Of a stretch of DNA of 64,000 nt, positions 1-64,000 are shown piece by piece. The notes beneath the pieces are model-generated. The model made no database searches. It was not told where the DNA came from and saw only the letters and a program-made list of their open reading frames with translations. The first letter of the stretch is position 1, and each line of letters starts with the position of its first letter. Made by a program: the position numbers and the translations under genes. Source of the DNA: Solirubrobacterales bacterium (GTDB lineage Bacteria > Actinomycetota > Thermoleophilia > Solirubrobacterales > Solirubrobacteraceae); assembly GCA_027451345.1 (NCBI GenBank), contig DAIDJO010000108.1, positions 1-64,000 on the forward strand, in the 5' to 3' direction.

Positions 1-429
1 GAGGTGGACGACGTGGATGTCGAGGTCGGCCTCGACGGCGGCGGCGAGCACGTTGTGCGTCGCGTTGACGTTGTTGTCGACCGTGTAGCGCTTGTGGTCG
101 GCATCCTTCATCGAGTACGGGGCCGCGCGCTGCTCGGCGAAGTGCACGACGGCGTCCGGACGGAACTCGCGGTAGAGCTGCAGCAGCCGCGCGTAGTTGC
201 GGGACACGTCGAGGCGGTGGAACGGGATCTCGTTGCCCGTCACCTCCTGCCAGGCGGCCAGGCGCGTGCCGAGCGGAGCGATCGGGGTGAGGGACTCAGC
301 CTCGAGCTCGATGTCCATCTCCCGGCGCGCGAGGTTGTCGACGATCGCCACCTCATGGCCCTGAGCCGAGAGATGCAGGGAGGTCGGCCAACCACAGAAG
401 CCGTCTCCACCGAGAATCAAGATGCGCAA
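1..429 (-). CDS. sqdB: UDP-sulfoquinovose synthase-like NAD-dependent epimerase (N-terminal part; runs off the window)
   Basis: Reverse-strand reading from TTG at 429: [49 protein letters not shown]...[38 protein letters not shown]; GGDGxCGWP Rossmann motif and HFAEQRxAPYSM are SqdB-like. AAGGAG ribosome site just upstream of the TTG. Confidence 0.8.
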
Positions 430-697
430 GGAAACTCCTTTTGAGTCGTCAACACCAGGCCGGTACCGTTCTCGGTACGGCGTACCAGCCGGTGGCGGAC
501 GAGCCGCGCGCCGTTGGCCGGTACTCCAGCCACCAAGTCAGCTGACAAACATAGCGCCCGATTGTGATATGGGCGCGCCGTTGTTCGAGTCGAGTTTACA
601 CAGACTTTATGCGGCGGTGTGGCCCACCGCCGCGCGGCTGCGTCCTCCCGTCGCGGGTAGCACCGCAGTTGACCCTGACCTCGAGAAGGAGATTGGT

Positions 698-1567
698 ATG
701 GCACAGGCCCTGGCCGCCGCGAGCGGCACGTTCGACATCGGCGGTGACCTGACGGTCAACCGCCTCGGCTTCGGTTCGATGCAGCTCACCGGCCCCGGGG
801 TGTGGGGGGACCCGAAGGATCCCGAGGAGGCCGTCCGCGTGCTGCGTCGGGCGGTCGAGCTCGGCGTCAACCTGATCGACACCGCCGACGCGTACGGCCC
901 GGTGGTGGCCGAGCAGCTGATCCGCCGCGCGCTCCATCCCTACGGCGAGGATCTCGTCATCGCCACCAAGGCGGGGCTGACACGGCAGGGGCCGGGCCAG
1001 TGGACGCCCGTCGGGCGCCCCGCGTACCTGCGTCAGCAGTGCGAGATGAGCCTGCGCCACCTCGGAGTCGAGCGGATCGGGCTCTTCCAGCTGCACCGGT
1101 TCGATCCGGAGGTGCCGCTCGAGGACCAGGTCGGAGAGCTGAAGGCGCTGCGGGACGAGGGAAAGATCGCTCACATCGGCCTCTCCGAGGTGACCGTCGA
1201 TCAGCTCCGGGCCGCGCAGGCGGTGGTGGAGATCGCCAGCGTGCAGAACCTCTACAACCTCACCCATCGCAAGGCCGAGGCGCTCCTCGAGTACTGCGAG
1301 GAGCAGCGGATCGGGTTCATCCCGTGGTTTCCGCTGGCGACCGGCAAGCTCTCGCAGCCGGGCGGTCCGCTCGACGAGATGGCGGAGCGCAGCGGGCACT
1401 CGCCCTCGCAGCTCGCGCTCGCGTGGCTGCTCCGGCGCTCGCCGGTGATGCTGCCGATCCCCGGCACCGCGTCGGTGGCGCACCTGGAGGAGAACACCGC
1501 CGCGGCGGAGATCGAGCTGAGCGACGAGGACTACGAGGCGCTCGCGCACGCGGCGGGTCGAGCCTGA
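698..1567 (+). CDS. Aldo/keto reductase
   Basis: ATG at 698 preceded by a purine-rich RBS (gagaaggag); [50 protein letters not shown] typical of AKR. Confidence 0.9.
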
Positions 1568-1575
1568 GAACGACG

Positions 1576-1607
1576 CGGGGGTCGTGGCCGCACGGCCACG
1601 ACCCCCG
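1576..1607. terminator. Hairpin between convergent genes (bidirectional terminator candidate)
   Basis: Perfect inverted repeat CGGGGGTCGTGGCCG-CA-CGGCCACGACCCCCG, 15-bp arms, between the stops of the AKR and hsp20 genes. Confidence 0.7.
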
Positions 1608-1648
1608 GTGAGCTGAGGCGGCCGGCTCCGTGCCGCCGCCGGCTGGGT

Positions 1649-2176
1649 CTACGCGACGCCCGCCGGCTCGCGCACGGCCGCGGCCGGCGCGCTCTCGCGG
1701 CCCTCGACGACCTCGTCGTGGGCGCCGGAGCCGACGGAGATGGTCACCTTCCGCGGCTTGATCTGCTCGGGCTTGGGGATGCGGACCTCGAGCACGCCCT
1801 TGTCAAAGCTGGCCTGGACCGCGTCCGCGTTGACGCCGTCCGGCAGCGTCAGCGAGCGCGCGAAGCTCCCATAGGAGCGCTCGATGCGCCGGTAGCCGCC
1901 CTTCGTGTCGGTGTGCGCGGCCTTGCGCTCACCGGAGATGGTGAGGACGCCGGACTCGAGCTCGATGCTGATGTCCTGCTCGGAGAGCCCGGGCAGGTCG
2001 GCGTGCAGCACGTAGTGATCGTCGGTCTCGACCAGATCCATGGCCGGGATCCAGCGGCGCGTCGCCTCGCCGGTCGTGCCACGGGTCGGGGTGTCGAAGA
2101 GGGAGTTGAAGAGTCGGTTCATCTCGGACTGAATCGTGTTCAGCTCAGCAGCCGGCTCCCAGCGGATGAGTGCCAT
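1649..2176 (-). CDS. Hsp20/alpha-crystallin small heat shock protein
   Basis: MALIRWEPAAELNTIQSEMNRLFNSLFD...DDHYVLHADLPGLSEQDISIELESGVLTISGERK...GVLEVRIPKPEQIKPRKV; AGGAGG RBS before ATG at 2176. Confidence 0.95.
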   Translation of the reverse strand: MALIRWEPAAELNTIQSEMNRLFNSLFDTPTRGTTGEATRRWIPAMDLVETDDHYVLHADLPGLSEQDISIELESGVLTISGERKAAHTDTKGGYRRIERSYGSFARSLTLPDGVNADAVQASFDKGVLEVRIPKPEQIKPRKVTISVGSGAHDEVVEGRESAPAAAVREPAGVA

Positions 2177-2225
2177 GGCGGACCTCCTGATGAGGGTTTG
2201 TGATGATGCGACATGAAGGATAAAA

Positions 2226-2246
2226 TCTAAGTCGCTGTCTGTCAAG
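2226..2246 (-). promoter_or_regulatory. Promoter/possible HAIR-like element upstream of hsp20
   Basis: Minus-strand CTTGACA-N7-ACTTAGA, a weak match to the HspR HAIR consensus CTTGAGT-N7-ACTCAAG; contains a TTGACA -35-like hexamer followed by AT-rich sequence. Confidence 0.3.
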
Positions 2247-2575
2247 TATTGTAGCTCGCCCGGCGCCGTCCACGGGGGCCCGGCGGAACTCGTCGCGGTC
2301 TCCCTCGGAGGACGCAGCGGCCGCAGGCCCGTGGGGTCCGCGGTCCGGGCGGACGGGAGGCCCGTGGGGGTCCGTGGGGTCCGCGGGCCGGGCTGATCGG
2401 GTTCCGAGCCGGGCCCGCGCCCCTCCCGTCAGCGGTGTGACAGGGGCCTTTTGCGCGGCGACCCGGCGGGTAGGCGCGGACCATGCCCACCCGCCGCCCG
2501 ATCCTCCCCCTCCTGCAGGAGGCCGAGGGGCGGACGGTGAGTCCCCGCGTTTCCCGCCGGGTCTCGGGAGCGTAG

Positions 2576-3259
2576 ATGCCCGCGCCCGGAGAACAGGCCG
2601 CCCAGGCGACCCGCATCGTTCTGCGGCCGATCGCCTCCCCGTTTCCGCTGGGCTTCAGCGCCCTGGCCACCGCGAGCTTGCTGGTCGCGGGCTCGGAACT
2701 CGGCTGGCTGGTCTCCCGCAGCGACCGCCCGCTCATCGCCATCGTCCTGGTTGCCTTCGCCGCCCCTCTGCAGCTGGTCGCCTGCCTCTTCGGCTTCCTC
2801 GGGCGCGACAGCTCGGCGGCGACGAGCTTCGGCGTGCAGGCCGCCACATGGTTGGTGGTGGGCATCGCTCGACTACAGAGCGCGCCCGGGTCCGTCAGCC
2901 ACGCGCTGGGTGTGCTGCTCTGCGCGGCGTCGGCCTGGGTGGCGCTCTGCGCGCTCGGCTCGGCGCTCGGGAAGTTGATCCCCGCCGCGGTGCTCGCGCT
3001 CGTGTCGCTGCGCTTTCTGCTGACCGGGCTCTACGAGCTGACCGCCAGCCGCGGGATCGAGCACGCCGCCGGCATCGTCGGCCTGGTCCTGGTCGCCGCG
3101 TCCGCCTACGCGATCCTCGCCCTGGAGATCGAGGCGCTGCAGCGTCGCACCGTGCTGCCTCTGCTGCGCCGCGGTTCCGGCGAGGTGGCGATGGACCAGA
3201 GCCTGCACGAGCAGTCGCGGCGGATCCAGCACGAGCCCGGCGTCCGCGAGCAGCTCTAA
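2576..3259 (+). CDS. Six-TM protein, divergent GPR1/FUN34/YaaH-like (acetate/succinate permease family)
   Basis: RIVLRPIASPFPLGFSALATASLLVAGSELGWL...FAAPLQLVACLFGFLGRDSSAATSFGVQAATWLVVG...HEPGVREQL; same layout and EPGVR C-terminus as the 10715-11458 protein. Confidence 0.6.
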   Translation: MPAPGEQAAQATRIVLRPIASPFPLGFSALATASLLVAGSELGWLVSRSDRPLIAIVLVAFAAPLQLVACLFGFLGRDSSAATSFGVQAATWLVVGIARLQSAPGSVSHALGVLLCAASAWVALCALGSALGKLIPAAVLALVSLRFLLTGLYELTASRGIEHAAGIVGLVLVAASAYAILALEIEALQRRTVLPLLRRGSGEVAMDQSLHEQSRRIQHEPGVREQL

Positions 3260-3302
3260 CCGGACACGCCGCCACCGTGGCGCCGCCTCTCGGGCGGCCG
3301 GA

Positions 3303-4613
3303 TCACGCGCGTGCACGCTCACGGTGCGGTGCGGCCCCGGCGCGCCCTCCCCGTCGCCGCCGCTCCGGCCGCTCGTTCCCCGCTGCCGCCGCCAACCGCC
3401 GCAGGAACCAGAGGCTCAGCACCGAGGCGGCGGCGCAGACGATCCACATCGCCTGATAGCCCCGGGTTCCGCTGTACAGGCCTCCCCGGGTGAGTTCGAT
3501 CAGCGCCCCGGCGAGCACGGGGCCGAGCACGATCCCGACGCCGCCCGAGAGCCGGTAGAAGCCGGTGAGCGCGCCATGCGCATCCTCGGGCATCAGGGGC
3601 ACCAGGATTGCGTAGGACATCGTCATCACCGTGCCGCCGCCCAGCGCCACCAGGGGAATCGCCGCACCCAGGGCGATGCGGTTCGTGGTCACCGAGAGCA
3701 AAATGAAGCCCGCGCCATAGGCCACCAGCGCGATCCGCGTCACCGGCACGAGCCCGAAGCGGTCGCCCAGCCTGCCCGATCCGCCGGCGCCGAGCAGGAT
3801 GACCAGCGCCACCCCGCCGATCAGCAGGGACGCGGTGGACAGCCCATACCCCAGCCCCTCGACCATGTACAGGACGATGAAGGCCTTGAGCGCGGCGAGC
3901 GTCATCTCCCAGAGCGCGTTGGCGAAGAAGTACGCGCGCAGCCGCGCATCCCGCGCCAGCAGTCGTCTGAGCTGCCCCACCACCTCGGCGGGGCCGCGCG
4001 CGTCACGCTGATCCTGCTGCGGGGTTCCGCGTCGCAGCAGCAGCCAGACGAAGGCCCCCAGCGCGAGCACCAGCACCAACCCGGCGAAGGCGAACGGGAG
4101 CGGCCGCGCCACGCTCAGCAGCAGTCCTCCGCCCAGCAGCGCCGCGCCCGTCCCCAGGCCGCGCGCCACCGCCTGCGCGCTCTGCGCCCGGCCGCTGATC
4201 GCACGATCGAACATGTCCGGGTACATGGCCCGGTAGGGCTCATAGGCCACGAAGTAGAAGAGAAAGAAGAGCGCCGAGGCCAGGGCGACGCTGCCCATCC
4301 CGTTCACCAACCCGATGAGCACGAGGGTGGCCGCGGCCGGCACGCCTCCGGCGAGGACGAAGGGCAGCCGACCCCCGATCCTCGTCCGCAGGACGTCCGA
4401 CCACGAGCCGAATACCACCGGCGCCCACAGGGCCATCGCGCCCTCCCCCCCGATGATCGCGCCGATCACGACGGTGTCCCGGGTGTAACGCCGCGTCACC
4501 TCGCCCAGCTGGGTGGAGACGATCGTGATGGCCAGGGCGAGCGCGAAGCTGGGGAGAGCGAGGATCCCCAGCTCGAGACGCTCACGATGGCTGAGCCCCC
4601 GCTCGGTCGCCAC
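3303..4613 (-). CDS. MFS transporter (sugar/cation symporter-like)
   Basis: 12-TM-like hydrophobic pattern, FGSWSDVLRTRIGGRLPFVLAGG loop, RLGDRFGLVPVTR. Confidence 0.8.
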   Translation of the reverse strand: MATERGLSHRERLELGILALPSFALALAITIVSTQLGEVTRRYTRDTVVIGAIIGGEGAMALWAPVVFGSWSDVLRTRIGGRLPFVLAGGVPAAATLVLIGLVNGMGSVALASALFFLFYFVAYEPYRAMYPDMFDRAISGRAQSAQAVARGLGTGAALLGGGLLLSVARPLPFAFAGLVLVLALGAFVWLLLRRGTPQQDQRDARGPAEVVGQLRRLLARDARLRAYFFANALWEMTLAALKAFIVLYMVEGLGYGLSTASLLIGGVALVILLGAGGSGRLGDRFGLVPVTRIALVAYGAGFILLSVTTNRIALGAAIPLVALGGGTVMTMSYAILVPLMPEDAHGALTGFYRLSGGVGIVLGPVLAGALIELTRGGLYSGTRGYQAMWIVCAAASVLSLWFLRRLAAAAGNERPERRRRGGRAGAAPHRERARA

Positions 4614-4624
4614 GCGAACGTCCT

Positions 4625-6448
4625 TCAGTGCGCGCTGCCGCCCGCGGTGATCGCCGCCGCGCTGATCAGCGCCAGGTGCGTGAGCGCCTGGGGAAGGTTC
4701 CCGCGGAGCTCGTGGCTGTGCGGCTCCATCTCCTCGCTGTAGAGGCCGACATCGTTGCCAAGTGCGACCAGCGCGTCCATCAGCTCGGTGGCCTCATTAC
4801 GCTCGCCCGCCAGGGCGAGCGCCTCGACCATCCAGAACGAGCACGCGAGGAAGGCGTTCTCCTGCTGGCTCATCCCGCTGTAGCGGTAGAAGAGCGGGCC
4901 CTCGGCGTGCAGCTCGGAGCGGATCGCCCGAATCGTCCCGCGCATCCGCTCTCCGCGCGGATCGGCGAAGCCACGGCGGGCGGCGAGCAGCACGCCGCAG
5001 TCGAGCATTTCGCTGCCCGCCTTCATCACGTAGCTCTGCTTCTCCTCCGACCACAGCTCGGTGTTGACGTAGTGGTGGATCTCGTCCCGGGTCGTCCGCC
5101 AACGCTCGAGGTGGCGGTCGGGCACCCAGCCGCGTTCGGCGAGCTCGATCATCCGGTGCAGTGCGGTCCAGCACCCGATCTTCGACGTGGCGTAGTGGGC
5201 GGACTCACCGAGCTCCCAGAGTCCCGCGTCCTCTCGCATCCAGATCGAGCAGAGCAGGTCCGCGCTGTCGGCCAGGCGCGCGCCCGCGTCAGCCGAGAGC
5301 GCATTGCCCGCGTCGACGTAGCGCCAGATCGTCTCGATCAGGTCGCCGAAGCCGCCGAGCTGCAGCTGCGAGCCCGCCTGATTTCCGAGGTTCACCGGCG
5401 TGCTGCCGCGGTATCCGGGGAGCGGCAGCTCGCGCTGCGAGCGCAGGACCTCGCCTGACAGCGTGTACACCGGATCGATCCGCGGGCCGGTGGTGGCGAT
5501 GGCGCGCATCAGCCAGGTGACCGAGTCGTGCGCGAGCTCGCGCATGCCGACGCGCAGCAGCGCGTCGACGGTGAACGAGAGATCCCGGACCCAGGCGAAG
5601 CGGTAGTCGAAGTTGCGGCCGGCCCCGATCGTCTCGGGCAGGGAGGTCGTCCCGGCGGCGGCGATCGCGCCGTCCGGATCGTGCGTCAACAGGCGGATGG
5701 CGAGCAGGCTGCGCTGCACCGCGTCCTTCCATGGACCGTCGTAGGTGCCCCCGGCGAGCCACTCTCGCCACATGCCCTCGGTCACCTCCAGCCGCCGCTC
5801 CACCTCGTGGCGGTGCGGGATCGGCAGGCCGGGCCCCTCGGCGGCGAGGAGCACGAGCAGCGCGCTCTCGCCCGCACGCGCGGTGAACTCGCCCTCCACC
5901 ACCTCCGCGCGGCGCGTCGACTCGCCCGCTCCCCACTGGCGGAAGGCCATGAGCAGGCCACCGTCGCGCCAGAGGAGGACGTCGTCTCGGTCCTCCGGCT
6001 GCACGCTGCGCCCTCCGTAGCCGAACCGGGGATGCAGGCGCCAGCGCATCGGCACCTCGCCCGAGACCGCCTCGACGCGGCGGGCCAGCTCGCGCCACGG
6101 CGTCGTCTGGCTCGGGTCGACGTTCAGCGCCTCGGTCACCTGGACGGCTCCGTGCTCGGTGCGGTATTCGGTGCGCAGGACGTTGCTCTGCGGGAGATAC
6201 GCCCGCGTTGCGGTGTACGGAACGGCCGGGGCGAGCGAGAAGCTTCCGCCCGTCGCCGGATCGAGGAGCGCGCCGAACACGCTCGGGCTGTCCAGCTCAG
6301 GCAGGCAGAGCCAGTCGATCGACCCGTCGGCGCTGACGAGGGCGACGGTGCGCCCGTCGCCGATCGCGGCGTAGTCGCCGATCGGGACGTATCCGTCGGT
6401 CCGGTGGAGGTTTGGGCGGGTGGTGGTTGCGGTTGCGGTTTCGATCAC
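4625..6448 (-). CDS. Glycoside hydrolase family 15 (glucoamylase/trehalase-like)
   Basis: GYVPIGDYAAIGDGRTVALVSADGSIDWLCLPELDSPSVFGALLD...GRNFDYRFAWVRDLSFTVDALLR...SCSFWMVEALALAG. Confidence 0.9.
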   Translation of the reverse strand: MIETATATTTRPNLHRTDGYVPIGDYAAIGDGRTVALVSADGSIDWLCLPELDSPSVFGALLDPATGGSFSLAPAVPYTATRAYLPQSNVLRTEYRTEHGAVQVTEALNVDPSQTTPWRELARRVEAVSGEVPMRWRLHPRFGYGGRSVQPEDRDDVLLWRDGGLLMAFRQWGAGESTRRAEVVEGEFTARAGESALLVLLAAEGPGLPIPHRHEVERRLEVTEGMWREWLAGGTYDGPWKDAVQRSLLAIRLLTHDPDGAIAAAGTTSLPETIGAGRNFDYRFAWVRDLSFTVDALLRVGMRELAHDSVTWLMRAIATTGPRIDPVYTLSGEVLRSQRELPLPGYRGSTPVNLGNQAGSQLQLGGFGDLIETIWRYVDAGNALSADAGARLADSADLLCSIWMREDAGLWELGESAHYATSKIGCWTALHRMIELAERGWVPDRHLERWRTTRDEIHHYVNTELWSEEKQSYVMKAGSEMLDCGVLLAARRGFADPRGERMRGTIRAIRSELHAEGPLFYRYSGMSQQENAFLACSFWMVEALALAGERNEATELMDALVALGNDVGLYSEEMEPHSHELRGNLPQALTHLALISAAAITAGGSAH

Positions 6449-6573
6449 ACGCCGTGGCTACCCCATGCCGTCGGGCTCGCCGCCGTGCCCGTCAGGAGCG
6501 TGACCGCCCCGTGATGAGCGGGGCCTCCCGGGGGTACCGGATCGATCGTCAACTCTTCCAGGAGGTGGAGATC

Positions 6574-7575
6574 GTGAAGCAGTCCGAGGTGGTGGTCATC
6601 ACCGGTGCTTCCGGAGGCGTCGGACGAGCCACCGCGCGCAGGTTCGCCAAGGAGGGCGCCCGCATCGCCCTGCTCGCGCGGGGTCGTGCCGGCCTGGAGG
6701 CGGCCGCCAGGGAGGTGCAGGAGCTGGGCGGTGAGGCGCTCGTGCTGCCGGTCGACGTCTCCCAGCACGATCAGGTCGAGGCCGCGGCCTCGTCCGTCGA
6801 GGACGCCTTCGGCCCGATCGACATCTGGGTCAACGACGCGATGGTGACCGTCTACGCCGAGTTTCTCGACATCGAGCCGGCCGAGTTCCAACGCGCCACC
6901 GAGGTCAGCTATCTCGGCATGGTCTGGGGCACTCGGGCGGCGCTGAAGCGCATGATGCCGCGAGATCGAGGCTCGATCGTGCAGGTCTGCTCGGCGATGT
7001 CCTACCGAGGGATCCCCCTGCAGTCCCCGTATTGCGGCGCCAAGCACGCCTGCAAGGGGTTCACCGAATCGGTCATCACGGAGGTCCTGCACCACAAGTC
7101 CAAGGTGCAGGTCTCGATGGTGCAGCTGCCGGGCGTCAACACGACGCAGTTCACCTGGGGGCGCACCAAGCTGCCCAAGCAGACGATGCCGGTGCCGCCG
7201 ATCTACCAGCCGGAGGTGGCGGCGGATGCGATCCATCACGCGGCGCACCACCGTCGCCGTCAGATCTACGTGGGCATCCCGACCGTGGTGAACATCCTGG
7301 GCGAGCGCACCGTGCCGTGGCTGCTCGACCGGTATCTGGCCCGAAGCGGTTACAAGAGCCAGATGACCCAGCAGCCGCTCGATCCGAGGGGCCACGACAA
7401 CCTGATCGAACCGGTCGACGAGGACCGGGGAGCGCACGGCCCGTTCGACGAGAAGGCCCATGCCCACAGCGTGCAGCTCGCGCTGTCCAAGCATCGCGGC
7501 CTCGTGCTGGCCGGCATGGCGTCCGCTGCCGCCGGCGTCGGAGCGGCGGCGATGCGGAACGGCCACGTCGACTGA
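6574..7575 (+). CDS. Short-chain dehydrogenase/reductase
   Basis: GTG start at 6574 with ggaggtgg RBS; VVVITGASGGVGRATARRFAKEGARIALLARG, SAMSYRGIPLQSPYCGAKHACKGF (S-Y-K). Confidence 0.9.
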   Translation: MKQSEVVVITGASGGVGRATARRFAKEGARIALLARGRAGLEAAAREVQELGGEALVLPVDVSQHDQVEAAASSVEDAFGPIDIWVNDAMVTVYAEFLDIEPAEFQRATEVSYLGMVWGTRAALKRMMPRDRGSIVQVCSAMSYRGIPLQSPYCGAKHACKGFTESVITEVLHHKSKVQVSMVQLPGVNTTQFTWGRTKLPKQTMPVPPIYQPEVAADAIHHAAHHRRRQIYVGIPTVVNILGERTVPWLLDRYLARSGYKSQMTQQPLDPRGHDNLIEPVDEDRGAHGPFDEKAHAHSVQLALSKHRGLVLAGMASAAAGVGAAAMRNGHVD

Positions 7576-7689
7576 CGGGGCCGGCGAGCTCCCCGCTGCC
7601 TGGCCCCTGGGAGAGAGCGCCGGCGGGGCAGGGCCGCATCCGCGGCGGGAGATCGTGCGCTGACCTTACAGGGTAAAGTCGAAGGTGAG

Positions 7690-9792
7690 ATGAGCTCACC
7701 GACCGGGCCTCGCCACCCGCCGACCGCGCCCGGTGACGGGGTCCCGTCGGCCGGCTCCGAGGGGCCGGTGTTTCCGATCCCGGATGGACCACCAGTCGTT
7801 CGCCCGGTCGCCGCGGCCGCCGCCCAGACTCGGACCGGTCGGCTCCGGCGCGTGACGGATTGGTGTGCCGCGACGAAGCTCGGCCTGGTCGTGCTCGCGC
7901 TTCTGGTGGGGGCGATCGGTGGCCTCGGCGCCGCCGGGTTCCGCGACCTGATCTATCTGGTGACGTGGCTGGTGACCGGTCGGACGGCCTACGGCCAACT
8001 GGGACACCAGCCGAGTCTGCATGTCCCAATCCTCGGCATCTGGTTCGTGCTGCTCGCCCCGGTCGCCGCCGGTCTGCTCTACGGGCCGCTCATTCAGCGG
8101 TTCGCCCCCGAGGCGCGTGGTCACGGGGTGCCGGAGGTGATGCTCGCGGTGGCCGAGAACGGCGGGCGCATCCGTCCCCAGGTGTCCCTGGTGAAGGCGC
8201 TCGCCTCAGCGCTGTGCATCGGTGGCGGCGGCTCGGTGGGGCGCGAGGGCCCGATCGTGCAGATCGGCTCGGCCTTCGCCTCGACGGTCGGTCAGCTCGT
8301 GCGCATGACCGAGAGCCGGTTGCGCGTGATCGTGGCCTGCGGCGCGGCCGCCGGTATCTCGGCGACCTTCAACGCTCCGGTGACCGGCCTGTTCTTCGGC
8401 TTCGAGATCGTGCTGAAGGAGTTCTCGGCCGAGGCGCTCGCCGCCACGATCCTCTCCGCCGTGACCGCCGATCTCGTCAGCCGGGCGTTCTTCGGCGGCG
8501 CCGCCTTCTTCTCAGACGTGCCTCACGACCTCGTCATCACCAATGACGTCAGCTTCCTCTTGATCGCGCTGCTCGGGCTCCTGGCGGGTGGGATCGGCGT
8601 GATCTTCCAGAAGACGGTGTACACCGGCGAGGATGCCGCGGATGCGCTCTGGCAGGACCGGCCGCAGTGGCTGCGGCCGGTCGCCGGCGGCCTGCTCCTC
8701 GGCGGTCTGCTGCTCCTGCTCCCGCAGATGTACGGCGTCGGCTACCCCGTGATGGATCGCGTCTTCGCCGGGAGCTATGTGCTCTGGTTCGTCCTGATCC
8801 TCCTGGCCGGGAAGGTGCTCGCGACGAGCCTGACCCTGTGGATCGGCGGGTCCGGCGGCGTGTTCGCCCCCTCGCTGTTCATCGGCGCCGCGACGGGCAC
8901 CGCATTCGGGGTCATCGCTCATCACCTGTTCGGCCCGGCGATCGGTCCCGTGGCGCTCTACGGCGTGGTGGGGATGGGGGCCGTCTTCGCCGGGGCCGCG
9001 CAGGCGCCGCTGACGTCGATCGCCAGCGTGGCCGAGATGACCGGGAACTTCACGCTCACGCTGCCGATCATGCTCGCCTGCGGGCTCGCCTCCCAGCTCG
9101 CCCGACAGATCACGCGTGGGAGCATCTACACCACCAAGCTCCTGCGCCGGGGGATCGACATCGAGCGGCCCAAGGCGATCGGGGCCCTCCGTGCGCTCAC
9201 GGTGGGGCAGGTGATGCAACCCCTCGCGCCGATCGCGGGGCAGCCTCGGGTGTTTCTGCACGGTCAGGAGGCGGCGGCGAGCGTCGCCAGCGATGCCTGG
9301 CGGCAGCTTGTCGGGCCGGTGACCCTCTCGCGGCGCCCGCAGGTCCTGTTCGCCGATGAGGACCTCGAGCAGGCGCGGCGTCAGCTCGTCCTCTACGGCC
9401 GCGACGGTCTGCCGGTCCTCTCGCACGACGGTCACCTGCAGGGCTGGCTCACCCGCGCGGACATCCTGCGGGCGCTGACGGACAAGCTCGAGACGACCGA
9501 CCGCGAGATCCGTGATCAGGCGGCGGTCGCCTCCGGCCCGGGGTCCGAGCCCGACCTCGAGCGTGGGCCGGAGCCGACGCGCCCGCTCCCCGGCTACGAG
9601 CTCGTCGAGCTGCGGGTCCAGTCCGATTCGCCGGCCCTCGGGCGCCGAGTGGCGGACGTGAGCTGGCCGGCCGGGTCGGCCGTGGTCGCCCTGACGCGGG
9701 GCCGCGAGGTGCTTGCGGCGACGCCGGAGGCGCGCCTGCAGCCCGGCGAGCGCATCCTCGTTCTCACCCCGCTTCCCGCTGCGGGGGATTGA
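7690..9792 (+). CDS. ClC-family chloride channel/antiporter with CBS and TrkA-C/RCK-C-like C-terminal region
   Basis: GGGGSVGREGPIVQIGSAFAS, GKVLATSLTLWIGGSGGVFAPSLFIGAATG, then regulatory tail with GDGLPVLSHDGHLQGWLTRADIL and VADVSWPAGSAVVALTRG...LQPGERILVLTP. Confidence 0.93.
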   Translation: MSSPTGPRHPPTAPGDGVPSAGSEGPVFPIPDGPPVVRPVAAAAAQTRTGRLRRVTDWCAATKLGLVVLALLVGAIGGLGAAGFRDLIYLVTWLVTGRTAYGQLGHQPSLHVPILGIWFVLLAPVAAGLLYGPLIQRFAPEARGHGVPEVMLAVAENGGRIRPQVSLVKALASALCIGGGGSVGREGPIVQIGSAFASTVGQLVRMTESRLRVIVACGAAAGISATFNAPVTGLFFGFEIVLKEFSAEALAATILSAVTADLVSRAFFGGAAFFSDVPHDLVITNDVSFLLIALLGLLAGGIGVIFQKTVYTGEDAADALWQDRPQWLRPVAGGLLLGGLLLLLPQMYGVGYPVMDRVFAGSYVLWFVLILLAGKVLATSLTLWIGGSGGVFAPSLFIGAATGTAFGVIAHHLFGPAIGPVALYGVVGMGAVFAGAAQAPLTSIASVAEMTGNFTLTLPIMLACGLASQLARQITRGSIYTTKLLRRGIDIERPKAIGALRALTVGQVMQPLAPIAGQPRVFLHGQEAAASVASDAWRQLVGPVTLSRRPQVLFADEDLEQARRQLVLYGRDGLPVLSHDGHLQGWLTRADILRALTDKLETTDREIRDQAAVASGPGSEPDLERGPEPTRPLPGYELVELRVQSDSPALGRRVADVSWPAGSAVVALTRGREVLAATPEARLQPGERILVLTPLPAAGD

Positions 9793-9829
9793 CGGGCCGC
9801 GCTCAGGCGCGCGTCCGCCTCGGGCGGGA

Positions 9830-9878
9830 GCGCACCGGTGCGGTCCACGCGGGTGCGCACCGGTGCCGTCACGCGGGG
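9830..9878. repeat. Imperfect tandem repeat with palindromic core
   Basis: GCGCACCGGTGCGGTCCACGCGGGT followed directly by GCGCACCGGTGCCGTCACGCGGGG; each contains palindrome GCACCGGTGC. Confidence 0.6.
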
Positions 9879-10531
9879 CCGCCGAGCCCGAACAGGATCG
9901 CCTCGAGGCCGCCGTCGAAGGCCGAGTCGGGATCGAGGCAGGCGAGCGCCTGCGTCTGGCCGGCCAGGATCGGGAAGTCCGATCGGGGCAGCGCCGCGAG
10001 TCGCTCCCGCGCGGCGGGATGCACGGCGTCGACGGTGAAGCCCCCGGCCTCGGCCAGGGCATATCCGCGGGCGTAGCTCGCCGTCGCGCGGTAGGTGGCG
10101 AGGGCCTGTGTCGTGCTGAAGCCGGCGTCGACCAGCACACCGAGCAGGCGTTCGACCGGGCGCAGGGCCGCAGGTGAGTCGAGCGGCCGCAGTCCGAGCA
10201 GTTGAAAGGTCGCGGGTCGGGCGACGGCGATGTCTCGCAGCGCGGTGGCGTAGCGGCGGCAGGCCTCCCGCCAGTCCGTTCCCATCTCCAGGTCGTCGAG
10301 TGGTTCGAGGAGCCGGTCGCCGATCGCGGCCACCAGTTCATCTCGGTTGCGGAAGTGGTGGTAGATCGCCATCGCCTCGACGCCGAGTTCCGAGCCGAGC
10401 CGGCGCATGCTGAGGCCGGCCGGACCGTCACGCTCGATCAGCATGATCGCCTGATCCATGATCCGCTCACGGTTGAGGGGCGGCCGCGGGCGGCGGCGAC
10501 CAGGGCGATGCGGCTCGGGTGCGACCACCAC
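9869..10531 (-). CDS. TetR/AcrR family transcriptional regulator
   Basis: RERIMDQAIMLIERDGPAGLSMRRLGSELGVEAMAIYHHFRNRDELVAAIGDRLL. Confidence 0.93.
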   Translation of the reverse strand: MVVAPEPHRPGRRRPRPPLNRERIMDQAIMLIERDGPAGLSMRRLGSELGVEAMAIYHHFRNRDELVAAIGDRLLEPLDDLEMGTDWREACRRYATALRDIAVARPATFQLLGLRPLDSPAALRPVERLLGVLVDAGFSTTQALATYRATASYARGYALAEAGGFTVDAVHPAARERLAALPRSDFPILAGQTQALACLDPDSAFDGGLEAILFGLGGPA

Positions 10532-10714
10532 CGCACCTTACCGTGCCATTCCGATGAGGCGGGAGGACGGCGAGACGCCGGCATCCCCTCCGTCGGAGAG
10601 CGGGGGGCGACCCGGGCGCAGCTCGACAGCAAGCAGGCCGGGGTCGGCGCCGGCGCCGACCCCGACCCCGTTGGCGCTGTCGTCGTCGGGCGACTCGCCC
10701 GCGCGCCGACGTGC

Positions 10715-11458
10715 TCACTGGCCCTGACGGACTCCAGGCTCCCCCTCGTGGTACTCGATGGGGTGGGTGTACATGTGACCCGGAACGTTCGCGGCCGCCT
10801 TCGGCTCGCCGAGGGGCAGCACGACGCGGCCGAAGCTCGACTTCCACATCATCGCGCTCGCCGTGTAGAACGCGCAGACGGACGACGCGAACAGGATCCA
10901 GCCGCCCGTCACCAGCCAGGCGTGGCTGCCGATCAGGTACCCGATCGCCAGGCAGGCCGAGCCTCCGGCCAGGGCCGTCAGTGTCGAGGTGACACCGAGG
11001 TTCTGCCCGACCGACGCGATCGCCGCCGAGAACGTCAGCGCCGCCAGCGGGAAGAACCAGAACGCCAGCGCCGGGAAGTGGTTCCCGGGCAGGGTGATGT
11101 CACCCGCGGCGACCAGCAGCCACAGGATGCCGTAGGCGATCCAGAACGAGCCCCACATGCCGTGGACGCCGGTGGCCATTCCGTCGCGGGCACGGTAGGC
11201 CCACATGCCGGCCGCGAACTGCGCGCCGCCGCCGAACACGGCCGCGAAGGGGAACAGGTACACGCCGCTGTGGGCATTGCCGTACCAGCCGGCGATGTTG
11301 GTGGAGACCATGAAGGTCGCCGCGGCGAAGCCGAACAACCCGAGGATCGAAGGGGCGGCGATCGGTTGCAGGAAGACCCTGGTCGATTGCCGCCATCTGT
11401 CGAACTCCTGCCCAGCCCCGTTCGTCAGGTGCTGACGGTGTTCAGTCTGAGTGGCCAT
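10715..11458 (-). CDS. GPR1/FUN34/YaaH family (SatP-like) acetate/succinate transporter
   Basis: TRVFLQPIAAPSILGLFGFAAATFMVSTNIAGWYGN...AAVFGGGAQFAAGMWAYRARDGMATGVHGMWGSFWIAYG; C-terminus GEPGVRQGQ. Confidence 0.85.
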   Translation of the reverse strand: MATQTEHRQHLTNGAGQEFDRWRQSTRVFLQPIAAPSILGLFGFAAATFMVSTNIAGWYGNAHSGVYLFPFAAVFGGGAQFAAGMWAYRARDGMATGVHGMWGSFWIAYGILWLLVAAGDITLPGNHFPALAFWFFPLAALTFSAAIASVGQNLGVTSTLTALAGGSACLAIGYLIGSHAWLVTGGWILFASSVCAFYTASAMMWKSSFGRVVLPLGEPKAAANVPGHMYTHPIEYHEGEPGVRQGQ

Positions 11459-11588
11459 TCTTCACCTCCTGGTGCATTGCTTAGCCACCGTTTAGGTACC
11501 CGCCGAGCCCATGCACCGGATCGGCGAGAGTTGGCGCCCTGACCGCCCGCCCGCTCGACGGGTCCAGAAACTGACGGGCCGGTTGGCG

Positions 11589-12368
11589 TCAGTGGGTGTC
11601 GCAGCCCTGGAGGGCGGGCGAGTGCAACAGGAACCTGCCGTCCGGCTCGCGCGAGAGGAGCCCCTGCTGCATCAGACTGCGGAAGGCCGTGGTGACGGAT
11701 GGGCGCTGCGCGCCGAGGATCTCACTGAGGACCTCGTGAGTGATCCGAAACGGGATCCTCGTCCCGCGGGGTGTGACCCGACCCCACGCGCTCGCGAGAT
11801 ACCAGAGCGTCTCCATCAACCGATCCTCGACACGCGTCTGGTGGCTGACGGCCATCAGGTAGGTCGCCGCGCGCACCCGGCGCAGGAGTCGGGACGAGAA
11901 GTTGACGATCAGCTGCGGACGGCGACCGATCAGGGTGGTGACCTCGTCGCCGAGCACCGCCAGTCGCGCGGGCTGAAACGCGCGCCAGTCGACCGTCGGC
12001 TCGCTCAGACCCCAGACCGGGGCCTCCTCCCACGGCCGGATGATGTCGCCACAGCCGAGCAGCTCGGTGGCCACCGCGCGCCCCACGCGCAGGCGTCGGC
12101 CGAGGAGTCCCTCGAGGATGAGGAACCCGAAGCTCGTTTGGCTGTCGTAGTTGGGTGGCTCCCAGTGGGTTCCGTCCAGCTCGAGCACCGGAGCGACCAG
12201 CGCCCGCGTGGCGGCCGCGAGGTCGGTCTCGGAGAGGCCCTCGCCAAGGTCGGGGTCCTCATCGAGCAGGCGCACACGGCGGGTGGCGTTCCACACCGGG
12301 GTGGTTGGGGGACGGCGCACAGTCCCCTGTTGCTCGCGCTGCGTCGGCCGATCGATCGTCGAGGACAC
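11589..12368 (-). CDS. Crp/Fnr-type transcriptional regulator
   Basis: Degenerate cyclic-nucleotide-like domain (ELLGCGDIIRPW) and C-terminal HTH TRIPFRITHEVLSEILGAQRPSVTTAFRSLMQQGLLSREPDGRFLL. Confidence 0.8.
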   Translation of the reverse strand: MSSTIDRPTQREQQGTVRRPPTTPVWNATRRVRLLDEDPDLGEGLSETDLAAATRALVAPVLELDGTHWEPPNYDSQTSFGFLILEGLLGRRLRVGRAVATELLGCGDIIRPWEEAPVWGLSEPTVDWRAFQPARLAVLGDEVTTLIGRRPQLIVNFSSRLLRRVRAATYLMAVSHQTRVEDRLMETLWYLASAWGRVTPRGTRIPFRITHEVLSEILGAQRPSVTTAFRSLMQQGLLSREPDGRFLLHSPALQGCDTH

Positions 12369-12393
12369 CAGTCTCGGTCTCCCCTCGGCTCGG

Positions 12394-12405
12394 CGTTTCG
12401 AAACG
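12394..12405. promoter_or_regulatory. Perfect 12-bp palindrome upstream of the Crp/Fnr-type gene
   Basis: CGTTTCGAAACG, about 26 bp upstream of the start at 12368. Confidence 0.3.
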
Positions 12406-12520
12406 GGGGCGGTCGGCGCAGTTACCGCACCGTCCTGCGCTCCGCGGATCGGCCGCCGCGCCCGCTCGGCGTCTCGGGGGCGGACGCCCCCGCCCGGTCA
12501 GCTCGGCCGGGATGCGCCCC

Positions 12521-13177
12521 TCAGCCCAGCGGCGTCCCGGCGAGGCTCTCGCGAAGCTCACCGAGCGACCCGAACACGTTGGCCGCCCCCGCCTCGCGCA
12601 GCTCCTCCGCCGAGAACCCCCCGGTGAGCACCGCGATGGTGGGGACCCCCACCCGGGCCGCCGCCTCGACATCCCACGGGGTGTCACCGACCATCACGCC
12701 CTCCTCGTGCCCGAGCTTGGCGAGCGCCGCCCGGACGAGGTCGGGGTCCGGCTTCGTCCGCTCGACGTCGTCGGAGGTGGTCCACGCGTCGACGAGCTCC
12801 CGCCCGTCGAGCAGATCGAGGTAGTGATCGGCCTCCCGCTGCTTGGCCGAGGAGGCGAGCACGACCGGGTGCCCCCGGCGCTTGAGCTCCTCGATCAGCG
12901 CCCGCGCGCCGTCCAGCACCGAGACGGATTGGATGCCGGCCAGGTAGAGGGCGTCGTGCGCGCCCCGCACGGCGTCACCCGCCTCCCGATCGAAGGCCTC
13001 TCCCGCGAGCGCGCCGACGAGCTGATCGCCCCCCATCCCAAGGTGACGATGGATCCGCCACACCGGCAGGAACACGTCATGCTGGCGGAAGGCCATGTAC
13101 CACGCGACGGCGTGCTGGTAGTTGGTGTCGACGAGCGTGCCGTCGATGTCGAGGATCGCCGCGATTCGGGCCGCCAT
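12521..13177 (-). CDS. HAD-superfamily phosphatase (phosphoglycolate phosphatase-like)
   Basis: ILDIDGTLVDTNYQHAVAWYMAF...VVLASSAKQREADHYLDLL...MVGDTPWDVEAAARVGVPTIAVLTGGF. Confidence 0.9.
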   Translation of the reverse strand: MAARIAAILDIDGTLVDTNYQHAVAWYMAFRQHDVFLPVWRIHRHLGMGGDQLVGALAGEAFDREAGDAVRGAHDALYLAGIQSVSVLDGARALIEELKRRGHPVVLASSAKQREADHYLDLLDGRELVDAWTTSDDVERTKPDPDLVRAALAKLGHEEGVMVGDTPWDVEAAARVGVPTIAVLTGGFSAEELREAGAANVFGSLGELRESLAGTPLG

Positions 13178-13289
13178 GCTCCCCTGCCTGCCCCCGCTGC
13201 CGCCGGGGCAAACGGCGCCGGCATCACCGCATCCCGCGGCGGATCGTCCGCCGGGGTGCGTCAGGGGAGCCCCGAGCTACGCTCACCGG

Positions 13290-13766
13290 GTGTCGAGCGA
13301 TCCGACCCCGCCGACGGCGTTGAACCGAGCCGTCCTCGAGGATCTCGCCCGTCTGCGTCGGGCGCGCGACCTGATGGATCGCGAGTACGCGAGCCGGATC
13401 GACGTGTCCCGGCTCGCGCGCACCGCGCTGATGTCCCCGGCGCACTTCTCCCGACGGTTCCGTGCGGCCTACGGTGAGACGCCGCATTCGTACCTGATGG
13501 CGCGGCGCATCGAACGGGCCGAGACGCTGCTGCGGCGTGGCGACCTGTCCGTCACCGACGTCTGCTTTGCCGTCGGCGCCTCCTCGCTCGGCTCCTTCAG
13601 CGCCGGTTTCACGCGGATCGTCGGGGAGACCCCGTCCGCCTACCGGGCGCGCGATCACCGGGCGCTCACGGGGACCCCGGGCTGCATCGCCCGGGAGTTC
13701 ACCCGTCCGGTTCGACCCGGCCAGCCGAGCAGGATTCGAGAAGCGCGGGAGACGGCGGCGACCTAG
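13290..13766 (+). CDS. AraC-family HTH regulator (small, DNA-binding domain only)
   Basis: GTG start; DREYASRIDVSRLARTALMSPAHFSRRFRAAYGETPHSYLMARRIERAETLLRRGDLSVTDVCFAVGASSLGSFSAGFTRIVGETPSAYR. Confidence 0.9.
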   Translation: MSSDPTPPTALNRAVLEDLARLRRARDLMDREYASRIDVSRLARTALMSPAHFSRRFRAAYGETPHSYLMARRIERAETLLRRGDLSVTDVCFAVGASSLGSFSAGFTRIVGETPSAYRARDHRALTGTPGCIAREFTRPVRPGQPSRIREARETAAT

Positions 13767-13776
13767 GCTTGCCGCC

Positions 13777-14181
13777 ATGAACCTCGCTCTCTCCACCTGC
13801 TTCGTGCTCGTCAACGATCCCGACGCTGCGCTGGCGTTCTACCGCGACACCCTCGGCATGGAGGTGCGGGCCGACGTGGCGCGTGACGCGATGCGCTGGG
13901 TCACCGTCGGGTCGCCGACCCAGCCGGACGTGTCGATCGTGCTCACCAACCATGTCAACGGAAGCCCACAGGACAGCGACGCCGTCGCCGCGATGATCGC
14001 CAAGGGCGCCTTCCACGGCGTCCACCTGCGCGCCGATGACGTCGATGCGACCTTCGAACGCCTGCACGACCGCGGCGCCGAGATCGTCCAGGAACCCGCC
14101 GACCAACCCTGGGGCGTGCGCGACGGCGCGGTGCGGGATCCGTCCGGGAACCTGATCCGCATCGAGCAGTCGCGCGGATAG
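13777..14181 (+). CDS. VOC/glyoxalase-family protein
   Basis: FVLVNDPDAALAFYRDTLGMEVRADV...GVHLRADDVDATFERLHDRGAEIVQEPADQPWGVRDGAVRDPSGNLIRI. Confidence 0.9.
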   Translation: MNLALSTCFVLVNDPDAALAFYRDTLGMEVRADVARDAMRWVTVGSPTQPDVSIVLTNHVNGSPQDSDAVAAMIAKGAFHGVHLRADDVDATFERLHDRGAEIVQEPADQPWGVRDGAVRDPSGNLIRIEQSRG

Positions 14182-14191
14182 GCCCGGCGCG

Positions 14192-14217
14192 GGCGCCGGT
14201 CCCGCTGGACCGGCGCC
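14192..14217. terminator. Hairpin between convergent genes
   Basis: GGCGCCGGTCC-CGCT-GGACCGGCGCC, perfect 11-bp arms. Confidence 0.65.
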
Positions 14218-14232
14218 ACCCGGCTCCGAGCC

Positions 14233-15171
14233 TCAGACCTCCGGCGGCACCTCGACCCCGTCCCGCCGGGCCCAGTCGAGCAGCGGCGAGATGTCGAAGC
14301 TCGTGTCGTCGATCGCGGCATGCGGGTCGCCGAGCTCGGCGAAGCGCGCCGGCACGGTGGCCAGGGTGAGCGCGGCGGGATCGATGTCGTCGAGCTCGTC
14401 CCAGTGAAACGGCGCCGACACCCGCGCGTCCGGCACGCCGCGCACGCTGTAGGCGCACGCGATCGTGTGGTCGCGCGCGTTCTGGTTGAAGTCGATGAAG
14501 ACCTTCGTCGGGTCCCGATCGCGCCGCCACCAGACGGTGGTCGCGTCGTCGGGAACGCGACGCTCGACCTCCCGGGCGAAGGCGAGCGCCGCCCGCCGCA
14601 GATCCCCGAAGCTCCAGCGCGGGGGGATCCGAACGTACACGTGCAGGCCGTCACCGCCACTCGTCTTGGGGAAGCCCGTCGCGCCGATCTCCTCGAGCAG
14701 CTCCCTGACCGCGTGGGCGACCCGTCGGACGCGCGGCGGCGGGCAGTCCGGCATCGGGTCAATGTCGATGCGCCATTCGTCCGGATGCTCGACATCGGCC
14801 CGCCGCGAGTTCCACGGGTGAAACTCGACGGTCGACATCTGCACCGCCCAGATGACGGCCCCGAGCTCCGTCACGCAGAGCTCGTCGGCCGTGCGTCCGT
14901 AGCGGGGGAAGTGGATCTGAACCGTCTGCACCCAGTCGGGCGCTCCCCTGGGCAGCCGCTTCTGATGGACCTTCTCGCCGGTCACGCCGGTGGGGAAGCG
15001 GTGCAGCATGCACGGGCGCTCGCGCAGCGCCCGCACGATCCCCTCACCGACGCTCAGGTAGTACCGGGCGAGGTCGAGCTTGGTGTGGCCGGTGGCCGGG
15101 AAGTAGACGCGGTCCGGGTTGCTGATGCGGATCGCCCGCTGCCCGACCTCCAGCACCACCGCGTCGCTCAC
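14233..15171 (-). CDS. Stand-alone LigD-type polymerase (primase-like) domain protein
   Basis: ISNPDRVYFPATGHTKLDLARYYLSVGEGIVRALRERPCMLHRFPTGVTGE..HQKRLPRGAPDW, HPWNSRRADVEHPDEWRIDIDPMPD, FPKTSGGDGLHVYVRI. Confidence 0.92.
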   Translation of the reverse strand: MSDAVVLEVGQRAIRISNPDRVYFPATGHTKLDLARYYLSVGEGIVRALRERPCMLHRFPTGVTGEKVHQKRLPRGAPDWVQTVQIHFPRYGRTADELCVTELGAVIWAVQMSTVEFHPWNSRRADVEHPDEWRIDIDPMPDCPPPRVRRVAHAVRELLEEIGATGFPKTSGGDGLHVYVRIPPRWSFGDLRRAALAFAREVERRVPDDATTVWWRRDRDPTKVFIDFNQNARDHTIACAYSVRGVPDARVSAPFHWDELDDIDPAALTLATVPARFAELGDPHAAIDDTSFDISPLLDWARRDGVEVPPEV

Positions 15172-15206
15172 CGGAGTCCCCGCACCGGCTCAGGATCCCC
15201 GAGGGG

Positions 15207-16796
15207 CTACCGGGCCGCCATCGCGTCGAGGCCGACGGCCGGGAACGCCTCGACGAACTGGGCGAGCGCGTACGGGGTGCGGAAGGCCGCCAGGTACGTC
15301 CCGTCCCGGCGCTCGATCAGCTCGGCCCAGCGCGAGCTGCGGACGGCATCGGCGTCCTCGCGCGCGATCCGCCGCGCGAGGTGCCAGTCGAGCGGCTCGA
15401 GGCGGACGTGGACCCCGAACTCGTTGACGAGGCGCTCGGAGGCGACGTCGAACTGCAGCGGTCCGATCGCGGCGAGCACCGGCGCCGGCTCGTTCGCCTC
15501 GCGGCGGAAGAGCTGCACCACGCCCTCGTGGTCGAGCTGCTCGAGCGCACGATGGAACTGCTTGCGCCGGCCCGGGTCGCGGTTGTGCGCGGTGACGAAG
15601 TGCTCCGGGGCCAGCGAGGGGATCGGCGGGAAGGTGACGGGCGCCTCGGCGTAGAGGGTGTCGCCGACGAGCACGTCGGAGGCGTTGACGATGCCGATGA
15701 TGTCGCCCGGGTACGCGTCCTCGATCGTCGAGCGATCCTGCCCGAACAGCTCGTGCGCGTAGGCGAGCGCGAGGGTCCCGCCCGTCCGCGCGTTCGTGAC
15801 GCGCATGCCCCGCTCGAACCGGCCGGAGCAGACGCGCAGGAAGGCGATCCGGTCGCGGTGGCGCGGGTCCATGTTCGCCTGCACCTTGAAGGCGATCGCG
15901 GAGAACCCAGAGTCGAGCGCGCGCGCCTCGCCCTCGAGGGTGGGGCGGGCGGCCGGCGCCGGGCCGACGTCGATCAGCGCGTCGAGCAGCTGCTCGACGC
16001 CGAAGTTCCACAGCGCCGAGCCGAAGAGCACCGGCGTGAGGGTGCCGGCGGCGAACGGCTCCGGGTCCCAGGTGCGGCCGTCGGCCTGCAGCAGCTCGAG
16101 TTCCTCGCGGGCGGTCGCCCAGTCCGGGTCCGACTCCGAGCCCTCCACCGACACCCGTTCCTCCATGGCGCGCGTCGCCCCCCGCGCCGTGCGCGTGAAG
16201 CGCGTGAACGCGCCACTGTCGGCCTCGAGCACCCCCTGGAACTCGCCCGGATGCCCGACCGGCCAGGTGAGCGGCGCGCAGGTGAGCTCGAGCGTCGACT
16301 CGACGTGGTCGATCATCGCCAGGGGTTCCAGGCCCGGACGGTCGTACTTGTTGACGAAGGTGATCAGCGGGATCCCGCGGGCGCGGGCGACCTGGAAGAG
16401 CTTCAGGGTCTGATCCTCGACGCCGCGCGCCGCGTCGAGCAGGATGACCGCGCAATCGGCCGCCGCGAGCACCCGCAGCGTGTCCTCGGAGAAGTCGCGG
16501 TGGCCCGGGGTGTCGAGCAGGTTGAACACGGTGTCGCGATGGGTGAAGCGCATCGCCGTCGAGGTGACGGAGATCCCGCGCCGGCGCTCGAGCTCCATCC
16601 AGTCGGAGGTCACCTCCCGCTGCTGCGCGGTCGCCTTCACCGCCCCCGCCTCGTGCAGCGCCCCGCCGTAGAGCAGCAGCTTCTCGGTGAGCGTCGTCTT
16701 GCCGGCGTCCGGGTGCGAGATGACGGCGAACGTGCGGCGTCTCGCGGCCTCCTGCAGCAGCAGGGCCGACGCGTGGGAGGGGGCGTCGATGCTCAT
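15207..16796 (-). CDS. prfC: Peptide chain release factor 3
   Basis: RRRTFAVISHPDAGKTTLTEKLLLYGGALHEAGAVKATAQQREVTSDWMELERRRGISVTSTAMRF...LLDTPGHRDFSEDTLRVL...FVNKYDRPG; full-length RF3 pattern. Confidence 0.93.
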   Translation of the reverse strand: MSIDAPSHASALLLQEAARRRTFAVISHPDAGKTTLTEKLLLYGGALHEAGAVKATAQQREVTSDWMELERRRGISVTSTAMRFTHRDTVFNLLDTPGHRDFSEDTLRVLAAADCAVILLDAARGVEDQTLKLFQVARARGIPLITFVNKYDRPGLEPLAMIDHVESTLELTCAPLTWPVGHPGEFQGVLEADSGAFTRFTRTARGATRAMEERVSVEGSESDPDWATAREELELLQADGRTWDPEPFAAGTLTPVLFGSALWNFGVEQLLDALIDVGPAPAARPTLEGEARALDSGFSAIAFKVQANMDPRHRDRIAFLRVCSGRFERGMRVTNARTGGTLALAYAHELFGQDRSTIEDAYPGDIIGIVNASDVLVGDTLYAEAPVTFPPIPSLAPEHFVTAHNRDPGRRKQFHRALEQLDHEGVVQLFRREANEPAPVLAAIGPLQFDVASERLVNEFGVHVRLEPLDWHLARRIAREDADAVRSSRWAELIERRDGTYLAAFRTPYALAQFVEAFPAVGLDAMAAR

Positions 16797-16875
16797 GGGC
16801 CTTCGATTGTGACAGCGCCCGGGTGCACGCTCCCGAGGCGATCCGGGATCGGATCGCGCCGCTCGAGCGAGAGGA

Positions 16876-16948
16876 TGGCGAGACCCGGACTTGAACCGGG
16901 GACACCACGATTTTCAGTCGTGTGCTCTACCAACTGAGCTATCCCGCC
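16876..16948 (-). tRNA. tRNA-Phe (GAA)
   Basis: Minus-strand GGCGGGATAGCTCAGTTGGTAGAGCACACGACTGAAAATCGTGGTGTCCCCGGTTCAAGTCCGGGTCTCGCCA; cloverleaf with 7-bp acceptor stem and anticodon loop CTGAAAA. Confidence 0.96.
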
Positions 16949-17005
16949 GTGGGGGACGATCGTAGCGAACCGCGCCGGGCGCGAGGTGGCGGGCGGCGGG
17001 CCAGC

Positions 17006-19042
17006 CTATCCGGCGGATTCGAGCGCGCGTCGCACCCGTGCCGGCGTCTCGAGGCCGTCGCGGAAGGCGCGCCCGGCGTCGAGCGCTGCGGCGCCCGCCG
17101 CCCCGCCGATCACCACGTGCGGCCGCCCGCGGGCGGCGAGCGTCTCGGCCAGCGACCGGTCCGCCTCCTGTCCGGCGGCGACGATCACGGTGTCGGCCGG
17201 GATGCGCCGCTCACCCTCCTCGGTCCGCACGACGACCGCATCGGGTTCGATCCGCTCGTAGTCGACGCCGGTGACGAGCTCGACCCCGGCCCGCTGGAGC
17301 TCCTGGACGACGACCCAGCGGGTCGAGGCGCCGACGCCGTCCCCGATCCGCCCGCTGCGACGCATCAGGGTGATCTGCCCCGGCCACCCCGCTTCGGTGG
17401 GCCGAATACCACCCAGGGTGTGGATTTGGCCCACCGCAGGGGGCTCCAGGCCGTAGCGCTCGTAGAAGCCGTCGTGGGTGGAGAGCAGGTGCGCGATGTC
17501 GGTGCCGATTCCGCCCGCGCCGATGATCGCCACCCGCTCGCCGACGAGCGCCGCCGGGTCCTCCGCCAGGAGCAGCTCGGGATAGCTGAGGACGTGGGGG
17601 AGCTCCGCCCCCGGGATCGGCACCCGTCGGGGCTGCACGCCGGTGGCGACCACCACGACGGCGAACGCCGTGAGGTCCTCCGCCTCGACGCGGCGCCCGA
17701 GCGTCACCTCGACGCCGAGACGCGCCAGCTCGTCGGCGAAGTAGCCTCCCGTGTGCCCGAAGTCCTCCTTGCCCGGGATGCGGCAGGCCATGCGGAACTG
17801 GCCGCCGAGCGCCTTGGCCGCCTCGAACAGCGCGACGGACCAGCCGGCGCTCGCGAGCGCCCGCGCCGCCTCCATCCCGGCCGGCCCGCCGCCGACGACG
17901 GCGACGCGGGCGACCGTGCCCGCCGGCGGGTCACCGTCGACCGGATCGAGCTCGTACCCGGCCCGGGGGTTCACGGCGCAGGAGACACGCCGGTCGAAGA
18001 TCGATTGGTCGATGCACTGGTTGCAGGCGATGCACACGTTCACCCGTCCCGTCCCGCCGCGGCTCCGGCGCACGAGGCCGGGGTCGGCGAGGAACGGTCG
18101 CGCCATCGAGACGAAGTCGGCGTGCCCGTCGCGCACCAGGACATCCGCGAGCGCCACCCGGTTGACCCGGTTGGAGGCGACCACCGGCACCGGCACGGCG
18201 GCGCGGACCGCCGCCGCCCACGGGGCCCAGGCGCCGTGCGGCACGACCGACTGCACGGTCGGAACGCGGGATTCGTGCCATCCGATCCCGACGTTCAGCG
18301 CGTCGGCTGGCCCGCTGGCCAGCCGAGCGGCCAGCGCGATCACCTCCTCCAGGGACGCCCCGCCCGGGACCAGGTCGGCGCCGGAGATCCGGTAGACAAC
18401 CGCGCCCGCGGGGTCGACGGCCTCGCGCACCGCCGCCGCGACCGCCAGCGGGAACCGCATCCTGCCCTCGAGGTCGCCACCCCACGCGTCGTCGCGGTGG
18501 TTGGTGGCGGGCGCCATGAACTGGCTGAGCAGGTAGCCCTCGGAGCCCATGATCTCGACGCCGTCAAAGCCGAGCTCGCGAGCCCGCGCGGCCCCGCGCG
18601 CGAAGTCATCGATCGTCTCGAGGATCTCGGCTTCGGTGAGCGCCCGCGGCTCACAGCGGCTGTACGGCGAGAAGATCCCGGACGGCGCGACCGGCTGCAG
18701 TCCGAAGGACTTCTCGAAGGCGTAGCGCCCCGCGTGGAAGAGCTGCAGCAGCACGCGGCCGCCCTCGGCGTGGACGGCGGGTGGGATCGCGCTGAGCTTC
18801 GCCGCCTCCGCCTCCTCGTTGATGAAGCTGTAGCTGACCCCGCCCGCGCCGACGCGGCTGACCGCGGAGCCGCCGGTGACGATCAGCGCCGCGCCCCCCG
18901 CGGCGCGCTCCGCGTAGAAGCGGGCGAGCCGGCGTCCGTCCGGGTCGATCGACTCGAGCCCGAGGTGCATCGAGCCCATCACGATCCGGTGCGGCAGCTC
19001 GAGCGGGCCGATCCGTCCCGGCTGCCAGATGTGCTCGAGCAA
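17006..19042 (-). CDS. NADH:flavin oxidoreductase / 2,4-dienoyl-CoA reductase-type (OYE TIM barrel + FAD/NAD domain)
   Basis: LEHIWQPGRIGPLELPHRIVMGSMHLGLE..., CIACNQCIDQSIFDRRVSCAVNPRAG Fe-S motif, VAVVGGGPAGMEAARALASAGWSVALFE, AIIGAGGIGTDIAHLL. Confidence 0.9.
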   Translation of the reverse strand: MLEHIWQPGRIGPLELPHRIVMGSMHLGLESIDPDGRRLARFYAERAAGGAALIVTGGSAVSRVGAGGVSYSFINEEAEAAKLSAIPPAVHAEGGRVLLQLFHAGRYAFEKSFGLQPVAPSGIFSPYSRCEPRALTEAEILETIDDFARGAARARELGFDGVEIMGSEGYLLSQFMAPATNHRDDAWGGDLEGRMRFPLAVAAAVREAVDPAGAVVYRISGADLVPGGASLEEVIALAARLASGPADALNVGIGWHESRVPTVQSVVPHGAWAPWAAAVRAAVPVPVVASNRVNRVALADVLVRDGHADFVSMARPFLADPGLVRRSRGGTGRVNVCIACNQCIDQSIFDRRVSCAVNPRAGYELDPVDGDPPAGTVARVAVVGGGPAGMEAARALASAGWSVALFEAAKALGGQFRMACRIPGKEDFGHTGGYFADELARLGVEVTLGRRVEAEDLTAFAVVVVATGVQPRRVPIPGAELPHVLSYPELLLAEDPAALVGERVAIIGAGGIGTDIAHLLSTHDGFYERYGLEPPAVGQIHTLGGIRPTEAGWPGQITLMRRSGRIGDGVGASTRWVVVQELQRAGVELVTGVDYERIEPDAVVVRTEEGERRIPADTVIVAAGQEADRSLAETLAARGRPHVVIGGAAGAAALDAGRAFRDGLETPARVRRALESAG

Positions 19043-19048
19043 CGAACG

Positions 19049-20215
19049 CTACGCCAGCAGCTCGCGCGCGATCGTCTGCTTCTGGATCTCCACGGTGCCC
19101 TCCTCGAACCGCTGCGCCCGTGCGTCCCGGTACACGCGCTCGATCGGGCTCTTGAAGAAGCCGATCCCGCCGAAGACCTGGAGCGCCCCGTCGGTGACGC
19201 GCTGGAGCATCTCGGAGGCGAACAGCTTCGCCATCGACGACTCCTTGGCCCCCGCCGCCGGGTCGCACTCCCAGGTCCGCGCGGCGTGCAGCGTGAGCTG
19301 GCGCGCGGCCTCGAGGTCGGCGGCCATCTCGGCGATGCGGAAGGCGATCGCCTGCCGGGTGGCGATCGGCTTGCCGAACGTCTCGCGCTGCTTGGAGCGT
19401 TCGATCGCGAGGTCGAGCGCCTTGCTCGCCAGGCCGACGCAGGTCATCGCCACGGAGATGCGGCTCGGGACGAGGAAGCCGCCGACGGCCACCTCGAGCC
19501 CGTCGCCCTCCTCGCCGAGCCGGTTGGCCACCGGCACGGGCGCCCGGTCGAAGACGAGGTGGGCATGGTCGGTGCCGATGACGCCCATCGTGTCGGCCAT
19601 CAGGTTGTTCTGGATGCCCTCGCCTCGGGCGGGCACCATCAGCGCGACCGTTCCCTCGCCGCCGCGGGTGCCCTCGAGCCGGGCGGCGAGGAGCAGGTGG
19701 TCGGCCGTATGGCCGAAGGTGATCATGTGCTTCTGGCCGCTCAGGTAGTACGTGTCGCCCTCGCGCACCACCGAGGACTTGATGTCGGCGCCGGTGCCGG
19801 CGTTCGGCTCGGTGAGCGTGAAGGCGACGCGCATCTCGCCGCTCACCTGCGGCCGGACGAAGCGCTCGATCTGCTCATCGTTGGCGTGCGGGAGCATCGC
19901 CCGCCACAGGCCGTTGGAGACGTGGACGATCATCCGCAGCGAGGCGTGCGGCCGGGAGAAGAGCTCGATCAGCTCGAGGTAGCGGGCGAAGGGGAGGCCA
20001 CGCCCGCCGATCGAGCGCGGGGCGGCCAGACTCAGGTAGCCGCGCTCGCGCAGCTCGTCCCAGAGCTCGGGCGGGACGCGGTGCTCGGCCTCGATGCGCT
20101 CGGTCCAGGCTTCGCCCTCGTGCTCGACGTAGTCGCGGACCTCGGCCTTCAGCGTCGCGAACTCGGCCTCGTCGACCGGGGTGGGCTCGGCGTGTCCTGC
20201 GGGCACTGTCGTCAT
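19049..20215 (-). CDS. Acyl-CoA dehydrogenase
   Basis: ATG at 20215: MTTVPAGHAEPTPVDEAEFATLKAEVRDYV...FTLTEPNAGTGADIKSSVVREGDTYYLSGQKHMITFG...QVFGGIGFFKSPIERVYRDARAQRFEEGTVEIQKQTIARELL. Confidence 0.93.
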   Translation of the reverse strand: MTTVPAGHAEPTPVDEAEFATLKAEVRDYVEHEGEAWTERIEAEHRVPPELWDELRERGYLSLAAPRSIGGRGLPFARYLELIELFSRPHASLRMIVHVSNGLWRAMLPHANDEQIERFVRPQVSGEMRVAFTLTEPNAGTGADIKSSVVREGDTYYLSGQKHMITFGHTADHLLLAARLEGTRGGEGTVALMVPARGEGIQNNLMADTMGVIGTDHAHLVFDRAPVPVANRLGEEGDGLEVAVGGFLVPSRISVAMTCVGLASKALDLAIERSKQRETFGKPIATRQAIAFRIAEMAADLEAARQLTLHAARTWECDPAAGAKESSMAKLFASEMLQRVTDGALQVFGGIGFFKSPIERVYRDARAQRFEEGTVEIQKQTIARELLA

Positions 20216-21738
20216 CGGGAAGTCGCCTTTCTCTCCAGCTGGGCCGCGATCCGGTCGCGCAGCACGAATTTCTGAATCTTGCCGGACGGCGTGTAGGGAA
20301 GCTCCTCGACGATCTCGAGCCGTTCGGGCCAGTACGGCTTCGACACCCGTCGCGCGTCGAGGTGTCGTTGCATCATGTCGAAGTCGAACGACGCGCCGGG
20401 GGCCGGCACGACAAAGGCGCACGCCCGCTCCCCGAGGCGCGCGTCGGGCATCGCCACGATCGCGACCTCGCGCACCGCGGGGTGGGCGTAGAGCTCCTGC
20501 TCGATCTCCACGACCGGCACCTTCTCGCCGCCGCGGTTGATCACGTCCTTCACCCGGCCGGTGATCCGCAGGTAACCGTCGGCGTCGATCCGGGCGAGGT
20601 CCCCCGTGCGGTAGTACCCGTCGGCGGTGAGCGCCTGCGCGGTCAGGTCCGGGCGGTTGAGGTAGCCCTGGAAGAGGGTGGGGGTGAGGACCTCGAAGTG
20701 CCCCTCCTCGTCGGGGCCGAGGGTGCGGCCGGCGTCGTCGGTGACCCGCAGCGTGATCCCCTCGAGGGCGCGCCCGTCGGTGCTCCAGGCGCGGTCCGGA
20801 TCCTCCCCCGGCACGAACGCCGCCCCGAGGCAGCTCTCGGTCGTGCCGAAGGCGCCACCCACGTCGGCGCCGAGCGCGTCGCGGGCGGTCCGCGCGAGCT
20901 CCCGGGGGATCGCGGTGCCGGTGGCGACGAAGGTCCGCAGCGCGGGCAGTGTCTCGCCGCGGGCCGAGGCGGTGCCGACGAGGTCGGCCAGGAACGGTGT
21001 GGCCGCCTGCACGAACGTCACCCCGTGGGCGCGCATCGCCTGGAAGCCGATCTCGGCGTCCCAGGTCGTCTGGATCACCTGTGGGGCGCCGAGCCTCAGG
21101 GCGATCCACATCCCGTACAGGAAGCCGGTCTGGTGCGCGATCGGGGACGGGATGTAGATGACGTCCTCGGCGCTCAGGTCGAAGTGGCGGATGTGCATCT
21201 CCGCGGCGAGGTTGAGCGACGCATGGGTCTGCAGGACGCCCTTCGGCTCGCCCGTCGAGCCGGAGGTGAAGAGCAGCTGGGCGCTCGCCTGCTCCCCGGG
21301 GGCGGGCGGCGGCGTCTGGGGCCGGGGCGGGTCGACCTCGTCGAGCACGACGACGTGCTGGAGCGAGGGGACCGCGCGCTGCAGGCCATGTGCCATGGCG
21401 CCGTGATCGTGGCGACGGAACTCCCTCGGCACGATCAGCACGCGGGTCTCGCCGGCGCGGAGCATGAACGCGAGCTCGCGCTCGCGGAAGATCGGCATGA
21501 GCGGCTCGCAGACCGCGCCGATGCGCAGCGTCGCCAGCGAGATGGCGACGAACTCGAGCACGTTGGGCAGCTGGTAGGCGACCGGCTCGCCGGGGATCAC
21601 GCCCCGTTCGAGCAGCAGCTCGGTGAAGCGCTCGGTGGCCGCCTCGAGCTGGCCGAACGTCCACTCGCGACTGCGCCCGCCCTCACCGACCTCCACCACC
21701 GCACGATCGTCGGGCCGCTCGCGGGCGTGCTGACCCAC
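20212..21738 (-). CDS. AMP-binding acyl-CoA synthetase/ligase
   Basis: QLLFTSGSTGEPKGVLQTH, GTTESCLGAAF, YYRTGDLARIDADGYLRITGRVKDVINRGGEKV, PYTPSGKIQKFVLRD; GTG start; 4-bp overlap with the downstream ACAD. Confidence 0.93.
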   Translation of the reverse strand: MGQHARERPDDRAVVEVGEGGRSREWTFGQLEAATERFTELLLERGVIPGEPVAYQLPNVLEFVAISLATLRIGAVCEPLMPIFRERELAFMLRAGETRVLIVPREFRRHDHGAMAHGLQRAVPSLQHVVVLDEVDPPRPQTPPPAPGEQASAQLLFTSGSTGEPKGVLQTHASLNLAAEMHIRHFDLSAEDVIYIPSPIAHQTGFLYGMWIALRLGAPQVIQTTWDAEIGFQAMRAHGVTFVQAATPFLADLVGTASARGETLPALRTFVATGTAIPRELARTARDALGADVGGAFGTTESCLGAAFVPGEDPDRAWSTDGRALEGITLRVTDDAGRTLGPDEEGHFEVLTPTLFQGYLNRPDLTAQALTADGYYRTGDLARIDADGYLRITGRVKDVINRGGEKVPVVEIEQELYAHPAVREVAIVAMPDARLGERACAFVVPAPGASFDFDMMQRHLDARRVSKPYWPERLEIVEELPYTPSGKIQKFVLRDRIAAQLERKATSR

Positions 21739-21761
21739 GAGCTCGGTGATCAGCGGCCGGC

Positions 21762-23087
21762 CTATGCCAGCTCTCCCGGCGCGCTCGGGACCTCGCTGGT
21801 GACGGCAATGGGGATGCCGATCGCGTTCATGTGGTCGGCAAACTCGGGGTACGAGATCCGGTACGCGTGCGGGTAGGAGAGGCCGGTCACGCCGGTGGCC
21901 GTCGAGCCGGCGACGGCGAGGGCCATCAGCACGCGATGGTCGTTGTAGGAGGAGAGCTCGGCGCCGTGCAGGTGATCGACGCCGTCGAACTCCATGTCGT
22001 TGCCGTCGAACTCCACGCGCGCGCCCATCTTGCGCAGCTGCAGCATCGAGGTGACGCGATCGGACTCCTTCAGGCGGACGTGCGAGACGTGCGAGAGCAC
22101 TGTGCGCCCGCGGGCGCGGCTGGCCAGGGTGGAGAGGATCGGGACCATGTCGGGGATGTCGCGGCAGTCGAGCCGCCCGGCCACCGGCGGCGTGCCGTCG
22201 TGGTCGATCGAGATCGACAGCCCGTCGGGGGCGAAGCGCATCGGCACCCCGACGCCCTGCAGCTCGGTGAGCACCGAGGCTTCGGGGTGCCCGTGGATCG
22301 GCACGTGCGAGCGGAACACGACCTTCGAGGGGTGCAGCGCGCAGGCGGCCAGGCCGAAGGCGGCCGACCCGATGTCCGGTGGGAGCAGGTAGTTCTCACG
22401 CGGCCGCGGCGTCTGGTTCGGGGGCACGGTGAAGTGCCGCCAGTCCTCCCCGACCGTGACCTCGAGCCCGAAGTCCCGCATCATCTCGACGGTGAGTTCG
22501 AGGTAGGGGCGCTCGTTCAGCTCCCCGACGACCTCGATCCGCGTCTCCTCCTCGGTGGCGAAGGGGGCGATCATCAGCAGTCCGGAGATCCACTGCGAGA
22601 GCGTGCCGTCGATGCGGACGTGACCGCCCCGCGGGCGGCCCGGGTGAACGGTGACGGGCAGCGTCTGGCCCTCGTACTCGAGCTCGACGCCGAGCCGCTG
22701 GAGGGCTCGGAGCAGCGGCCCGATCGGGCGCCGGCGGAAATACCGCTGCCCGACGATCGTCACCGGGCGATCCCCGAGCGCGGCGAGGCCGAGCAGGAAG
22801 TAGAGCGTCGTCCCCGAGCTGCCGACCGAGACCTGGTCGTGGCGGGGGGAGAACCCGCTCGCGCCGTTGACCGTCCAATGGCGCCCGCTCGCGGTGATGT
22901 CGACGCCGAGACCGCGCAGCGCCTGGACCGTGAAGCTCACGTGGCGAGCGTCGGTGCGGTCGGCGATCGTGCTCACGCCCGGCGCCAGCGCGGCGAGCAT
23001 CAGCGCCCGGTGGGCGTGGTACTTCGACGGCGGGATGACGAGCTCGCCCTGCAGCGGCGCCGGCGCGCCGGCTACGAGCAGGCGCAT
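21762..23087 (-). CDS. EPSP synthase-like (AroA-fold) protein with altered active-site residues
   Basis: ELVIPPSKYHAHRALMLAAL, VGSSGTTLYFLLGLAALGD, RRRPIGPLLRALQRLGVELEY, DGTLSQWISGLLMIAP, DCRDIPDMVPILSTLAS, VRLKESDRVTSMLQLRKMGARVEF, SYNDHRVLMALAVAG. Confidence 0.85.
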   Translation of the reverse strand: MRLLVAGAPAPLQGELVIPPSKYHAHRALMLAALAPGVSTIADRTDARHVSFTVQALRGLGVDITASGRHWTVNGASGFSPRHDQVSVGSSGTTLYFLLGLAALGDRPVTIVGQRYFRRRPIGPLLRALQRLGVELEYEGQTLPVTVHPGRPRGGHVRIDGTLSQWISGLLMIAPFATEEETRIEVVGELNERPYLELTVEMMRDFGLEVTVGEDWRHFTVPPNQTPRPRENYLLPPDIGSAAFGLAACALHPSKVVFRSHVPIHGHPEASVLTELQGVGVPMRFAPDGLSISIDHDGTPPVAGRLDCRDIPDMVPILSTLASRARGRTVLSHVSHVRLKESDRVTSMLQLRKMGARVEFDGNDMEFDGVDHLHGAELSSYNDHRVLMALAVAGSTATGVTGLSYPHAYRISYPEFADHMNAIGIPIAVTSEVPSAPGELA

Positions 23088-23109
23088 ACGACGGCGGTCG
23101 GCGGCACGG

Positions 23110-23991
23110 TCATGGCCGGGAGAGTATCTCGCGCAGCTGCGCCAGTTGGGGAATCTGGGCGGTCGGCTCCCCCGTCAGGGGGGTGAGAACGAACTCCTCG
23201 ACGCCCGCCTCGGCGTAGGCGGCGATCCGCTCGGCGACGCGGTCGGCGCTGCCGACGGGGGTGTAGCGGGCCACCTTCTCGAACGGCATCCCGTACATCG
23301 CCCGCGTGTAATCCTCGGCCGCCTCCCGGGCACGGCCCTCGTTGGCGTCGACATGGACGCTCAGCGCCAGCCCGAGCCGGGGGCACGGCCGGCCGAGCGC
23401 CTGCGCCTGCGCCGCGAGGCTCTCCCGGCCCTCGCGCAACCGTTCCGGGCTCATCCAGGTCGCCAGCCAGCCGTCGCCCAGGCGCGCGGCACGCCGCAGG
23501 GCGGCGTCGCTGCGTCCGCCGACCCAGACCGGAGGCAGCGCGCTGATCGGCGGGGAGAGCGCAGGGGTGGTGCGCCCGGAGAGCCAGTCCGGGAGCTCGG
23601 CCAGCGCCCGGTCGAGGAGCCGCCCGCGCTGGTGGACGTCGAGTCCGAGTGCCTCGAACTCCGCCGGGAACTCGCCGCCGACGCCGACGCCGAGGATGAG
23701 GCGCCCGGGGGCGAGGGCGTCGATCGTCGTCAGCTGCTTGGCCACCCACGCGGGGTGGCGCAGCCCGAGCAGCAGCACGCCGAAGCCGAGCTGGACCCGT
23801 TGGGTGCGCGCCGCGACGGCGGCGATCGCCACCATCGAGTCATAGACCGGCGAGGGCACGTGCAGGTGGTCGCCGACCCACACGGCGTCGAAGCCGAGTT
23901 CCTCCGTCAGGCGGGCCGCATCGACGAAGCGGGGGCGTCCGCCGACCAGCAGCGGGTCGAACGTCGGGAGGTTGATGCCGAGTCGTGGCAC
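23110..23991 (-). CDS. LLM-class (F420/FMN-dependent) oxidoreductase
   Basis: LGINLPTFDPLLVGGRPRFVDAARLTEELGFDAVWVGDHLHVP...LGFGVLLLGLRHPAWVAKQLTTIDALAPGRLILGVGVGG...PPVWVGGRSDAALRRAARLGDGWLA. Confidence 0.88.
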   Translation of the reverse strand: MPRLGINLPTFDPLLVGGRPRFVDAARLTEELGFDAVWVGDHLHVPSPVYDSMVAIAAVAARTQRVQLGFGVLLLGLRHPAWVAKQLTTIDALAPGRLILGVGVGGEFPAEFEALGLDVHQRGRLLDRALAELPDWLSGRTTPALSPPISALPPVWVGGRSDAALRRAARLGDGWLATWMSPERLREGRESLAAQAQALGRPCPRLGLALSVHVDANEGRAREAAEDYTRAMYGMPFEKVARYTPVGSADRVAERIAAYAEAGVEEFVLTPLTGEPTAQIPQLAQLREILSRP

Positions 23992-24059
23992 GGCGCCGCA
24001 ATCTACATGGCGCCCGCCAGGTCAGGCGCCGAGCGGATCGGCGCAGGGCGGCCGGGTGG

Positions 24060-26360
24060 TCAGGGGCCGGTCCGCCGCATCCGCGCGAGCAGCTCGATCG
24101 CCCCCCGCTTCGACAGCGGGTCGTTCAGGTTGCCGCACTTCGGCGACTGCACGCACGAGGGGCAGCCGTCGTGGCATGGGCACTCGCCGATCAGGCGGCT
24201 GGCGTCGAGCACGAGCCGGTCAAAGGCGTCGTAGCCGCGGCGCGTGATGCCGATGCCGCCGGGATGGCCGTCATAGATGAAGATCGTCGGGCCGCCGGTC
24301 TGCGGGTGGGCGTTCGTGGAGAGGCCGCCGATGTCCCAGCGGTCGCACATCGCGATCAGCGGCAGGACGGCGATCTGCCCGTGCTCGAGCGCGTGAAGGC
24401 TGCCGAGCAGGAGGTCCGCCGGGAAGGCCTCAGCCGCGTTGGCGGCCAGCGGGCCGCCAACGACGGAGTCCAGCTCGTACCAGAGGGCCCGGGTCGAGAA
24501 TTCGGTCGTCGGCAGGTCGAGCGCCTGGAAGTCGATCACGGCGTGGTCCTGCAGCCCCTTGCGCTGGAAGCCGAGCACCGTCTCGGAGTAGACGACCTCC
24601 CCGTAGGAGAGCTGGACCCCGTGGGTCTCCCGGGTCTCGAGCCGGCGTTCGATGAAGGTCATGCTCTCGCTCTTGGTCTGCGTGAAGTAGTCGCCGGTGA
24701 ACGGCTCGAGGATCGCGCGACGCGCGTCGAGGTCGAGCTCGAGGACGAGATAGGAGCGGCCGAGATGCAGGTAGATCGCGCCCTCGTGGACGGTCGAGTA
24801 GGCGCGGGCGGCCTCGATCGTGCCGAGGATCTCGCCCGAGCTTGCGTCGACCAGCGCGAAGTTGTCGAGGCTCGCGGAGCGAAGGGCCACGCGCCCGGCC
24901 GGATAGTCCTCGGCGCGGGCCGGGACGAAGCCGGTGGCGCGCTCGCGCAGGAACCCCGCGTCGGCGAGCGCCCGGGCACGGTCGACCACGTCGGCGCCGA
25001 AGTACTCGGCGTCGGCCTCGGTGAGCGGCGCCTCGTGCGCCGCGCAGAGCAGGTGCTCGCCGAGGATCTGCGGACTCGCCGGATCGATGATCGCCGCCTC
25101 GACGGGACGGCGCAGGAACTCCTCCGGGTGCCGGGCGAAGAACTGGTCGAGGGCGTCCTCGCCGGCGACGTAGACGGCGAGGCCGCGTCCGCGCCGGCCC
25201 GCCCGGCCCCACATCTGGCGGAGGCTCGCGACGGTGCCGGGGAAGGTGACGCAGATCGCGGCGTCGAGCTGTCCGATGTCGATGCCGAGCTCGAGCGCGT
25301 CGGTGGCGACGACCCCGAGGAGCTCGCCGCTGACGAGCCGCGCCTCGATCTGGTGGCGCTGCTGTGGCGTGTACCCGGCGCGGTACGGGGCGATCCGCTC
25401 CGCCAGCTCGGGCTCCAGGCGGTCGGCGGCCATCCGCAGGATCAGCTCGACCCCCTTGCGCGACTTCATGAAACAGATCGTCCGTGCCCCGGCGGTGATG
25501 AGCTCCGCGAAGAGCTCGGCGGCCTCGGCCAGGGCCGAGGCGCGGACGCCGAGCTGCTCGTCGAGCAGCGGCGGATTCCAGACCGCGACCCGACGGGCGG
25601 CGACCGGCGCCGTGTCGGTGTCGACGAGGTTGATCTCGGCCAGCCCGGTGAGCCCGGTGGCGAGATCGACCGGGTTGGCGATCGTCGCGCTGGCGAGGAG
25701 GAAGCGGGGGGCCGAGCCGTACAGGGCGGCGGCGCGACGGAGCCGGCGCAGGACGCCCGCGACGTGCGAGCCGAAGACGCCGCGGTAGACGTGCGCCTCG
25801 TCGACCACGACCACGGCGAGGTTGGCGAAGAGATCGCCCCAGGCGGCGTGGCGGGGCAGGATGCCGACGTGGAGCATGTCCGGGTTGGTGATCACGAGGT
25901 TCGAACGGCGGCGGATCGCCGGCCGCTCCTGGGACGGCGTGTCCCCGTCGTAGATCGCCGGGCGGACCTGTCGCGTCAGTCCGAAGGCGTGCAGGGCACG
26001 GGCCTGGTCCTGGGCGAGCGCCTTGGTCGGGTACAGGTAGAGCGCCCGGGCCGCCGGGTCGGTGACGAGGACCTCGAGCGTCGGCAGCTGAAAGCAGAGC
26101 GACTTGCCCGACGCGGTGCCGGTGGTCACGATCGTCGGGGCGTCGAAGGCGCTCAGCAGCGCGTCGCGCTGGTGCTGGTAGAGCGCGTCGATCCCGGCGC
26201 GCTGGAGGGCGTCGTGGACACGCGGGTCGAGCTCGTCGGGGATCGGCACCAGGAGCGGCGGCTGGGAGAGCGAGGAGCGGTCGTGGACGAGCCGCCCGTC
26301 CTCCTGTCCCGCCCGCAGGAGCGCGTCCCAGGGCTCGATCTCGGTTCGGCTGGTGCCCAC
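24060..26360 (-). CDS. DEAD/DEAH-box helicase with C-terminal DUF1998/Zn-binding domain (MrfA/Hrq1-like)
   Basis: ALYQHQRDALLSAFDAPTIVTTGTASGKSLCFQLPTLE, LYLYPTKALAQDQ, VVVDEAHVYRG, DALELGIDIGQLDAAICVTFPGTVASLRQMWGRAGRRGRG, C-terminal CPCHDGCPSCVQSPKCG. Confidence 0.93.
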   Translation of the reverse strand: MGTSRTEIEPWDALLRAGQEDGRLVHDRSSLSQPPLLVPIPDELDPRVHDALQRAGIDALYQHQRDALLSAFDAPTIVTTGTASGKSLCFQLPTLEVLVTDPAARALYLYPTKALAQDQARALHAFGLTRQVRPAIYDGDTPSQERPAIRRRSNLVITNPDMLHVGILPRHAAWGDLFANLAVVVVDEAHVYRGVFGSHVAGVLRRLRRAAALYGSAPRFLLASATIANPVDLATGLTGLAEINLVDTDTAPVAARRVAVWNPPLLDEQLGVRASALAEAAELFAELITAGARTICFMKSRKGVELILRMAADRLEPELAERIAPYRAGYTPQQRHQIEARLVSGELLGVVATDALELGIDIGQLDAAICVTFPGTVASLRQMWGRAGRRGRGLAVYVAGEDALDQFFARHPEEFLRRPVEAAIIDPASPQILGEHLLCAAHEAPLTEADAEYFGADVVDRARALADAGFLRERATGFVPARAEDYPAGRVALRSASLDNFALVDASSGEILGTIEAARAYSTVHEGAIYLHLGRSYLVLELDLDARRAILEPFTGDYFTQTKSESMTFIERRLETRETHGVQLSYGEVVYSETVLGFQRKGLQDHAVIDFQALDLPTTEFSTRALWYELDSVVGGPLAANAAEAFPADLLLGSLHALEHGQIAVLPLIAMCDRWDIGGLSTNAHPQTGGPTIFIYDGHPGGIGITRRGYDAFDRLVLDASRLIGECPCHDGCPSCVQSPKCGNLNDPLSKRGAIELLARMRRTGP

Positions 26361-26449
26361 CCGTTGAGTATGGCCGCGTCGTGGGCCGGTTCCAGCGGCG
26401 CCGGGATGCGCCGCGCGCTCCTTGCGGGCTGATTGCTACGGTCGGCGGG

Positions 26450-27292
26450 ATGCTTCGTGCCGTCTACGTGGACCTCGACGGGACCCTTCTCGGTCCTCGC
26501 GGCTCGCTCTTTCGCGCCTCCGACGGCGGCTTCTCGATGGAGGGCGCGCGGGTCCTCCAGGCCTGCCATCGGGCGGACGTCGAGGTCGTGATCTACACCG
26601 GCCGGGGCGAGCGCGGCGTCGATGAGCTGATGCGTCTGCTCGGCCAGCGCTCCTACATCTTCGAGCTCGGATGCGGGATCGTCATCGACGGGGAGCATGA
26701 GTGGCTGACCGGTGATCTCGTGCCGTCGGAGGAGCGCGGCACGATCTTCGAGCAGATCGAGGACACGGGCGCACCGCAGCTCCTGCTCGACACCTTCCCG
26801 GGGCGGCTTGAGTACCACACGCCGTGGTCCGTGGGGCGCGAGGTCTCGCACGTCTTTCGGGGGCACGTGCACGCGGATGAGGCGAGCGCGGTCCTCGAGG
26901 ACGCGGGTCTCGGTTGGCTGCGGCTCGTGGACAACGGGGTGATCTCCGGTCATGGGGACACCTCCCCCGGGCCCGGGTGGACGATCGACGTGGAGCGGGT
27001 CCACTGCTACCACCTGATCCCCGGCCCGGCCTCCAAGGCCCGCGGCGTCGCCCGCCACATGCAGAACCGCGGCTACCGCCCGGAGGAGTGCATCGCCTGC
27101 GGCGACTCGCGCGAGGACATGGAGGCCGCCCAGGTGGTGAGCACGTTCTGGCTGATGGCCAACGCGATCGACCAGGATCCGACCCTCACCGCCGACATCG
27201 GCCGGTACGGGAACGTGCGGGTGACCTCGGCCGGGCACGGGGCAGGGGTCTACGAGGCGGTCATGACGACCCTCGCCGAGCTGCGCGCCTGA
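26450..27292 (+). CDS. HAD-superfamily hydrolase (Cof/mannosyl-phosphoglycerate phosphatase-like)
   Basis: LRAVYVDLDGTLLGPRGSLFRASDGGFSMEGARVLQACHRADVEVVIYTGRG...CIACGDSREDMEAAQVVSTFWLMANA. Confidence 0.85.
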   Translation: MLRAVYVDLDGTLLGPRGSLFRASDGGFSMEGARVLQACHRADVEVVIYTGRGERGVDELMRLLGQRSYIFELGCGIVIDGEHEWLTGDLVPSEERGTIFEQIEDTGAPQLLLDTFPGRLEYHTPWSVGREVSHVFRGHVHADEASAVLEDAGLGWLRLVDNGVISGHGDTSPGPGWTIDVERVHCYHLIPGPASKARGVARHMQNRGYRPEECIACGDSREDMEAAQVVSTFWLMANAIDQDPTLTADIGRYGNVRVTSAGHGAGVYEAVMTTLAELRA

Positions 27293-27299
27293 GGGTCCG

Positions 27300-27341
27300 C
27301 CGCGTTCGGCGCTGACCACGAGCCCGCGTTCGGCGCTGACC
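27300..27341. repeat. 18-bp direct repeat, two copies, 24-bp period
   Basis: CCGCGTTCGGCGCTGACC at 27300-27317 and 27324-27341. Confidence 0.6.
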
Positions 27342-27361
27342 TCAGGTGCCGCTCAGCGCCC

Positions 27362-27835
27362 TCAGGCGGCGCTGCGAGCGCGGGCGAGCTCCCGCGCCTC
27401 CCGCCGGATCTCGTCCTCATCGGCGATGGCGCGGGCCAGCTCCGCGGCGGCGGAGGCGATGCCGCCGAAGGCGGCGGCGACCGCCACGGCGTCGGTCCCT
27501 CCGATCGCCCGGTTCATCGTGGCCACCGCCTCGTCGAAGCGCAGCCAGAGATCCTCAGGTCCCCGCCGCCCGGTGCCGGGACGAAGCTCGTACGGAGGTT
27601 CGGCCTGAGCCGCTCCCGGGACCGGGCGCCACCGCAGGCCCGCCTGGTCGGCCTGCTGCCAGGCGAGCTGCTCGGCGGCGGCCGCCTCCGAGAGCCGCTG
27701 CAGCCGGCCGGCGAAGCCATCGTCCGGTGGGGCGAGCTTGTGGGCGCGCATCGCCTCCGCCCAGCTCACACTCGCGTGCCGGACGAGTCGCATCACCCGC
27801 TCGCGCTCGCGCTCCAGTTCGTCTCCGAAGCTCAC
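27362..27835 (-). CDS. Hypothetical, helical/charged protein
   Basis: MSFGDELERERERVMRLVRHASVSWAEAMRAHKLAPPDDG...; start overlaps the upstream HTH gene stop by 4 bp (ATGA). Confidence 0.7.
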   Translation of the reverse strand: MSFGDELERERERVMRLVRHASVSWAEAMRAHKLAPPDDGFAGRLQRLSEAAAAEQLAWQQADQAGLRWRPVPGAAQAEPPYELRPGTGRRGPEDLWLRFDEAVATMNRAIGGTDAVAVAAAFGGIASAAAELARAIADEDEIRREARELARARSAA

Positions 27836-28218
27836 GCCGCCTCCTCCGGGGTGGGGCGTCCGGCCTCGATCTGATCGCCGGAGTCGGCCAAATGTCCAGC
27901 GCTCGTCACGCGCTCCGAGCGGCCCATGTCACGGAATCCCTGCTCAGCGACGGGTTCCGCGGCACCCACCGGCTCGCCGCCCCAGAAGTCGGTCGCGTTC
28001 GGCCCGGAACCTGCCGACGCAGGAAGGGGAGCACCCTGGTAGCCGTCGTCCACGATTCGGTCGAGGTCGGACTTCTTGATCCGCACCCGTCGCCCGATCC
28101 GGACGGCCGGCAACGACCCCGCGTCAATCCAGTTGCGCACCGTCTGCGGATTCAGCCGCAGCACGTCCGCGACCTCGGCGACGGTCAGGAACGACTCTTC
28201 GAACGGTACGTCATTCAT
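27832..28218 (-). CDS. Helix-turn-helix (MerR/excisionase/BldC-like) DNA-binding protein
   Basis: ESFLTVAEVADVLRLNPQTVRNWIDAGSLPAVRIGRRVRIKKSDLDRIVDDGYQG; then ATDFWGGEPVG. Confidence 0.9.
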   Translation of the reverse strand: MNDVPFEESFLTVAEVADVLRLNPQTVRNWIDAGSLPAVRIGRRVRIKKSDLDRIVDDGYQGAPLPASAGSGPNATDFWGGEPVGAAEPVAEQGFRDMGRSERVTSAGHLADSGDQIEAGRPTPEEAA

Positions 28219-28251
28219 CTCGATTGATTCTACTGGACCGATACAAGTCTA

Positions 28252-28305
28252 TTTGAACCTAATTGAAGCTATGCTAGAACTGTACGGACACGGACGGACG
28301 TACAG
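28252..28305 (+). promoter_or_regulatory. Candidate promoter and operator for the 28326 gene
   Basis: TTGAAC (28252-28257) - 17 bp - TAGAAC (28275-28280) with TGc extended -10; perfect 7-bp inverted repeat CTGTACG-N12-CGTACAG at 28280-28305 over the predicted transcription start. Confidence 0.5.
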
Positions 28306-28325
28306 ACGATGCTCTGGAGGAGCAC

Positions 28326-29366
28326 ATGTCGGATCACGGATGGGATCCCACGGATGGGAGCGCAGGACATGAGCCGGAGGGGGGACGCCACAATGTCGTC
28401 CCCTTTCCGGGCAGCTGGTACGGCGAGGTGGATGAGCTCGTCCCGATCCTGGGCGGCTCGGCGCCGTCCGATCCCGAACCCGCCCACGCGGACGCCCTGA
28501 TCGGCGACGATGCCCTCGGGGGCGTCGGTGCGCCGGCGGATGAGGACGCGCTCGTGGGCGAGGACGGCCTCGTTGGTGTGGACGGGAGCGCCTTCTGGGG
28601 CGGTGAGGAGCCGCCCCTTCGCGCCCCGGGCCACGCGGTCAACCCGTCCCCGAGCCGGGGTGGGAGCGGGCGGCCTGCCGAGCCCCTGGACGCCGGTCCG
28701 CGGATCGGTCGTCCCGGTCGGAGCCTTCCCGGCGCCAGGATGGGCGCGGAGCGGGCGTCGGGACCCAGACGTCGAGCGGCCCGCCGGCGGATCGGCGTGC
28801 GAGTCGCGGCGCCGCTGGTGGTCGTGATCGTCGTTCTGGCTGCCGCGGCGGGACTGCTCCAGCAGGGAACGCGGGTGCGCTCCGCGAGCGGTGCTCGGTC
28901 GGCGTCCCCGCCCCGGTCGCGGGCCGGACGGACGACATCAGGCAAGCCAGGGACCCGGAACATCACACTGACCCCCACCGTCGCCGACCGCACGAGGACA
29001 TCGGCGTCAGCCTCGTCGACCCCCGCATCGCGGCCGCATCGACGCTCCGTGCGGCGCATCGACCGCAGAGGAGTGCGGCGGACGCGTCGGCCGTCCTCGC
29101 CCTTGCCGGTCGCCCCGCGGCCCTCCCCACCGTCGAGCGCGAGCACGTCCGCCGGCGCAGACCGAGCGCCGACCGGATCGGAGCACACGAGCGCACCCGA
29201 TGCGAGCGGCAACGTCGCCTCGACCGGGACGTCCTCGACCGCCGGCTCCGTCCCTCCAGTCGCTGCTACCTCCACCACGCCCGGCGGGTCCGCTGCGCCC
29301 GCCCCCGCACGGTCCAACCCCGGGTGCACGCCCAGTATCACGAACGGTGGTGCCTGCTCTCTCTGA
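28326..29366 (+). CDS. Bitopic membrane protein with acidic cytoplasmic N-terminus, one TM helix and Ser/Thr/Pro-rich exterior
   Basis: MSDHGWDPTDG...VVPFPGSWYGEVDELVPILGG...DGSAFWGGEEPPL...RRIGVRVAAPLVVVIVVLAAAAGLLQQ...CTPSITNGGACSL; TGGAGG RBS. Confidence 0.7.
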   Translation: MSDHGWDPTDGSAGHEPEGGRHNVVPFPGSWYGEVDELVPILGGSAPSDPEPAHADALIGDDALGGVGAPADEDALVGEDGLVGVDGSAFWGGEEPPLRAPGHAVNPSPSRGGSGRPAEPLDAGPRIGRPGRSLPGARMGAERASGPRRRAARRRIGVRVAAPLVVVIVVLAAAAGLLQQGTRVRSASGARSASPPRSRAGRTTSGKPGTRNITLTPTVADRTRTSASASSTPASRPHRRSVRRIDRRGVRRTRRPSSPLPVAPRPSPPSSASTSAGADRAPTGSEHTSAPDASGNVASTGTSSTAGSVPPVAATSTTPGGSAAPAPARSNPGCTPSITNGGACSL

Positions 29367-29472
29367 GAGCGGGCCGTCTTGAGTGAGGGATCACGTGGTT
29401 CGCCCTCCTTCCCCATTCAGGTCCCACGACTATCCGACACTAAACACTCATGAGAAGGGATTCTCAGTCGAA

Positions 29473-32400
29473 ATGCACGGAATGCATCCGATACTGCCGC
29501 GACGAGGTGGCGACGTCCCTAAACGCACGCTTCGCCTGGCACTACTGATCTGGCTCGTCGTGGTGCTGGGCATGGAGTCGCCCATCGCGCGAGCAAACAG
29601 CTACAACGGGCTCCTCTCGGCGGGGCAGGTCTACGACGCGGTCAGCGCACAGGCGTACAGCGCTAATACTGTTCTCAGGTCAGAATCGTGGACCGCACCA
29701 AACGGTGTCCAGTTCGGCGGGTTCGCCTACACCACGGCGAGCTTTGTCGTGTCGGACGCGGACTCGACCGGTGGGCTGTCGGCTGGGTTCACGGGATCCG
29801 GCGGGAGCGTGCCCGGTGACGTGAACTTTCCCCTCACCAATGACTGTTCGGTGAGCGAAGAGACGCCGCCCACGTGGATCGCCAACGGTGCACAGGTCAA
29901 GGCGGGCGCGACGGGACCGGGCGGCGTTGCCGGTGGATGCGACTCGTCGGGGACCACGAGCAGCTGGACGTCCGCCAGCTCGGAAATGGAGTCGACCAAC
30001 ACGTCCCAGAACCCGCAGAGCGACTTCCAGGTCCTCAAGCTCGAGATCTGGTGCGCCAGCGACACGAACTGCTCCAACAGCGACTCGGCGAGCTTCGCCG
30101 TCACGAACCTGTCGGGGCACTTTGACGACTCGCTGAGTCGCCCCTCCGGTACGGCGAGCTGGAACACGGCGGTCAGTGGGTCGAGCTGGTATCAGACCGA
30201 CGACGGGGGCCTGGCGCTGAACGTCTCGGCCGATGATCCCGCCGGGGTCTGCTCGATGTCCGCGAGCGTGAGCGGTCCCAGCAGTGCCGCCAGTGGCCCG
30301 CTGGGCAACGGGAACCCCGCCGTGACCGATGTCGGCGGCGTGATCGGCCAGGAGTTTCAGTTCGGCACCGACCCGTGCTGGGCGGGGTCGACGGACCGGG
30401 CGACATGGACACTGCCCGCCGGGCTCGCCTCCGGAACCTACGCGCCGTCGCTCGAGGCCTCGAATCCGGGCAACTACGAGAGTCAGGGCTTCTCGCCAAC
30501 GGGAGCCCCCGTCGTGGCGACGGCGAGCGACGTCAACATCGACGATGCCGCTCCGCAGCTCACGTGGAGCAACGCTCCGAGCGGCTGGACCTCGCAGACC
30601 GCGGAGACGCTTGACGTCGTCGTGGGGCCATCCGGGCTCTCAGCTCTCTCCTGCGCCGACAACGGTACCCCGGTCACTCCGATTCTCACCTCCGGTGCGG
30701 TGACGGGGGCCGGACTCACGGTGTGGACGGTCCCGACGGCGGTCAACGGGAGCGACGCCGTGTCCTGCACGGCCACCAACGGTGATGCCAACGGCAGCCT
30801 GGCCGGCAATGTCACCACCACATTCCACGTCGACGCGACGGTGCCGTCGTTCACCTTCCAGGACCCTGGTTATCACGCGGGGAGCTGGACCAACGCGTCA
30901 CAGGTGGTGACCGTCGTGCCGGTCGTTGGACTCAGCGGCCTGGCCAGCCTCGCATGCACGCTCGACGGGCAACCGGCGAACCTCACCGGCAACGACGAGC
31001 TGACCGTCACCGGGAACAGCGCCGGCCCGGGCCTGCCCCACGTGGTGAGCTGCTATGCCGTCTCGCGCACGAACGAAACCGATCAGGGTGATCCGGCAAC
31101 GTTCCGGATCGCGATCGACACCGACATCCCGACGGTCACCTTCAGCGGCGCGCCCGCAGGCGGCCAATGGGTGCCCGGGACGCCGACCGTCGTCGTGACG
31201 GGTGCAGAGATGAACACCGTCACAGATCAGGCGGAGCTGCTCTCGGGGGTGGCGACGATCTCCTGCACGGTGAACGGGCAGCCGGTCGACACGCCCCCGC
31301 TGACGGCCGGGTACGCGACGTCCTTCCAGCTCACGGCGAACGGCGCGAACCGGATCTCCTGCGTGCCGACGACGGTGGCCGGCACCAGAGGGCAGCCGTT
31401 CGCTGAGACCGTCAACGTCGCCAACCCGACGAGCGACTGCCCCAACTCGCGGTGCGCGCTGACCAGCCACGGGAGCTCTCCGCTGGTGGATGACGGCGCG
31501 GACCCGTTCTCGAACGGGCCCTCGCAGAGCGCCTGGTACCGGACGCCCAGCGCGGTGAGGATCACCGCGAACCTGCCCTCGGACCAGGCGCCGGTGGAGG
31601 CGATCTCCTGCACCGGCGCGCTCACCGGCCACTGGCCCCGGAACGGCGCGAACACGGACGCGGCCGGCGGTGAGCAGATCACGATCACCGTCCCCCCGCC
31701 CGGAGGGCAGCTGAGCTGCACGGCGACGGACGCCGCTTCGAACGTCTACCAGCTGGGCTCCTACCAGTTCGAGGAGGACGACACCCCGCCAGCCGGGGAG
31801 TTCAACCGGCTCTCGGTGCGCGCTCCCGATGACATCCGGTTGACGGTCGACGATCCGGGCGGCTCGCTCGCGTCCGGGGTCGGGGCCGTCCGGGTGTACG
31901 CCACCAACACCGGCACCGGCGAGGTGTATGGCCTCGGGCTCGCCCAGGCGGTGCCCGGGAGGGCGCACGTCTACGAGGTCAACCTGGATGACGCGGACGT
32001 CCCGGCCGGCCTCTACCGGTTCGACGCTCGGGCCGGCGACATCGCCGGGAACACCGCGGACATCACCGCTGGACCACAGGGCAGAACGACCGTCTGGCAG
32101 CTGCCGCTGCGCGACAGCACGGCGTTGACGCTGCGCGCCGGAGCGGCGTCCGGCGCGGTGGACGCCGCCGTCCCGCCGGCGCTGCAGGCCGACGTGCCCA
32201 ACACGAGCACCGACATGCCCGGAGTTGGCTCCGTGCTCCGGCCCAGGCACGGTCAACGGGGTGTCGGCACCCGGCCCGCCCGGGCCGCCGGCACCCCCAG
32301 GCGCCACCTTGGGGCCGGGAGCGCACGGGACCGGCGCGGCCCGGAGGGAGGCGCCGTCGTGAGCGTCCGGTACGGAGCGGCGCTGATCATCACCGGCACC

Positions 32401-32940
32401 CTTCGCGATCTGCGCCACCACAACCGGCCGATCCCAGGCGCCGTGATTCGGGTCTGGGGGCAGATCGGCCACGCCCGGCCCGTGTTGCTCGGCCGCACGC
32501 GCACGGGCCGTGCGGGCAGCTACCGGGCGAGGGTGGCGGGAGGCGCCTCCAGGCGCCTGTTCGTCACCTACGCCGGCACGAGACGAACGCGCGCCGCGGT
32601 GGCGCACGTCGACGAGCGGTTCCTCGGGCGCGTGCTCATCCACACCTCGCCCGCGCCCCCGGGCGGGCGGCTGACGATCAGCGGTCGTGTCACGGGAGGA
32701 CACGTCCCGGCGCGGGGGATCAACATCACCGTGGAGGGCGCGATCGTCGGATACCCGGGAAGCCAGCAGTTGGGCACCGTGCACACCGATGCGACCGGTC
32801 GCTATCGGTACTCGATCACGATGCCACGGGCAACCCGCGGCCTGACGTACCGCCTCTGGCTCGTCGTGCAGTCGAGGCTCAACCCGGGTTGGCCGTTCCT
32901 GGGCGCCCGAAGCCGCACGTTGACCCGGAGGGTCAGCTGA
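29473..32940 (+). CDS. Large secreted protein with tandem Cys-paired Ig-like domains
   Basis: Signal peptide RTLRLALLIWLVVVLGMESPIARA; repeated units with paired Cys: GLSALSC..VSCTATN, GLASLAC..VVSCYAVS, GVATISC..RISCVPTT, PVEAISC..QLSCTATD; C-terminal carboxypeptidase-regulatory-like repeats (DATGRYRYSITMP). Confidence 0.75.
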   Translation: MHGMHPILPRRGGDVPKRTLRLALLIWLVVVLGMESPIARANSYNGLLSAGQVYDAVSAQAYSANTVLRSESWTAPNGVQFGGFAYTTASFVVSDADSTGGLSAGFTGSGGSVPGDVNFPLTNDCSVSEETPPTWIANGAQVKAGATGPGGVAGGCDSSGTTSSWTSASSEMESTNTSQNPQSDFQVLKLEIWCASDTNCSNSDSASFAVTNLSGHFDDSLSRPSGTASWNTAVSGSSWYQTDDGGLALNVSADDPAGVCSMSASVSGPSSAASGPLGNGNPAVTDVGGVIGQEFQFGTDPCWAGSTDRATWTLPAGLASGTYAPSLEASNPGNYESQGFSPTGAPVVATASDVNIDDAAPQLTWSNAPSGWTSQTAETLDVVVGPSGLSALSCADNGTPVTPILTSGAVTGAGLTVWTVPTAVNGSDAVSCTATNGDANGSLAGNVTTTFHVDATVPSFTFQDPGYHAGSWTNASQVVTVVPVVGLSGLASLACTLDGQPANLTGNDELTVTGNSAGPGLPHVVSCYAVSRTNETDQGDPATFRIAIDTDIPTVTFSGAPAGGQWVPGTPTVVVTGAEMNTVTDQAELLSGVATISCTVNGQPVDTPPLTAGYATSFQLTANGANRISCVPTTVAGTRGQPFAETVNVANPTSDCPNSRCALTSHGSSPLVDDGADPFSNGPSQSAWYRTPSAVRITANLPSDQAPVEAISCTGALTGHWPRNGANTDAAGGEQITITVPPPGGQLSCTATDAASNVYQLGSYQFEEDDTPPAGEFNRLSVRAPDDIRLTVDDPGGSLASGVGAVRVYATNTGTGEVYGLGLAQAVPGRAHVYEVNLDDADVPAGLYRFDARAGDIAGNTADITAGPQGRTTVWQLPLRDSTALTLRAGAASGAVDAAVPPALQADVPNTSTDMPGVGSVLRPRHGQRGVGTRPARAAGTPRRHLGAGSARDRRGPEGGAVVSVRYGAALIITGTLRDLRHHNRPIPGAVIRVWGQIGHARPVLLGRTRTGRAGSYRARVAGGASRRLFVTYAGTRRTRAAVAHVDERFLGRVLIHTSPAPPGGRLTISGRVTGGHVPARGINITVEGAIVGYPGSQQLGTVHTDATGRYRYSITMPRATRGLTYRLWLVVQSRLNPGWPFLGARSRTLTRRVS

Positions 32941-33069
32941 CCGGGCCAGCCGAGTCGCGAACGGGTGGGCCGATGCTGCGTCCCTGCGGAGCCGGCAGGG
33001 ACGCAGCGGCCGCCGTTGCCTCGGAGAAACTCATGAGTGAATGCGCCTCGGCCGATATCCTGGGCAGCA

Positions 33070-33423
33070 ATGCTCGGGGACATCGTTCAGCCGACCCATC
33101 TGCTCCTGATCCTCGTGGTGGCTCTCATCGTGCTCGGCCCGAAGCGGCTTCCCGAGGTGGGACGCTCGCTGGGTCGCGGCCTGCGGGACTTCCGCTCCGG
33201 GCTCCAGGGCGTTCAGGACGAGGCCCGGGGCGTCTTCCGCGACGCGCTCGACGAGCCCAGCCAGCCGCCGGAGGGGTCCGCGGCATCCCTCGTGCCGGAG
33301 CCGCTGGCCCCGGCCACGGCGGAACCACCTGTCGCAGCGCCCGTCAGTCAACCCGTTCCAGCGGCGGCCACGGTCACGAAGGTCACTCCGGCGGATCCGG
33401 ACCCATCGGACTTCACCGACTGA
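33070..33423 (+). CDS. tatA: Twin-arginine translocase subunit TatA-like
   Basis: PTHLLLILVVALIVLGPKRLPEVGRSLGRGLRDFRSGLQGVQDEARG. Confidence 0.9.
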   Translation: MLGDIVQPTHLLLILVVALIVLGPKRLPEVGRSLGRGLRDFRSGLQGVQDEARGVFRDALDEPSQPPEGSAASLVPEPLAPATAEPPVAAPVSQPVPAAATVTKVTPADPDPSDFTD

Positions 33424-33458
33424 CGCCTGACCATCAGCAGGTAGAGACGGCCGCCCTG

Positions 33459-34286
33459 GTGGCCCTGCTCCGCGAGGGTGGCCGGGCGTGGACCAACTAC
33501 GTGCTCGCCGTGCGGCAGCGAGGGGCGGCCCGGGTGTCGGCGCTGGCGATGCTCGAGCAGCAGCTCGGGTTGCTCTCCTACGAGGCGCTGGCCGAGGCAC
33601 AGCGCGCGCTAGATCGCTGGTCGGCTCGGGGGTTCCGGACCATTCCACTGTCGAGCTCGGACTACCCGGACAATCTGCGCGTCGTCGAGAACCGGCCGCC
33701 CCTGCTCTTCGTGCAGGGGAGCCTCGCCGCGATCGATCGTCGGGCGGTGTCGATCATCGGAACCCGCGAACCGAGCGACGGCGGGCGGATCCTGGCGGGC
33801 GCCGTCGCGCGGGCGCTCGCACACGCCGGCTACACGATCGTCTCAGGGCTGGCCGCCGGGATCGACGCGATCGCCCACCGCGCGATCCTCGACCTCGAGT
33901 CTGCGGAGCTCCCAGCGGCACGAACGGTTGCGGTGCTCGGCACGGGTCTGGAGCGGGTCTATCCGCTGGAGCACGCCGAGCTGCAGGCGGAGATCGCGCG
34001 GCGAGGCGCGCTCGTGTCTCAGTTCTGGCCGGACGCGCTGCCGACCCGGAGCAGCTTTCCGGCGCGGAACGCCGTCATGTCGGGCCTCACGCTCGGGAGC
34101 GTGATCATCGACGCCGGCGAGCACAGCGGTACCCGGATTCAGGCCCGCCACGCGCTGGCTCAGGGGCGGGCGGTCGTGTTGATGGCGCCCGTCCTACGGT
34201 CCGCCTGGGCGGTGGAACTGGCCGAGAACGCGGGTGTCGTCGTCGCGAGGGAGCCCGAGGATGTGGTTGCCGCGTTCCGCAGCTGA
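33459..34286 (+). CDS. DprA/Smf-like DNA-processing protein (start uncertain; 33420 CTG also possible)
   Basis: YPDNLRVVENRPPLLFVQGSL...RAVSIIGTREPSDGGRILAGAVARALAHAGYTIVSGLAAGIDAIAHRAIL...VLGTGLERVYPLEHAEL...SQFWPDALPTRSSFPARNAVMSGLTLGSVIIDAGEHSGTRIQARHALAQGR. Confidence 0.88.
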   Translation: MALLREGGRAWTNYVLAVRQRGAARVSALAMLEQQLGLLSYEALAEAQRALDRWSARGFRTIPLSSSDYPDNLRVVENRPPLLFVQGSLAAIDRRAVSIIGTREPSDGGRILAGAVARALAHAGYTIVSGLAAGIDAIAHRAILDLESAELPAARTVAVLGTGLERVYPLEHAELQAEIARRGALVSQFWPDALPTRSSFPARNAVMSGLTLGSVIIDAGEHSGTRIQARHALAQGRAVVLMAPVLRSAWAVELAENAGVVVAREPEDVVAAFRS

Positions 34287-35022
34287 GCCGCCGCTCACGC
34301 CCCGCCACGGGCCCGACAGCTGCCCGCGCTGCCTGAACCTCACCGGCGCCGCCGGCCTCTGCCGGGCCTGTCGGGCCAATGAGCAGCACCTCGCCGCGGT
34401 GCTGCCGAGGTTCTACAGCGTCGGCGGCGAGTGGCTGCACCACGTCATCCTCGCCTACAAGCGCGACGCCGACCCGTCCGTCACGGGGGCGGTCTCGCAG
34501 CTCAGCCGGATCTGCGAGACGATGCTCGCCTCGCACGAGCGATGCGTCGCCGCCGCCGCCTCCGTCGCGACGTTTCAGATCGTGACGACGGTGCCCTCCG
34601 CTGACCCGCTGCGCGACCTGCACCATCCCCTGCGGCGCATCCTCGGGTCGGAGGTGCGGCACACCCGCGCGCGCTACGAGCGACTGCTCGTCCGCTCCGC
34701 CGGTCCCGCCATTCCCCGCGTGTTCGATCCGGCGCGCTACCAGGCGACGCGACGGCTGGATGGTGAGGCGGTGCTGCTCGTCGACGACATGTGGACGAGC
34801 GGAGCGAGCGCCGAGAGCGCCGCCGCCGCGCTGCTGGCCGCGGGCGCTGGGACGGTGGCCGCGATCGTCGTCGCCCGCCACCTCAACCGCGCGTGGCGAG
34901 ACAACGATCGGCTGCTCCGGCGCCTGGCGCGCGACGGCGGGGTTGGCGAGCGGTGCGCGTTGTGCGCCGCCAGCGCGCCGAGCCCGCCGCCGCTCGGTCA
35001 GGCGACGGCGGGCTGCCGCTGA
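34261..35022 (+). CDS. ComF-like phosphoribosyltransferase with CxxC motifs
   Basis: CPRCLNLTGAAGLCRAC, VLLVDDMWTSGASAESAAAALLAAGAGTVAAIVVARHLN PRPP-binding motif, C-terminal CALC; overlaps the dprA-like gene by 26 bp. Confidence 0.8.
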   Translation: MWLPRSAAEPPLTPRHGPDSCPRCLNLTGAAGLCRACRANEQHLAAVLPRFYSVGGEWLHHVILAYKRDADPSVTGAVSQLSRICETMLASHERCVAAAASVATFQIVTTVPSADPLRDLHHPLRRILGSEVRHTRARYERLLVRSAGPAIPRVFDPARYQATRRLDGEAVLLVDDMWTSGASAESAAAALLAAGAGTVAAIVVARHLNRAWRDNDRLLRRLARDGGVGERCALCAASAPSPPPLGQATAGCR

Positions 35023-35041
35023 GCCGGGCCGGTCGGGGCCC

Positions 35042-36694
35042 TCAGGCCCTGACCACGGCCCGCAGGGCGACGCCTGCGTGAACGCTGACGATCAGTCGCC
35101 TGGTCCGGTGGCGCCTGATCGACCTGATCAGCGCGGCGGACTCGTTGATCAGGGAGCGACCCGTCCGGATCGTGGCAGTCCTCACCGCCCGCCTGAACAC
35201 GAGCACGAGCCTGCCCCGGGCGATGCGGACGGACCTGATCCTGGCCCCGGCCACCCGAACCTCCCCGGCGACCCGCTTCGACGTCACGAAGTGAAGGCCG
35301 CGAGGCAGCCCGACGGCGACGGTCGAGAACGCCCTCGCGGTCCTGACCCGCAGCGTCAGCGTCGGCGAGGAGGTGGTGAGCCGGCCCATCGAGCCCGTGG
35401 CGGTGTTCCGCACCGCGGCGGCGCAGGCGTTCGTCACGCGCGTCGGCGTGGCGGCCATCGGGAGCGCGCCGCTGTCGGTGGTGTCCCCGAAGGACGTGGC
35501 GGCGAGGGTGCTGACGGAATCGGTCATCGTTCCCTCGAGCGTGCCGAGGTTGGTGCAGCTCTTGGCCTGCAGCGGTGAGGTCGCCGCCGGGAAGTTCAGG
35601 GTGACCCGTGCGACGGGCAGCGGCGTGGGCTGGCCGCCGACGATCGGCTCGCCGAACGCGATCGTCAGTGGGAAGCTCGCGCCCGTGGGGGTCCCGAGCA
35701 CGTAGTCCCCATGACCGAGGTAGACCTCGAACCGGGGCTGGATGAGGCTCGCACCCTGGACGACGAAGACCTGTCCGCCGGTGTCGACGCCCCTGCTGCC
35801 CGGGAGCAGCGCGGCGATCGCCGGCGAGGTGACGGTGGCGGTGCCGATCGCGTCGGTGGCGGGCGGGTTTGCCACCTGCGAGGCCTGGATCTCGTCCGCG
35901 ATGAGCGCGGCGTGGATCGTGAAGTCAGCCGGGAACGTGAGCGTGAAGCCGGACGGAATCACGAAGCCACTGGCCGCCGCGCCGCTCACCCCGAAGGAGG
36001 CGGTGTAGGCCACGGGCTGCCCGACGCCCGTCACCTTCGCGCTCGAGCTGACGCTGACGTCACCATCCACCGTGAACAGTCCACCGGGAAAGTCGGTGGG
36101 GTCGGCGGTGGCCGCGGCGATGAGGCCGTTCAGTCCCGCCCAGCTCGCGGTCGCCGCGGCGACACCGGGCTGGGTCGTGCCGGTGAATTCGGTCGTCGCT
36201 GCGCTGAGATCGGCCGGCGCCGCGTTGCAGTGGCTCGCTCCCGCGGTCACGTTCGCCGGCGTCGGCGGAAGGCTCGCTGCCGCGAGGTAGGTGGAGACGC
36301 AGGTTCCGAACGCAAGGTTGGCTGTGTTGGCCGAGCTCGCGATGTCGGCACCGATCTCGGCGACGTTGCTCGCGTTGAGGCTGGTGGCGGTCGTGAACGC
36401 GGTGGTGAAGTTGGCATCGATCGGCGCCTGTCCGTTGCCGAGCAGGATGCCGTTCTCGAGGGCGATCAGGTCCTCGGCCCGAACCAGGGCGGTGTCCGTC
36501 TGATTCAACAGTCCGTAGAGCGACGCGCCACCGGAGTCCGTCGGCGAACCGGTGGGGATCGATGCCCCGGACGCTCCCGAGGCGGCCGCGAGACTCCCGG
36601 CCACCGCCACGGCAGCGGACGCGGCGATCAGGGACCGCCGCAGTGCACGAAGAGACAATCTGTACCTCTCTCTGGTTAGCGGAGTGGGGGTCAT
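35042..36694 (-). CDS. Secreted protein with signal peptide and Arg-rich basic C-terminal domain
   Basis: MTPTPLTRERYRLSLRALRRSLIAASAAVAVAGSLAAASGASGA signal; VRTARAFSTVAVGLPRGLHFV...RRHRTRRLIVSVHAGVALRAVVRA. Confidence 0.75.
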   Translation of the reverse strand: MTPTPLTRERYRLSLRALRRSLIAASAAVAVAGSLAAASGASGASIPTGSPTDSGGASLYGLLNQTDTALVRAEDLIALENGILLGNGQAPIDANFTTAFTTATSLNASNVAEIGADIASSANTANLAFGTCVSTYLAAASLPPTPANVTAGASHCNAAPADLSAATTEFTGTTQPGVAAATASWAGLNGLIAAATADPTDFPGGLFTVDGDVSVSSSAKVTGVGQPVAYTASFGVSGAAASGFVIPSGFTLTFPADFTIHAALIADEIQASQVANPPATDAIGTATVTSPAIAALLPGSRGVDTGGQVFVVQGASLIQPRFEVYLGHGDYVLGTPTGASFPLTIAFGEPIVGGQPTPLPVARVTLNFPAATSPLQAKSCTNLGTLEGTMTDSVSTLAATSFGDTTDSGALPMAATPTRVTNACAAAVRNTATGSMGRLTTSSPTLTLRVRTARAFSTVAVGLPRGLHFVTSKRVAGEVRVAGARIRSVRIARGRLVLVFRRAVRTATIRTGRSLINESAALIRSIRRHRTRRLIVSVHAGVALRAVVRA

Positions 36695-36908
36695 CCGGCT
36701 TGTCCCACAGGCCCTCCCCGGCCAGGAGCAGGTCTGACAGCGCGTCGGATGCGTGCCTCCTGCCCACGAGTCTACCGGCGGGCTCCGGCCGGGCTGGCCA
36801 CCGCGGCCGCGGGACGGCGGCAGCAAACTCTCTTCGGAGGACCGGTCAACCGCTAGCCTCGCATCGACATGGCCATGAACGGAGTGCAGTGCTGACCCTG
36901 GGTGGATC

Positions 36909-38354
36909 GTGCGCCCCGTGACGGAACAGTCGGCGGTCGCGCTGGCGGCCGCCATCCGCCGTCGGGAACTCACCGCCACCGAGGTCCTTGAGGCGCACCT
37001 CGAGGTGCTGGAACGCTCCCGCGCCCGACTGAACGCCGTGGTGGCCGATCGGTTCGCGCTGGCGAGAGAGCAGGCGCGGGCGATCGATCAGCGGATCGCC
37101 GGAACGTCACTGCGGGGTGGAGCGCTCGATGACCTGCCGCCGCTGACCGGCGTCCCGTTCACGGTCAAGGAGTCGATCGCGGTCGAGGGGATGCCGCAGA
37201 GCGCCGGTGTCCTCGCCCGCCGAGAGCGCCGTGCGACGCAGAGCGCGCCCGTGGTCAAGCGTCTCGTCGAAGCGGGAGCGATCCCGGTCGGGGTGACGAA
37301 CACCTCCGAGCTGACGCTCTGGCTCGAGTCGGAGAATCCGGTCTACGGGCGGACGAACAATCCCTACGATCTCACGCGCACGGCGGGCGGCTCATCGGGC
37401 GGTGAGGGGGCGGCCGTGGGGTCGGGAGGGTCGGTCTTTGGGGTGGCCGCCGACATCGGTGGGTCGATCCGCGTGCCCGCACTGTTCTGCGGGGTCTTCG
37501 GGCACAAGCCGTCGGCTGGGCTTGTGCCGAACACGGGGATGTGGCCCACGAGCGCCGGTGAGGCGGAGCGTCTGCTGGCGATCGGCCCGATCGCGCGGCG
37601 CGCCGAGGACCTGCTCCCCCTGCTGAGGACGATGGCCGGTCCCGATGGATGGGATCCGCAGGTGGTGGCGATGGAGCTGGGCGATCCGGCGTCGGTCTCA
37701 CTCGACGGGCTCCAGGTCACCGTGGTCGAGGACAGCTCCTACCGTCCGATGGCTCGGGAGCTGCGCGATGCACGGGAGCGCGCCGTCGGCGCGCTCGCCT
37801 CGGCCGGCGCCCGGATCCGCCGGATCAGCCTGCCGAGTTGGCGCAGTGCCCTGCTCCCCTTCCTGGCTGCGCTGCAGAACACCGGCACGGAGGCGACCCG
37901 GGTGGGCGCGCTCCTCCGTGAGGCGGGCGAGTCGAGCACCAGCCTCCTGGCGCTCCTCTTCGGCCGTGGGCAGCACACACTGCCGACCCGCCTGACCGTG
38001 CTCGCCGAGGCGCTCCCCTCGAGAGGACCCAGCCAAGCGGAGCTGCTCGACCGCAGCCGAGCGCTCGCGGACGAGCTGACCGAGGCGATCGGGGATGGTG
38101 TCCTGCTGCACCCCGCGCAGCTCTTCCTGGCGCCCGCGCACCGTCGGACGTACGGGCGTCCGTGGCTCACCACTCCGGCGTCGATCTTCAACCTCGCCGG
38201 GGTGCCGGTCACCGAGGTGCCGCTCGGTCTCAGCTCACGCGGGCTGCCGGTCGGTGTGCAGGTCGCGGCGGCGCACGGCTGCGACCATCTGAATATCGCG
38301 ATCGCGCTCGAGCTCGAGGCGGTGTTCGGGGGATGGACCCCGCCGACGCTCTGA
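36909..38354 (+). CDS. Amidase (amidase-signature family)
   Basis: PPLTGVPFTVKESIAVEGMPQSAGV, NPYDLTRTAGGSSGGEGAAVGSGGSVFGVAADIGGSIRVPALFCGVFGHKPSAGLVP; GTG start. Confidence 0.93.
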   Translation: MRPVTEQSAVALAAAIRRRELTATEVLEAHLEVLERSRARLNAVVADRFALAREQARAIDQRIAGTSLRGGALDDLPPLTGVPFTVKESIAVEGMPQSAGVLARRERRATQSAPVVKRLVEAGAIPVGVTNTSELTLWLESENPVYGRTNNPYDLTRTAGGSSGGEGAAVGSGGSVFGVAADIGGSIRVPALFCGVFGHKPSAGLVPNTGMWPTSAGEAERLLAIGPIARRAEDLLPLLRTMAGPDGWDPQVVAMELGDPASVSLDGLQVTVVEDSSYRPMARELRDARERAVGALASAGARIRRISLPSWRSALLPFLAALQNTGTEATRVGALLREAGESSTSLLALLFGRGQHTLPTRLTVLAEALPSRGPSQAELLDRSRALADELTEAIGDGVLLHPAQLFLAPAHRRTYGRPWLTTPASIFNLAGVPVTEVPLGLSSRGLPVGVQVAAAHGCDHLNIAIALELEAVFGGWTPPTL

Positions 38355-38430
38355 GCCGTCGCCAGGCCGCCGGCCGAGGTCCGGGCCGGCCCCGAAGCTC
38401 GAGGCATCGGCCGGAAGCTCGAGGCTTAAC

Positions 38431-38467
38431 CCGAGCGAGGACCCAACCTGCGCGGGTCCTCGCTCGG
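38431..38467 (+). terminator. Strong hairpin downstream of the amidase
   Basis: CCGAGCGAGGACCC-AACCTGCGC-GGGTCCTCGCTCGG, perfect 14-bp arms, 9-nt loop. Confidence 0.75.
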
Positions 38468-38601
38468 CCCTCTCCCACGCCGTCCTCACGGCCGGGAAGA
38501 GTCCGGCGCAGCGGAGAAGGTACGTGCCTTAAGCACATCGTCGGTGGCGAAAGTTGCGCACGGCGAAAACTGCGCGGGCTTGCCATACTGGCGGGACGCC
38601 T

Positions 38602-38675
<74 letters not shown>

Positions 38676-38919
38676 TTCGTTCAAGCGACGCTGCAAGCGG
38701 CGCCGTTCACGAGCCGCCCAGGGTCGTGGCCCACCAGGAATCCCGGGGCTGGGCATGACGATTGGACATCAGATGGCTCGCCGATGTGGCCGGCCGCCGC
38801 TCGGGTCCAGGGGACCCGAGGACCGTTTCGGGCCGGACAGCGCCAACCTCTCGGTGCCGGACCGCCGCAGTTCCCTGCTGAAGGTCACGTCGGTCTGAGG
38901 TGCTGCAATTAGGAACAGA

Positions 38920-39591
38920 ATGAATCGGCATGGGGCCATCGGGGACAGAGCCGATCTGCCGGCGTATCGTCGGCGGATCGCGATTGTGAGCAGCGTGGTT
39001 GCGAGCATTGGCGTGTTGGCGATTGGCTCCGGTACAACCCTGGCGCGGACCGCTCGCGCCGCTGCCGGACCGAAGCCCCAGTCCGAGATCACGGCCCGGC
39101 GACTGCGTCCCCGTGCTGGCTTTCCCGTCCCGAGATTTGGCGCTCGCATACCGGCCTCTGAGCTGACCGGCGACCGAGTTTTCGCGAACGCGCGAGTCGG
39201 TTTCGCGCTGGCCGGCAACCACTACGGCGAAACGCTTCCTGCTCGTACCACCGACGGCGGAAGGACATGGACGATCGACGGCCCGCAACTGCATGTCGAC
39301 GCGGCGGATGGCGCTGAGGCCGTCAGCTACGTCGGGCTCGTCTCGCAGCGGACAGAGTTCGCGTACGGCTCCTCTGTGGTTGACGTCAGCACCGACGCGG
39401 GGCGTACGTGGTGGGAGACAGCCCTCGGCGAGGTCGTGACAGCCGTCGTGCCCGGGGCCCACGGACTGGTCGCCTTCGTCCAGGACTCGGTCTCCAACCA
39501 GCAACTCAACCCGGTCGTGACCTGGCAGTACGTCTCCACCGACGGCGGCCGTCACTGGAGGTACAGCACGTCCTTTGCCGCCGTTGGCTAG
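38920..39591 (+). CDS. Exported protein with Asp-box (BNR/sialidase-like) motifs
   Basis: N-terminal hydrophobic segment IAIVSSVVASIGVLAIGSG; TTDGGRTWTIDG, STDAGRTWWETA, STDGGRHWRYS. Confidence 0.65.
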   Translation: MNRHGAIGDRADLPAYRRRIAIVSSVVASIGVLAIGSGTTLARTARAAAGPKPQSEITARRLRPRAGFPVPRFGARIPASELTGDRVFANARVGFALAGNHYGETLPARTTDGGRTWTIDGPQLHVDAADGAEAVSYVGLVSQRTEFAYGSSVVDVSTDAGRTWWETALGEVVTAVVPGAHGLVAFVQDSVSNQQLNPVVTWQYVSTDGGRHWRYSTSFAAVG

Positions 39592-39635
39592 GCACTCGGC
39601 GGCGGCGATGACGGTGTCCTTGTCGAGGATCGGCG

Positions 39636-39662
39636 CATGGTGATAGTCTGACTATCACCATG
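39636..39662. promoter_or_regulatory. Perfect inverted repeat upstream of the GntR gene (operator candidate)
   Basis: CATGGTGATAGT-CTG-ACTATCACCATG, 12-bp arms, about 100 bp upstream of the GntR start. Confidence 0.7.
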
Positions 39663-39762
39663 ATCCTTGCCATCCTGGCACCGTCCGAGCCTGCCGCAAC
39701 GGCGAGGCCGGGCCGGTCGCTGTGAACCCGGTGCTCGCCGCCAGCGCTCGGGTGGTGTCCTG

Positions 39763-40101
39763 GTGAGGGTTGATCGCGAAGAGTCGACAGCGGTGTTTGA
39801 GCAGGTCGCTGCCGAAATCCGCCGTGCGATCCTGGACGGTGAAGCAGCGCCCGGTGAGCGGCTGCCGCCCGCGAAGGACCTCGCAGCGGAACTGGGCGTG
39901 AACTCGAACACCGTGCTGCGCGCGCTGCGGTTGTTGCGCGATGAGGGACTGCTTGAGTTCCGCCGTGGCCGCGGGGTGACCGTCACCGGCACCCCGGAGC
40001 GCGCCGCCCTGACCGCAAAGGCGCTCGAGCTGGTCGACCTGGCCCGCGGCCATGGATACCGTCGCGACGAGCTCGTGCGGCTGATCGAGAGCCTCCCGTG
40101 A
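39763..40101 (+). CDS. GntR-family regulator (YtrA-like, short)
   Basis: AVFEQVAAEIRRAILDGEAAPGERLPPAKDLAAELGVNSNTVLRALRLLRDEGLLEFRRGRGVTVTG; GTG start. Confidence 0.92.
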   Translation: MRVDREESTAVFEQVAAEIRRAILDGEAAPGERLPPAKDLAAELGVNSNTVLRALRLLRDEGLLEFRRGRGVTVTGTPERAALTAKALELVDLARGHGYRRDELVRLIESLP

Positions 40102-41693
40102 CGCTGCTTCATCCCGGCGCGCCCTCGGCTTCCTCCGATCCGCTCGCGAGCGACGCCGAGGCGCTGATCCGCGAGGCTCGTCGACGGACCCGGCGGCGCC
40201 GTGCCCGCTGGTCGGCGGCACTGGTGACGCTGCTCGTGGTCGGCGCGGCCCTCGACGACGTTGTCGCGGGCGGGTCGGGCGCCATGATCGCCGAGACCGG
40301 AACGCATCCATTCGTGAACCTCCATGCGTTCACTGGGCACGGTGAGCTCGCGTTCATATCGCGCGGAAGGGTGTGGGTTCTGGACGGTCGCGCTGGAACG
40401 CTGCGACGGCTGCCAACTCCCGGCGGGTATACGCCGTCCTCTCCGGTGTTCTCCCACGATGGGCGCTGGCTGGCCTACCTCGCCAGGAGTGGGCGGAGCG
40501 CATACGGCCCGTTCGAGCTGTGGATCGCCCATGGTGACGGCACCGGCGTGCACCGGGTGCGAGGCCTCGCGGTCAATCAGTTCATCGGTTGGAGCCCGGA
40601 CACCGATTTGGTGGCGGTGACGGCGGGCGAGTCGACGCATGTTCCCTACGACTCGCCGACCGCACTTGATGTGATCTCGCCACCCGGGCACGCCCGGGCC
40701 CTGTTCACGCGCGGCGGCGAAGCGGCGATGATGCGCCACGGCGCGATCCGCTCCGCGGTGTGGGCACCGGACGGCCGGTCGCTGGCGATGTCGACCTACA
40801 GCCCCGACCCGGAGTCCGGGACACAGATCCTCGATGTCCCTGTGAGGCGGGGTGCCCGGCCGAGGCGGTGGTTCTCGATCGCCAACACCCAGCATTTCGC
40901 TGGCGCGCCGGGCTGCGGACCGCACTGCCTGGCCAAGCAGACGATCGCCGATCTCGCGGGCTGGTGGCCCAAATGGGGGTTGGCGTTCTGGGTCGTCACC
41001 TCCGGCATGGACCACAACTCCGACGCGACGCCATTGGCCGTCCTGCGCACCTCAGGTGCGCGGCCGCGCGTGATCACACACACGCTCTCGGACGGAACCA
41101 CCGACGCCGTCAGCAGCGGTCCCGCCGGCAGGCTCAGTGTCGTCGCCAGCACCAGCTCGGCAGGGCGTGAGTACGCGCTCGGTAAAACCGTTGAGAACTG
41201 CTCACCGTCAACGTTCAGGTGCGCACCCATTCCTGGCGCCAGCACCTGGACCGGCCAGCCGCTGCCCTGCAACCCATGTTTCGGCGCGCCCGCCACCGGC
41301 CGCGGCTCAGCCGTATCGCTCGACCCCGCCTGGTCACCGACCGGAACCCTTCTGGCCTACGTGAAGGCGCCCGCCTACCGTGCCGCCGCCGGGCCAGACC
41401 TCGCCTGGTACCAGGCCCACGAGCTCTACGTCTGGAACACCCGCACCAACCAGACCCGGCGGATCGGCCAGCTCCGTGGATCCTCACTGCCAACCTGGTC
41501 ACGCAACGGCACGAGCCTCCTGTATGTCAGCGGCGACGGACTCTGGCTCGTCGACCCGGCCACCGGCAAGACGACTGAGATCGAGCACCCGCTGTACCCC
41601 GAGACACAGTGGAAGAACATCGGCAACGACGCGACCCTCGCGTTCTACGGACAGATTCCCTGGAGTCGACAGTTCAGCTGGCACAGCCCCTGA
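40098..41693 (+). CDS. Membrane-anchored WD40/TolB-like beta-propeller protein
   Basis: N-terminal basic region + TM (RWSAALVTLLVVGAALDDVVAGG), repeated FSHDGRWLAYLAR, SPDTDLVAVTA, APDGRSLAMS, SPTGTLLAYV, WSRNGTSLLYV; GTGA 4-bp overlap with GntR. Confidence 0.75.
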   Translation: MTLLHPGAPSASSDPLASDAEALIREARRRTRRRRARWSAALVTLLVVGAALDDVVAGGSGAMIAETGTHPFVNLHAFTGHGELAFISRGRVWVLDGRAGTLRRLPTPGGYTPSSPVFSHDGRWLAYLARSGRSAYGPFELWIAHGDGTGVHRVRGLAVNQFIGWSPDTDLVAVTAGESTHVPYDSPTALDVISPPGHARALFTRGGEAAMMRHGAIRSAVWAPDGRSLAMSTYSPDPESGTQILDVPVRRGARPRRWFSIANTQHFAGAPGCGPHCLAKQTIADLAGWWPKWGLAFWVVTSGMDHNSDATPLAVLRTSGARPRVITHTLSDGTTDAVSSGPAGRLSVVASTSSAGREYALGKTVENCSPSTFRCAPIPGASTWTGQPLPCNPCFGAPATGRGSAVSLDPAWSPTGTLLAYVKAPAYRAAAGPDLAWYQAHELYVWNTRTNQTRRIGQLRGSSLPTWSRNGTSLLYVSGDGLWLVDPATGKTTEIEHPLYPETQWKNIGNDATLAFYGQIPWSRQFSWHSP

Positions 41694-41919
41694 CCACCGG
41701 CGCGCTCGAGGGCCAGACCCCCACGACGGGGGCCGCGGACAACTCACCGACCTGAGAGTGACCGGCGGCGTCCGCCCGGAAGCCCCACCGGCTCGTGCGC
41801 TGCGGCCGACCGATCGGCGCGGGCTGCGGCCGGCTCGCTGCCGTCGGCGGGGTCTCGGCCGCCCGGGGACGCGACCCGGGCGGCCGTTCAGGCGCCTCTC
41901 GACGAGGTGCCCCCGCGCC

Positions 41920-42948
41920 TCACAGGCCCTGCAGAACGCAGGCTCCCTTGCCGCCGTTGTGGGCGTTCGACCACTCCTGCTGAAGCGCGTAGTGGTCGCC
42001 GTTGAGCGTCTGGTTGTAGGCGCTCGACCCGCTGATCCCCCCGAAGTTCCAGGCGCAGAGGTCGCCGTTCTCGTAGCCGCTGCTGTTGTACCAGGCGCTC
42101 CCGAGCGGGTCGGTGATCGTCTCGTTGTGCTCATGGCTGAGCACGTTGATCGTCGCGTCGGCGTTCGGGTCGATGCTCGCGTTGGGGTGGAATCCGGCGT
42201 CACACGCGGCCGGCACGGTGTCCGCGAACGGCATGTTCGCGTAGAGCAGCCCGCCGGAGTTCGAGTGGTACGCGCAGAACTGCGTGAACGAGCAGCTGTT
42301 GTTCGCGTAGCAGCTCCCCACGCCCTTCGGGGTGAACACGAAGTAGATCGCGCTGCCGTTCTGGGGCAGCCCCTGAGCCTGGGTGAAGGCGGTGAGCTGC
42401 TTGACCATCTGCGCGTCGCTCACGCACACCGACGTGGCGCGGTCACGGCAGTCGTTCGTGATCGGAGCCGTGTCGGGGTAGGCACCGCCGAACGTGGTGA
42501 GGTTCGAGAGCGTCCCGGCGTGCGTGAGGGTCGTGCCACTCGTCGTCGGGCCGTACTGCGTCGCGGCGTCGTACACGTTCGTGTTCGTGTTCGTGCCGGT
42601 CCGCGTGGCGGCGGCCACGTCGGTGAGGTACCTCGTGATGAGCGTCTGGTAGCTCCCCGGGATCGGCTGGCTCCAGTTCGACGGCGACCAGAAGATCGCG
42701 TAGGCCGTGTTCCCCTGGTCGAGCACCGGGCCGCCGTGGTAGATCAGGTTGCTCGAGGTGCTGCTGCCGGTGCGCCCGTTGTGCGACTGGCGGCTCGGCA
42801 CGATCCCCCTGATCGGACCGTGCGCGTGCCCGGTTCGCGGGGCGGCCGCGCCCGCCGGACCGGCGGCGATGGCCGTGGTGACCGCCACGGCCGTGGTGGA
42901 CACGACGAGCGCCGTCCTGGCGCGGAACGTGCGAACGATGCTGAACAC
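41920..42948 (-). CDS. Secreted EXORDIUM/Phi-1-like protein
   Basis: GTG start with GGGGAG RBS, signal peptide RTALVVSTTAVAVTTAIAAGPAGAAA; TINVLSHEHNETITDPLGSAWYNSSGYENGDLCAWNF...YNQTLNGDHYALQQEWSNAHNGGKGACV. Confidence 0.6.
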   Translation of the reverse strand: MFSIVRTFRARTALVVSTTAVAVTTAIAAGPAGAAAPRTGHAHGPIRGIVPSRQSHNGRTGSSTSSNLIYHGGPVLDQGNTAYAIFWSPSNWSQPIPGSYQTLITRYLTDVAAATRTGTNTNTNVYDAATQYGPTTSGTTLTHAGTLSNLTTFGGAYPDTAPITNDCRDRATSVCVSDAQMVKQLTAFTQAQGLPQNGSAIYFVFTPKGVGSCYANNSCSFTQFCAYHSNSGGLLYANMPFADTVPAACDAGFHPNASIDPNADATINVLSHEHNETITDPLGSAWYNSSGYENGDLCAWNFGGISGSSAYNQTLNGDHYALQQEWSNAHNGGKGACVLQGL

Positions 42949-43048
42949 GCACTCCCCTTTCCGAAGATGAACGGACGTGAGCGTACCCCCTCGTTGCGCC
43001 GATGCAAAGCGGTTCATCGGTCCGCGGTGGGCGGCGCCCGGGCGGGTG

Positions 43049-44452
43049 TCAGGCGGCGATGCCGATCACCCGCGTGCCCGGGCGGGCGCAGCCGCTCATG
43101 TCGAGCATCGCCGCGATGTCCGCCGGCGTGAAGTGGTCGGTCCCCGTGTCCTGGTAGATCCCTGATGCGGTGAGGCTCGTCCGGCCGATCCCCTGCGTCC
43201 AGGCGATCAGCTGCCGGATCGAGCGGCGGACGCTGAGCGGTTGGCCCGCGAGCGTCCGCAGCTCGAGCGTGGCGACGATCCAGGTCAGGTCCGCGGTGCG
43301 TCGGTTGTGGTCGGTCCGCATCTGCCAGGCGATGCTGCTGTGCTGGGGAGCTCCGTTCGGGAGCCGCGGCGGCGTACTGGTCGCGACGGTGATCGGCACC
43401 CGGGCGACGGTCGCGCTGCTCTGACCGTCCCGGTAGAACAACGGCCGCGCGGGGGAGCGGCCGCCGCTGCGGGCGAACGTGACGTCGATCCCCTGCGCGC
43501 GGGCGGCGTCGATCACCTGCTCGGCCTGGCTTCGCACCCAGGCCGGGACCTGCGGGCGGAAGCTGAAGACGACCGGCCGGCAGGCTCGGCCCCACGGTCG
43601 CCCCACCGTCGCCGGCAGTCCCTGCGGACCGGTGAAGGTGTAGTAGCCGCGCGCGCCCGGCACGGCCAGCCGCGCCAGCTGGCGGGCGATCATCGGCAGC
43701 TGGGCGACGGGCAGCGGGCTCGTCGGCGCCGCCACGGCGACCCGCTCGCCCCAGTCGCCCATCGTCGCGGTCACCGACACCTTCGGGTAGGGCGGCCGGC
43801 TCGCCTCGATCGCCGCGCGAACCGGAAGCGGGTGCGAGCCCGCCGTGACGTACAGCGTGTCGCGGCCGCTGCCCCCACCGTAGATGGCGGGGACGTTCCC
43901 GACGATCGGGATCACCCGTTGACCCCCGATCGTCGCCGCCGGACCCTCGGCCAGGCGTCCGGAGGGGGCGACGGCGGTGAGTGCCGTCGGCACGGTGACG
44001 TCGTAGGCGAGCGAGCTGAAGGCCGAGCTCGATGACGGGATGCTCACCCAGTGCGCGCCGATCGCCGTCGCCTCGCCGGCCGGGAACTTGAAGTACGACC
44101 GCAGCGCGTACGGGTTGCCGGAGATGAAGGCGGTCCGTCCGAGGACCTCAACCTGGGCCCGGGTGCCGTCCGAGGAGGTGATCAGCTGGTGGCCCGCGGT
44201 GAGGGCGACGTCGTTGTCGAGGGTCCCGCTGTGCGTTCCGTAGAACTGGCGAACCACCTGCCGGAAGGAGCCGCTCGCGCGCGCGTCGGCGAGCGCCCGG
44301 TTCAGCAGCGACGTGGCGTCGGCCGCCGAGGCGCTCGCGCGGGGTTCCCGACCGGCGGTGTGGACGGCCCACCCGGCGGCGGGGGCGAGGAGTGTGGCCG
44401 CGGTCGTGGTCAGGGCGACCCCCGTGATCATTCTCCTCCGCGATGCGCGCAT
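43049..44452 (-). CDS. Exported hypothetical protein (single N-terminal TM/signal)
   Basis: MRASRRRMITGVALTTTAATLLAPAAGWAVHTAGRE...LNRALADARASGSFRQVVRQFYG...; coherent reading frame only downstream of 44452. Confidence 0.6.
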   Translation of the reverse strand: MRASRRRMITGVALTTTAATLLAPAAGWAVHTAGREPRASASAADATSLLNRALADARASGSFRQVVRQFYGTHSGTLDNDVALTAGHQLITSSDGTRAQVEVLGRTAFISGNPYALRSYFKFPAGEATAIGAHWVSIPSSSSAFSSLAYDVTVPTALTAVAPSGRLAEGPAATIGGQRVIPIVGNVPAIYGGGSGRDTLYVTAGSHPLPVRAAIEASRPPYPKVSVTATMGDWGERVAVAAPTSPLPVAQLPMIARQLARLAVPGARGYYTFTGPQGLPATVGRPWGRACRPVVFSFRPQVPAWVRSQAEQVIDAARAQGIDVTFARSGGRSPARPLFYRDGQSSATVARVPITVATSTPPRLPNGAPQHSSIAWQMRTDHNRRTADLTWIVATLELRTLAGQPLSVRRSIRQLIAWTQGIGRTSLTASGIYQDTGTDHFTPADIAAMLDMSGCARPGTRVIGIAA

Positions 44453-44647
44453 CCGTCTGAGCCGCCTCGTTCTCCCGTGGTGTGAGCACCACACCCTACC
44501 GGCTCCCGGCCCGTCGCCCGGCTCGTCCACCTCCGTGCGCCGCCACGCTCGAGCGCAGCTGTGGCGTCCTGAGGCTGCTGCCGGCTCGCCGCTGCTTCGC
44601 CGGCAGGGCTTCCCCCCCGGCGCGCCGGCGTTATGCTCGCCTGCGAG

Positions 44648-45703
44648 ATGGGGGAGCGTCGGGTCGCGATCATCGGTTACGGGTTGGCCGGACGCGTCTT
44701 CCACGGGCCGCTGATCACCGCCACGCCCGGGCTCGAGGTGGCGGCGATCATCACCTCCGATCCGTCGCGGCGGCGGCAGGCGCGCGCCGACCATCCCGTC
44801 GCGTCGCTGCATCACAGCACCGCGGAGCTGTGGTCGGCCGGCCGGGAGCTCGACGCGGTGGTGGTCGCCGCGCCGAACGCCAGCCACGCCCCCCTCGCCA
44901 CCGAGGCGATCGAACGCGGCCTGGCGGTCGTCGTCGACAAGCCGCTCGGCCTCGGCTCCCGCGAGGCGAGTCAGCTGGTCGCGCGAGCCGAGCAGCGTGG
45001 CGTGCTGCTCACCGTCTTCCAGAACCGACGCTGGGATTCCGATCACATGACGCTCGCCCGCCTCATGCGCGAGGGGGCGCTCGGCACCGTCCACCGCTAC
45101 GAGTCGCGCTTCGAGCGCTGGCGCCGGCACCCGCGACCGGAGGTGTGGCGCGAGGCCACGCCGCCCCTGCAGGGCGGGGGAGTGCTGCTCGACCTGGGCA
45201 GCCACCTCGTCGACCAGGCGCTCCAGCTGTTCGGCCCGGTCGAAGCGGTGTACGCCGAGATCGCCGCTCGCCGCGGGACGCCGGGCGACGATGACGCGTT
45301 CCTCGCGCTGACCCACCGAAGCGGCACGATCAGCCACCTGCACGGGTCGGCGCTCGCCGCCGCGCCCGGACCCCGGCTGCGGGTGCTCGGCAGCGAGGCG
45401 GCGCTCATCGTGCGCGAGCTCGACTCCCAGGAGGAGCGGCTGCGGGCGGGCGAGCGCCCCGACACCGTCGACGACTGGGGCGTCGAGCCCGAGCACGCTC
45501 GGCCGCGGTTGATCGCCGGGGAGCGCAGCGTTCCGATCCGTCCCGACCGGGGCGCCTGGCAGACCTTCTACGCGCGCCTGCGCGAGGCGCTCGACGGCGG
45601 CGGCCCGCCCCCGGTCGATCCGCGCGACGCCGTCGAGACGCTGCGGGTGCTCGAGGCCGCGCGGGCGAGCGCGCGCGAGCGGCGGCTGGTCACGCTCAGC
45701 TGA
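44648..45703 (+). CDS. Gfo/Idh/MocA-family oxidoreductase
   Basis: RRVAIIGYGLAGRVFHGPLITATPGLEVAAIITSD...VVVAAPNASHAPLATEAIERGLAVVVDKPLG...GGVLLDLGSHLVDQALQLFG. Confidence 0.92.
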   Translation: MGERRVAIIGYGLAGRVFHGPLITATPGLEVAAIITSDPSRRRQARADHPVASLHHSTAELWSAGRELDAVVVAAPNASHAPLATEAIERGLAVVVDKPLGLGSREASQLVARAEQRGVLLTVFQNRRWDSDHMTLARLMREGALGTVHRYESRFERWRRHPRPEVWREATPPLQGGGVLLDLGSHLVDQALQLFGPVEAVYAEIAARRGTPGDDDAFLALTHRSGTISHLHGSALAAAPGPRLRVLGSEAALIVRELDSQEERLRAGERPDTVDDWGVEPEHARPRLIAGERSVPIRPDRGAWQTFYARLREALDGGGPPPVDPRDAVETLRVLEAARASARERRLVTLS

Positions 45704-45734
45704 CCGGGAACCGTCGGCGCTGCCCGGTTGCGGT

Positions 45735-47378
45735 TCACGCGTCCTCGGGGTCGAGCATCGGCATCCGGATCCCGTTCTCCTGCGCCACCTCGACCGCCCG
45801 CTCGTAGCCGGCGTCGGCGTGGCGCACGACCCCGATCCCGGGATCGGCGGTGAGCACCCGGCGCAGCCGCTCCGCCGCCGCCGCCGTCCCGTCGGCGACG
45901 ATCACCTGGCCGGCGTGGATCGACTTGCCCATCCCGACGCCGCCGCCCTGGTGGATCGACACCCAGCTCGCGCCACACGCCGTGTTGAGCAGGGCGTTCA
46001 ACAGCGGCCAGTCGGCGACGGCGTCGGAGCCGTCGAGCATCGACTCGGTCTCGCGCTGGGGGGAGGCGACCGATCCGGTGTCGAGGTGGTCGCGCCCGAT
46101 GACGATCGGCCCCTTCAGCTCCCCGGAGGCGACCATCGCGTTGAAGCGCAGCCCGGCGAGGTGGCGTTCGCCGTACCCGAGCCAGCAGATCCGGGCGGGC
46201 AGCCCCTGGAACTGCACCTTCTCGCCGGCCAGACGGATCCAGCGGGCGATGTGCTCCTGCTCCCCGAACAGCTCGAGGATCGCCGCGTCGGTGCGGTGGA
46301 TGTCCTGCGGGTCGCCGGAGAGCGCGACCCAGCGGAACGGCCCCTTCCCCTCGCAGAAGAGCGGGCGGACGTACGCGGGCACGAACCCGGGGTAGGAGAA
46401 CGCCTCGGCGTCACCGTGCTCGAAGGCGAGGCCGCGCAGCGCGTTGCCGTAGTCGAACGCCTCCGCCCCGGCTCGCTGCAACGACCGAATCGCGCCGACG
46501 TGCGCGAGCACGCTCTCGCCGACCCGGCGCAGGTACTCCTGCGGGCCGGAGGCGCGCAGCACCTCCGCCTGCTCCATCGTCAGCCCGGCCGGGATGTAGC
46601 CGTTCAGGGGGTCGTGCGCCGAGGTCTGGTCGGTGACGACGTCAACCTGGACCCCGCGACGAACGAGCTCGGGCAGCACCTCGGCGGCGTTGCCGAGCAG
46701 CCCGATGGAGAGCGGCCGCCCCGCGCGTGCCGCCACGGCCAGGCGCGTGAGCGCGTCGTCGAGGTCGGCCGCGCGCTCGTCGAGGTAGCCGGTCTGGATC
46801 CGGCGCTCGATCCGCTGCAGGTCGGTCTCGATGCAGAGCGCGGTGCCGCCGCACATCGTGATCGCGAGCGGCTGCGCTCCGCCCATTCCGCCGAGTCCCG
46901 CGGTCACCACCAGGCGCCCCCGCAGATCACCGCCGAAGCGCTTGCGTCCCGCCGCGGCGAACGTCTCGTACGTGCCCTGGAGGATCCCCTGCGAGCCGAT
47001 GTAGATCCACGACCCGGCCGTCATCTGCCCGTACATCATCAGCCCGGCGGCGTCGAGCTCGCGGAATGTCTCCCAGTTCGCCCACTCGCCGACGAGGTTC
47101 GAGTTGGCGATCAGGACGCGCGGCGCGTGCTCGTGGGTCTCGAACACGGCCACCGGCTTGCCCGACTGCACGAGCAGCGTCTGGTCGTCGGCGAGCCGTC
47201 TGAGCTCGCGCTTGATCGCCTCCAGGCACGCCTGGTTGCGCGCCGCCTTGCCGATCCCGCCGTAGACGATCAGCTCGGCCGGGTTCTCGGCGACGTCCGG
47301 GTGCAGGTTGTTCTCGAGCAGGCTGAGCGCGGCCTCCTGCTGCCAGCCGCGGCACCGGGGTGGAGCGGGCAGGCTCAT
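45735..47378 (-). CDS. hutU: Urocanate hydratase
   Basis: [113 protein letters not shown]. Confidence 0.96.
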
Positions 47379-48730
47379 GGGTAGATCGCCCGCAGCTTCG
47401 CCGCCTCGGACACGTGCTGGATCGCGCTGGCGAGCGCCGCCGTGCGGTGGTCGACGCCGAGCTCGTCGGCCGTCGCCCGCACGCGCCCGAACGCGGCGCG
47501 CATCTGCGTCCGCAGCCGCTCGCGCACCTCGAGCGCCTCCCAGCTGTACTTCTGATGGCTCTGCACCCACTCGAAGTAGCTCACGATCACCCCCCCCGCA
47601 TTGGCCAGGATGTCGGGCACGACGACGATGCCGCGCTCCGCCAGAATCCGGTCGGCGGCCGGCGTCGTCGGGCCGTTGGCGCCCTCGACGATGAGCCGGC
47701 AGCGCAGACGGTCCGCGTTCTGGTGGGTGATCTGTTCCTCGCGGGCGGCGGGGACGAGGACGTCGCACTCGAGCTCGAGCATCGCGCCGCCGTCGATCGG
47801 CTCCGCCTCCGGGTAGCCCTCGAGGTACTGGTGCTCGGCCACCCAGCGGGTGACGGCGGGGATGTCGAGGCCGTGCGGGTTGGTGATGGCGCCGCGGATG
47901 TCGCTGACGGCGAGGACCTTGCCGCCACGCGCGTGCAGCTCCTGCGCCACGACCGAGCCGACGTTGCCGAAGCCCTGGACGACGAAGCTGCGCTCCGGCA
48001 GCGCCCAGTCGAGCTCCTCGAACGCGGACTCGATGGTGAACACCACGCCGAGCCCGGTTGCGCTCTGGCGCCCGACCGTGCCGCCGAGGGCCACCGGCTT
48101 GCCGGTCACCACGGCGGGCACGGCGTTGCCGACCGACTGCGAGTACGTGTCGTAGAACCAGGCCATCTCACGCTCCCCGGTGCCCATGTCGGGAGCGGGG
48201 ATGTCCACGTCCGGTCCGATCACGGGCAGGATCTCCGCCGCGTAGCGGCGCGTGATCCGCTCCATCTCGCCGGGCGAGAGCGCGTACGGGTCGCAGCGGA
48301 CCCCGCCCTTGGCCCCGCCGAACGGCAGGTTGACGAGCGAGCACTTCCAGGTCATCCACATCGCGAGCGCCGCGCACTCGCCAAAACCGAGGTCCGGCGC
48401 GAAGCGCAGGCCGCCCTTGGTCGGGCCCATCGTCAGGGTGTGCTGGACCCGGTACCCGGTGTAGTTGACGACCTCGCCCGAATCCATCCGCACCGGGAAG
48501 TTGCACACGAGTGACCGGCGCGGCTCGAGCAGGCGCGTGCGCACCTCGTCTTCGAGCGCAAGCACGTCGGCGGCGCGCGCGAACTGACGGCACGCCATGG
48601 CGTAGAGCGCGGAGTGCCACTCCTCGCCGAGCGGGACGTCGTCGCGCTGGAACTCGCCTGGCCGTGCCGCGGCGTGGCCGGGCGCCGGGGGCGCCGGCTC
48701 GCCGCCGTGCGACTGGATTGGGGCGCTCAT
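47375..48730 (-). CDS. gdhA: Glu/Leu/Phe/Val dehydrogenase (glutamate dehydrogenase-like)
   Basis: [53 protein letters not shown]...[33 protein letters not shown] overlap with hutU. Confidence 0.93.
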
Positions 48731-48963
48731 CGGGCCCCGGTTCGGATCGGCTCGAACCTCACGGCAACCTCCCGACTCGGTGTGGGATCACGCTGTCCAA
48801 TCTATAGCCAGTCGGAGCGTCAGGGGTCAGGCCGTCCGCGCGGCTCGCGCCGCCGTCCGCGTGGCAATTCGTCGCCCACGGCTTCAGTCCCGCGCGCGAG
48901 CGGCCGATGATGGCCGCGTAGTACGGCAACCACCGCGTTCCGGTCGCGGACAGAGGGGGTCTG

Positions 48964-50262
48964 ATGATCAGGCGACTGCCGGCCGCTGCGGCCGTGCTGG
49001 CGCTGATGATGAACGCGGGGATGGCGAGGGCGGCGACGCTGGGGGTGAGCGCGCCGCCCGCGCTGTCGAGTTCGTACGCCTGCTCGAGCTCGACCGTCAT
49101 CGGCCAGTACGCCGATGACCCCTCGACGCCGTACGTCGTCCCGGCCGCCGGCCGGGAGATCACCCAGTGGCAGACCTATACGGCCGGTGACGATCCGGGG
49201 AGCAGTCTCACCTTCGCCGTCGTGCGACCGGACCCCGGCAATCCGAACGGGTACACGGTGGTCGGCTCCGACACCGAGGCGCTTCCGAACCCCCTGCCCG
49301 CCGGCCAGGTGGCGAGCTTCACGCTGAGCGATCCGATCCCGGTGCAGCCCGGTGACACGCTCGCGCTCTACTCGAGCGACACCGCGGACGCGTGCTCCTT
49401 CGACGGTGGCGTCATTCCCGCGACCGATCAGCTCTTCGCGGCGACGGCGCCGACGCTGCCTCTCGCAGCGTCGGAGCCCCTCACGGTGACCGGATCGATC
49501 GCCGGCGGATACGCCCTGAACGTCGCCGCGACGCTCGTCGAGAACGAGGACGCCGGGGTGCAGACGGCGGCTCCCGCCGCGGCGACGGTCGGCGTGGCGG
49601 CGGTGCTCACCTCGACGGTGACGAACCTGGGTCCTGCCGTCGGCCCGATCACGTTCACCGATCAGGTCCCGGACGGCCTGCTCGTGGACTCGGCGGTGGC
49701 CGGGCTCGGTGTCTGCTCCACGTCCGGGCAGACCGTCACCTGCACGATCGACGCCCTCCCCGTCGGGCAGAGCGTCCCGGTCGACGTGGTCGTCACCCCG
49801 GCCGTCGCGGAGACGGTCGCCAACTCCGTCTCCGTCGATGTCGGCACCGCGTCGGGCAACGTCGACCCCACCGCCGCCAACAACGCCGCGACGGCGTCCG
49901 TCGTGGTGGTCGCGCCCGCGTCGCCGGTCCAGCCGCAGCCGGCTCAGCCGCCGGCGTCGGCGCCTCCGTCGTCCTCACCCCAGCCGTCCTCACCCCAGCC
50001 CGCGCCGACGTCGCCCCCCCGGCCGCCGTCGTGCACGGTCATCGGGTTGCGCGGGTTGCCCGTCACCGCGGCGAGCGTGCTGCTGCGGGAGCTCAGCTGC
50101 CGGGTCCGCGTCGTGCGGGCCCACGGTTCGCTGCGTCGGGGTCTCGTCGTCGGAACCCGGCAGCGGCCGGGTGCCTATCCCGACCGGCAGCTCGTCACCC
50201 TGATCGTGTCCTCGGGGGCGCGGCACCGGGCGCGTCGCCGGGGGGCACGGACCGGACGATGA
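48964..50262 (+). CDS. Secreted DUF11-type repeat protein with proline-rich linker
   Basis: Signal peptide AAAAVLALMMNAGMARA; VTNLGPAVGPITFTDQVPDGLLVDSAVAGLGVCSTSGQTVTCTIDALPVGQSVPVDVVVTP...NVDPTAANNAATASVVV. Confidence 0.8.
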   Translation: MIRRLPAAAAVLALMMNAGMARAATLGVSAPPALSSSYACSSSTVIGQYADDPSTPYVVPAAGREITQWQTYTAGDDPGSSLTFAVVRPDPGNPNGYTVVGSDTEALPNPLPAGQVASFTLSDPIPVQPGDTLALYSSDTADACSFDGGVIPATDQLFAATAPTLPLAASEPLTVTGSIAGGYALNVAATLVENEDAGVQTAAPAAATVGVAAVLTSTVTNLGPAVGPITFTDQVPDGLLVDSAVAGLGVCSTSGQTVTCTIDALPVGQSVPVDVVVTPAVAETVANSVSVDVGTASGNVDPTAANNAATASVVVVAPASPVQPQPAQPPASAPPSSSPQPSSPQPAPTSPPRPPSCTVIGLRGLPVTAASVLLRELSCRVRVVRAHGSLRRGLVVGTRQRPGAYPDRQLVTLIVSSGARHRARRRGARTGR

Positions 50263-51436
50263 TGCCCGGGTCGGCGCAGGTGGCCAGCGCGTAGGGGAGG
50301 TCGGAGGCGGCGATCCCCCGGATCGAGGGGTGGGTGGGGTCGACCTCGAGCCGGCGCTCCCCGGCGACGCCGAGACTCGCCGCGCCGTTGCGGTGCAACT
50401 CGCCCCAGAGGTCGCCGGTGCGCGCGAGCAGGCCGTGGCGCGAGAGGCAGAGGCGACGGGCCAGGGTCTCAAGCTCGCGCGTCTCCTCGAACGGATCGAC
50501 GCGGACGTTCGAGTCCGAGCCGATGGCGAGGCGCACCCCCGCGTCGCGGTAGCGCTGCGCGGGCAGGAAACCGTCGCCGAGGTTCGCCTCCGTCGTCGGA
50601 CAGGCGGCGACGATCGACCCCGTCGCCGCGAGCCTGGCGATGTCCGCATCGCTCACATGGATGGCATGGACGATCGTCGTCCGCGGTCCGAGGAAGCCGT
50701 GCCGGTGAAGCAGCTCGATCGGCGAGCAGCCGTGTTCGGCCGCGCACTGCTCGATCTCGCGCGGCTGCTCCTGGGCGTGGATGTGGCGGACGAGGCGGTG
50801 TCGCTCCGCGTACTCGCTGATCGGTGTCAGCCACGACGCCGGCACCGCGCGCACCGAGTGCGCGGCCACTCCGACCTCGATCCCGGGCCGGTCCCGCGCC
50901 CAGTCGCGCAGCCGGTCGACTCGCTGAAGGAACGTCTCGACGTCGGGATCGCAGAAGCGGCGCTGGCCGGGTTCCGGGGGAACGTCCGCGCCGGCGCGCC
51001 AACCGTTGCGGTGGTACGCGGCGGGAAGCAGCACGATCTCGAGGTGCGCGGCGCGCGCCGCCTCCGCCACCGCCATGGCCATCGCGTTGGGCTCGGCGTA
51101 CGGGGTGCCGTCCGGCTGGTGATGGACGTAGTGGAACTCGCCGACGGTCCCGTACCCGGCAGCGGCCATCTCGGCATAGACGGCGGCGGCGACGGTGTAC
51201 ATCGAATCGGGGTCGAGCCGGGCCACAGCGGCGAACATCGCCTCGCGCCAGCTCCAGAAGTCGTCGTCGGCCGCGACGGCGCTCAGACGCTCGGCGGCGC
51301 CGCGCATGTCGCGCTGGAAGGCGTGCGAATGGACGTTGACCATCGCCGGGATCTCCGGTCGCCCCGCCGGGCCGCCCCGGTGGGGGACACCGCCGGCCGC
51401 GTCGGCCCCGCTGATCACGCCGACCCCGCTGGTCAC
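50195..51436 (-). CDS. hutF: Formimidoylglutamate deiminase (short N-terminus)
   Basis: PAMVNVHSHAFQRDMRG, GTVGEFHYVHHQPDG, HIHAQEQPREIEQC, TTIVHAIHVSDADIARLAATGSIVAACPTTEANLGDG, LAIGSDSNVRVDPFEETRELE. Confidence 0.92.
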   Translation of the reverse strand: MTSGVGVISGADAAGGVPHRGGPAGRPEIPAMVNVHSHAFQRDMRGAAERLSAVAADDDFWSWREAMFAAVARLDPDSMYTVAAAVYAEMAAAGYGTVGEFHYVHHQPDGTPYAEPNAMAMAVAEAARAAHLEIVLLPAAYHRNGWRAGADVPPEPGQRRFCDPDVETFLQRVDRLRDWARDRPGIEVGVAAHSVRAVPASWLTPISEYAERHRLVRHIHAQEQPREIEQCAAEHGCSPIELLHRHGFLGPRTTIVHAIHVSDADIARLAATGSIVAACPTTEANLGDGFLPAQRYRDAGVRLAIGSDSNVRVDPFEETRELETLARRLCLSRHGLLARTGDLWGELHRNGAASLGVAGERRLEVDPTHPSIRGIAASDLPYALATCADPGIIVRSVPPGDAPGAAPPRTRSG

Positions 51437-52683
51437 GCCGCCGGCCCCTCGAACCGCCAGGCGTGGTCCTCACGCACCCACACCGGCTCGCCCGCGATGA
51501 ACACCGCGGCCACCGGGTTGTGCCCGAAGCGGTACGGGATGTGGGCGACGGGACCGTCGAGCAGCAGCACGTCCGCTCGGCGCCCGACGCAGAGCGCGCC
51601 CCGCTCCCCGGAGAGGCCGAGCACCCAGGCGGCGTTCAGGGTCATGGCGAGGAGCGTCTCCTTGATCGACCAGCCGTAGCGGCGGACGGCGAGGCCCGCG
51701 ATGAGCGGCATCGAGACGATCGGCGAGGTGCCGGGGTTGAGGTCGGTGGCGAGCACACACACCGCGCCGCTCCCGGCGAGCTCGCGGGCCGGGGGCGTGC
51801 GCTCGCCGCCGAGGAACTCGGCCCCGGGCAGCAGCACGGCCGCGCACTCCGCGCCGACGAGCACCCCGATGTCCTCGGGCGGCAGGCACGACAGGTGATC
51901 GACCGAGCGGGCACCCGCCGTCACGGCGACCGGCACCGATCCGTGCGAGCTCAGCTGCTCGACATGCGCGCGCAGCGCCAGTCCGTGCGCGGCGGCGAGC
52001 CTGCCCATCCGCAGCAGGTCGTCGTTGGAGAAGGCGACGGACTCGACGAAGATGTCCAGGGCGTCGGCGCGCGTGCGCGCGCGGACCGCGTCGAGCATGC
52101 CCTCCACCTCGTCCATCCAGCTCGCCGTGTCGTGGCCCTCCGGCACCGCGTGCGCGAGCAGCGCCGTGACGGTGCCGGTCTGCGGCACCTCGTCGAGGAG
52201 CCGCCCAGCCAGCTCGAGTGCGCGCAGCTCCCCCGCCACCGACAGCCCGTAGCCGCTCTTGCCTTCGAACGTCGTGGTCCCGTGGTGGAGCATCTCCGCG
52301 GCGAGCGCACGAGCCTGGGCGAGGATCTCCCCGTCGCTCAGCGCCGCCAGGGCGCGCGCGCTCGAGCGGATGCCGCCGCCGCTCCGGGCGATCTCGGCGT
52401 ACGGGACGCCGGCGACCTTCCGCGCGTACTCGTCCGCCCGCCAGCCGCCGAAGGGCAGGTGGGTGTGACAGTCAACGAAGCCGGGCACCACGGCGCAGCC
52501 CGACGCGTCGATCCGCCGGCAGCTCCCGTCGGCCGCGAAGCCGGCGATCCGTCCCCCGTGCATCACCAGATCGCCCGGCTCGAGCCGCAGCTCCTCGGCG
52601 CGTGACTGCGGCAGCCGCTCGAGGTCCTCCTCGGGGAGCCGCAGCACCTCGGCGGCGCCGGTGAGCGCGATCGGGGCGCTCAC
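51433..52683 (-). CDS. hutI: Imidazolonepropionase
   Basis: VVPGFVDCHTHLPFGGWRADEYARKVAGVPYAEIARSGGGIRSS...TTFEGKSGYGL...ATDLNPGTSPIVSMPLI. Confidence 0.96.
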   Translation of the reverse strand: MSAPIALTGAAEVLRLPEEDLERLPQSRAEELRLEPGDLVMHGGRIAGFAADGSCRRIDASGCAVVPGFVDCHTHLPFGGWRADEYARKVAGVPYAEIARSGGGIRSSARALAALSDGEILAQARALAAEMLHHGTTTFEGKSGYGLSVAGELRALELAGRLLDEVPQTGTVTALLAHAVPEGHDTASWMDEVEGMLDAVRARTRADALDIFVESVAFSNDDLLRMGRLAAAHGLALRAHVEQLSSHGSVPVAVTAGARSVDHLSCLPPEDIGVLVGAECAAVLLPGAEFLGGERTPPARELAGSGAVCVLATDLNPGTSPIVSMPLIAGLAVRRYGWSIKETLLAMTLNAAWVLGLSGERGALCVGRRADVLLLDGPVAHIPYRFGHNPVAAVFIAGEPVWVREDHAWRFEGPAA

Positions 52684-54218
52684 CCGAGCGCCCCGATCGC
52701 CCGCTCCGCCGTCGCGAGGATCGCGCCGGACTCCACGAGCTCTGCCACGGCCGCCAGCTCGGGCGCGGGGCTGCGGTCCGGTCCGGGTCGCGGGTCGATC
52801 AGCGCCGCCACGGCCGCGGTGGCGGGCGCCGGCTGAAGCGGCGCCCGCAGGGCGAGGCCGCGCGCCGCGCAGAGCAGCTCCACGGAGAGGATCCGGGTCA
52901 GGTTCTCCAGCGTGCGCCGCAGCTTGCGAGCCGCGCTCCAGCCCATCGACACGTGGTCCTCCTGCATGCCGGAGGTGGGAATCGAGTCGACGCTCGCCGG
53001 CGCGGCGAGCCGCCGGTTCTCGGCCACCAGCGCGGCGGCCGTGTACTGGGCGATCATCAGCCCGGAGTCGAGTCCGGGGCTGTCCCCGAGGAAGGCGGGA
53101 AGTCCCATCGAACGCGTGACGTCGAGCAGCCGGTCGACCCGCCGTTCCGCGATCGCGCCCACCTCGGCGGCCGCGATGGCCAGGAAATCGGCGGCGAATC
53201 CGAGGGGGATGCCGTGGAAGTTGCCATTCGACACCAGGCGGCCGTCGTCGAGGACGCTGGGGTTGTCGACGGCCGAGCCGAGCTCGACCTGCGCGACGTT
53301 GCGCGCGTACTCGAGCACATCGCGCGCCGCGCCGACCACCTGTGGGGCGCAGCGCATCGAGTACGCGTCCTGCACGCGGTCGTCGTGCTCCCGGTGGGAG
53401 GCGACGATTGCCGAGCCGGCCATCAACCGGGTCAGGTTCGCGGCGCTCACCCGCTGCCCGACGTGCGGGCGCAGCGCCTGGACGGCGGCGTCAAAGGCCG
53501 TGTCGGTCCCGAGCAGCGCCTCGACGCTCATCGCCGCCGCGACGTCCGCGGTGCGGCACAGGCGCAGCAGGTCAAGGCAGGCGAGCGCGAGCATCCCGAG
53601 CATCCCGTCGGTGCCGTTGATCAGCGACAGGCCCTCCTTGGGCCCGAGCGTGATCGGCTCGAGGCGGGCCTCGGCGAGCGCCTCGGCCGCCGGTCGCCGG
53701 CGCCCCTCCGCGTCGACGACCTCGCCCTGCCCGAGCAGGGCGAGCGAGACGTGCGCGAGCGGTGCGAGGTCTCCGCTCGCGCCGAGCGAGCCGTGCTCGG
53801 GGACCACGGGCGTGATGCCGGCGTTCAGCAGGTCGAGGATCGCCTCGATCGTGCGCTGGCGCACTCCCGAGTGGCCGAGGGTCAGGGTCCGGGCGCGCAG
53901 GAGCATCATCGCGCGCACCACCTCGCGTTCCACCGGCGGACCCATCCCGGCCGCGTGCGAGAGCACGAGCGAATGCTGCAGCGTCGTCCACCGGTCATGG
54001 GCGATGCGGGTCGTCGAGAGGGCGCCGAAACCGGTCGAGACCCCGTAGACCGCGCTCCCGGATTCCGACAGGCGTTGGATCCGCCGCCAGCTCGCCTCGA
54101 TCCGCGCGTGCGCAACCGGACTGAGCACAACCCGCGCGTCCTCCCGCGCGACGAGCGCGACGTCCTCCGGCCGCAGCACGGCCCCGCCGAGCGTCACCGT
54201 CGTCTCAGCCATCTTCAT
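52680..54218 (-). CDS. hutH: Histidine ammonia-lyase
   Basis: YGVSTGFGALSTTRI, VVPEHGSLGASGDLAPLAHVSLALLG (MIO motif), SMRCAPQVVGAARDVLEYAR, MQEDHVSMGWSAARKL. Confidence 0.95.
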   Translation of the reverse strand: MKMAETTVTLGGAVLRPEDVALVAREDARVVLSPVAHARIEASWRRIQRLSESGSAVYGVSTGFGALSTTRIAHDRWTTLQHSLVLSHAAGMGPPVEREVVRAMMLLRARTLTLGHSGVRQRTIEAILDLLNAGITPVVPEHGSLGASGDLAPLAHVSLALLGQGEVVDAEGRRRPAAEALAEARLEPITLGPKEGLSLINGTDGMLGMLALACLDLLRLCRTADVAAAMSVEALLGTDTAFDAAVQALRPHVGQRVSAANLTRLMAGSAIVASHREHDDRVQDAYSMRCAPQVVGAARDVLEYARNVAQVELGSAVDNPSVLDDGRLVSNGNFHGIPLGFAADFLAIAAAEVGAIAERRVDRLLDVTRSMGLPAFLGDSPGLDSGLMIAQYTAAALVAENRRLAAPASVDSIPTSGMQEDHVSMGWSAARKLRRTLENLTRILSVELLCAARGLALRAPLQPAPATAAVAALIDPRPGPDRSPAPELAAVAELVESGAILATAERAIGALG

Positions 54219-55473
54219 CCAACCTCGCCGTCTCGTTTGCCAGGGTCGCGAGCACCTCCGTCAGCACCATGATTCCGCAGACGCAGTCCTCGACGCTCGC
54301 GAGCTCACGGGCCGAGTGGCTCGCGCCGGTGGCGCTGCGGATGAAGAGCATGGCCGTCGGCAGCACGGTGGCGAGCGCGCCCGAATCATGGCCGGCGCCG
54401 GTGCTCATCGGCACGTCCTCGAACCCGTGCTCGGCCAGCACGGTGGCGACCCGCCGGCGCAGCGCCGCGGAGAACCGGACCGCGCCGACGAGCGATTCGC
54501 TCCGGCACTCGAGCCGCACGCCGTCCCGGTCGGCCTGCTCCCGGGTGGCGTCGAGGACCCGCTCGACCGTGCGTGCGATCGCCTCATCGCCGTGCCCGCG
54601 CACGTCGAGCCACAGCGATGCCCGCTCCGGGATGGCGTTGGTGGCGTTCGGCGTGACCTCGAGCTTGCCGACCGTGGCGAGCGTCCCCTCCTCGACGGCG
54701 ACGCGACGGGCGGCGAGGATGGCCGCGCCGAGCGCGAGCATCGGGTCGCGGCGGACGCGCATCGGCGTGGTGCCCGCGTGGTTGGCCTCGCCGTGCAGAT
54801 CCAGGCGCCAGCGCCCATGGGGCAGCAGCTCCGTGCCGAGCCCGAGCGGGCGATCACGCTCGGTCAGCAGCGTGTCCTGCTCGATGTGCACCTCGAGGAG
54901 CGCGGCGATGCGGGCGACCCGGTCCGGGTCGGGGCCGAGCGCCTCCGGCACCAGCCCGGCTCCGGCCAGCGCCGCGCGGAGCGTCACGCCGTCCCGGTCG
55001 CGTCGTTCGAGGAGGCTCGTCACGTCGAGGCGCCCGGCCATCGCCCGGCTCCCGAAGGTGGGGGTGTCGAAGCGCCCGCCCTCCTCGTCGGCGAACGACA
55101 CCGCCGCCACCGGCCGTGCCGGCGCGCCCCGGCGCAGGAGCAGGTGGACGGCGATCAGGCCGCACACGACCCCGAGCGCGCCGTCGAAGCGTCCACCCTC
55201 GCGCACCGAGTCCAGGTGGCTGCCGGTGACGATCGCCTCGGCACCCCCGGGATCCGACCAGGCCCAGCGGTTGCCGTTGCGGTCGACCTCCGGCGTCAGG
55301 CCGAACCGCCGTGCGGTCCGGTCGAACCACTCCGCCGCCCGCGCGGCCTCGGGCGTCCAGGCCAGGCGCGTGACCGACCCGTCCGCGTCCAGCCCGATGC
55401 CGCCCAGCTCCTCGAAGAGCTCGAGAAAGAGCGCGCGTGCGTAGTCGTTCTCGTCGGTGATGACGCCACGCAG
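54205..55473 (-). CDS. M20-family amidohydrolase (allantoate amidohydrolase / N-carbamoyl-amino-acid hydrolase-like)
   Basis: GSHLDSVREGGRFDGALGVVCGLIAV, FADEEGGRFDTPTFGSRAMAGRL, EVHIEQDTLLTE, GEANHAGTTPMRVRRDPMLALGAAIL, STGAGHDSGALA. Start unclear: no ATG/GTG/TTG in frame upstream of the conserved N-terminus; CTG at 55473 used. Confidence 0.85.
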   Translation of the reverse strand: MRGVITDENDYARALFLELFEELGGIGLDADGSVTRLAWTPEAARAAEWFDRTARRFGLTPEVDRNGNRWAWSDPGGAEAIVTGSHLDSVREGGRFDGALGVVCGLIAVHLLLRRGAPARPVAAVSFADEEGGRFDTPTFGSRAMAGRLDVTSLLERRDRDGVTLRAALAGAGLVPEALGPDPDRVARIAALLEVHIEQDTLLTERDRPLGLGTELLPHGRWRLDLHGEANHAGTTPMRVRRDPMLALGAAILAARRVAVEEGTLATVGKLEVTPNATNAIPERASLWLDVRGHGDEAIARTVERVLDATREQADRDGVRLECRSESLVGAVRFSAALRRRVATVLAEHGFEDVPMSTGAGHDSGALATVLPTAMLFIRSATGASHSARELASVEDCVCGIMVLTEVLATLANETARLDEDG

Positions 55474-55527
55474 ACTACTGCGGCGGGGTCCGTGGCGCCG
55501 TCCGTCGGCGCGCCCGGTCCGGGCGGG

Positions 55528-55935
55528 CTATGCCCTCGCGTAGGCGCCGGCGACGTCGAGTCCGGAGACGATCCCGACGGGATGCCCGCTCACCGCATCG
55601 ACGACGATCAGGTGGTCGATCGAGTGCTCGACCATCAGCCGCGCGGCCATGTCGAGCGGCTCGGACGAGGGCACCACCACCACCTCGGTGGCGGCGGCCT
55701 GCCCCGCCGTCTCATCGAGGTTCTGCGCGGCGGCCGCGATCACCTCCCCGACCGTCACGAACCCGAACGGCCGCTGGGTGTGATCGGGGTCGGCCACGGC
55801 GACCGCGTGCAGCCGCTGGCCCGCCATCAGCTGGGCGACGACCCGCAGCGGCGTCGAGGGATCGGTCGTGAGGATCCCGGTGTGCATCACATCGGCGACG
55901 CGGACCTGGGAGAGGCGGGGGTCGTGGATCGTCAT
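55528..55935 (-). CDS. CBS-domain pair protein
   Basis: VRVADVMHTGILTTDPSTPLRVVAQLMAGQRLHAVAVADPD...EPLDMAARLMVEHSIDHLIVVDAVSGHPVGIVSGLDVAGA. Confidence 0.92.
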   Translation of the reverse strand: MTIHDPRLSQVRVADVMHTGILTTDPSTPLRVVAQLMAGQRLHAVAVADPDHTQRPFGFVTVGEVIAAAAQNLDETAGQAAATEVVVVPSSEPLDMAARLMVEHSIDHLIVVDAVSGHPVGIVSGLDVAGAYARA

Positions 55936-55947
55936 GGTCGGCTCCGG

Positions 55948-57102
55948 TTAGGTGGTTGCCCCGCTCACCCTGGCGTCGTACGCCTCCAGGTACGGGGTCA
56001 GGTGGCGGGCGGCGATCTTCGCCCCCGGTGACCAGTCCGGCTCCTCGCTCGCGGTCGAGGCCGAGCCGTGCTCGCCGGTGGCGTGCGCGCTCAGGTGGAG
56101 GGGCTCGGGGCCGCCGAGCAGGATCGCGTGCAGCTCCGGGTCGAACTTGACCTGGGGCACCGCCACTCCCGCCATGCGGGCGATGCCGACGGCGGCGAGG
56201 TCGGCCTGGTGCGCGGCGATGCTGCCGTGCTTGAGCTCGTAGTCGGTCGCGTCGCCGGCGGCGAACACGCCCGGCAGGTCGTGTACGCGACATTCGGCAT
56301 CGATGGAGATGAACCCGTGGCCGTCGCACTTCGGCACCCCCGGGGTCGACGGGCCGAACAGCTCGGGCAGCGCGATCACGCGGTCGACCGAGAGGCTGTG
56401 GCCTCCCGGGTAGAGCGCGACCTCGCCGGCGGCGGGGACCTCGACGTGGGTCGAGGTGAGCACGAGGATGCCCGCCTGCTCGAGGGTCGCGCTCACCGCC
56501 CGGCTCGCCGCCTCGCCGAAGACGGCCAACGGGGCGTCCTCGGGCGTGACGATCGTGATCGAGACGCGCTCGTTCATCTCGTAGGCGCGGCGGGCGGTGA
56601 GCAGGGCGAGCTCGTAGAGCGGCAACGGCCACGGCATCGGCCGGGGCGAGACGAACGCAAGCTTGTGGACGTACCCGGCCTCGATGTCCTGGACCAGGCC
56701 GTGGAGCTGCTCGTCGAGCACGCGATCATCGATGGTGAGCGCGTGGCGATACCGAGGGCGCACACGCGCGCCGAGGGCGAGGAGCAGCGCATCGTAGGAC
56801 AGCTCGTCGCCGCCCTCGGTGTGGACCACGCGCGCCTCGGGGTCGAGCCACTTCAGGGCGTCGGAGCGCAGCCGCACTCCAATGTCCTGCGCGATCTGCC
56901 TGAGCGGGTAGCTCGTCGTCTTCGGTCCCGCGAACGGCTCGCGGACCTTGAGGGGCCGGTAGACGAACTCCTGGCCGGGCGCCAGCAGCGTCACCGCGAC
57001 GCGGTCGCCGGCCAGATCGCGCAGCGCGAGGGCCGCCTCCAGAGCAGCCACGCCGCCCCCGGCGATCAACACGTTCAGTGGGCGTGCCCCTGCGGTTCCC
57101 AT
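55948..57102 (-). CDS. FAD/NAD(P)-dependent oxidoreductase (NDH-2/SQR-like)
   Basis: NVLIAGGGVAALEAALALRDLAGDRVAVTLLAPGQEFVYRPLKVREPFAG...LPGVFAAGDATDYELKHGSIAAHQAD. Confidence 0.88.
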   Translation of the reverse strand: MGTAGARPLNVLIAGGGVAALEAALALRDLAGDRVAVTLLAPGQEFVYRPLKVREPFAGPKTTSYPLRQIAQDIGVRLRSDALKWLDPEARVVHTEGGDELSYDALLLALGARVRPRYRHALTIDDRVLDEQLHGLVQDIEAGYVHKLAFVSPRPMPWPLPLYELALLTARRAYEMNERVSITIVTPEDAPLAVFGEAASRAVSATLEQAGILVLTSTHVEVPAAGEVALYPGGHSLSVDRVIALPELFGPSTPGVPKCDGHGFISIDAECRVHDLPGVFAAGDATDYELKHGSIAAHQADLAAVGIARMAGVAVPQVKFDPELHAILLGGPEPLHLSAHATGEHGSASTASEEPDWSPGAKIAARHLTPYLEAYDARVSGATT

Positions 57103-57269
57103 GTCCTCACCCTATCCCGGCAGCGGGGCGCCCGCCAGCCGCGCCGACCTGCAGATGCAGGGTGGTGAACTACTGATACGCCCATGCCCGGGGGGGACGA
57201 TGCTGGTCGCATGCTGCTCAGTCGCGCCGAGGTTCTCACCCGCCGAGCGCCCATGCCGGGCCGGCGCTG

Positions 57270-58343
57270 ATGCCCACCTTCGGGGTCCTCACCGGTGGCG
57301 GGGACTGCCCCGGGCTGAATGCGGTGATCCGTGCCATCGTCCGGCGGGCCCTCGCCGACGGGCATCGCCTGATCGGCTTTCACGGCGGCTGGATCGGGAT
57401 CCGTGAGGACGACGCCGTCGAGCTCACCCTCGAGAACACGGCCGGCATCGTCACCCGCGGCGGCACCATTCTCGGGACCTCGCGCTTCGATCCGATGGCG
57501 GACGGGGAGCCGGGGCTCGAGGCGCTCCGCGCCACGCTGCGCCGCCGCGACGTCGACGCGCTCGCCGTGATCGGCGGCGACGGCACGCTCGGCGCGGCGC
57601 GCGAGCTCTGGCAGGCGGGGTTTCCGCTCGTCACGATCCCGAAGACGATCGACAACGACGTGGCGGGCACCGACTTCAGCGTCGGCTTCCAGACGGCCGT
57701 CCAGATCGCCACCGAGGCGATCGACCGCCTGCACACCACGGCGGAGTCCCACAACCGCGTGATGGTCGTCGAGGTGATGGGCCGGCGAGCCGGGTGGATC
57801 GCCGCCTCCGCCGGGCTGGCCAGCGGCGCCGACATGATCCTCGTGCCCGAGCGGCCGTTCCGGATCGAGGAGGTGTGCGAGCAGCTGCGCGCGCGACACC
57901 GGCACGGCCGCCGCTTCTCGATCGTGGTGGTGGCCGAGGGGGCGGTCTCCCAGGACGGCGCGATCGGGCTCCCCGGCCTGGGCGACCGCCATCCCGCGGG
58001 GGACACGGCCGCCGGCGTCCTGACCTCGCACCCCCGCAGCCTCGCCGCACCGAGCGGCATCGCCTTCCTGCTCCGCGACCAGATCGAGGCGCTCACCGGC
58101 TTCGACACGAAGGTGACGGTCCTCGGCCATGTCCAGCGTGGAGGCACGCCGGTGGCCTTCGACCGCATCCTGGCCAGCCGCTTCGGCGTGGCCGCCGCCG
58201 AGGCGATGCTGGCGGGGCGGCTCGGGGTGATGATGGCGCTGCGCGGCAGCCGGGTGATTGCGGTCGATCTGGAGGAGGTGCTCGCCCACACCAAGCCGCT
58301 CGATCCCGAGCTGTACCGGACCGCATCGGTCTTCTTCGGCTGA
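57270..58343 (+). CDS. pfkA: 6-phosphofructokinase (group III-like)
   Basis: FGVLTGGGDCPGLNAVIRAIVRRAL, AVIGGDGTLGAARELWQAGFPLVTIPKTIDNDVAGTDFSVGFQTAVQIATEAIDRLHTTAESHNRVMVVEVMGRRAGWIA. Confidence 0.96.
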   Translation: MPTFGVLTGGGDCPGLNAVIRAIVRRALADGHRLIGFHGGWIGIREDDAVELTLENTAGIVTRGGTILGTSRFDPMADGEPGLEALRATLRRRDVDALAVIGGDGTLGAARELWQAGFPLVTIPKTIDNDVAGTDFSVGFQTAVQIATEAIDRLHTTAESHNRVMVVEVMGRRAGWIAASAGLASGADMILVPERPFRIEEVCEQLRARHRHGRRFSIVVVAEGAVSQDGAIGLPGLGDRHPAGDTAAGVLTSHPRSLAAPSGIAFLLRDQIEALTGFDTKVTVLGHVQRGGTPVAFDRILASRFGVAAAEAMLAGRLGVMMALRGSRVIAVDLEEVLAHTKPLDPELYRTASVFFG

Positions 58344-58433
58344 GCGGCGCCCCTCGACCGTCGGGGTTTTGCCGCTGGGCGCCGTCTGCTCTGCACGGAT
58401 TCGGCGCCGCGCGCCGGGCAAGAGACTGAGGGC

Positions 58434-60773
58434 ATGACCACCACAGCCGCCATCACAGAGCCGGTTCGCACCTTCTCCCAGCTTCGCGTCGCCGATGTCC
58501 CCTACGCCGGCGGCAAGGGCGCCAATCTCGGTGAGCTCACCTCCGCGGGGGTGCCGGTGCCGCCCGGGTTCGTCGTCGGGGCACCGGCCTACGCCGCGTT
58601 CTGCGACGAGAGCGGCCTGCGCGAGCGCCTCGCCACGGCGCTCGAGGGCTTCGACGAGGAGGACACCGTCGCGCTCGAGGCGGCCGCCGCGGCCGCCCGT
58701 GAGGCGCTCGAGTCCAGCCCGATGCCCGAGTGGCTGGAGACGACGATCCGCTCCGCCTACGGGGAGCTGTGCGGCGAGGAGGGCGACGTTCCGGTCGCGG
58801 TGCGCTCCTCGGCCACGGCCGAGGACACCACGGCCGCCTCGTTCGCCGGGATGAACGAGACCTTCCTGAACGTGCGCGGCGGCGACGCCGTGATCGCCGC
58901 CGTTCGCCGCTGCTGGCGGTCCCTGTTCGGGGCGCGGACGGTCTACTACCGCGCCTCGCGGGGCTTCGATCAGGCCGGCATGGACATCGCGGTGGTCGTC
59001 CAGCGCCAGATCGCCTCGACGCGGTCCGGCGTGATGTTCACGGCCGATCCGTCGACGGGCGACCTCGGCCGGCTCGTCATCGAGGGCTCGTTCGGTCTCG
59101 GCGAGGCGGTCGTCTCCGGCCAGGTCTCGCCCGACCGCTACGTGGTCGACAAGACCACGCTGTCGGTGGTGGCGCGCGAGGTGCACCACAAGGAGCTCGT
59201 GATCGAGCCGAGCGCTGAGGGTGGCACCGCCACCCGCCCGACGACCGAGCTGGAGGCGCATCGCGCGGTGCTCACCGACAGCGAGGTGCTCGCCGTGGCG
59301 GCGCTCGGCCGCACGATCGAGCAGCACTACCGGGCCCCGCAGGACACCGAGTGGGCGTTCGATCCCTCGGGCAAGCTCTGGTTCCTGCAGAGCCGCCCGA
59401 TCACGACGCTCGGCCCGCGTCCCGACGCGACCGGCGATGGGGCGGGGCCGGGGGTCGGCCGGCCGGGCGCCCGGCCGCTCCTGAACGGCCTCGGCGGCGC
59501 TCCCGGCTTGGCGGGTGGCGCCGTGCGGATCCTCACCACCCTCGCCGACGCCGGCAAGCTCGGCCCCGGGGACGTGCTCGTGACGCACATGACCTCGCCC
59601 GACTGGGTGCCGCTGATGCGACGCTCGGCCGCGATCGTCACCGACAGCGGTGGCATGACCTGCCACGCGGCGATCGTCTCGCGCGAGCTCGGCATCCCGT
59701 GCGTGGTGGGCACCGGCGAGGCCACGCGCCGGCTGCGCGACGGGGAGCTCGTCACCGTCGACGCCACCCATGGGGTCGTGCTCGAGGGGCTGCCGCTCCC
59801 CTCCGCCGAGCCGGTCCCGGCAGCGGTCCCGGCCGCGGCGCGCGCCCGAGGGCGCGTGGTGACCGGGACGAAGCTGCTCGTCAACCTCTCCGAGCCCTCG
59901 CAGGTGGAGCGCGCGGCGGCGCTCGACGTCGACGGCGTCGGGCTGCTGCGCGCCGAGCTGATGCTGATCGAGGCGCTCGAGGGCGTGCACCCGAAGCTGC
60001 TCATCGAGGAGCATCGGGAGGCCGAGGTCGTCGACCGCCTCGCCGAGGCGCTCACCACCTTCGCCACCGGGTTCGCGCCGCGGCCGATCACGTACCGCAC
60101 CTACGACTTCCGCACGAACGAGTTCCGTGGCCTGCAGGGCGGCGAGCGCTTCGAGCCCGAGGAGAGCAACCCGATGATCGGCTTCCGCGGCGCGCTGCGC
60201 TACACGCGCGAGCCGGAGATCTTCCGGCTCGAGCTCGCGGCGCTGCGCCGCGTCTGGGACGCCGGCCACACGAACCTGCACGTGATGCTGCCCTTCGTGC
60301 GCACGGCGGACGAGCTGGCGCGCTGCCGCGCCCTCCTGCGGGAGGCCGGGCTGCTCGAGCGGCCCGGGTTCGAGCTGTGGGTGATGGCCGAGGTCCCCTC
60401 CGTGCTCTTCAACCTCGAGCGCTACGCCGCGCAGGGGGTCGCCGGGATCTCGATCGGCTCCAACGACCTCACCCAGCTGCTGCTCGGGGCCGACCGCGAC
60501 TCCGAGCTGCTCGCCGCCACCTTCGACGAGCGCGATCCGGCGGTGGTCGCGTATCTGCGGCAGCTCATCCCGGCGGCCCGCCGGCTCGGGCTGCGCACCT
60601 CCATCTGCGGCCAGGCGCCGTCGGTGCACGAGGAGTACGCCGAGCTGCTCGTGGGGGCCGGCATCGACGCCATCTCCGTGAACCTGGACGTCGTCGAGCG
60701 GACGCGGAACCTGGCCGCCGCCGCGGAGGCGCGGCTGCTGCTCGACGCGGCGAGGGCGCAGCTCAGGGAGTGA
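58434..60773 (+). CDS. ppsA: Phosphoenolpyruvate synthase
   Basis: AGGKGANLGELTSAGVPVPPGF, VAVRSSATAEDTTAASFAGMNETFLNV, SGGMTCHAAIVSRELGIPCVVGTG, EVPSVLFNLERYAAQGVAGISIGSNDLTQLLLGADRDS, SICGQAPS. Confidence 0.96.
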   Translation: MTTTAAITEPVRTFSQLRVADVPYAGGKGANLGELTSAGVPVPPGFVVGAPAYAAFCDESGLRERLATALEGFDEEDTVALEAAAAAAREALESSPMPEWLETTIRSAYGELCGEEGDVPVAVRSSATAEDTTAASFAGMNETFLNVRGGDAVIAAVRRCWRSLFGARTVYYRASRGFDQAGMDIAVVVQRQIASTRSGVMFTADPSTGDLGRLVIEGSFGLGEAVVSGQVSPDRYVVDKTTLSVVAREVHHKELVIEPSAEGGTATRPTTELEAHRAVLTDSEVLAVAALGRTIEQHYRAPQDTEWAFDPSGKLWFLQSRPITTLGPRPDATGDGAGPGVGRPGARPLLNGLGGAPGLAGGAVRILTTLADAGKLGPGDVLVTHMTSPDWVPLMRRSAAIVTDSGGMTCHAAIVSRELGIPCVVGTGEATRRLRDGELVTVDATHGVVLEGLPLPSAEPVPAAVPAAARARGRVVTGTKLLVNLSEPSQVERAAALDVDGVGLLRAELMLIEALEGVHPKLLIEEHREAEVVDRLAEALTTFATGFAPRPITYRTYDFRTNEFRGLQGGERFEPEESNPMIGFRGALRYTREPEIFRLELAALRRVWDAGHTNLHVMLPFVRTADELARCRALLREAGLLERPGFELWVMAEVPSVLFNLERYAAQGVAGISIGSNDLTQLLLGADRDSELLAATFDERDPAVVAYLRQLIPAARRLGLRTSICGQAPSVHEEYAELLVGAGIDAISVNLDVVERTRNLAAAAEARLLLDAARAQLRE

Positions 60774-61057
60774 GCCGATCGGTGCTGACGGCGCTGCGCA
60801 GGTGGTGGATGACGCCGCCCCGGAGCGGGATCCAGGTGATCATCTGCCCGTGGGAGTACCGCCACCTGCGCGCCTCGGCCCGGGCGCACATCGGCGTGGG
60901 CGTCGTCCTGCTCGCGCTCGCGCTGGCCGTGTTGACCTTCGGCGGCTCGGACTGGCGCGCGTACGCCTGGACGCTCGTGTTCGTCGTGTTCAGCGCCGGC
61001 CATCTCGCGCTCGGCTACTGGGAGCTCACGCTCGCCGACGCCGTTGAGGGCGGCTGA
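60770..61057 (+). CDS. Small two-TM membrane protein
   Basis: GTG start overlapping the ppsA stop by 4 bp; RAHIGVGVVLLALALAVLTFGGSDWRAYAWTLVFVVFSAGHLALGYWELTLAD. Confidence 0.7.
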   Translation: MSRSVLTALRRWWMTPPRSGIQVIICPWEYRHLRASARAHIGVGVVLLALALAVLTFGGSDWRAYAWTLVFVVFSAGHLALGYWELTLADAVEGG

Positions 61058-61082
61058 GCCGTCCGCGCCGGTCGGGACCGCC

Positions 61083-62771
61083 TCAGATCGGCTCGGGGTG
61101 CATCTCGATCGCCCCGCAGGGGCACTCCTGCGCGCACAGCCCGCAGCCCTTGCAGAAGTCGAGATCGAAGGCGTACGCGTAGGCGCCGGGTGGTGTCAGC
61201 TTCACCACCGCGTTGTCCGGGCAGACGCCGTAACAGTTGTCGCAGGCCAGGCAGTTGCCGCAGGAGAGGCAGCGCCGCGCCTCGAACAGCGCGGTTGACT
61301 CGTCGAGCCCGAGGACCACCTCGTCGAAGGTGGTGCAGCGGCGGACCGCGTCGAGCTGGTCGCGGACGGTCCGCGGGGCGTCCGAGTAGTACCACGGGTT
61401 GAGGCGCTCGAACGGCACCTCGGTGAGCGACGGCTGCGGGCCGACGCCGGTCTCGCTCGCGCTGTCGTTGAGCTCCACGGGCGCCTCGGTCTCGATGCCG
61501 CGCAGCCACCGATCGATGCCGTGTGCCGCCCGTCGCCCGTGACCGATGCCGACCGTCACGGTGCGCTGCGCCGGGACCATGTCGCCCCCGGCGAAGAGAC
61601 CTGGATGGCCGGTCATCAGGTTGGCGTCGACGGTGACGGCGTGGTCGCGCCGCTCGATCCCCGGCACGCCGTCGAGCAGGCTGAGGTCCGAGACCTGGCC
61701 GGTGGCGAGCACGACGGCGTCGGCCTCGAGCTCCTCGAACCGGCCGGTGGGCTGCGGGTAACCGTGCTCGTCGAGCTCCATGCGCTCGATCGTCAGCGTG
61801 CCCGCGTCGGCGTGGGCGATCGTGCTCAGCCAACGGACCTGGACGCCCTCCTCGAGCGCCTCCTGCAGCTCGGATTCGTGCGCCGGCATGTGGTCGCGCG
61901 TGCGCCGGTAGACGATCACGGCCTCGTCGGCGCCGAGGCGCTTGGCGGTCCGCGCGGCGTCCATCGCGGTGTTGCCGCCGCCGTAGACCGCCACCCGCCG
62001 GCCCAGCAGCGGCGGGCCGGCGGACCCATCCTCGACATCGCGCAGAAGCGCGATCGCGTCGAGGATCTTCGCCGCGGACCCGGCCGGGACGTAGGTGCGC
62101 TGCGGCAGCTGGGCGCCGACGGCGAGGAAGACGGCGTCGAACCCGCCGTCGAGCTGCTCGGCGACGACGTCACCGACGTGATGGCCGAGCTCGAAGACGA
62201 CCCCGAGGTCGGCGATGCGCTGCACCTCCGCGTCGAGCACCTCGCGCGGCAGGCGGTACTTGGGGATGCCGTACCGCATCATCCCCCCGGCCGCGGGGGC
62301 CATGTCCCGCACGGTCACGTGATGGCCGAGCAGCGCGAGATGGTAGGCGGCCGAGAGCCCGGAGGGACCGGCGCCGACGACGAGCACGCGCCGTCCGCTC
62401 GGGGGCATCGCCCGCACGGTCCAGCCGTGGGCGATCGCCTGGTCGCCGAGGAAGCGCTCGACCGAGTTGATGCCGACCGCGTCGTCGAGCTGGCCGCGGT
62501 TGCAGGCCGTCTCGCACGGGTGGTAGCAGACCCGCCCGCAGACGGCCGGGAACGGGTTGCGCTCCATGATCTTGCGCCAGGCCGCCTCGTAGCCGCCCTC
62601 CTCGGCGTGGTAGAGCCACTGCTGGACGTCCTCGGCGGCGGGGCAGCCCGCCCCGCACGGAGCGGTGAGGCGAACGTACTCGGGCCGCTCGCTGCGCCAC
62701 GAGCCGGTGTGGTTCGCGCGGCTCGAGCCGACGTCGAGGGTGATCGCGAACGGCGTCGGCAGCGCGCTCAT
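61083..62771 (-). CDS. NAD(P)-binding FAD/Fe-S protein: glutamate synthase small-subunit-like module fused to 2[4Fe-4S] ferredoxin domain (PFOR-associated)
   Basis: CGAGCPAAEDVQQWLYHAEEGGYEAAWRKIMERNPFPAVCGRVCYHPCETACNRGQLDDAVGINSVERFLGD; VLVVGAGPSGLSAAYHLALLGH; C-terminal CLSCGNCLACDNCYGVCPDNA and CKGCGLCAQECPCGAI. Confidence 0.92.
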   Translation of the reverse strand: MSALPTPFAITLDVGSSRANHTGSWRSERPEYVRLTAPCGAGCPAAEDVQQWLYHAEEGGYEAAWRKIMERNPFPAVCGRVCYHPCETACNRGQLDDAVGINSVERFLGDQAIAHGWTVRAMPPSGRRVLVVGAGPSGLSAAYHLALLGHHVTVRDMAPAAGGMMRYGIPKYRLPREVLDAEVQRIADLGVVFELGHHVGDVVAEQLDGGFDAVFLAVGAQLPQRTYVPAGSAAKILDAIALLRDVEDGSAGPPLLGRRVAVYGGGNTAMDAARTAKRLGADEAVIVYRRTRDHMPAHESELQEALEEGVQVRWLSTIAHADAGTLTIERMELDEHGYPQPTGRFEELEADAVVLATGQVSDLSLLDGVPGIERRDHAVTVDANLMTGHPGLFAGGDMVPAQRTVTVGIGHGRRAAHGIDRWLRGIETEAPVELNDSASETGVGPQPSLTEVPFERLNPWYYSDAPRTVRDQLDAVRRCTTFDEVVLGLDESTALFEARRCLSCGNCLACDNCYGVCPDNAVVKLTPPGAYAYAFDLDFCKGCGLCAQECPCGAIEMHPEPI

Positions 62772-63802
62772 GAGCCGCCCTCCTCGTGGAGATCGAGCGG
62801 GTGCTGACCCGCCTCGCCGACGAGCCCGAAGCGCTCGATGTTGCGGTCCGCCCGCGCCTGGATGCGCGCGATCGTCGCGTCGTCGCGGACCGGCGTGAAC
62901 AGGTGCCGGAAGCGCGTCTGGAGCTTCAGGTACTCCTCGACCGGCGTGCGATGGCGGATCCGTGTCACCGCCGTCACCTCGCCGTCGCCGCCCTCCCAGA
63001 CCGGGAAGATCCCGGTCTCGACGGCGAGGCGCGCCACGCGGATCGCGTCGCCCGACGCGGTGCCCCAGCCGAGCGGGCAGGTGACGAGCACGTGCAGGTA
63101 ACGGGCCCCGCGGATCTGCATCGCCCGCTCCACCTTCGCCTCGAGGTCCCGCAGGTCGGCGATCGTCGCGGTCGCCACGTACGGAATCTCGTGGGCGAGG
63201 GCGATCAGCGGGGCGTTCTTGCCCTGGCCCCACGGCGCCCCGGGCGCCTCACCCACCGCCTGCGTCGTCGCCGTCCGGGCCGACGGCGGCGTGGCCGCCG
63301 AGCGCTGCACGCCGGTGTTCATGTACGCCTCGTTGTCGTAGCAGATGAAGAGCACGTCGTCGCCGCGCTCGAACATCCCCGACAGGCACGCGAAGCCGAT
63401 GTCCACCGTGCCACCGTCCCCGCCCTGGCCGATCACCCGTGTCCGCGTGTTGCCCTTGGCGCGCAGCGCGGCGGCGATCCCGGTGGAGACGGCCGCCGCG
63501 TTGCCGAAGAGCGAGTGGATCCACGGCAGCTGCCAGGAGCTCTCCGGATACGGGGTCGAGAACACCTCGAGGCAGCCGGTCGCGTTCGCGGCGATCAGCT
63601 CGCCGCCGGTCGCGCGCATCGCCGCGTCGAGCGCGTAGCGGGCGCCGAGCGCCTCGCCGCACCCCTGGCAGGCGCGGTGGCCGCAGGTGATCGCGTTGGC
63701 CCGCCCGGGGGCGGCCTGCTCGGAGCGCTCGGACGGCTCCACGAGGCGGTTGCCGGCGGCGAAGCTGCCGGTCTGGAAGTACTTCAGTCGCGTGGCGGTC
63801 AT
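62768..63802 (-). CDS. porB: Pyruvate (2-oxoacid):ferredoxin oxidoreductase beta subunit
   Basis: CGHRACQGCGEALGARYALDAAM, ATGCLEVFSTPYPESSWQLPWIHSLFGNAAAVSTGIAAALRAKG, GQGGDGGTVDIGFACLSGMFERGDDVLFICYDNEAYMNTGVQRS, CPLGWGT; ATGA overlap with the downstream gene. Confidence 0.93.
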   Translation of the reverse strand: MTATRLKYFQTGSFAAGNRLVEPSERSEQAAPGRANAITCGHRACQGCGEALGARYALDAAMRATGGELIAANATGCLEVFSTPYPESSWQLPWIHSLFGNAAAVSTGIAAALRAKGNTRTRVIGQGGDGGTVDIGFACLSGMFERGDDVLFICYDNEAYMNTGVQRSAATPPSARTATTQAVGEAPGAPWGQGKNAPLIALAHEIPYVATATIADLRDLEAKVERAMQIRGARYLHVLVTCPLGWGTASGDAIRVARLAVETGIFPVWEGGDGEVTAVTRIRHRTPVEEYLKLQTRFRHLFTPVRDDATIARIQARADRNIERFGLVGEAGQHPLDLHEEGGS

Positions 63803-63826
63803 CTCGAGCGCTCCCGTCCACCGGCC

Positions 63827-64000
63827 TCAGGTGAGCCCGGCGGCGCCGACGGTCCCCACGTCGCGCAGCATGTTCTCGGCGTGCGGGCCGGAGCGGCGGC
63901 CGCCGCGCATCCGGCCGATCTCCGCGTCGACCAGCGCCTCTTCGAGGTCGAGGAACGTCGTGTCGGGCAGCGTGCCGGCCAGGCCGCGCTCGCACAGGCT
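63827..64000 (-). CDS. C-terminal fragment of a PFOR alpha-type subunit (runs off the window)
   Basis: Minus-strand SLCERGLAGTLPDTTFLDLEEALVDAEIGRMRGGRRSGPHAENMLRDVGTVGAAGLT*, directly upstream of porB. Confidence 0.6.
   Translation of the reverse strand, partial: SLCERGLAGTLPDTTFLDLEEALVDAEIGRMRGGRRSGPHAENMLRDVGTVGAAGLT

What the first reader, a model, noticed from the sequence alone, without database searches (positions are those of the whole stretch)
17006..23991. Five-gene operon resembling a shikimate-derived cyclohexanecarboxyl-CoA (CHC-CoA) cassette
Seen: five co-directional genes with gaps of 22, 23, -4 and 6 bp: LLM/F420-type oxidoreductase, EPSP-synthase-like protein, AMP-dependent CoA ligase, acyl-CoA dehydrogenase, 2,4-dienoyl-CoA-reductase-type flavoprotein. 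An AroA homologue has no obvious role in fatty-acid breakdown. Established knowledge (from memory, not checked): Streptomyces ansatrienin/phoslactomycin-type CHC-CoA cassettes turn shikimate into a ring-saturated acyl-CoA starter and contain a similar set of CoA ligase, dehydrogenase/reductase and EPSP-synthase-like genes; CHC-CoA also primes omega-cyclohexyl fatty acids in Alicyclobacillus. Inference: this operon makes an alicyclic acyl-CoA from shikimate, possibly with the LLM oxidoreductase in place of the ChcA-type enoyl reductase, to feed lipids or an unknown metabolite.
Basis: partly seen in the sequence, partly recalled or inferred. Interest (0 to 1): 0.8.

Follow-up and report, generated by a model that had tools for sequence, protein, structure and literature searches.

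The report
Shikimate-to-cyclohexanecarboxyl-CoA operon, alternative reductase
This soil/acid-mine bacterium carries the gene set that other bacteria use to turn the aromatic precursor shikimate into a saturated six-ring fatty-acid starter, but with the usual last-step reductase gene missing and a luciferase-type (probably F420-using) enzyme gene in its place.

Summary
The five genes, coordinates and gaps are real. The operon belongs to the cyclohexanecarboxyl-CoA (CHC-CoA) cassette family. Its EPSP-synthase-like protein falls in a fully supported clade (100/100) with proteins encoded beside polyketide synthases in Streptomyces. It is clearly separate from the genome's own aroA (tyrA-aroA-cmk, 34% identical). 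The order EPSP-like, ligase, acyl-CoA dehydrogenase, (SDR), OYE flavoprotein equals the published phoslactomycin order plmJK-plmL-chcA-plmM. Across 86 members compared, shared changes argue against EPSP synthesis: Asp49 is lost, Ser169 is deleted, Ser197 is Glu, Ser23 is Tyr, Arg100 is Tyr.

New here: in the window and eight congeners, no ChcA-type SDR was detected anywhere in the genome, and an LLM oxidoreductase gene opens the operon instead. Five congeners have the SDR and not this LLM; none has both. Among 61 sufficiently complete cassettes, 52 have the SDR only, 6 the LLM only, 3 neither, 0 both. Acidimicrobiaceae-type MAGs show the same swap. FbiC (F420 synthesis) is present. No polyketide dehydratase domain was found and FabH is single, so the likely sink is omega-cyclohexyl fatty acids.

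Untested: product, LLM cofactor and substrate.

The parts
23110..23991 (-). LLM-class (luciferase-like) oxidoreductase, TIGR03619 family; proposed F420H2-dependent reductase in the ChcA role
21762..23087 (-). EPSP-synthase-like protein of the CHC clade (N-terminal part of PlmJK-type fused proteins); proposed shikimate lyase/dehydratase, not an EPSP synthase
20212..21738 (-). AMP-dependent acyl-CoA ligase (C-terminal part of PlmJK-type fused proteins; separate gene here)
19049..20215 (-). acyl-CoA dehydrogenase, PlmL-type; overlaps the ligase gene by 4 bp
17006..19042 (-). OYE / 2,4-dienoyl-CoA reductase-type Fe-S flavoprotein, PlmM-type; TTG start

Best explanation
The operon is a variant CHC-CoA (alicyclic acyl-CoA) biosynthesis cassette. 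Shown: sequence kinship, gene order and co-conservation with cassettes next to Streptomyces polyketide synthases; loss of features needed for EPSP synthesis; absence of a detectable ChcA-type SDR, with an LLM gene in its place. Inferred chemistry: the EPSP-like protein removes hydroxyls from shikimate by elimination, reusing the retained K22/R27/R124/D313/E341 acid-base set while the phosphate-binding sites are remodelled. The ligase makes the CoA ester. The acyl-CoA dehydrogenase and OYE flavoprotein shift and reduce the ring double bonds. The LLM enzyme, probably with F420H2, does the enoyl-thioester reduction(s) that ChcA does elsewhere. By formula, shikimate C7H10O5 to cyclohexanecarboxylate C7H12O2 needs three dehydrations and four two-electron reductions; the EPSP-like protein is the only non-redox, non-ligase enzyme in the cassette. 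The product most likely primes FabH to make omega-cyclohexyl membrane fatty acids.
For: The EPSP-like proteins form one clade (47 rows, 100/100) apart from 28 AroAs; scores are bimodal, 427-885 versus at most 177 bits. The Streptomyces order EPSP/LIG-ACAD-SDR-OYE equals plmJK-plmL-chcA-plmM (PMC5852498). S. sioyaensis L135 has a modular PKS immediately upstream and a LuxR regulator immediately downstream; Actinoplanes L109 also has a PKS upstream. Clade-wide changes D49H/Q, S169 deleted, S197E, S23Y, R100Y; D49A costs E. coli EPSPS 24,000-fold (PMC8694188). Own paralogues of ACAD and ligase are at most 34% identical over full length, while CHC ACADs of other taxa are 58-68%. SDR/LLM exclusion: 5 versus 9 congeners, none with both; 52/6/3/0 across loci; no SDR in the three Acidimicrobiaceae-type genomes with an adjacent LLM. 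FbiC present in the own genome. LLM-fold F420H2 reductases that reduce C=C bonds are known (Apd6, LxmJ; PMC8498797). No PKS dehydratase domain in 9 cassette genomes; single FabH in the own genome. Herbiconiux and Curtobacterium, which carry the cassette, are reported to include cyclohexyl-fatty-acid members (PMC10011130; a reference title in PMC5118839).
Against: No biochemistry or lipid data for this organism. The LLM structural matches mix FMN monooxygenases and F420 reductases, so the cofactor is open. The cassette LLMs do not form one well-supported clade and lie close to a non-cassette paralogue. Three sufficiently complete cassettes have neither SDR nor this LLM, so neither may be strictly needed. 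The OYE orthologue is not found in some cassette genomes (G003, G007, G020 among incomplete ones; G158 and G169; only a 44% match in G015). No plm/ans reference sequence was available for direct alignment.
Confidence: 0.78

Rival explanations
1. CHC-type cassette, but LLM-type operons make a different end product. The last ring double bond is not reduced, or the ring is hydroxylated by a flavin LLM monooxygenase, giving a cyclohexenyl or hydroxy-cyclohexyl acyl-CoA.
For: The LLM fold includes FMNH2 monooxygenases, which are top structural matches. SDR is absent from LLM-type genomes.
Against: Swap with an enoyl reductase in otherwise identical operons; F420 synthesis present; NCBIfam best match is an F420 LLM subfamily and the best solved relatives by profile are Mer (methylene-H4MPT reductase) enzymes.
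Confidence: 0.15
2. The product is CHC-CoA but it primes a secondary metabolite, as in ansatrienin/phoslactomycin-type pathways, not fatty acids.
For: Homologous cassettes sit next to PKS genes in Streptomyces and Actinoplanes.
Against: No PKS PS-DH domain in the own genome or 8 relatives; flanks of the operon are a helicase and a release-factor gene. The own assembly is about 85% complete, but single-contig congeners G012 and G015 also lack PS-DH.
Confidence: 0.15
3. A degradation operon for cyclohexanecarboxylate or other alicyclic/aromatic acids (ali/bad type), with an accidental aroA duplicate.
For: The ligase's best curated match is the cyclohexanecarboxylate-CoA ligase model TIGR03208.
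Against: That match (484 of 792 bits) and TIGR03207 (127 of 575 bits) are far under cut-off; no ring-opening enzymes in the operon; the EPSP-like protein is in a cassette-specific clade conserved over several phyla.
Confidence: 0.04
4. A second, alternative EPSP synthase (for example glyphosate-insensitive) that happens to lie among fatty-acid genes.
For: Passes the TIGR01356 aroA cut-off (302 versus 287 bits).
Against: Clade-wide changes at S23, D49, N94, R100, S169, S197 and K411; canonical aroA present; consistent fusion or adjacency to a CoA ligase.
Confidence: 0.02

Closest known systems
Phoslactomycin/lactomycin CHC-CoA genes plmJK-plmL-chcA-plmM (PMC5852498)
   Same: Same order of ligase (fused to EPSP-like in Streptomyces homologues), acyl-CoA dehydrogenase, reductase slot, NADH:FMN/OYE oxidoreductase.
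   Different: EPSP-like and ligase are separate genes; no ChcA-type SDR; an LLM gene heads the operon; no PKS nearby and no PS-DH domain found in the genome.
Shikimate-derived omega-cyclohexyl fatty acid synthesis in Alicyclobacillus/Sulfobacillus (PMC3035248, PMC4378227)
   Same: Proposed precursor (shikimate) and proposed lipid end use.
   Different: Their genes could not be compared here; lipids of the window's organism are unknown.
F420H2-dependent LLHT reductases Apd6 and LxmJ (PMC8498797)
   Same: LLM-fold enzymes that reduce C=C bonds in biosynthetic clusters.
   Different: Substrates are proline derivatives and dehydroalanine, not an enoyl-CoA; cofactor of the window protein untested.
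Canonical AroA (EPSP synthase)
   Same: Fold family and most of the catalytic acid-base residues.
   Different: Separate clade; S23, D49, R100, S169, S197 and K411 changed.

Membership tests
CHC-CoA biosynthesis cassette (plm/ans type) | EPSP-synthase-like protein of the cassette clade | tested here: met
   Clade 100/100 including PKS-adjacent Streptomyces sequences; 50-57% identity outside the genus
CHC-CoA biosynthesis cassette (plm/ans type) | CoA ligase next to or fused with the EPSP-like protein | tested here: met
   Separate, 23 bp apart; fused in congener L046 and most other taxa
CHC-CoA biosynthesis cassette (plm/ans type) | PlmL-type acyl-CoA dehydrogenase | tested here: met
   58-68% identity to cassette ACADs outside the genus, at most 34% to own paralogues
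CHC-CoA biosynthesis cassette (plm/ans type) | ChcA (SDR-type 1-cyclohexenylcarbonyl-CoA reductase) | tested here: not met
   No SDR match at E<=1e-45 in the own genome or in single-contig G012 and G015; LLM gene instead. The window operon is therefore filed as a variant, not a typical member
CHC-CoA biosynthesis cassette (plm/ans type) | PlmM-type OYE flavoprotein | tested here: met
   Homologue present at the 3' end of the operon
CHC-CoA biosynthesis cassette (plm/ans type) | Conversion of shikimate to CHC-CoA | not testable with these tools
   Needs feeding or enzymology
EPSP synthase (AroA) | Conserved S3P/PEP-site residues (S23, D49, R100, S169/S197, K411) | tested here: not met
   Changed in nearly all 86 cassette members
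F420-dependent LLHT reductases | LLM fold | tested here: met
   TIGR03619/Mer profile matches; AF2 pLDDT 90.4 and Foldseek
F420-dependent LLHT reductases | Uses F420 rather than FMN | tested here: inconclusive
   FbiC present; structural matches to both kinds
Cyclohexanecarboxylate degradation (ali/bad) | AliA/AliB-type ligase and dehydrogenase above curated cut-offs | tested here: not met
   TIGR03208 484 of 792 bits; TIGR03207 127 of 575 bits

The most novel reading that the evidence does not exclude
ChcA, the enoyl reductase of the shikimate-to-CHC-CoA pathway, has been replaced, in at least two separate lineages (a Conexibacter-like genus and Acidimicrobiaceae-type bacteria), by an unrelated LLM-fold F420H2-dependent enoyl-CoA reductase, supplying omega-cyclohexyl membrane lipids.
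Probability: 0.5. Interest if true: 0.72.

Novelty: new variant of a known kind. Interest (0 to 1): 0.6.

Why it matters
It would extend the shikimate-to-cyclohexane pathway from a few antibiotic producers and thermoacidophiles to Solirubrobacteraceae, Eremiobacterota and other lineages, with gene markers that predict cyclohexyl lipids from genomes. It names a testable LLM-class (F420) enoyl-thioester reductase, and shows a residue-level signature that separates the cassette's EPSP-like protein, which passes the curated aroA cut-off, from true EPSP synthase. The enzyme that takes the hydroxyls off shikimate becomes directly testable.

Tried and rejected
A housekeeping-aroA reading was rejected. 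A degradation reading was rejected on cut-offs and clade. Plasmid records gave no match at E<=1e-80. No sigma-70 promoter was found; the one terminator-like site lies inside the ligase gene and is at chance level. Literature on strains S30A1/DBS9H8 was not found. The LLM structure search did not settle FMN versus F420. The single FabH in the own genome was not analysed for specificity.
Full report
What is there. Five minus-strand genes occupy 23991-17006 with gaps of 22, 23, -4 and 6 bp. The upstream neighbour is a DEAD/MrfA-type helicase gene and the downstream one a release-factor-3-type gene; neither is metabolic. The genome is a 3.3 Mb draft in 133 contigs, about 85% complete. Its nearest named relatives are Conexibacter sp. 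S30A1 and DBS9H8 and Solirubrobacterales MAGs.

The AroA-like protein is not the housekeeping enzyme. The genome has three PF00275 genes: the window one, MurA, and a canonical aroA in a tyrA-aroA-cmk context. The window protein is 34% identical to the canonical one. Orthologues at 71-90% identity are found in 15 of 27 same-genus genomes but in none of the other genera of the family and order sampled. Across the phylum there is a clean gap between 442-462 bits and at most 185 bits; over all loci, 427-885 versus at most 177 bits. A maximum-likelihood tree puts all 47 cassette sequences in one clade with 100/100 support, apart from 28 AroAs.

Residues. In 86 cassette sequences versus 40 AroAs, E. 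coli positions K22, R27, R124, Q171, D313, E341, R344, H385 and R386 are kept. S23 is Tyr, D49 is His or Gln, N94 is Ser, R100 is Tyr, S169 is deleted, S197 is Glu, and the K411 column is Ile with a basic residue usually one position before. The D49A change alone lowers E. coli EPSPS activity 24,000-fold (PMC8694188). That S169 and S197 bind the phosphate of shikimate-3-phosphate is my own knowledge of EPSPS structures. I infer a protein that no longer handles a phosphorylated shikimate but keeps an acid-base set suited to elimination chemistry.

Context in other genomes. Of 80 named loci, most show EPSP/LIG (often one fused protein of about 1000 aa)-ACAD-SDR-OYE in Streptomyces, Lentzea, Actinoplanes, Curtobacterium, Microbacterium, Sinomonas, Acidothermus and Eremiobacterota; Gammaproteobacteria MAGs have it with separate genes. 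The published phoslactomycin/lactomycin order is plmJK, plmL, chcA, plmM (PMC5852498), the same order. In S. sioyaensis (L135) a modular PKS precedes and a LuxR regulator follows; in Actinoplanes (L109) a PKS precedes. The own genome's other acyl-CoA dehydrogenases and ligases are at most 34% identical over full length, against 58-68% for cassette dehydrogenases outside the genus.

The missing ChcA and the LLM. In the genus, ChcA-type SDRs (73-79% identical to the L040 copy) occur in G007, G016, G022, G023 and G027. The operon-adjacent LLM occurs in G000, G005, G006, G012, G014, G015, G017, G020 and G024. No genome has both, and LLM genomes have no SDR hit anywhere at E<=1e-45, including the single-contig G012 and G015. 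G003 and G011 have neither next to the operon. Counting loci with enough flank: SDR only 52, LLM only 6, neither 3, both 0; Fisher p 1.5e-6, not corrected for shared ancestry. Three Acidimicrobiaceae-type MAG loci (L142, L144, L159) have an LLM 47-48% identical next to EPSP/LIG-ACAD and no SDR in the genome; their EPSP proteins (L142 and L159 in the tree) lie far from the window's clade. The genus's SDRs form one clade inside the ChcA-type tree, so an SDR-bearing ancestor is likely and the LLM form derived. The LLM tree does not decide between one and several recruitments. More distant LLM-superfamily genes also sit beside some SDR-bearing cassettes (L040, L079), so LLM genes as a class are not exclusive, only this subfamily.

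Cofactor. FbiC-type F420 synthesis is present. The NCBIfam best match is an F420 subfamily and the closest solved relatives by profile are Mer (methylene-H4MPT reductase) enzymes. The predicted structure (pLDDT 90.4) matches FMN monooxygenases and F420 reductases alike. LLM-fold F420H2 reductases that reduce C=C bonds exist (Apd6, LxmJ; PMC8498797).

Use of the product. No polyketide dehydratase domain was found in the own genome or eight relatives, and there is one FabH in the own genome. Omega-cyclohexyl fatty acids made from shikimate are known in Alicyclobacillus and Sulfobacillus (PMC3035248, PMC4378227) and listed as a low-pH membrane trait (PMC5487899). Two genera carrying the cassette, Herbiconiux and Curtobacterium, are reported to include cyclohexyl-fatty-acid members. 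H. oxytropis CPCC 203407, which lacks an SDR by our search, is not reported with it among its major acids. This makes lipids the likeliest sink; it is not shown. That the window's own organism comes from an acidic site is only suggested by the isolate names of relatives, not established.

Verdict. The operon is a CHC-CoA-type cassette with high confidence. The LLM-for-ChcA swap is well supported as a genomic pattern and moderately as a function. The product and its fate are inference.

Noticed in passing
L046:9384-12431 (G003): One congener carries EPSP-like and ligase as a single 1015-aa fusion like most other taxa, while the rest of the genus has separate genes: fusion state varies within one genus.
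   Followed up: partly
L147, L149: Herbiconiux cassettes with EPSP-like, ligase and dehydrogenase but no SDR, OYE or LLM nearby; no SDR found elsewhere in the L149 genome.
   Followed up: partly
L112, L114, L117, L131, L148, L153: Gammaproteobacteria MAG contigs bearing the cassette, and many Eremiobacterota: possible wide horizontal spread (or binning error).
   Followed up: no
L163:3871-4710 (own genome C72): A 48% identical LLM paralogue lies directly before another AMP-binding CoA ligase, a possible source of the cassette LLM.
   Followed up: partly
L152, L154, L156: CHC-clade EPSP-like genes in Streptomyces and Lentzea without the usual acyl-CoA dehydrogenase next to them; may belong to other biosynthetic clusters.
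   Followed up: no
L127:17368-20356: In several Streptomyces the cassette is followed by a gene of ketoacyl-synthase size (confirmed by Pfam in L127) and a second AMP ligase.
   Followed up: partly
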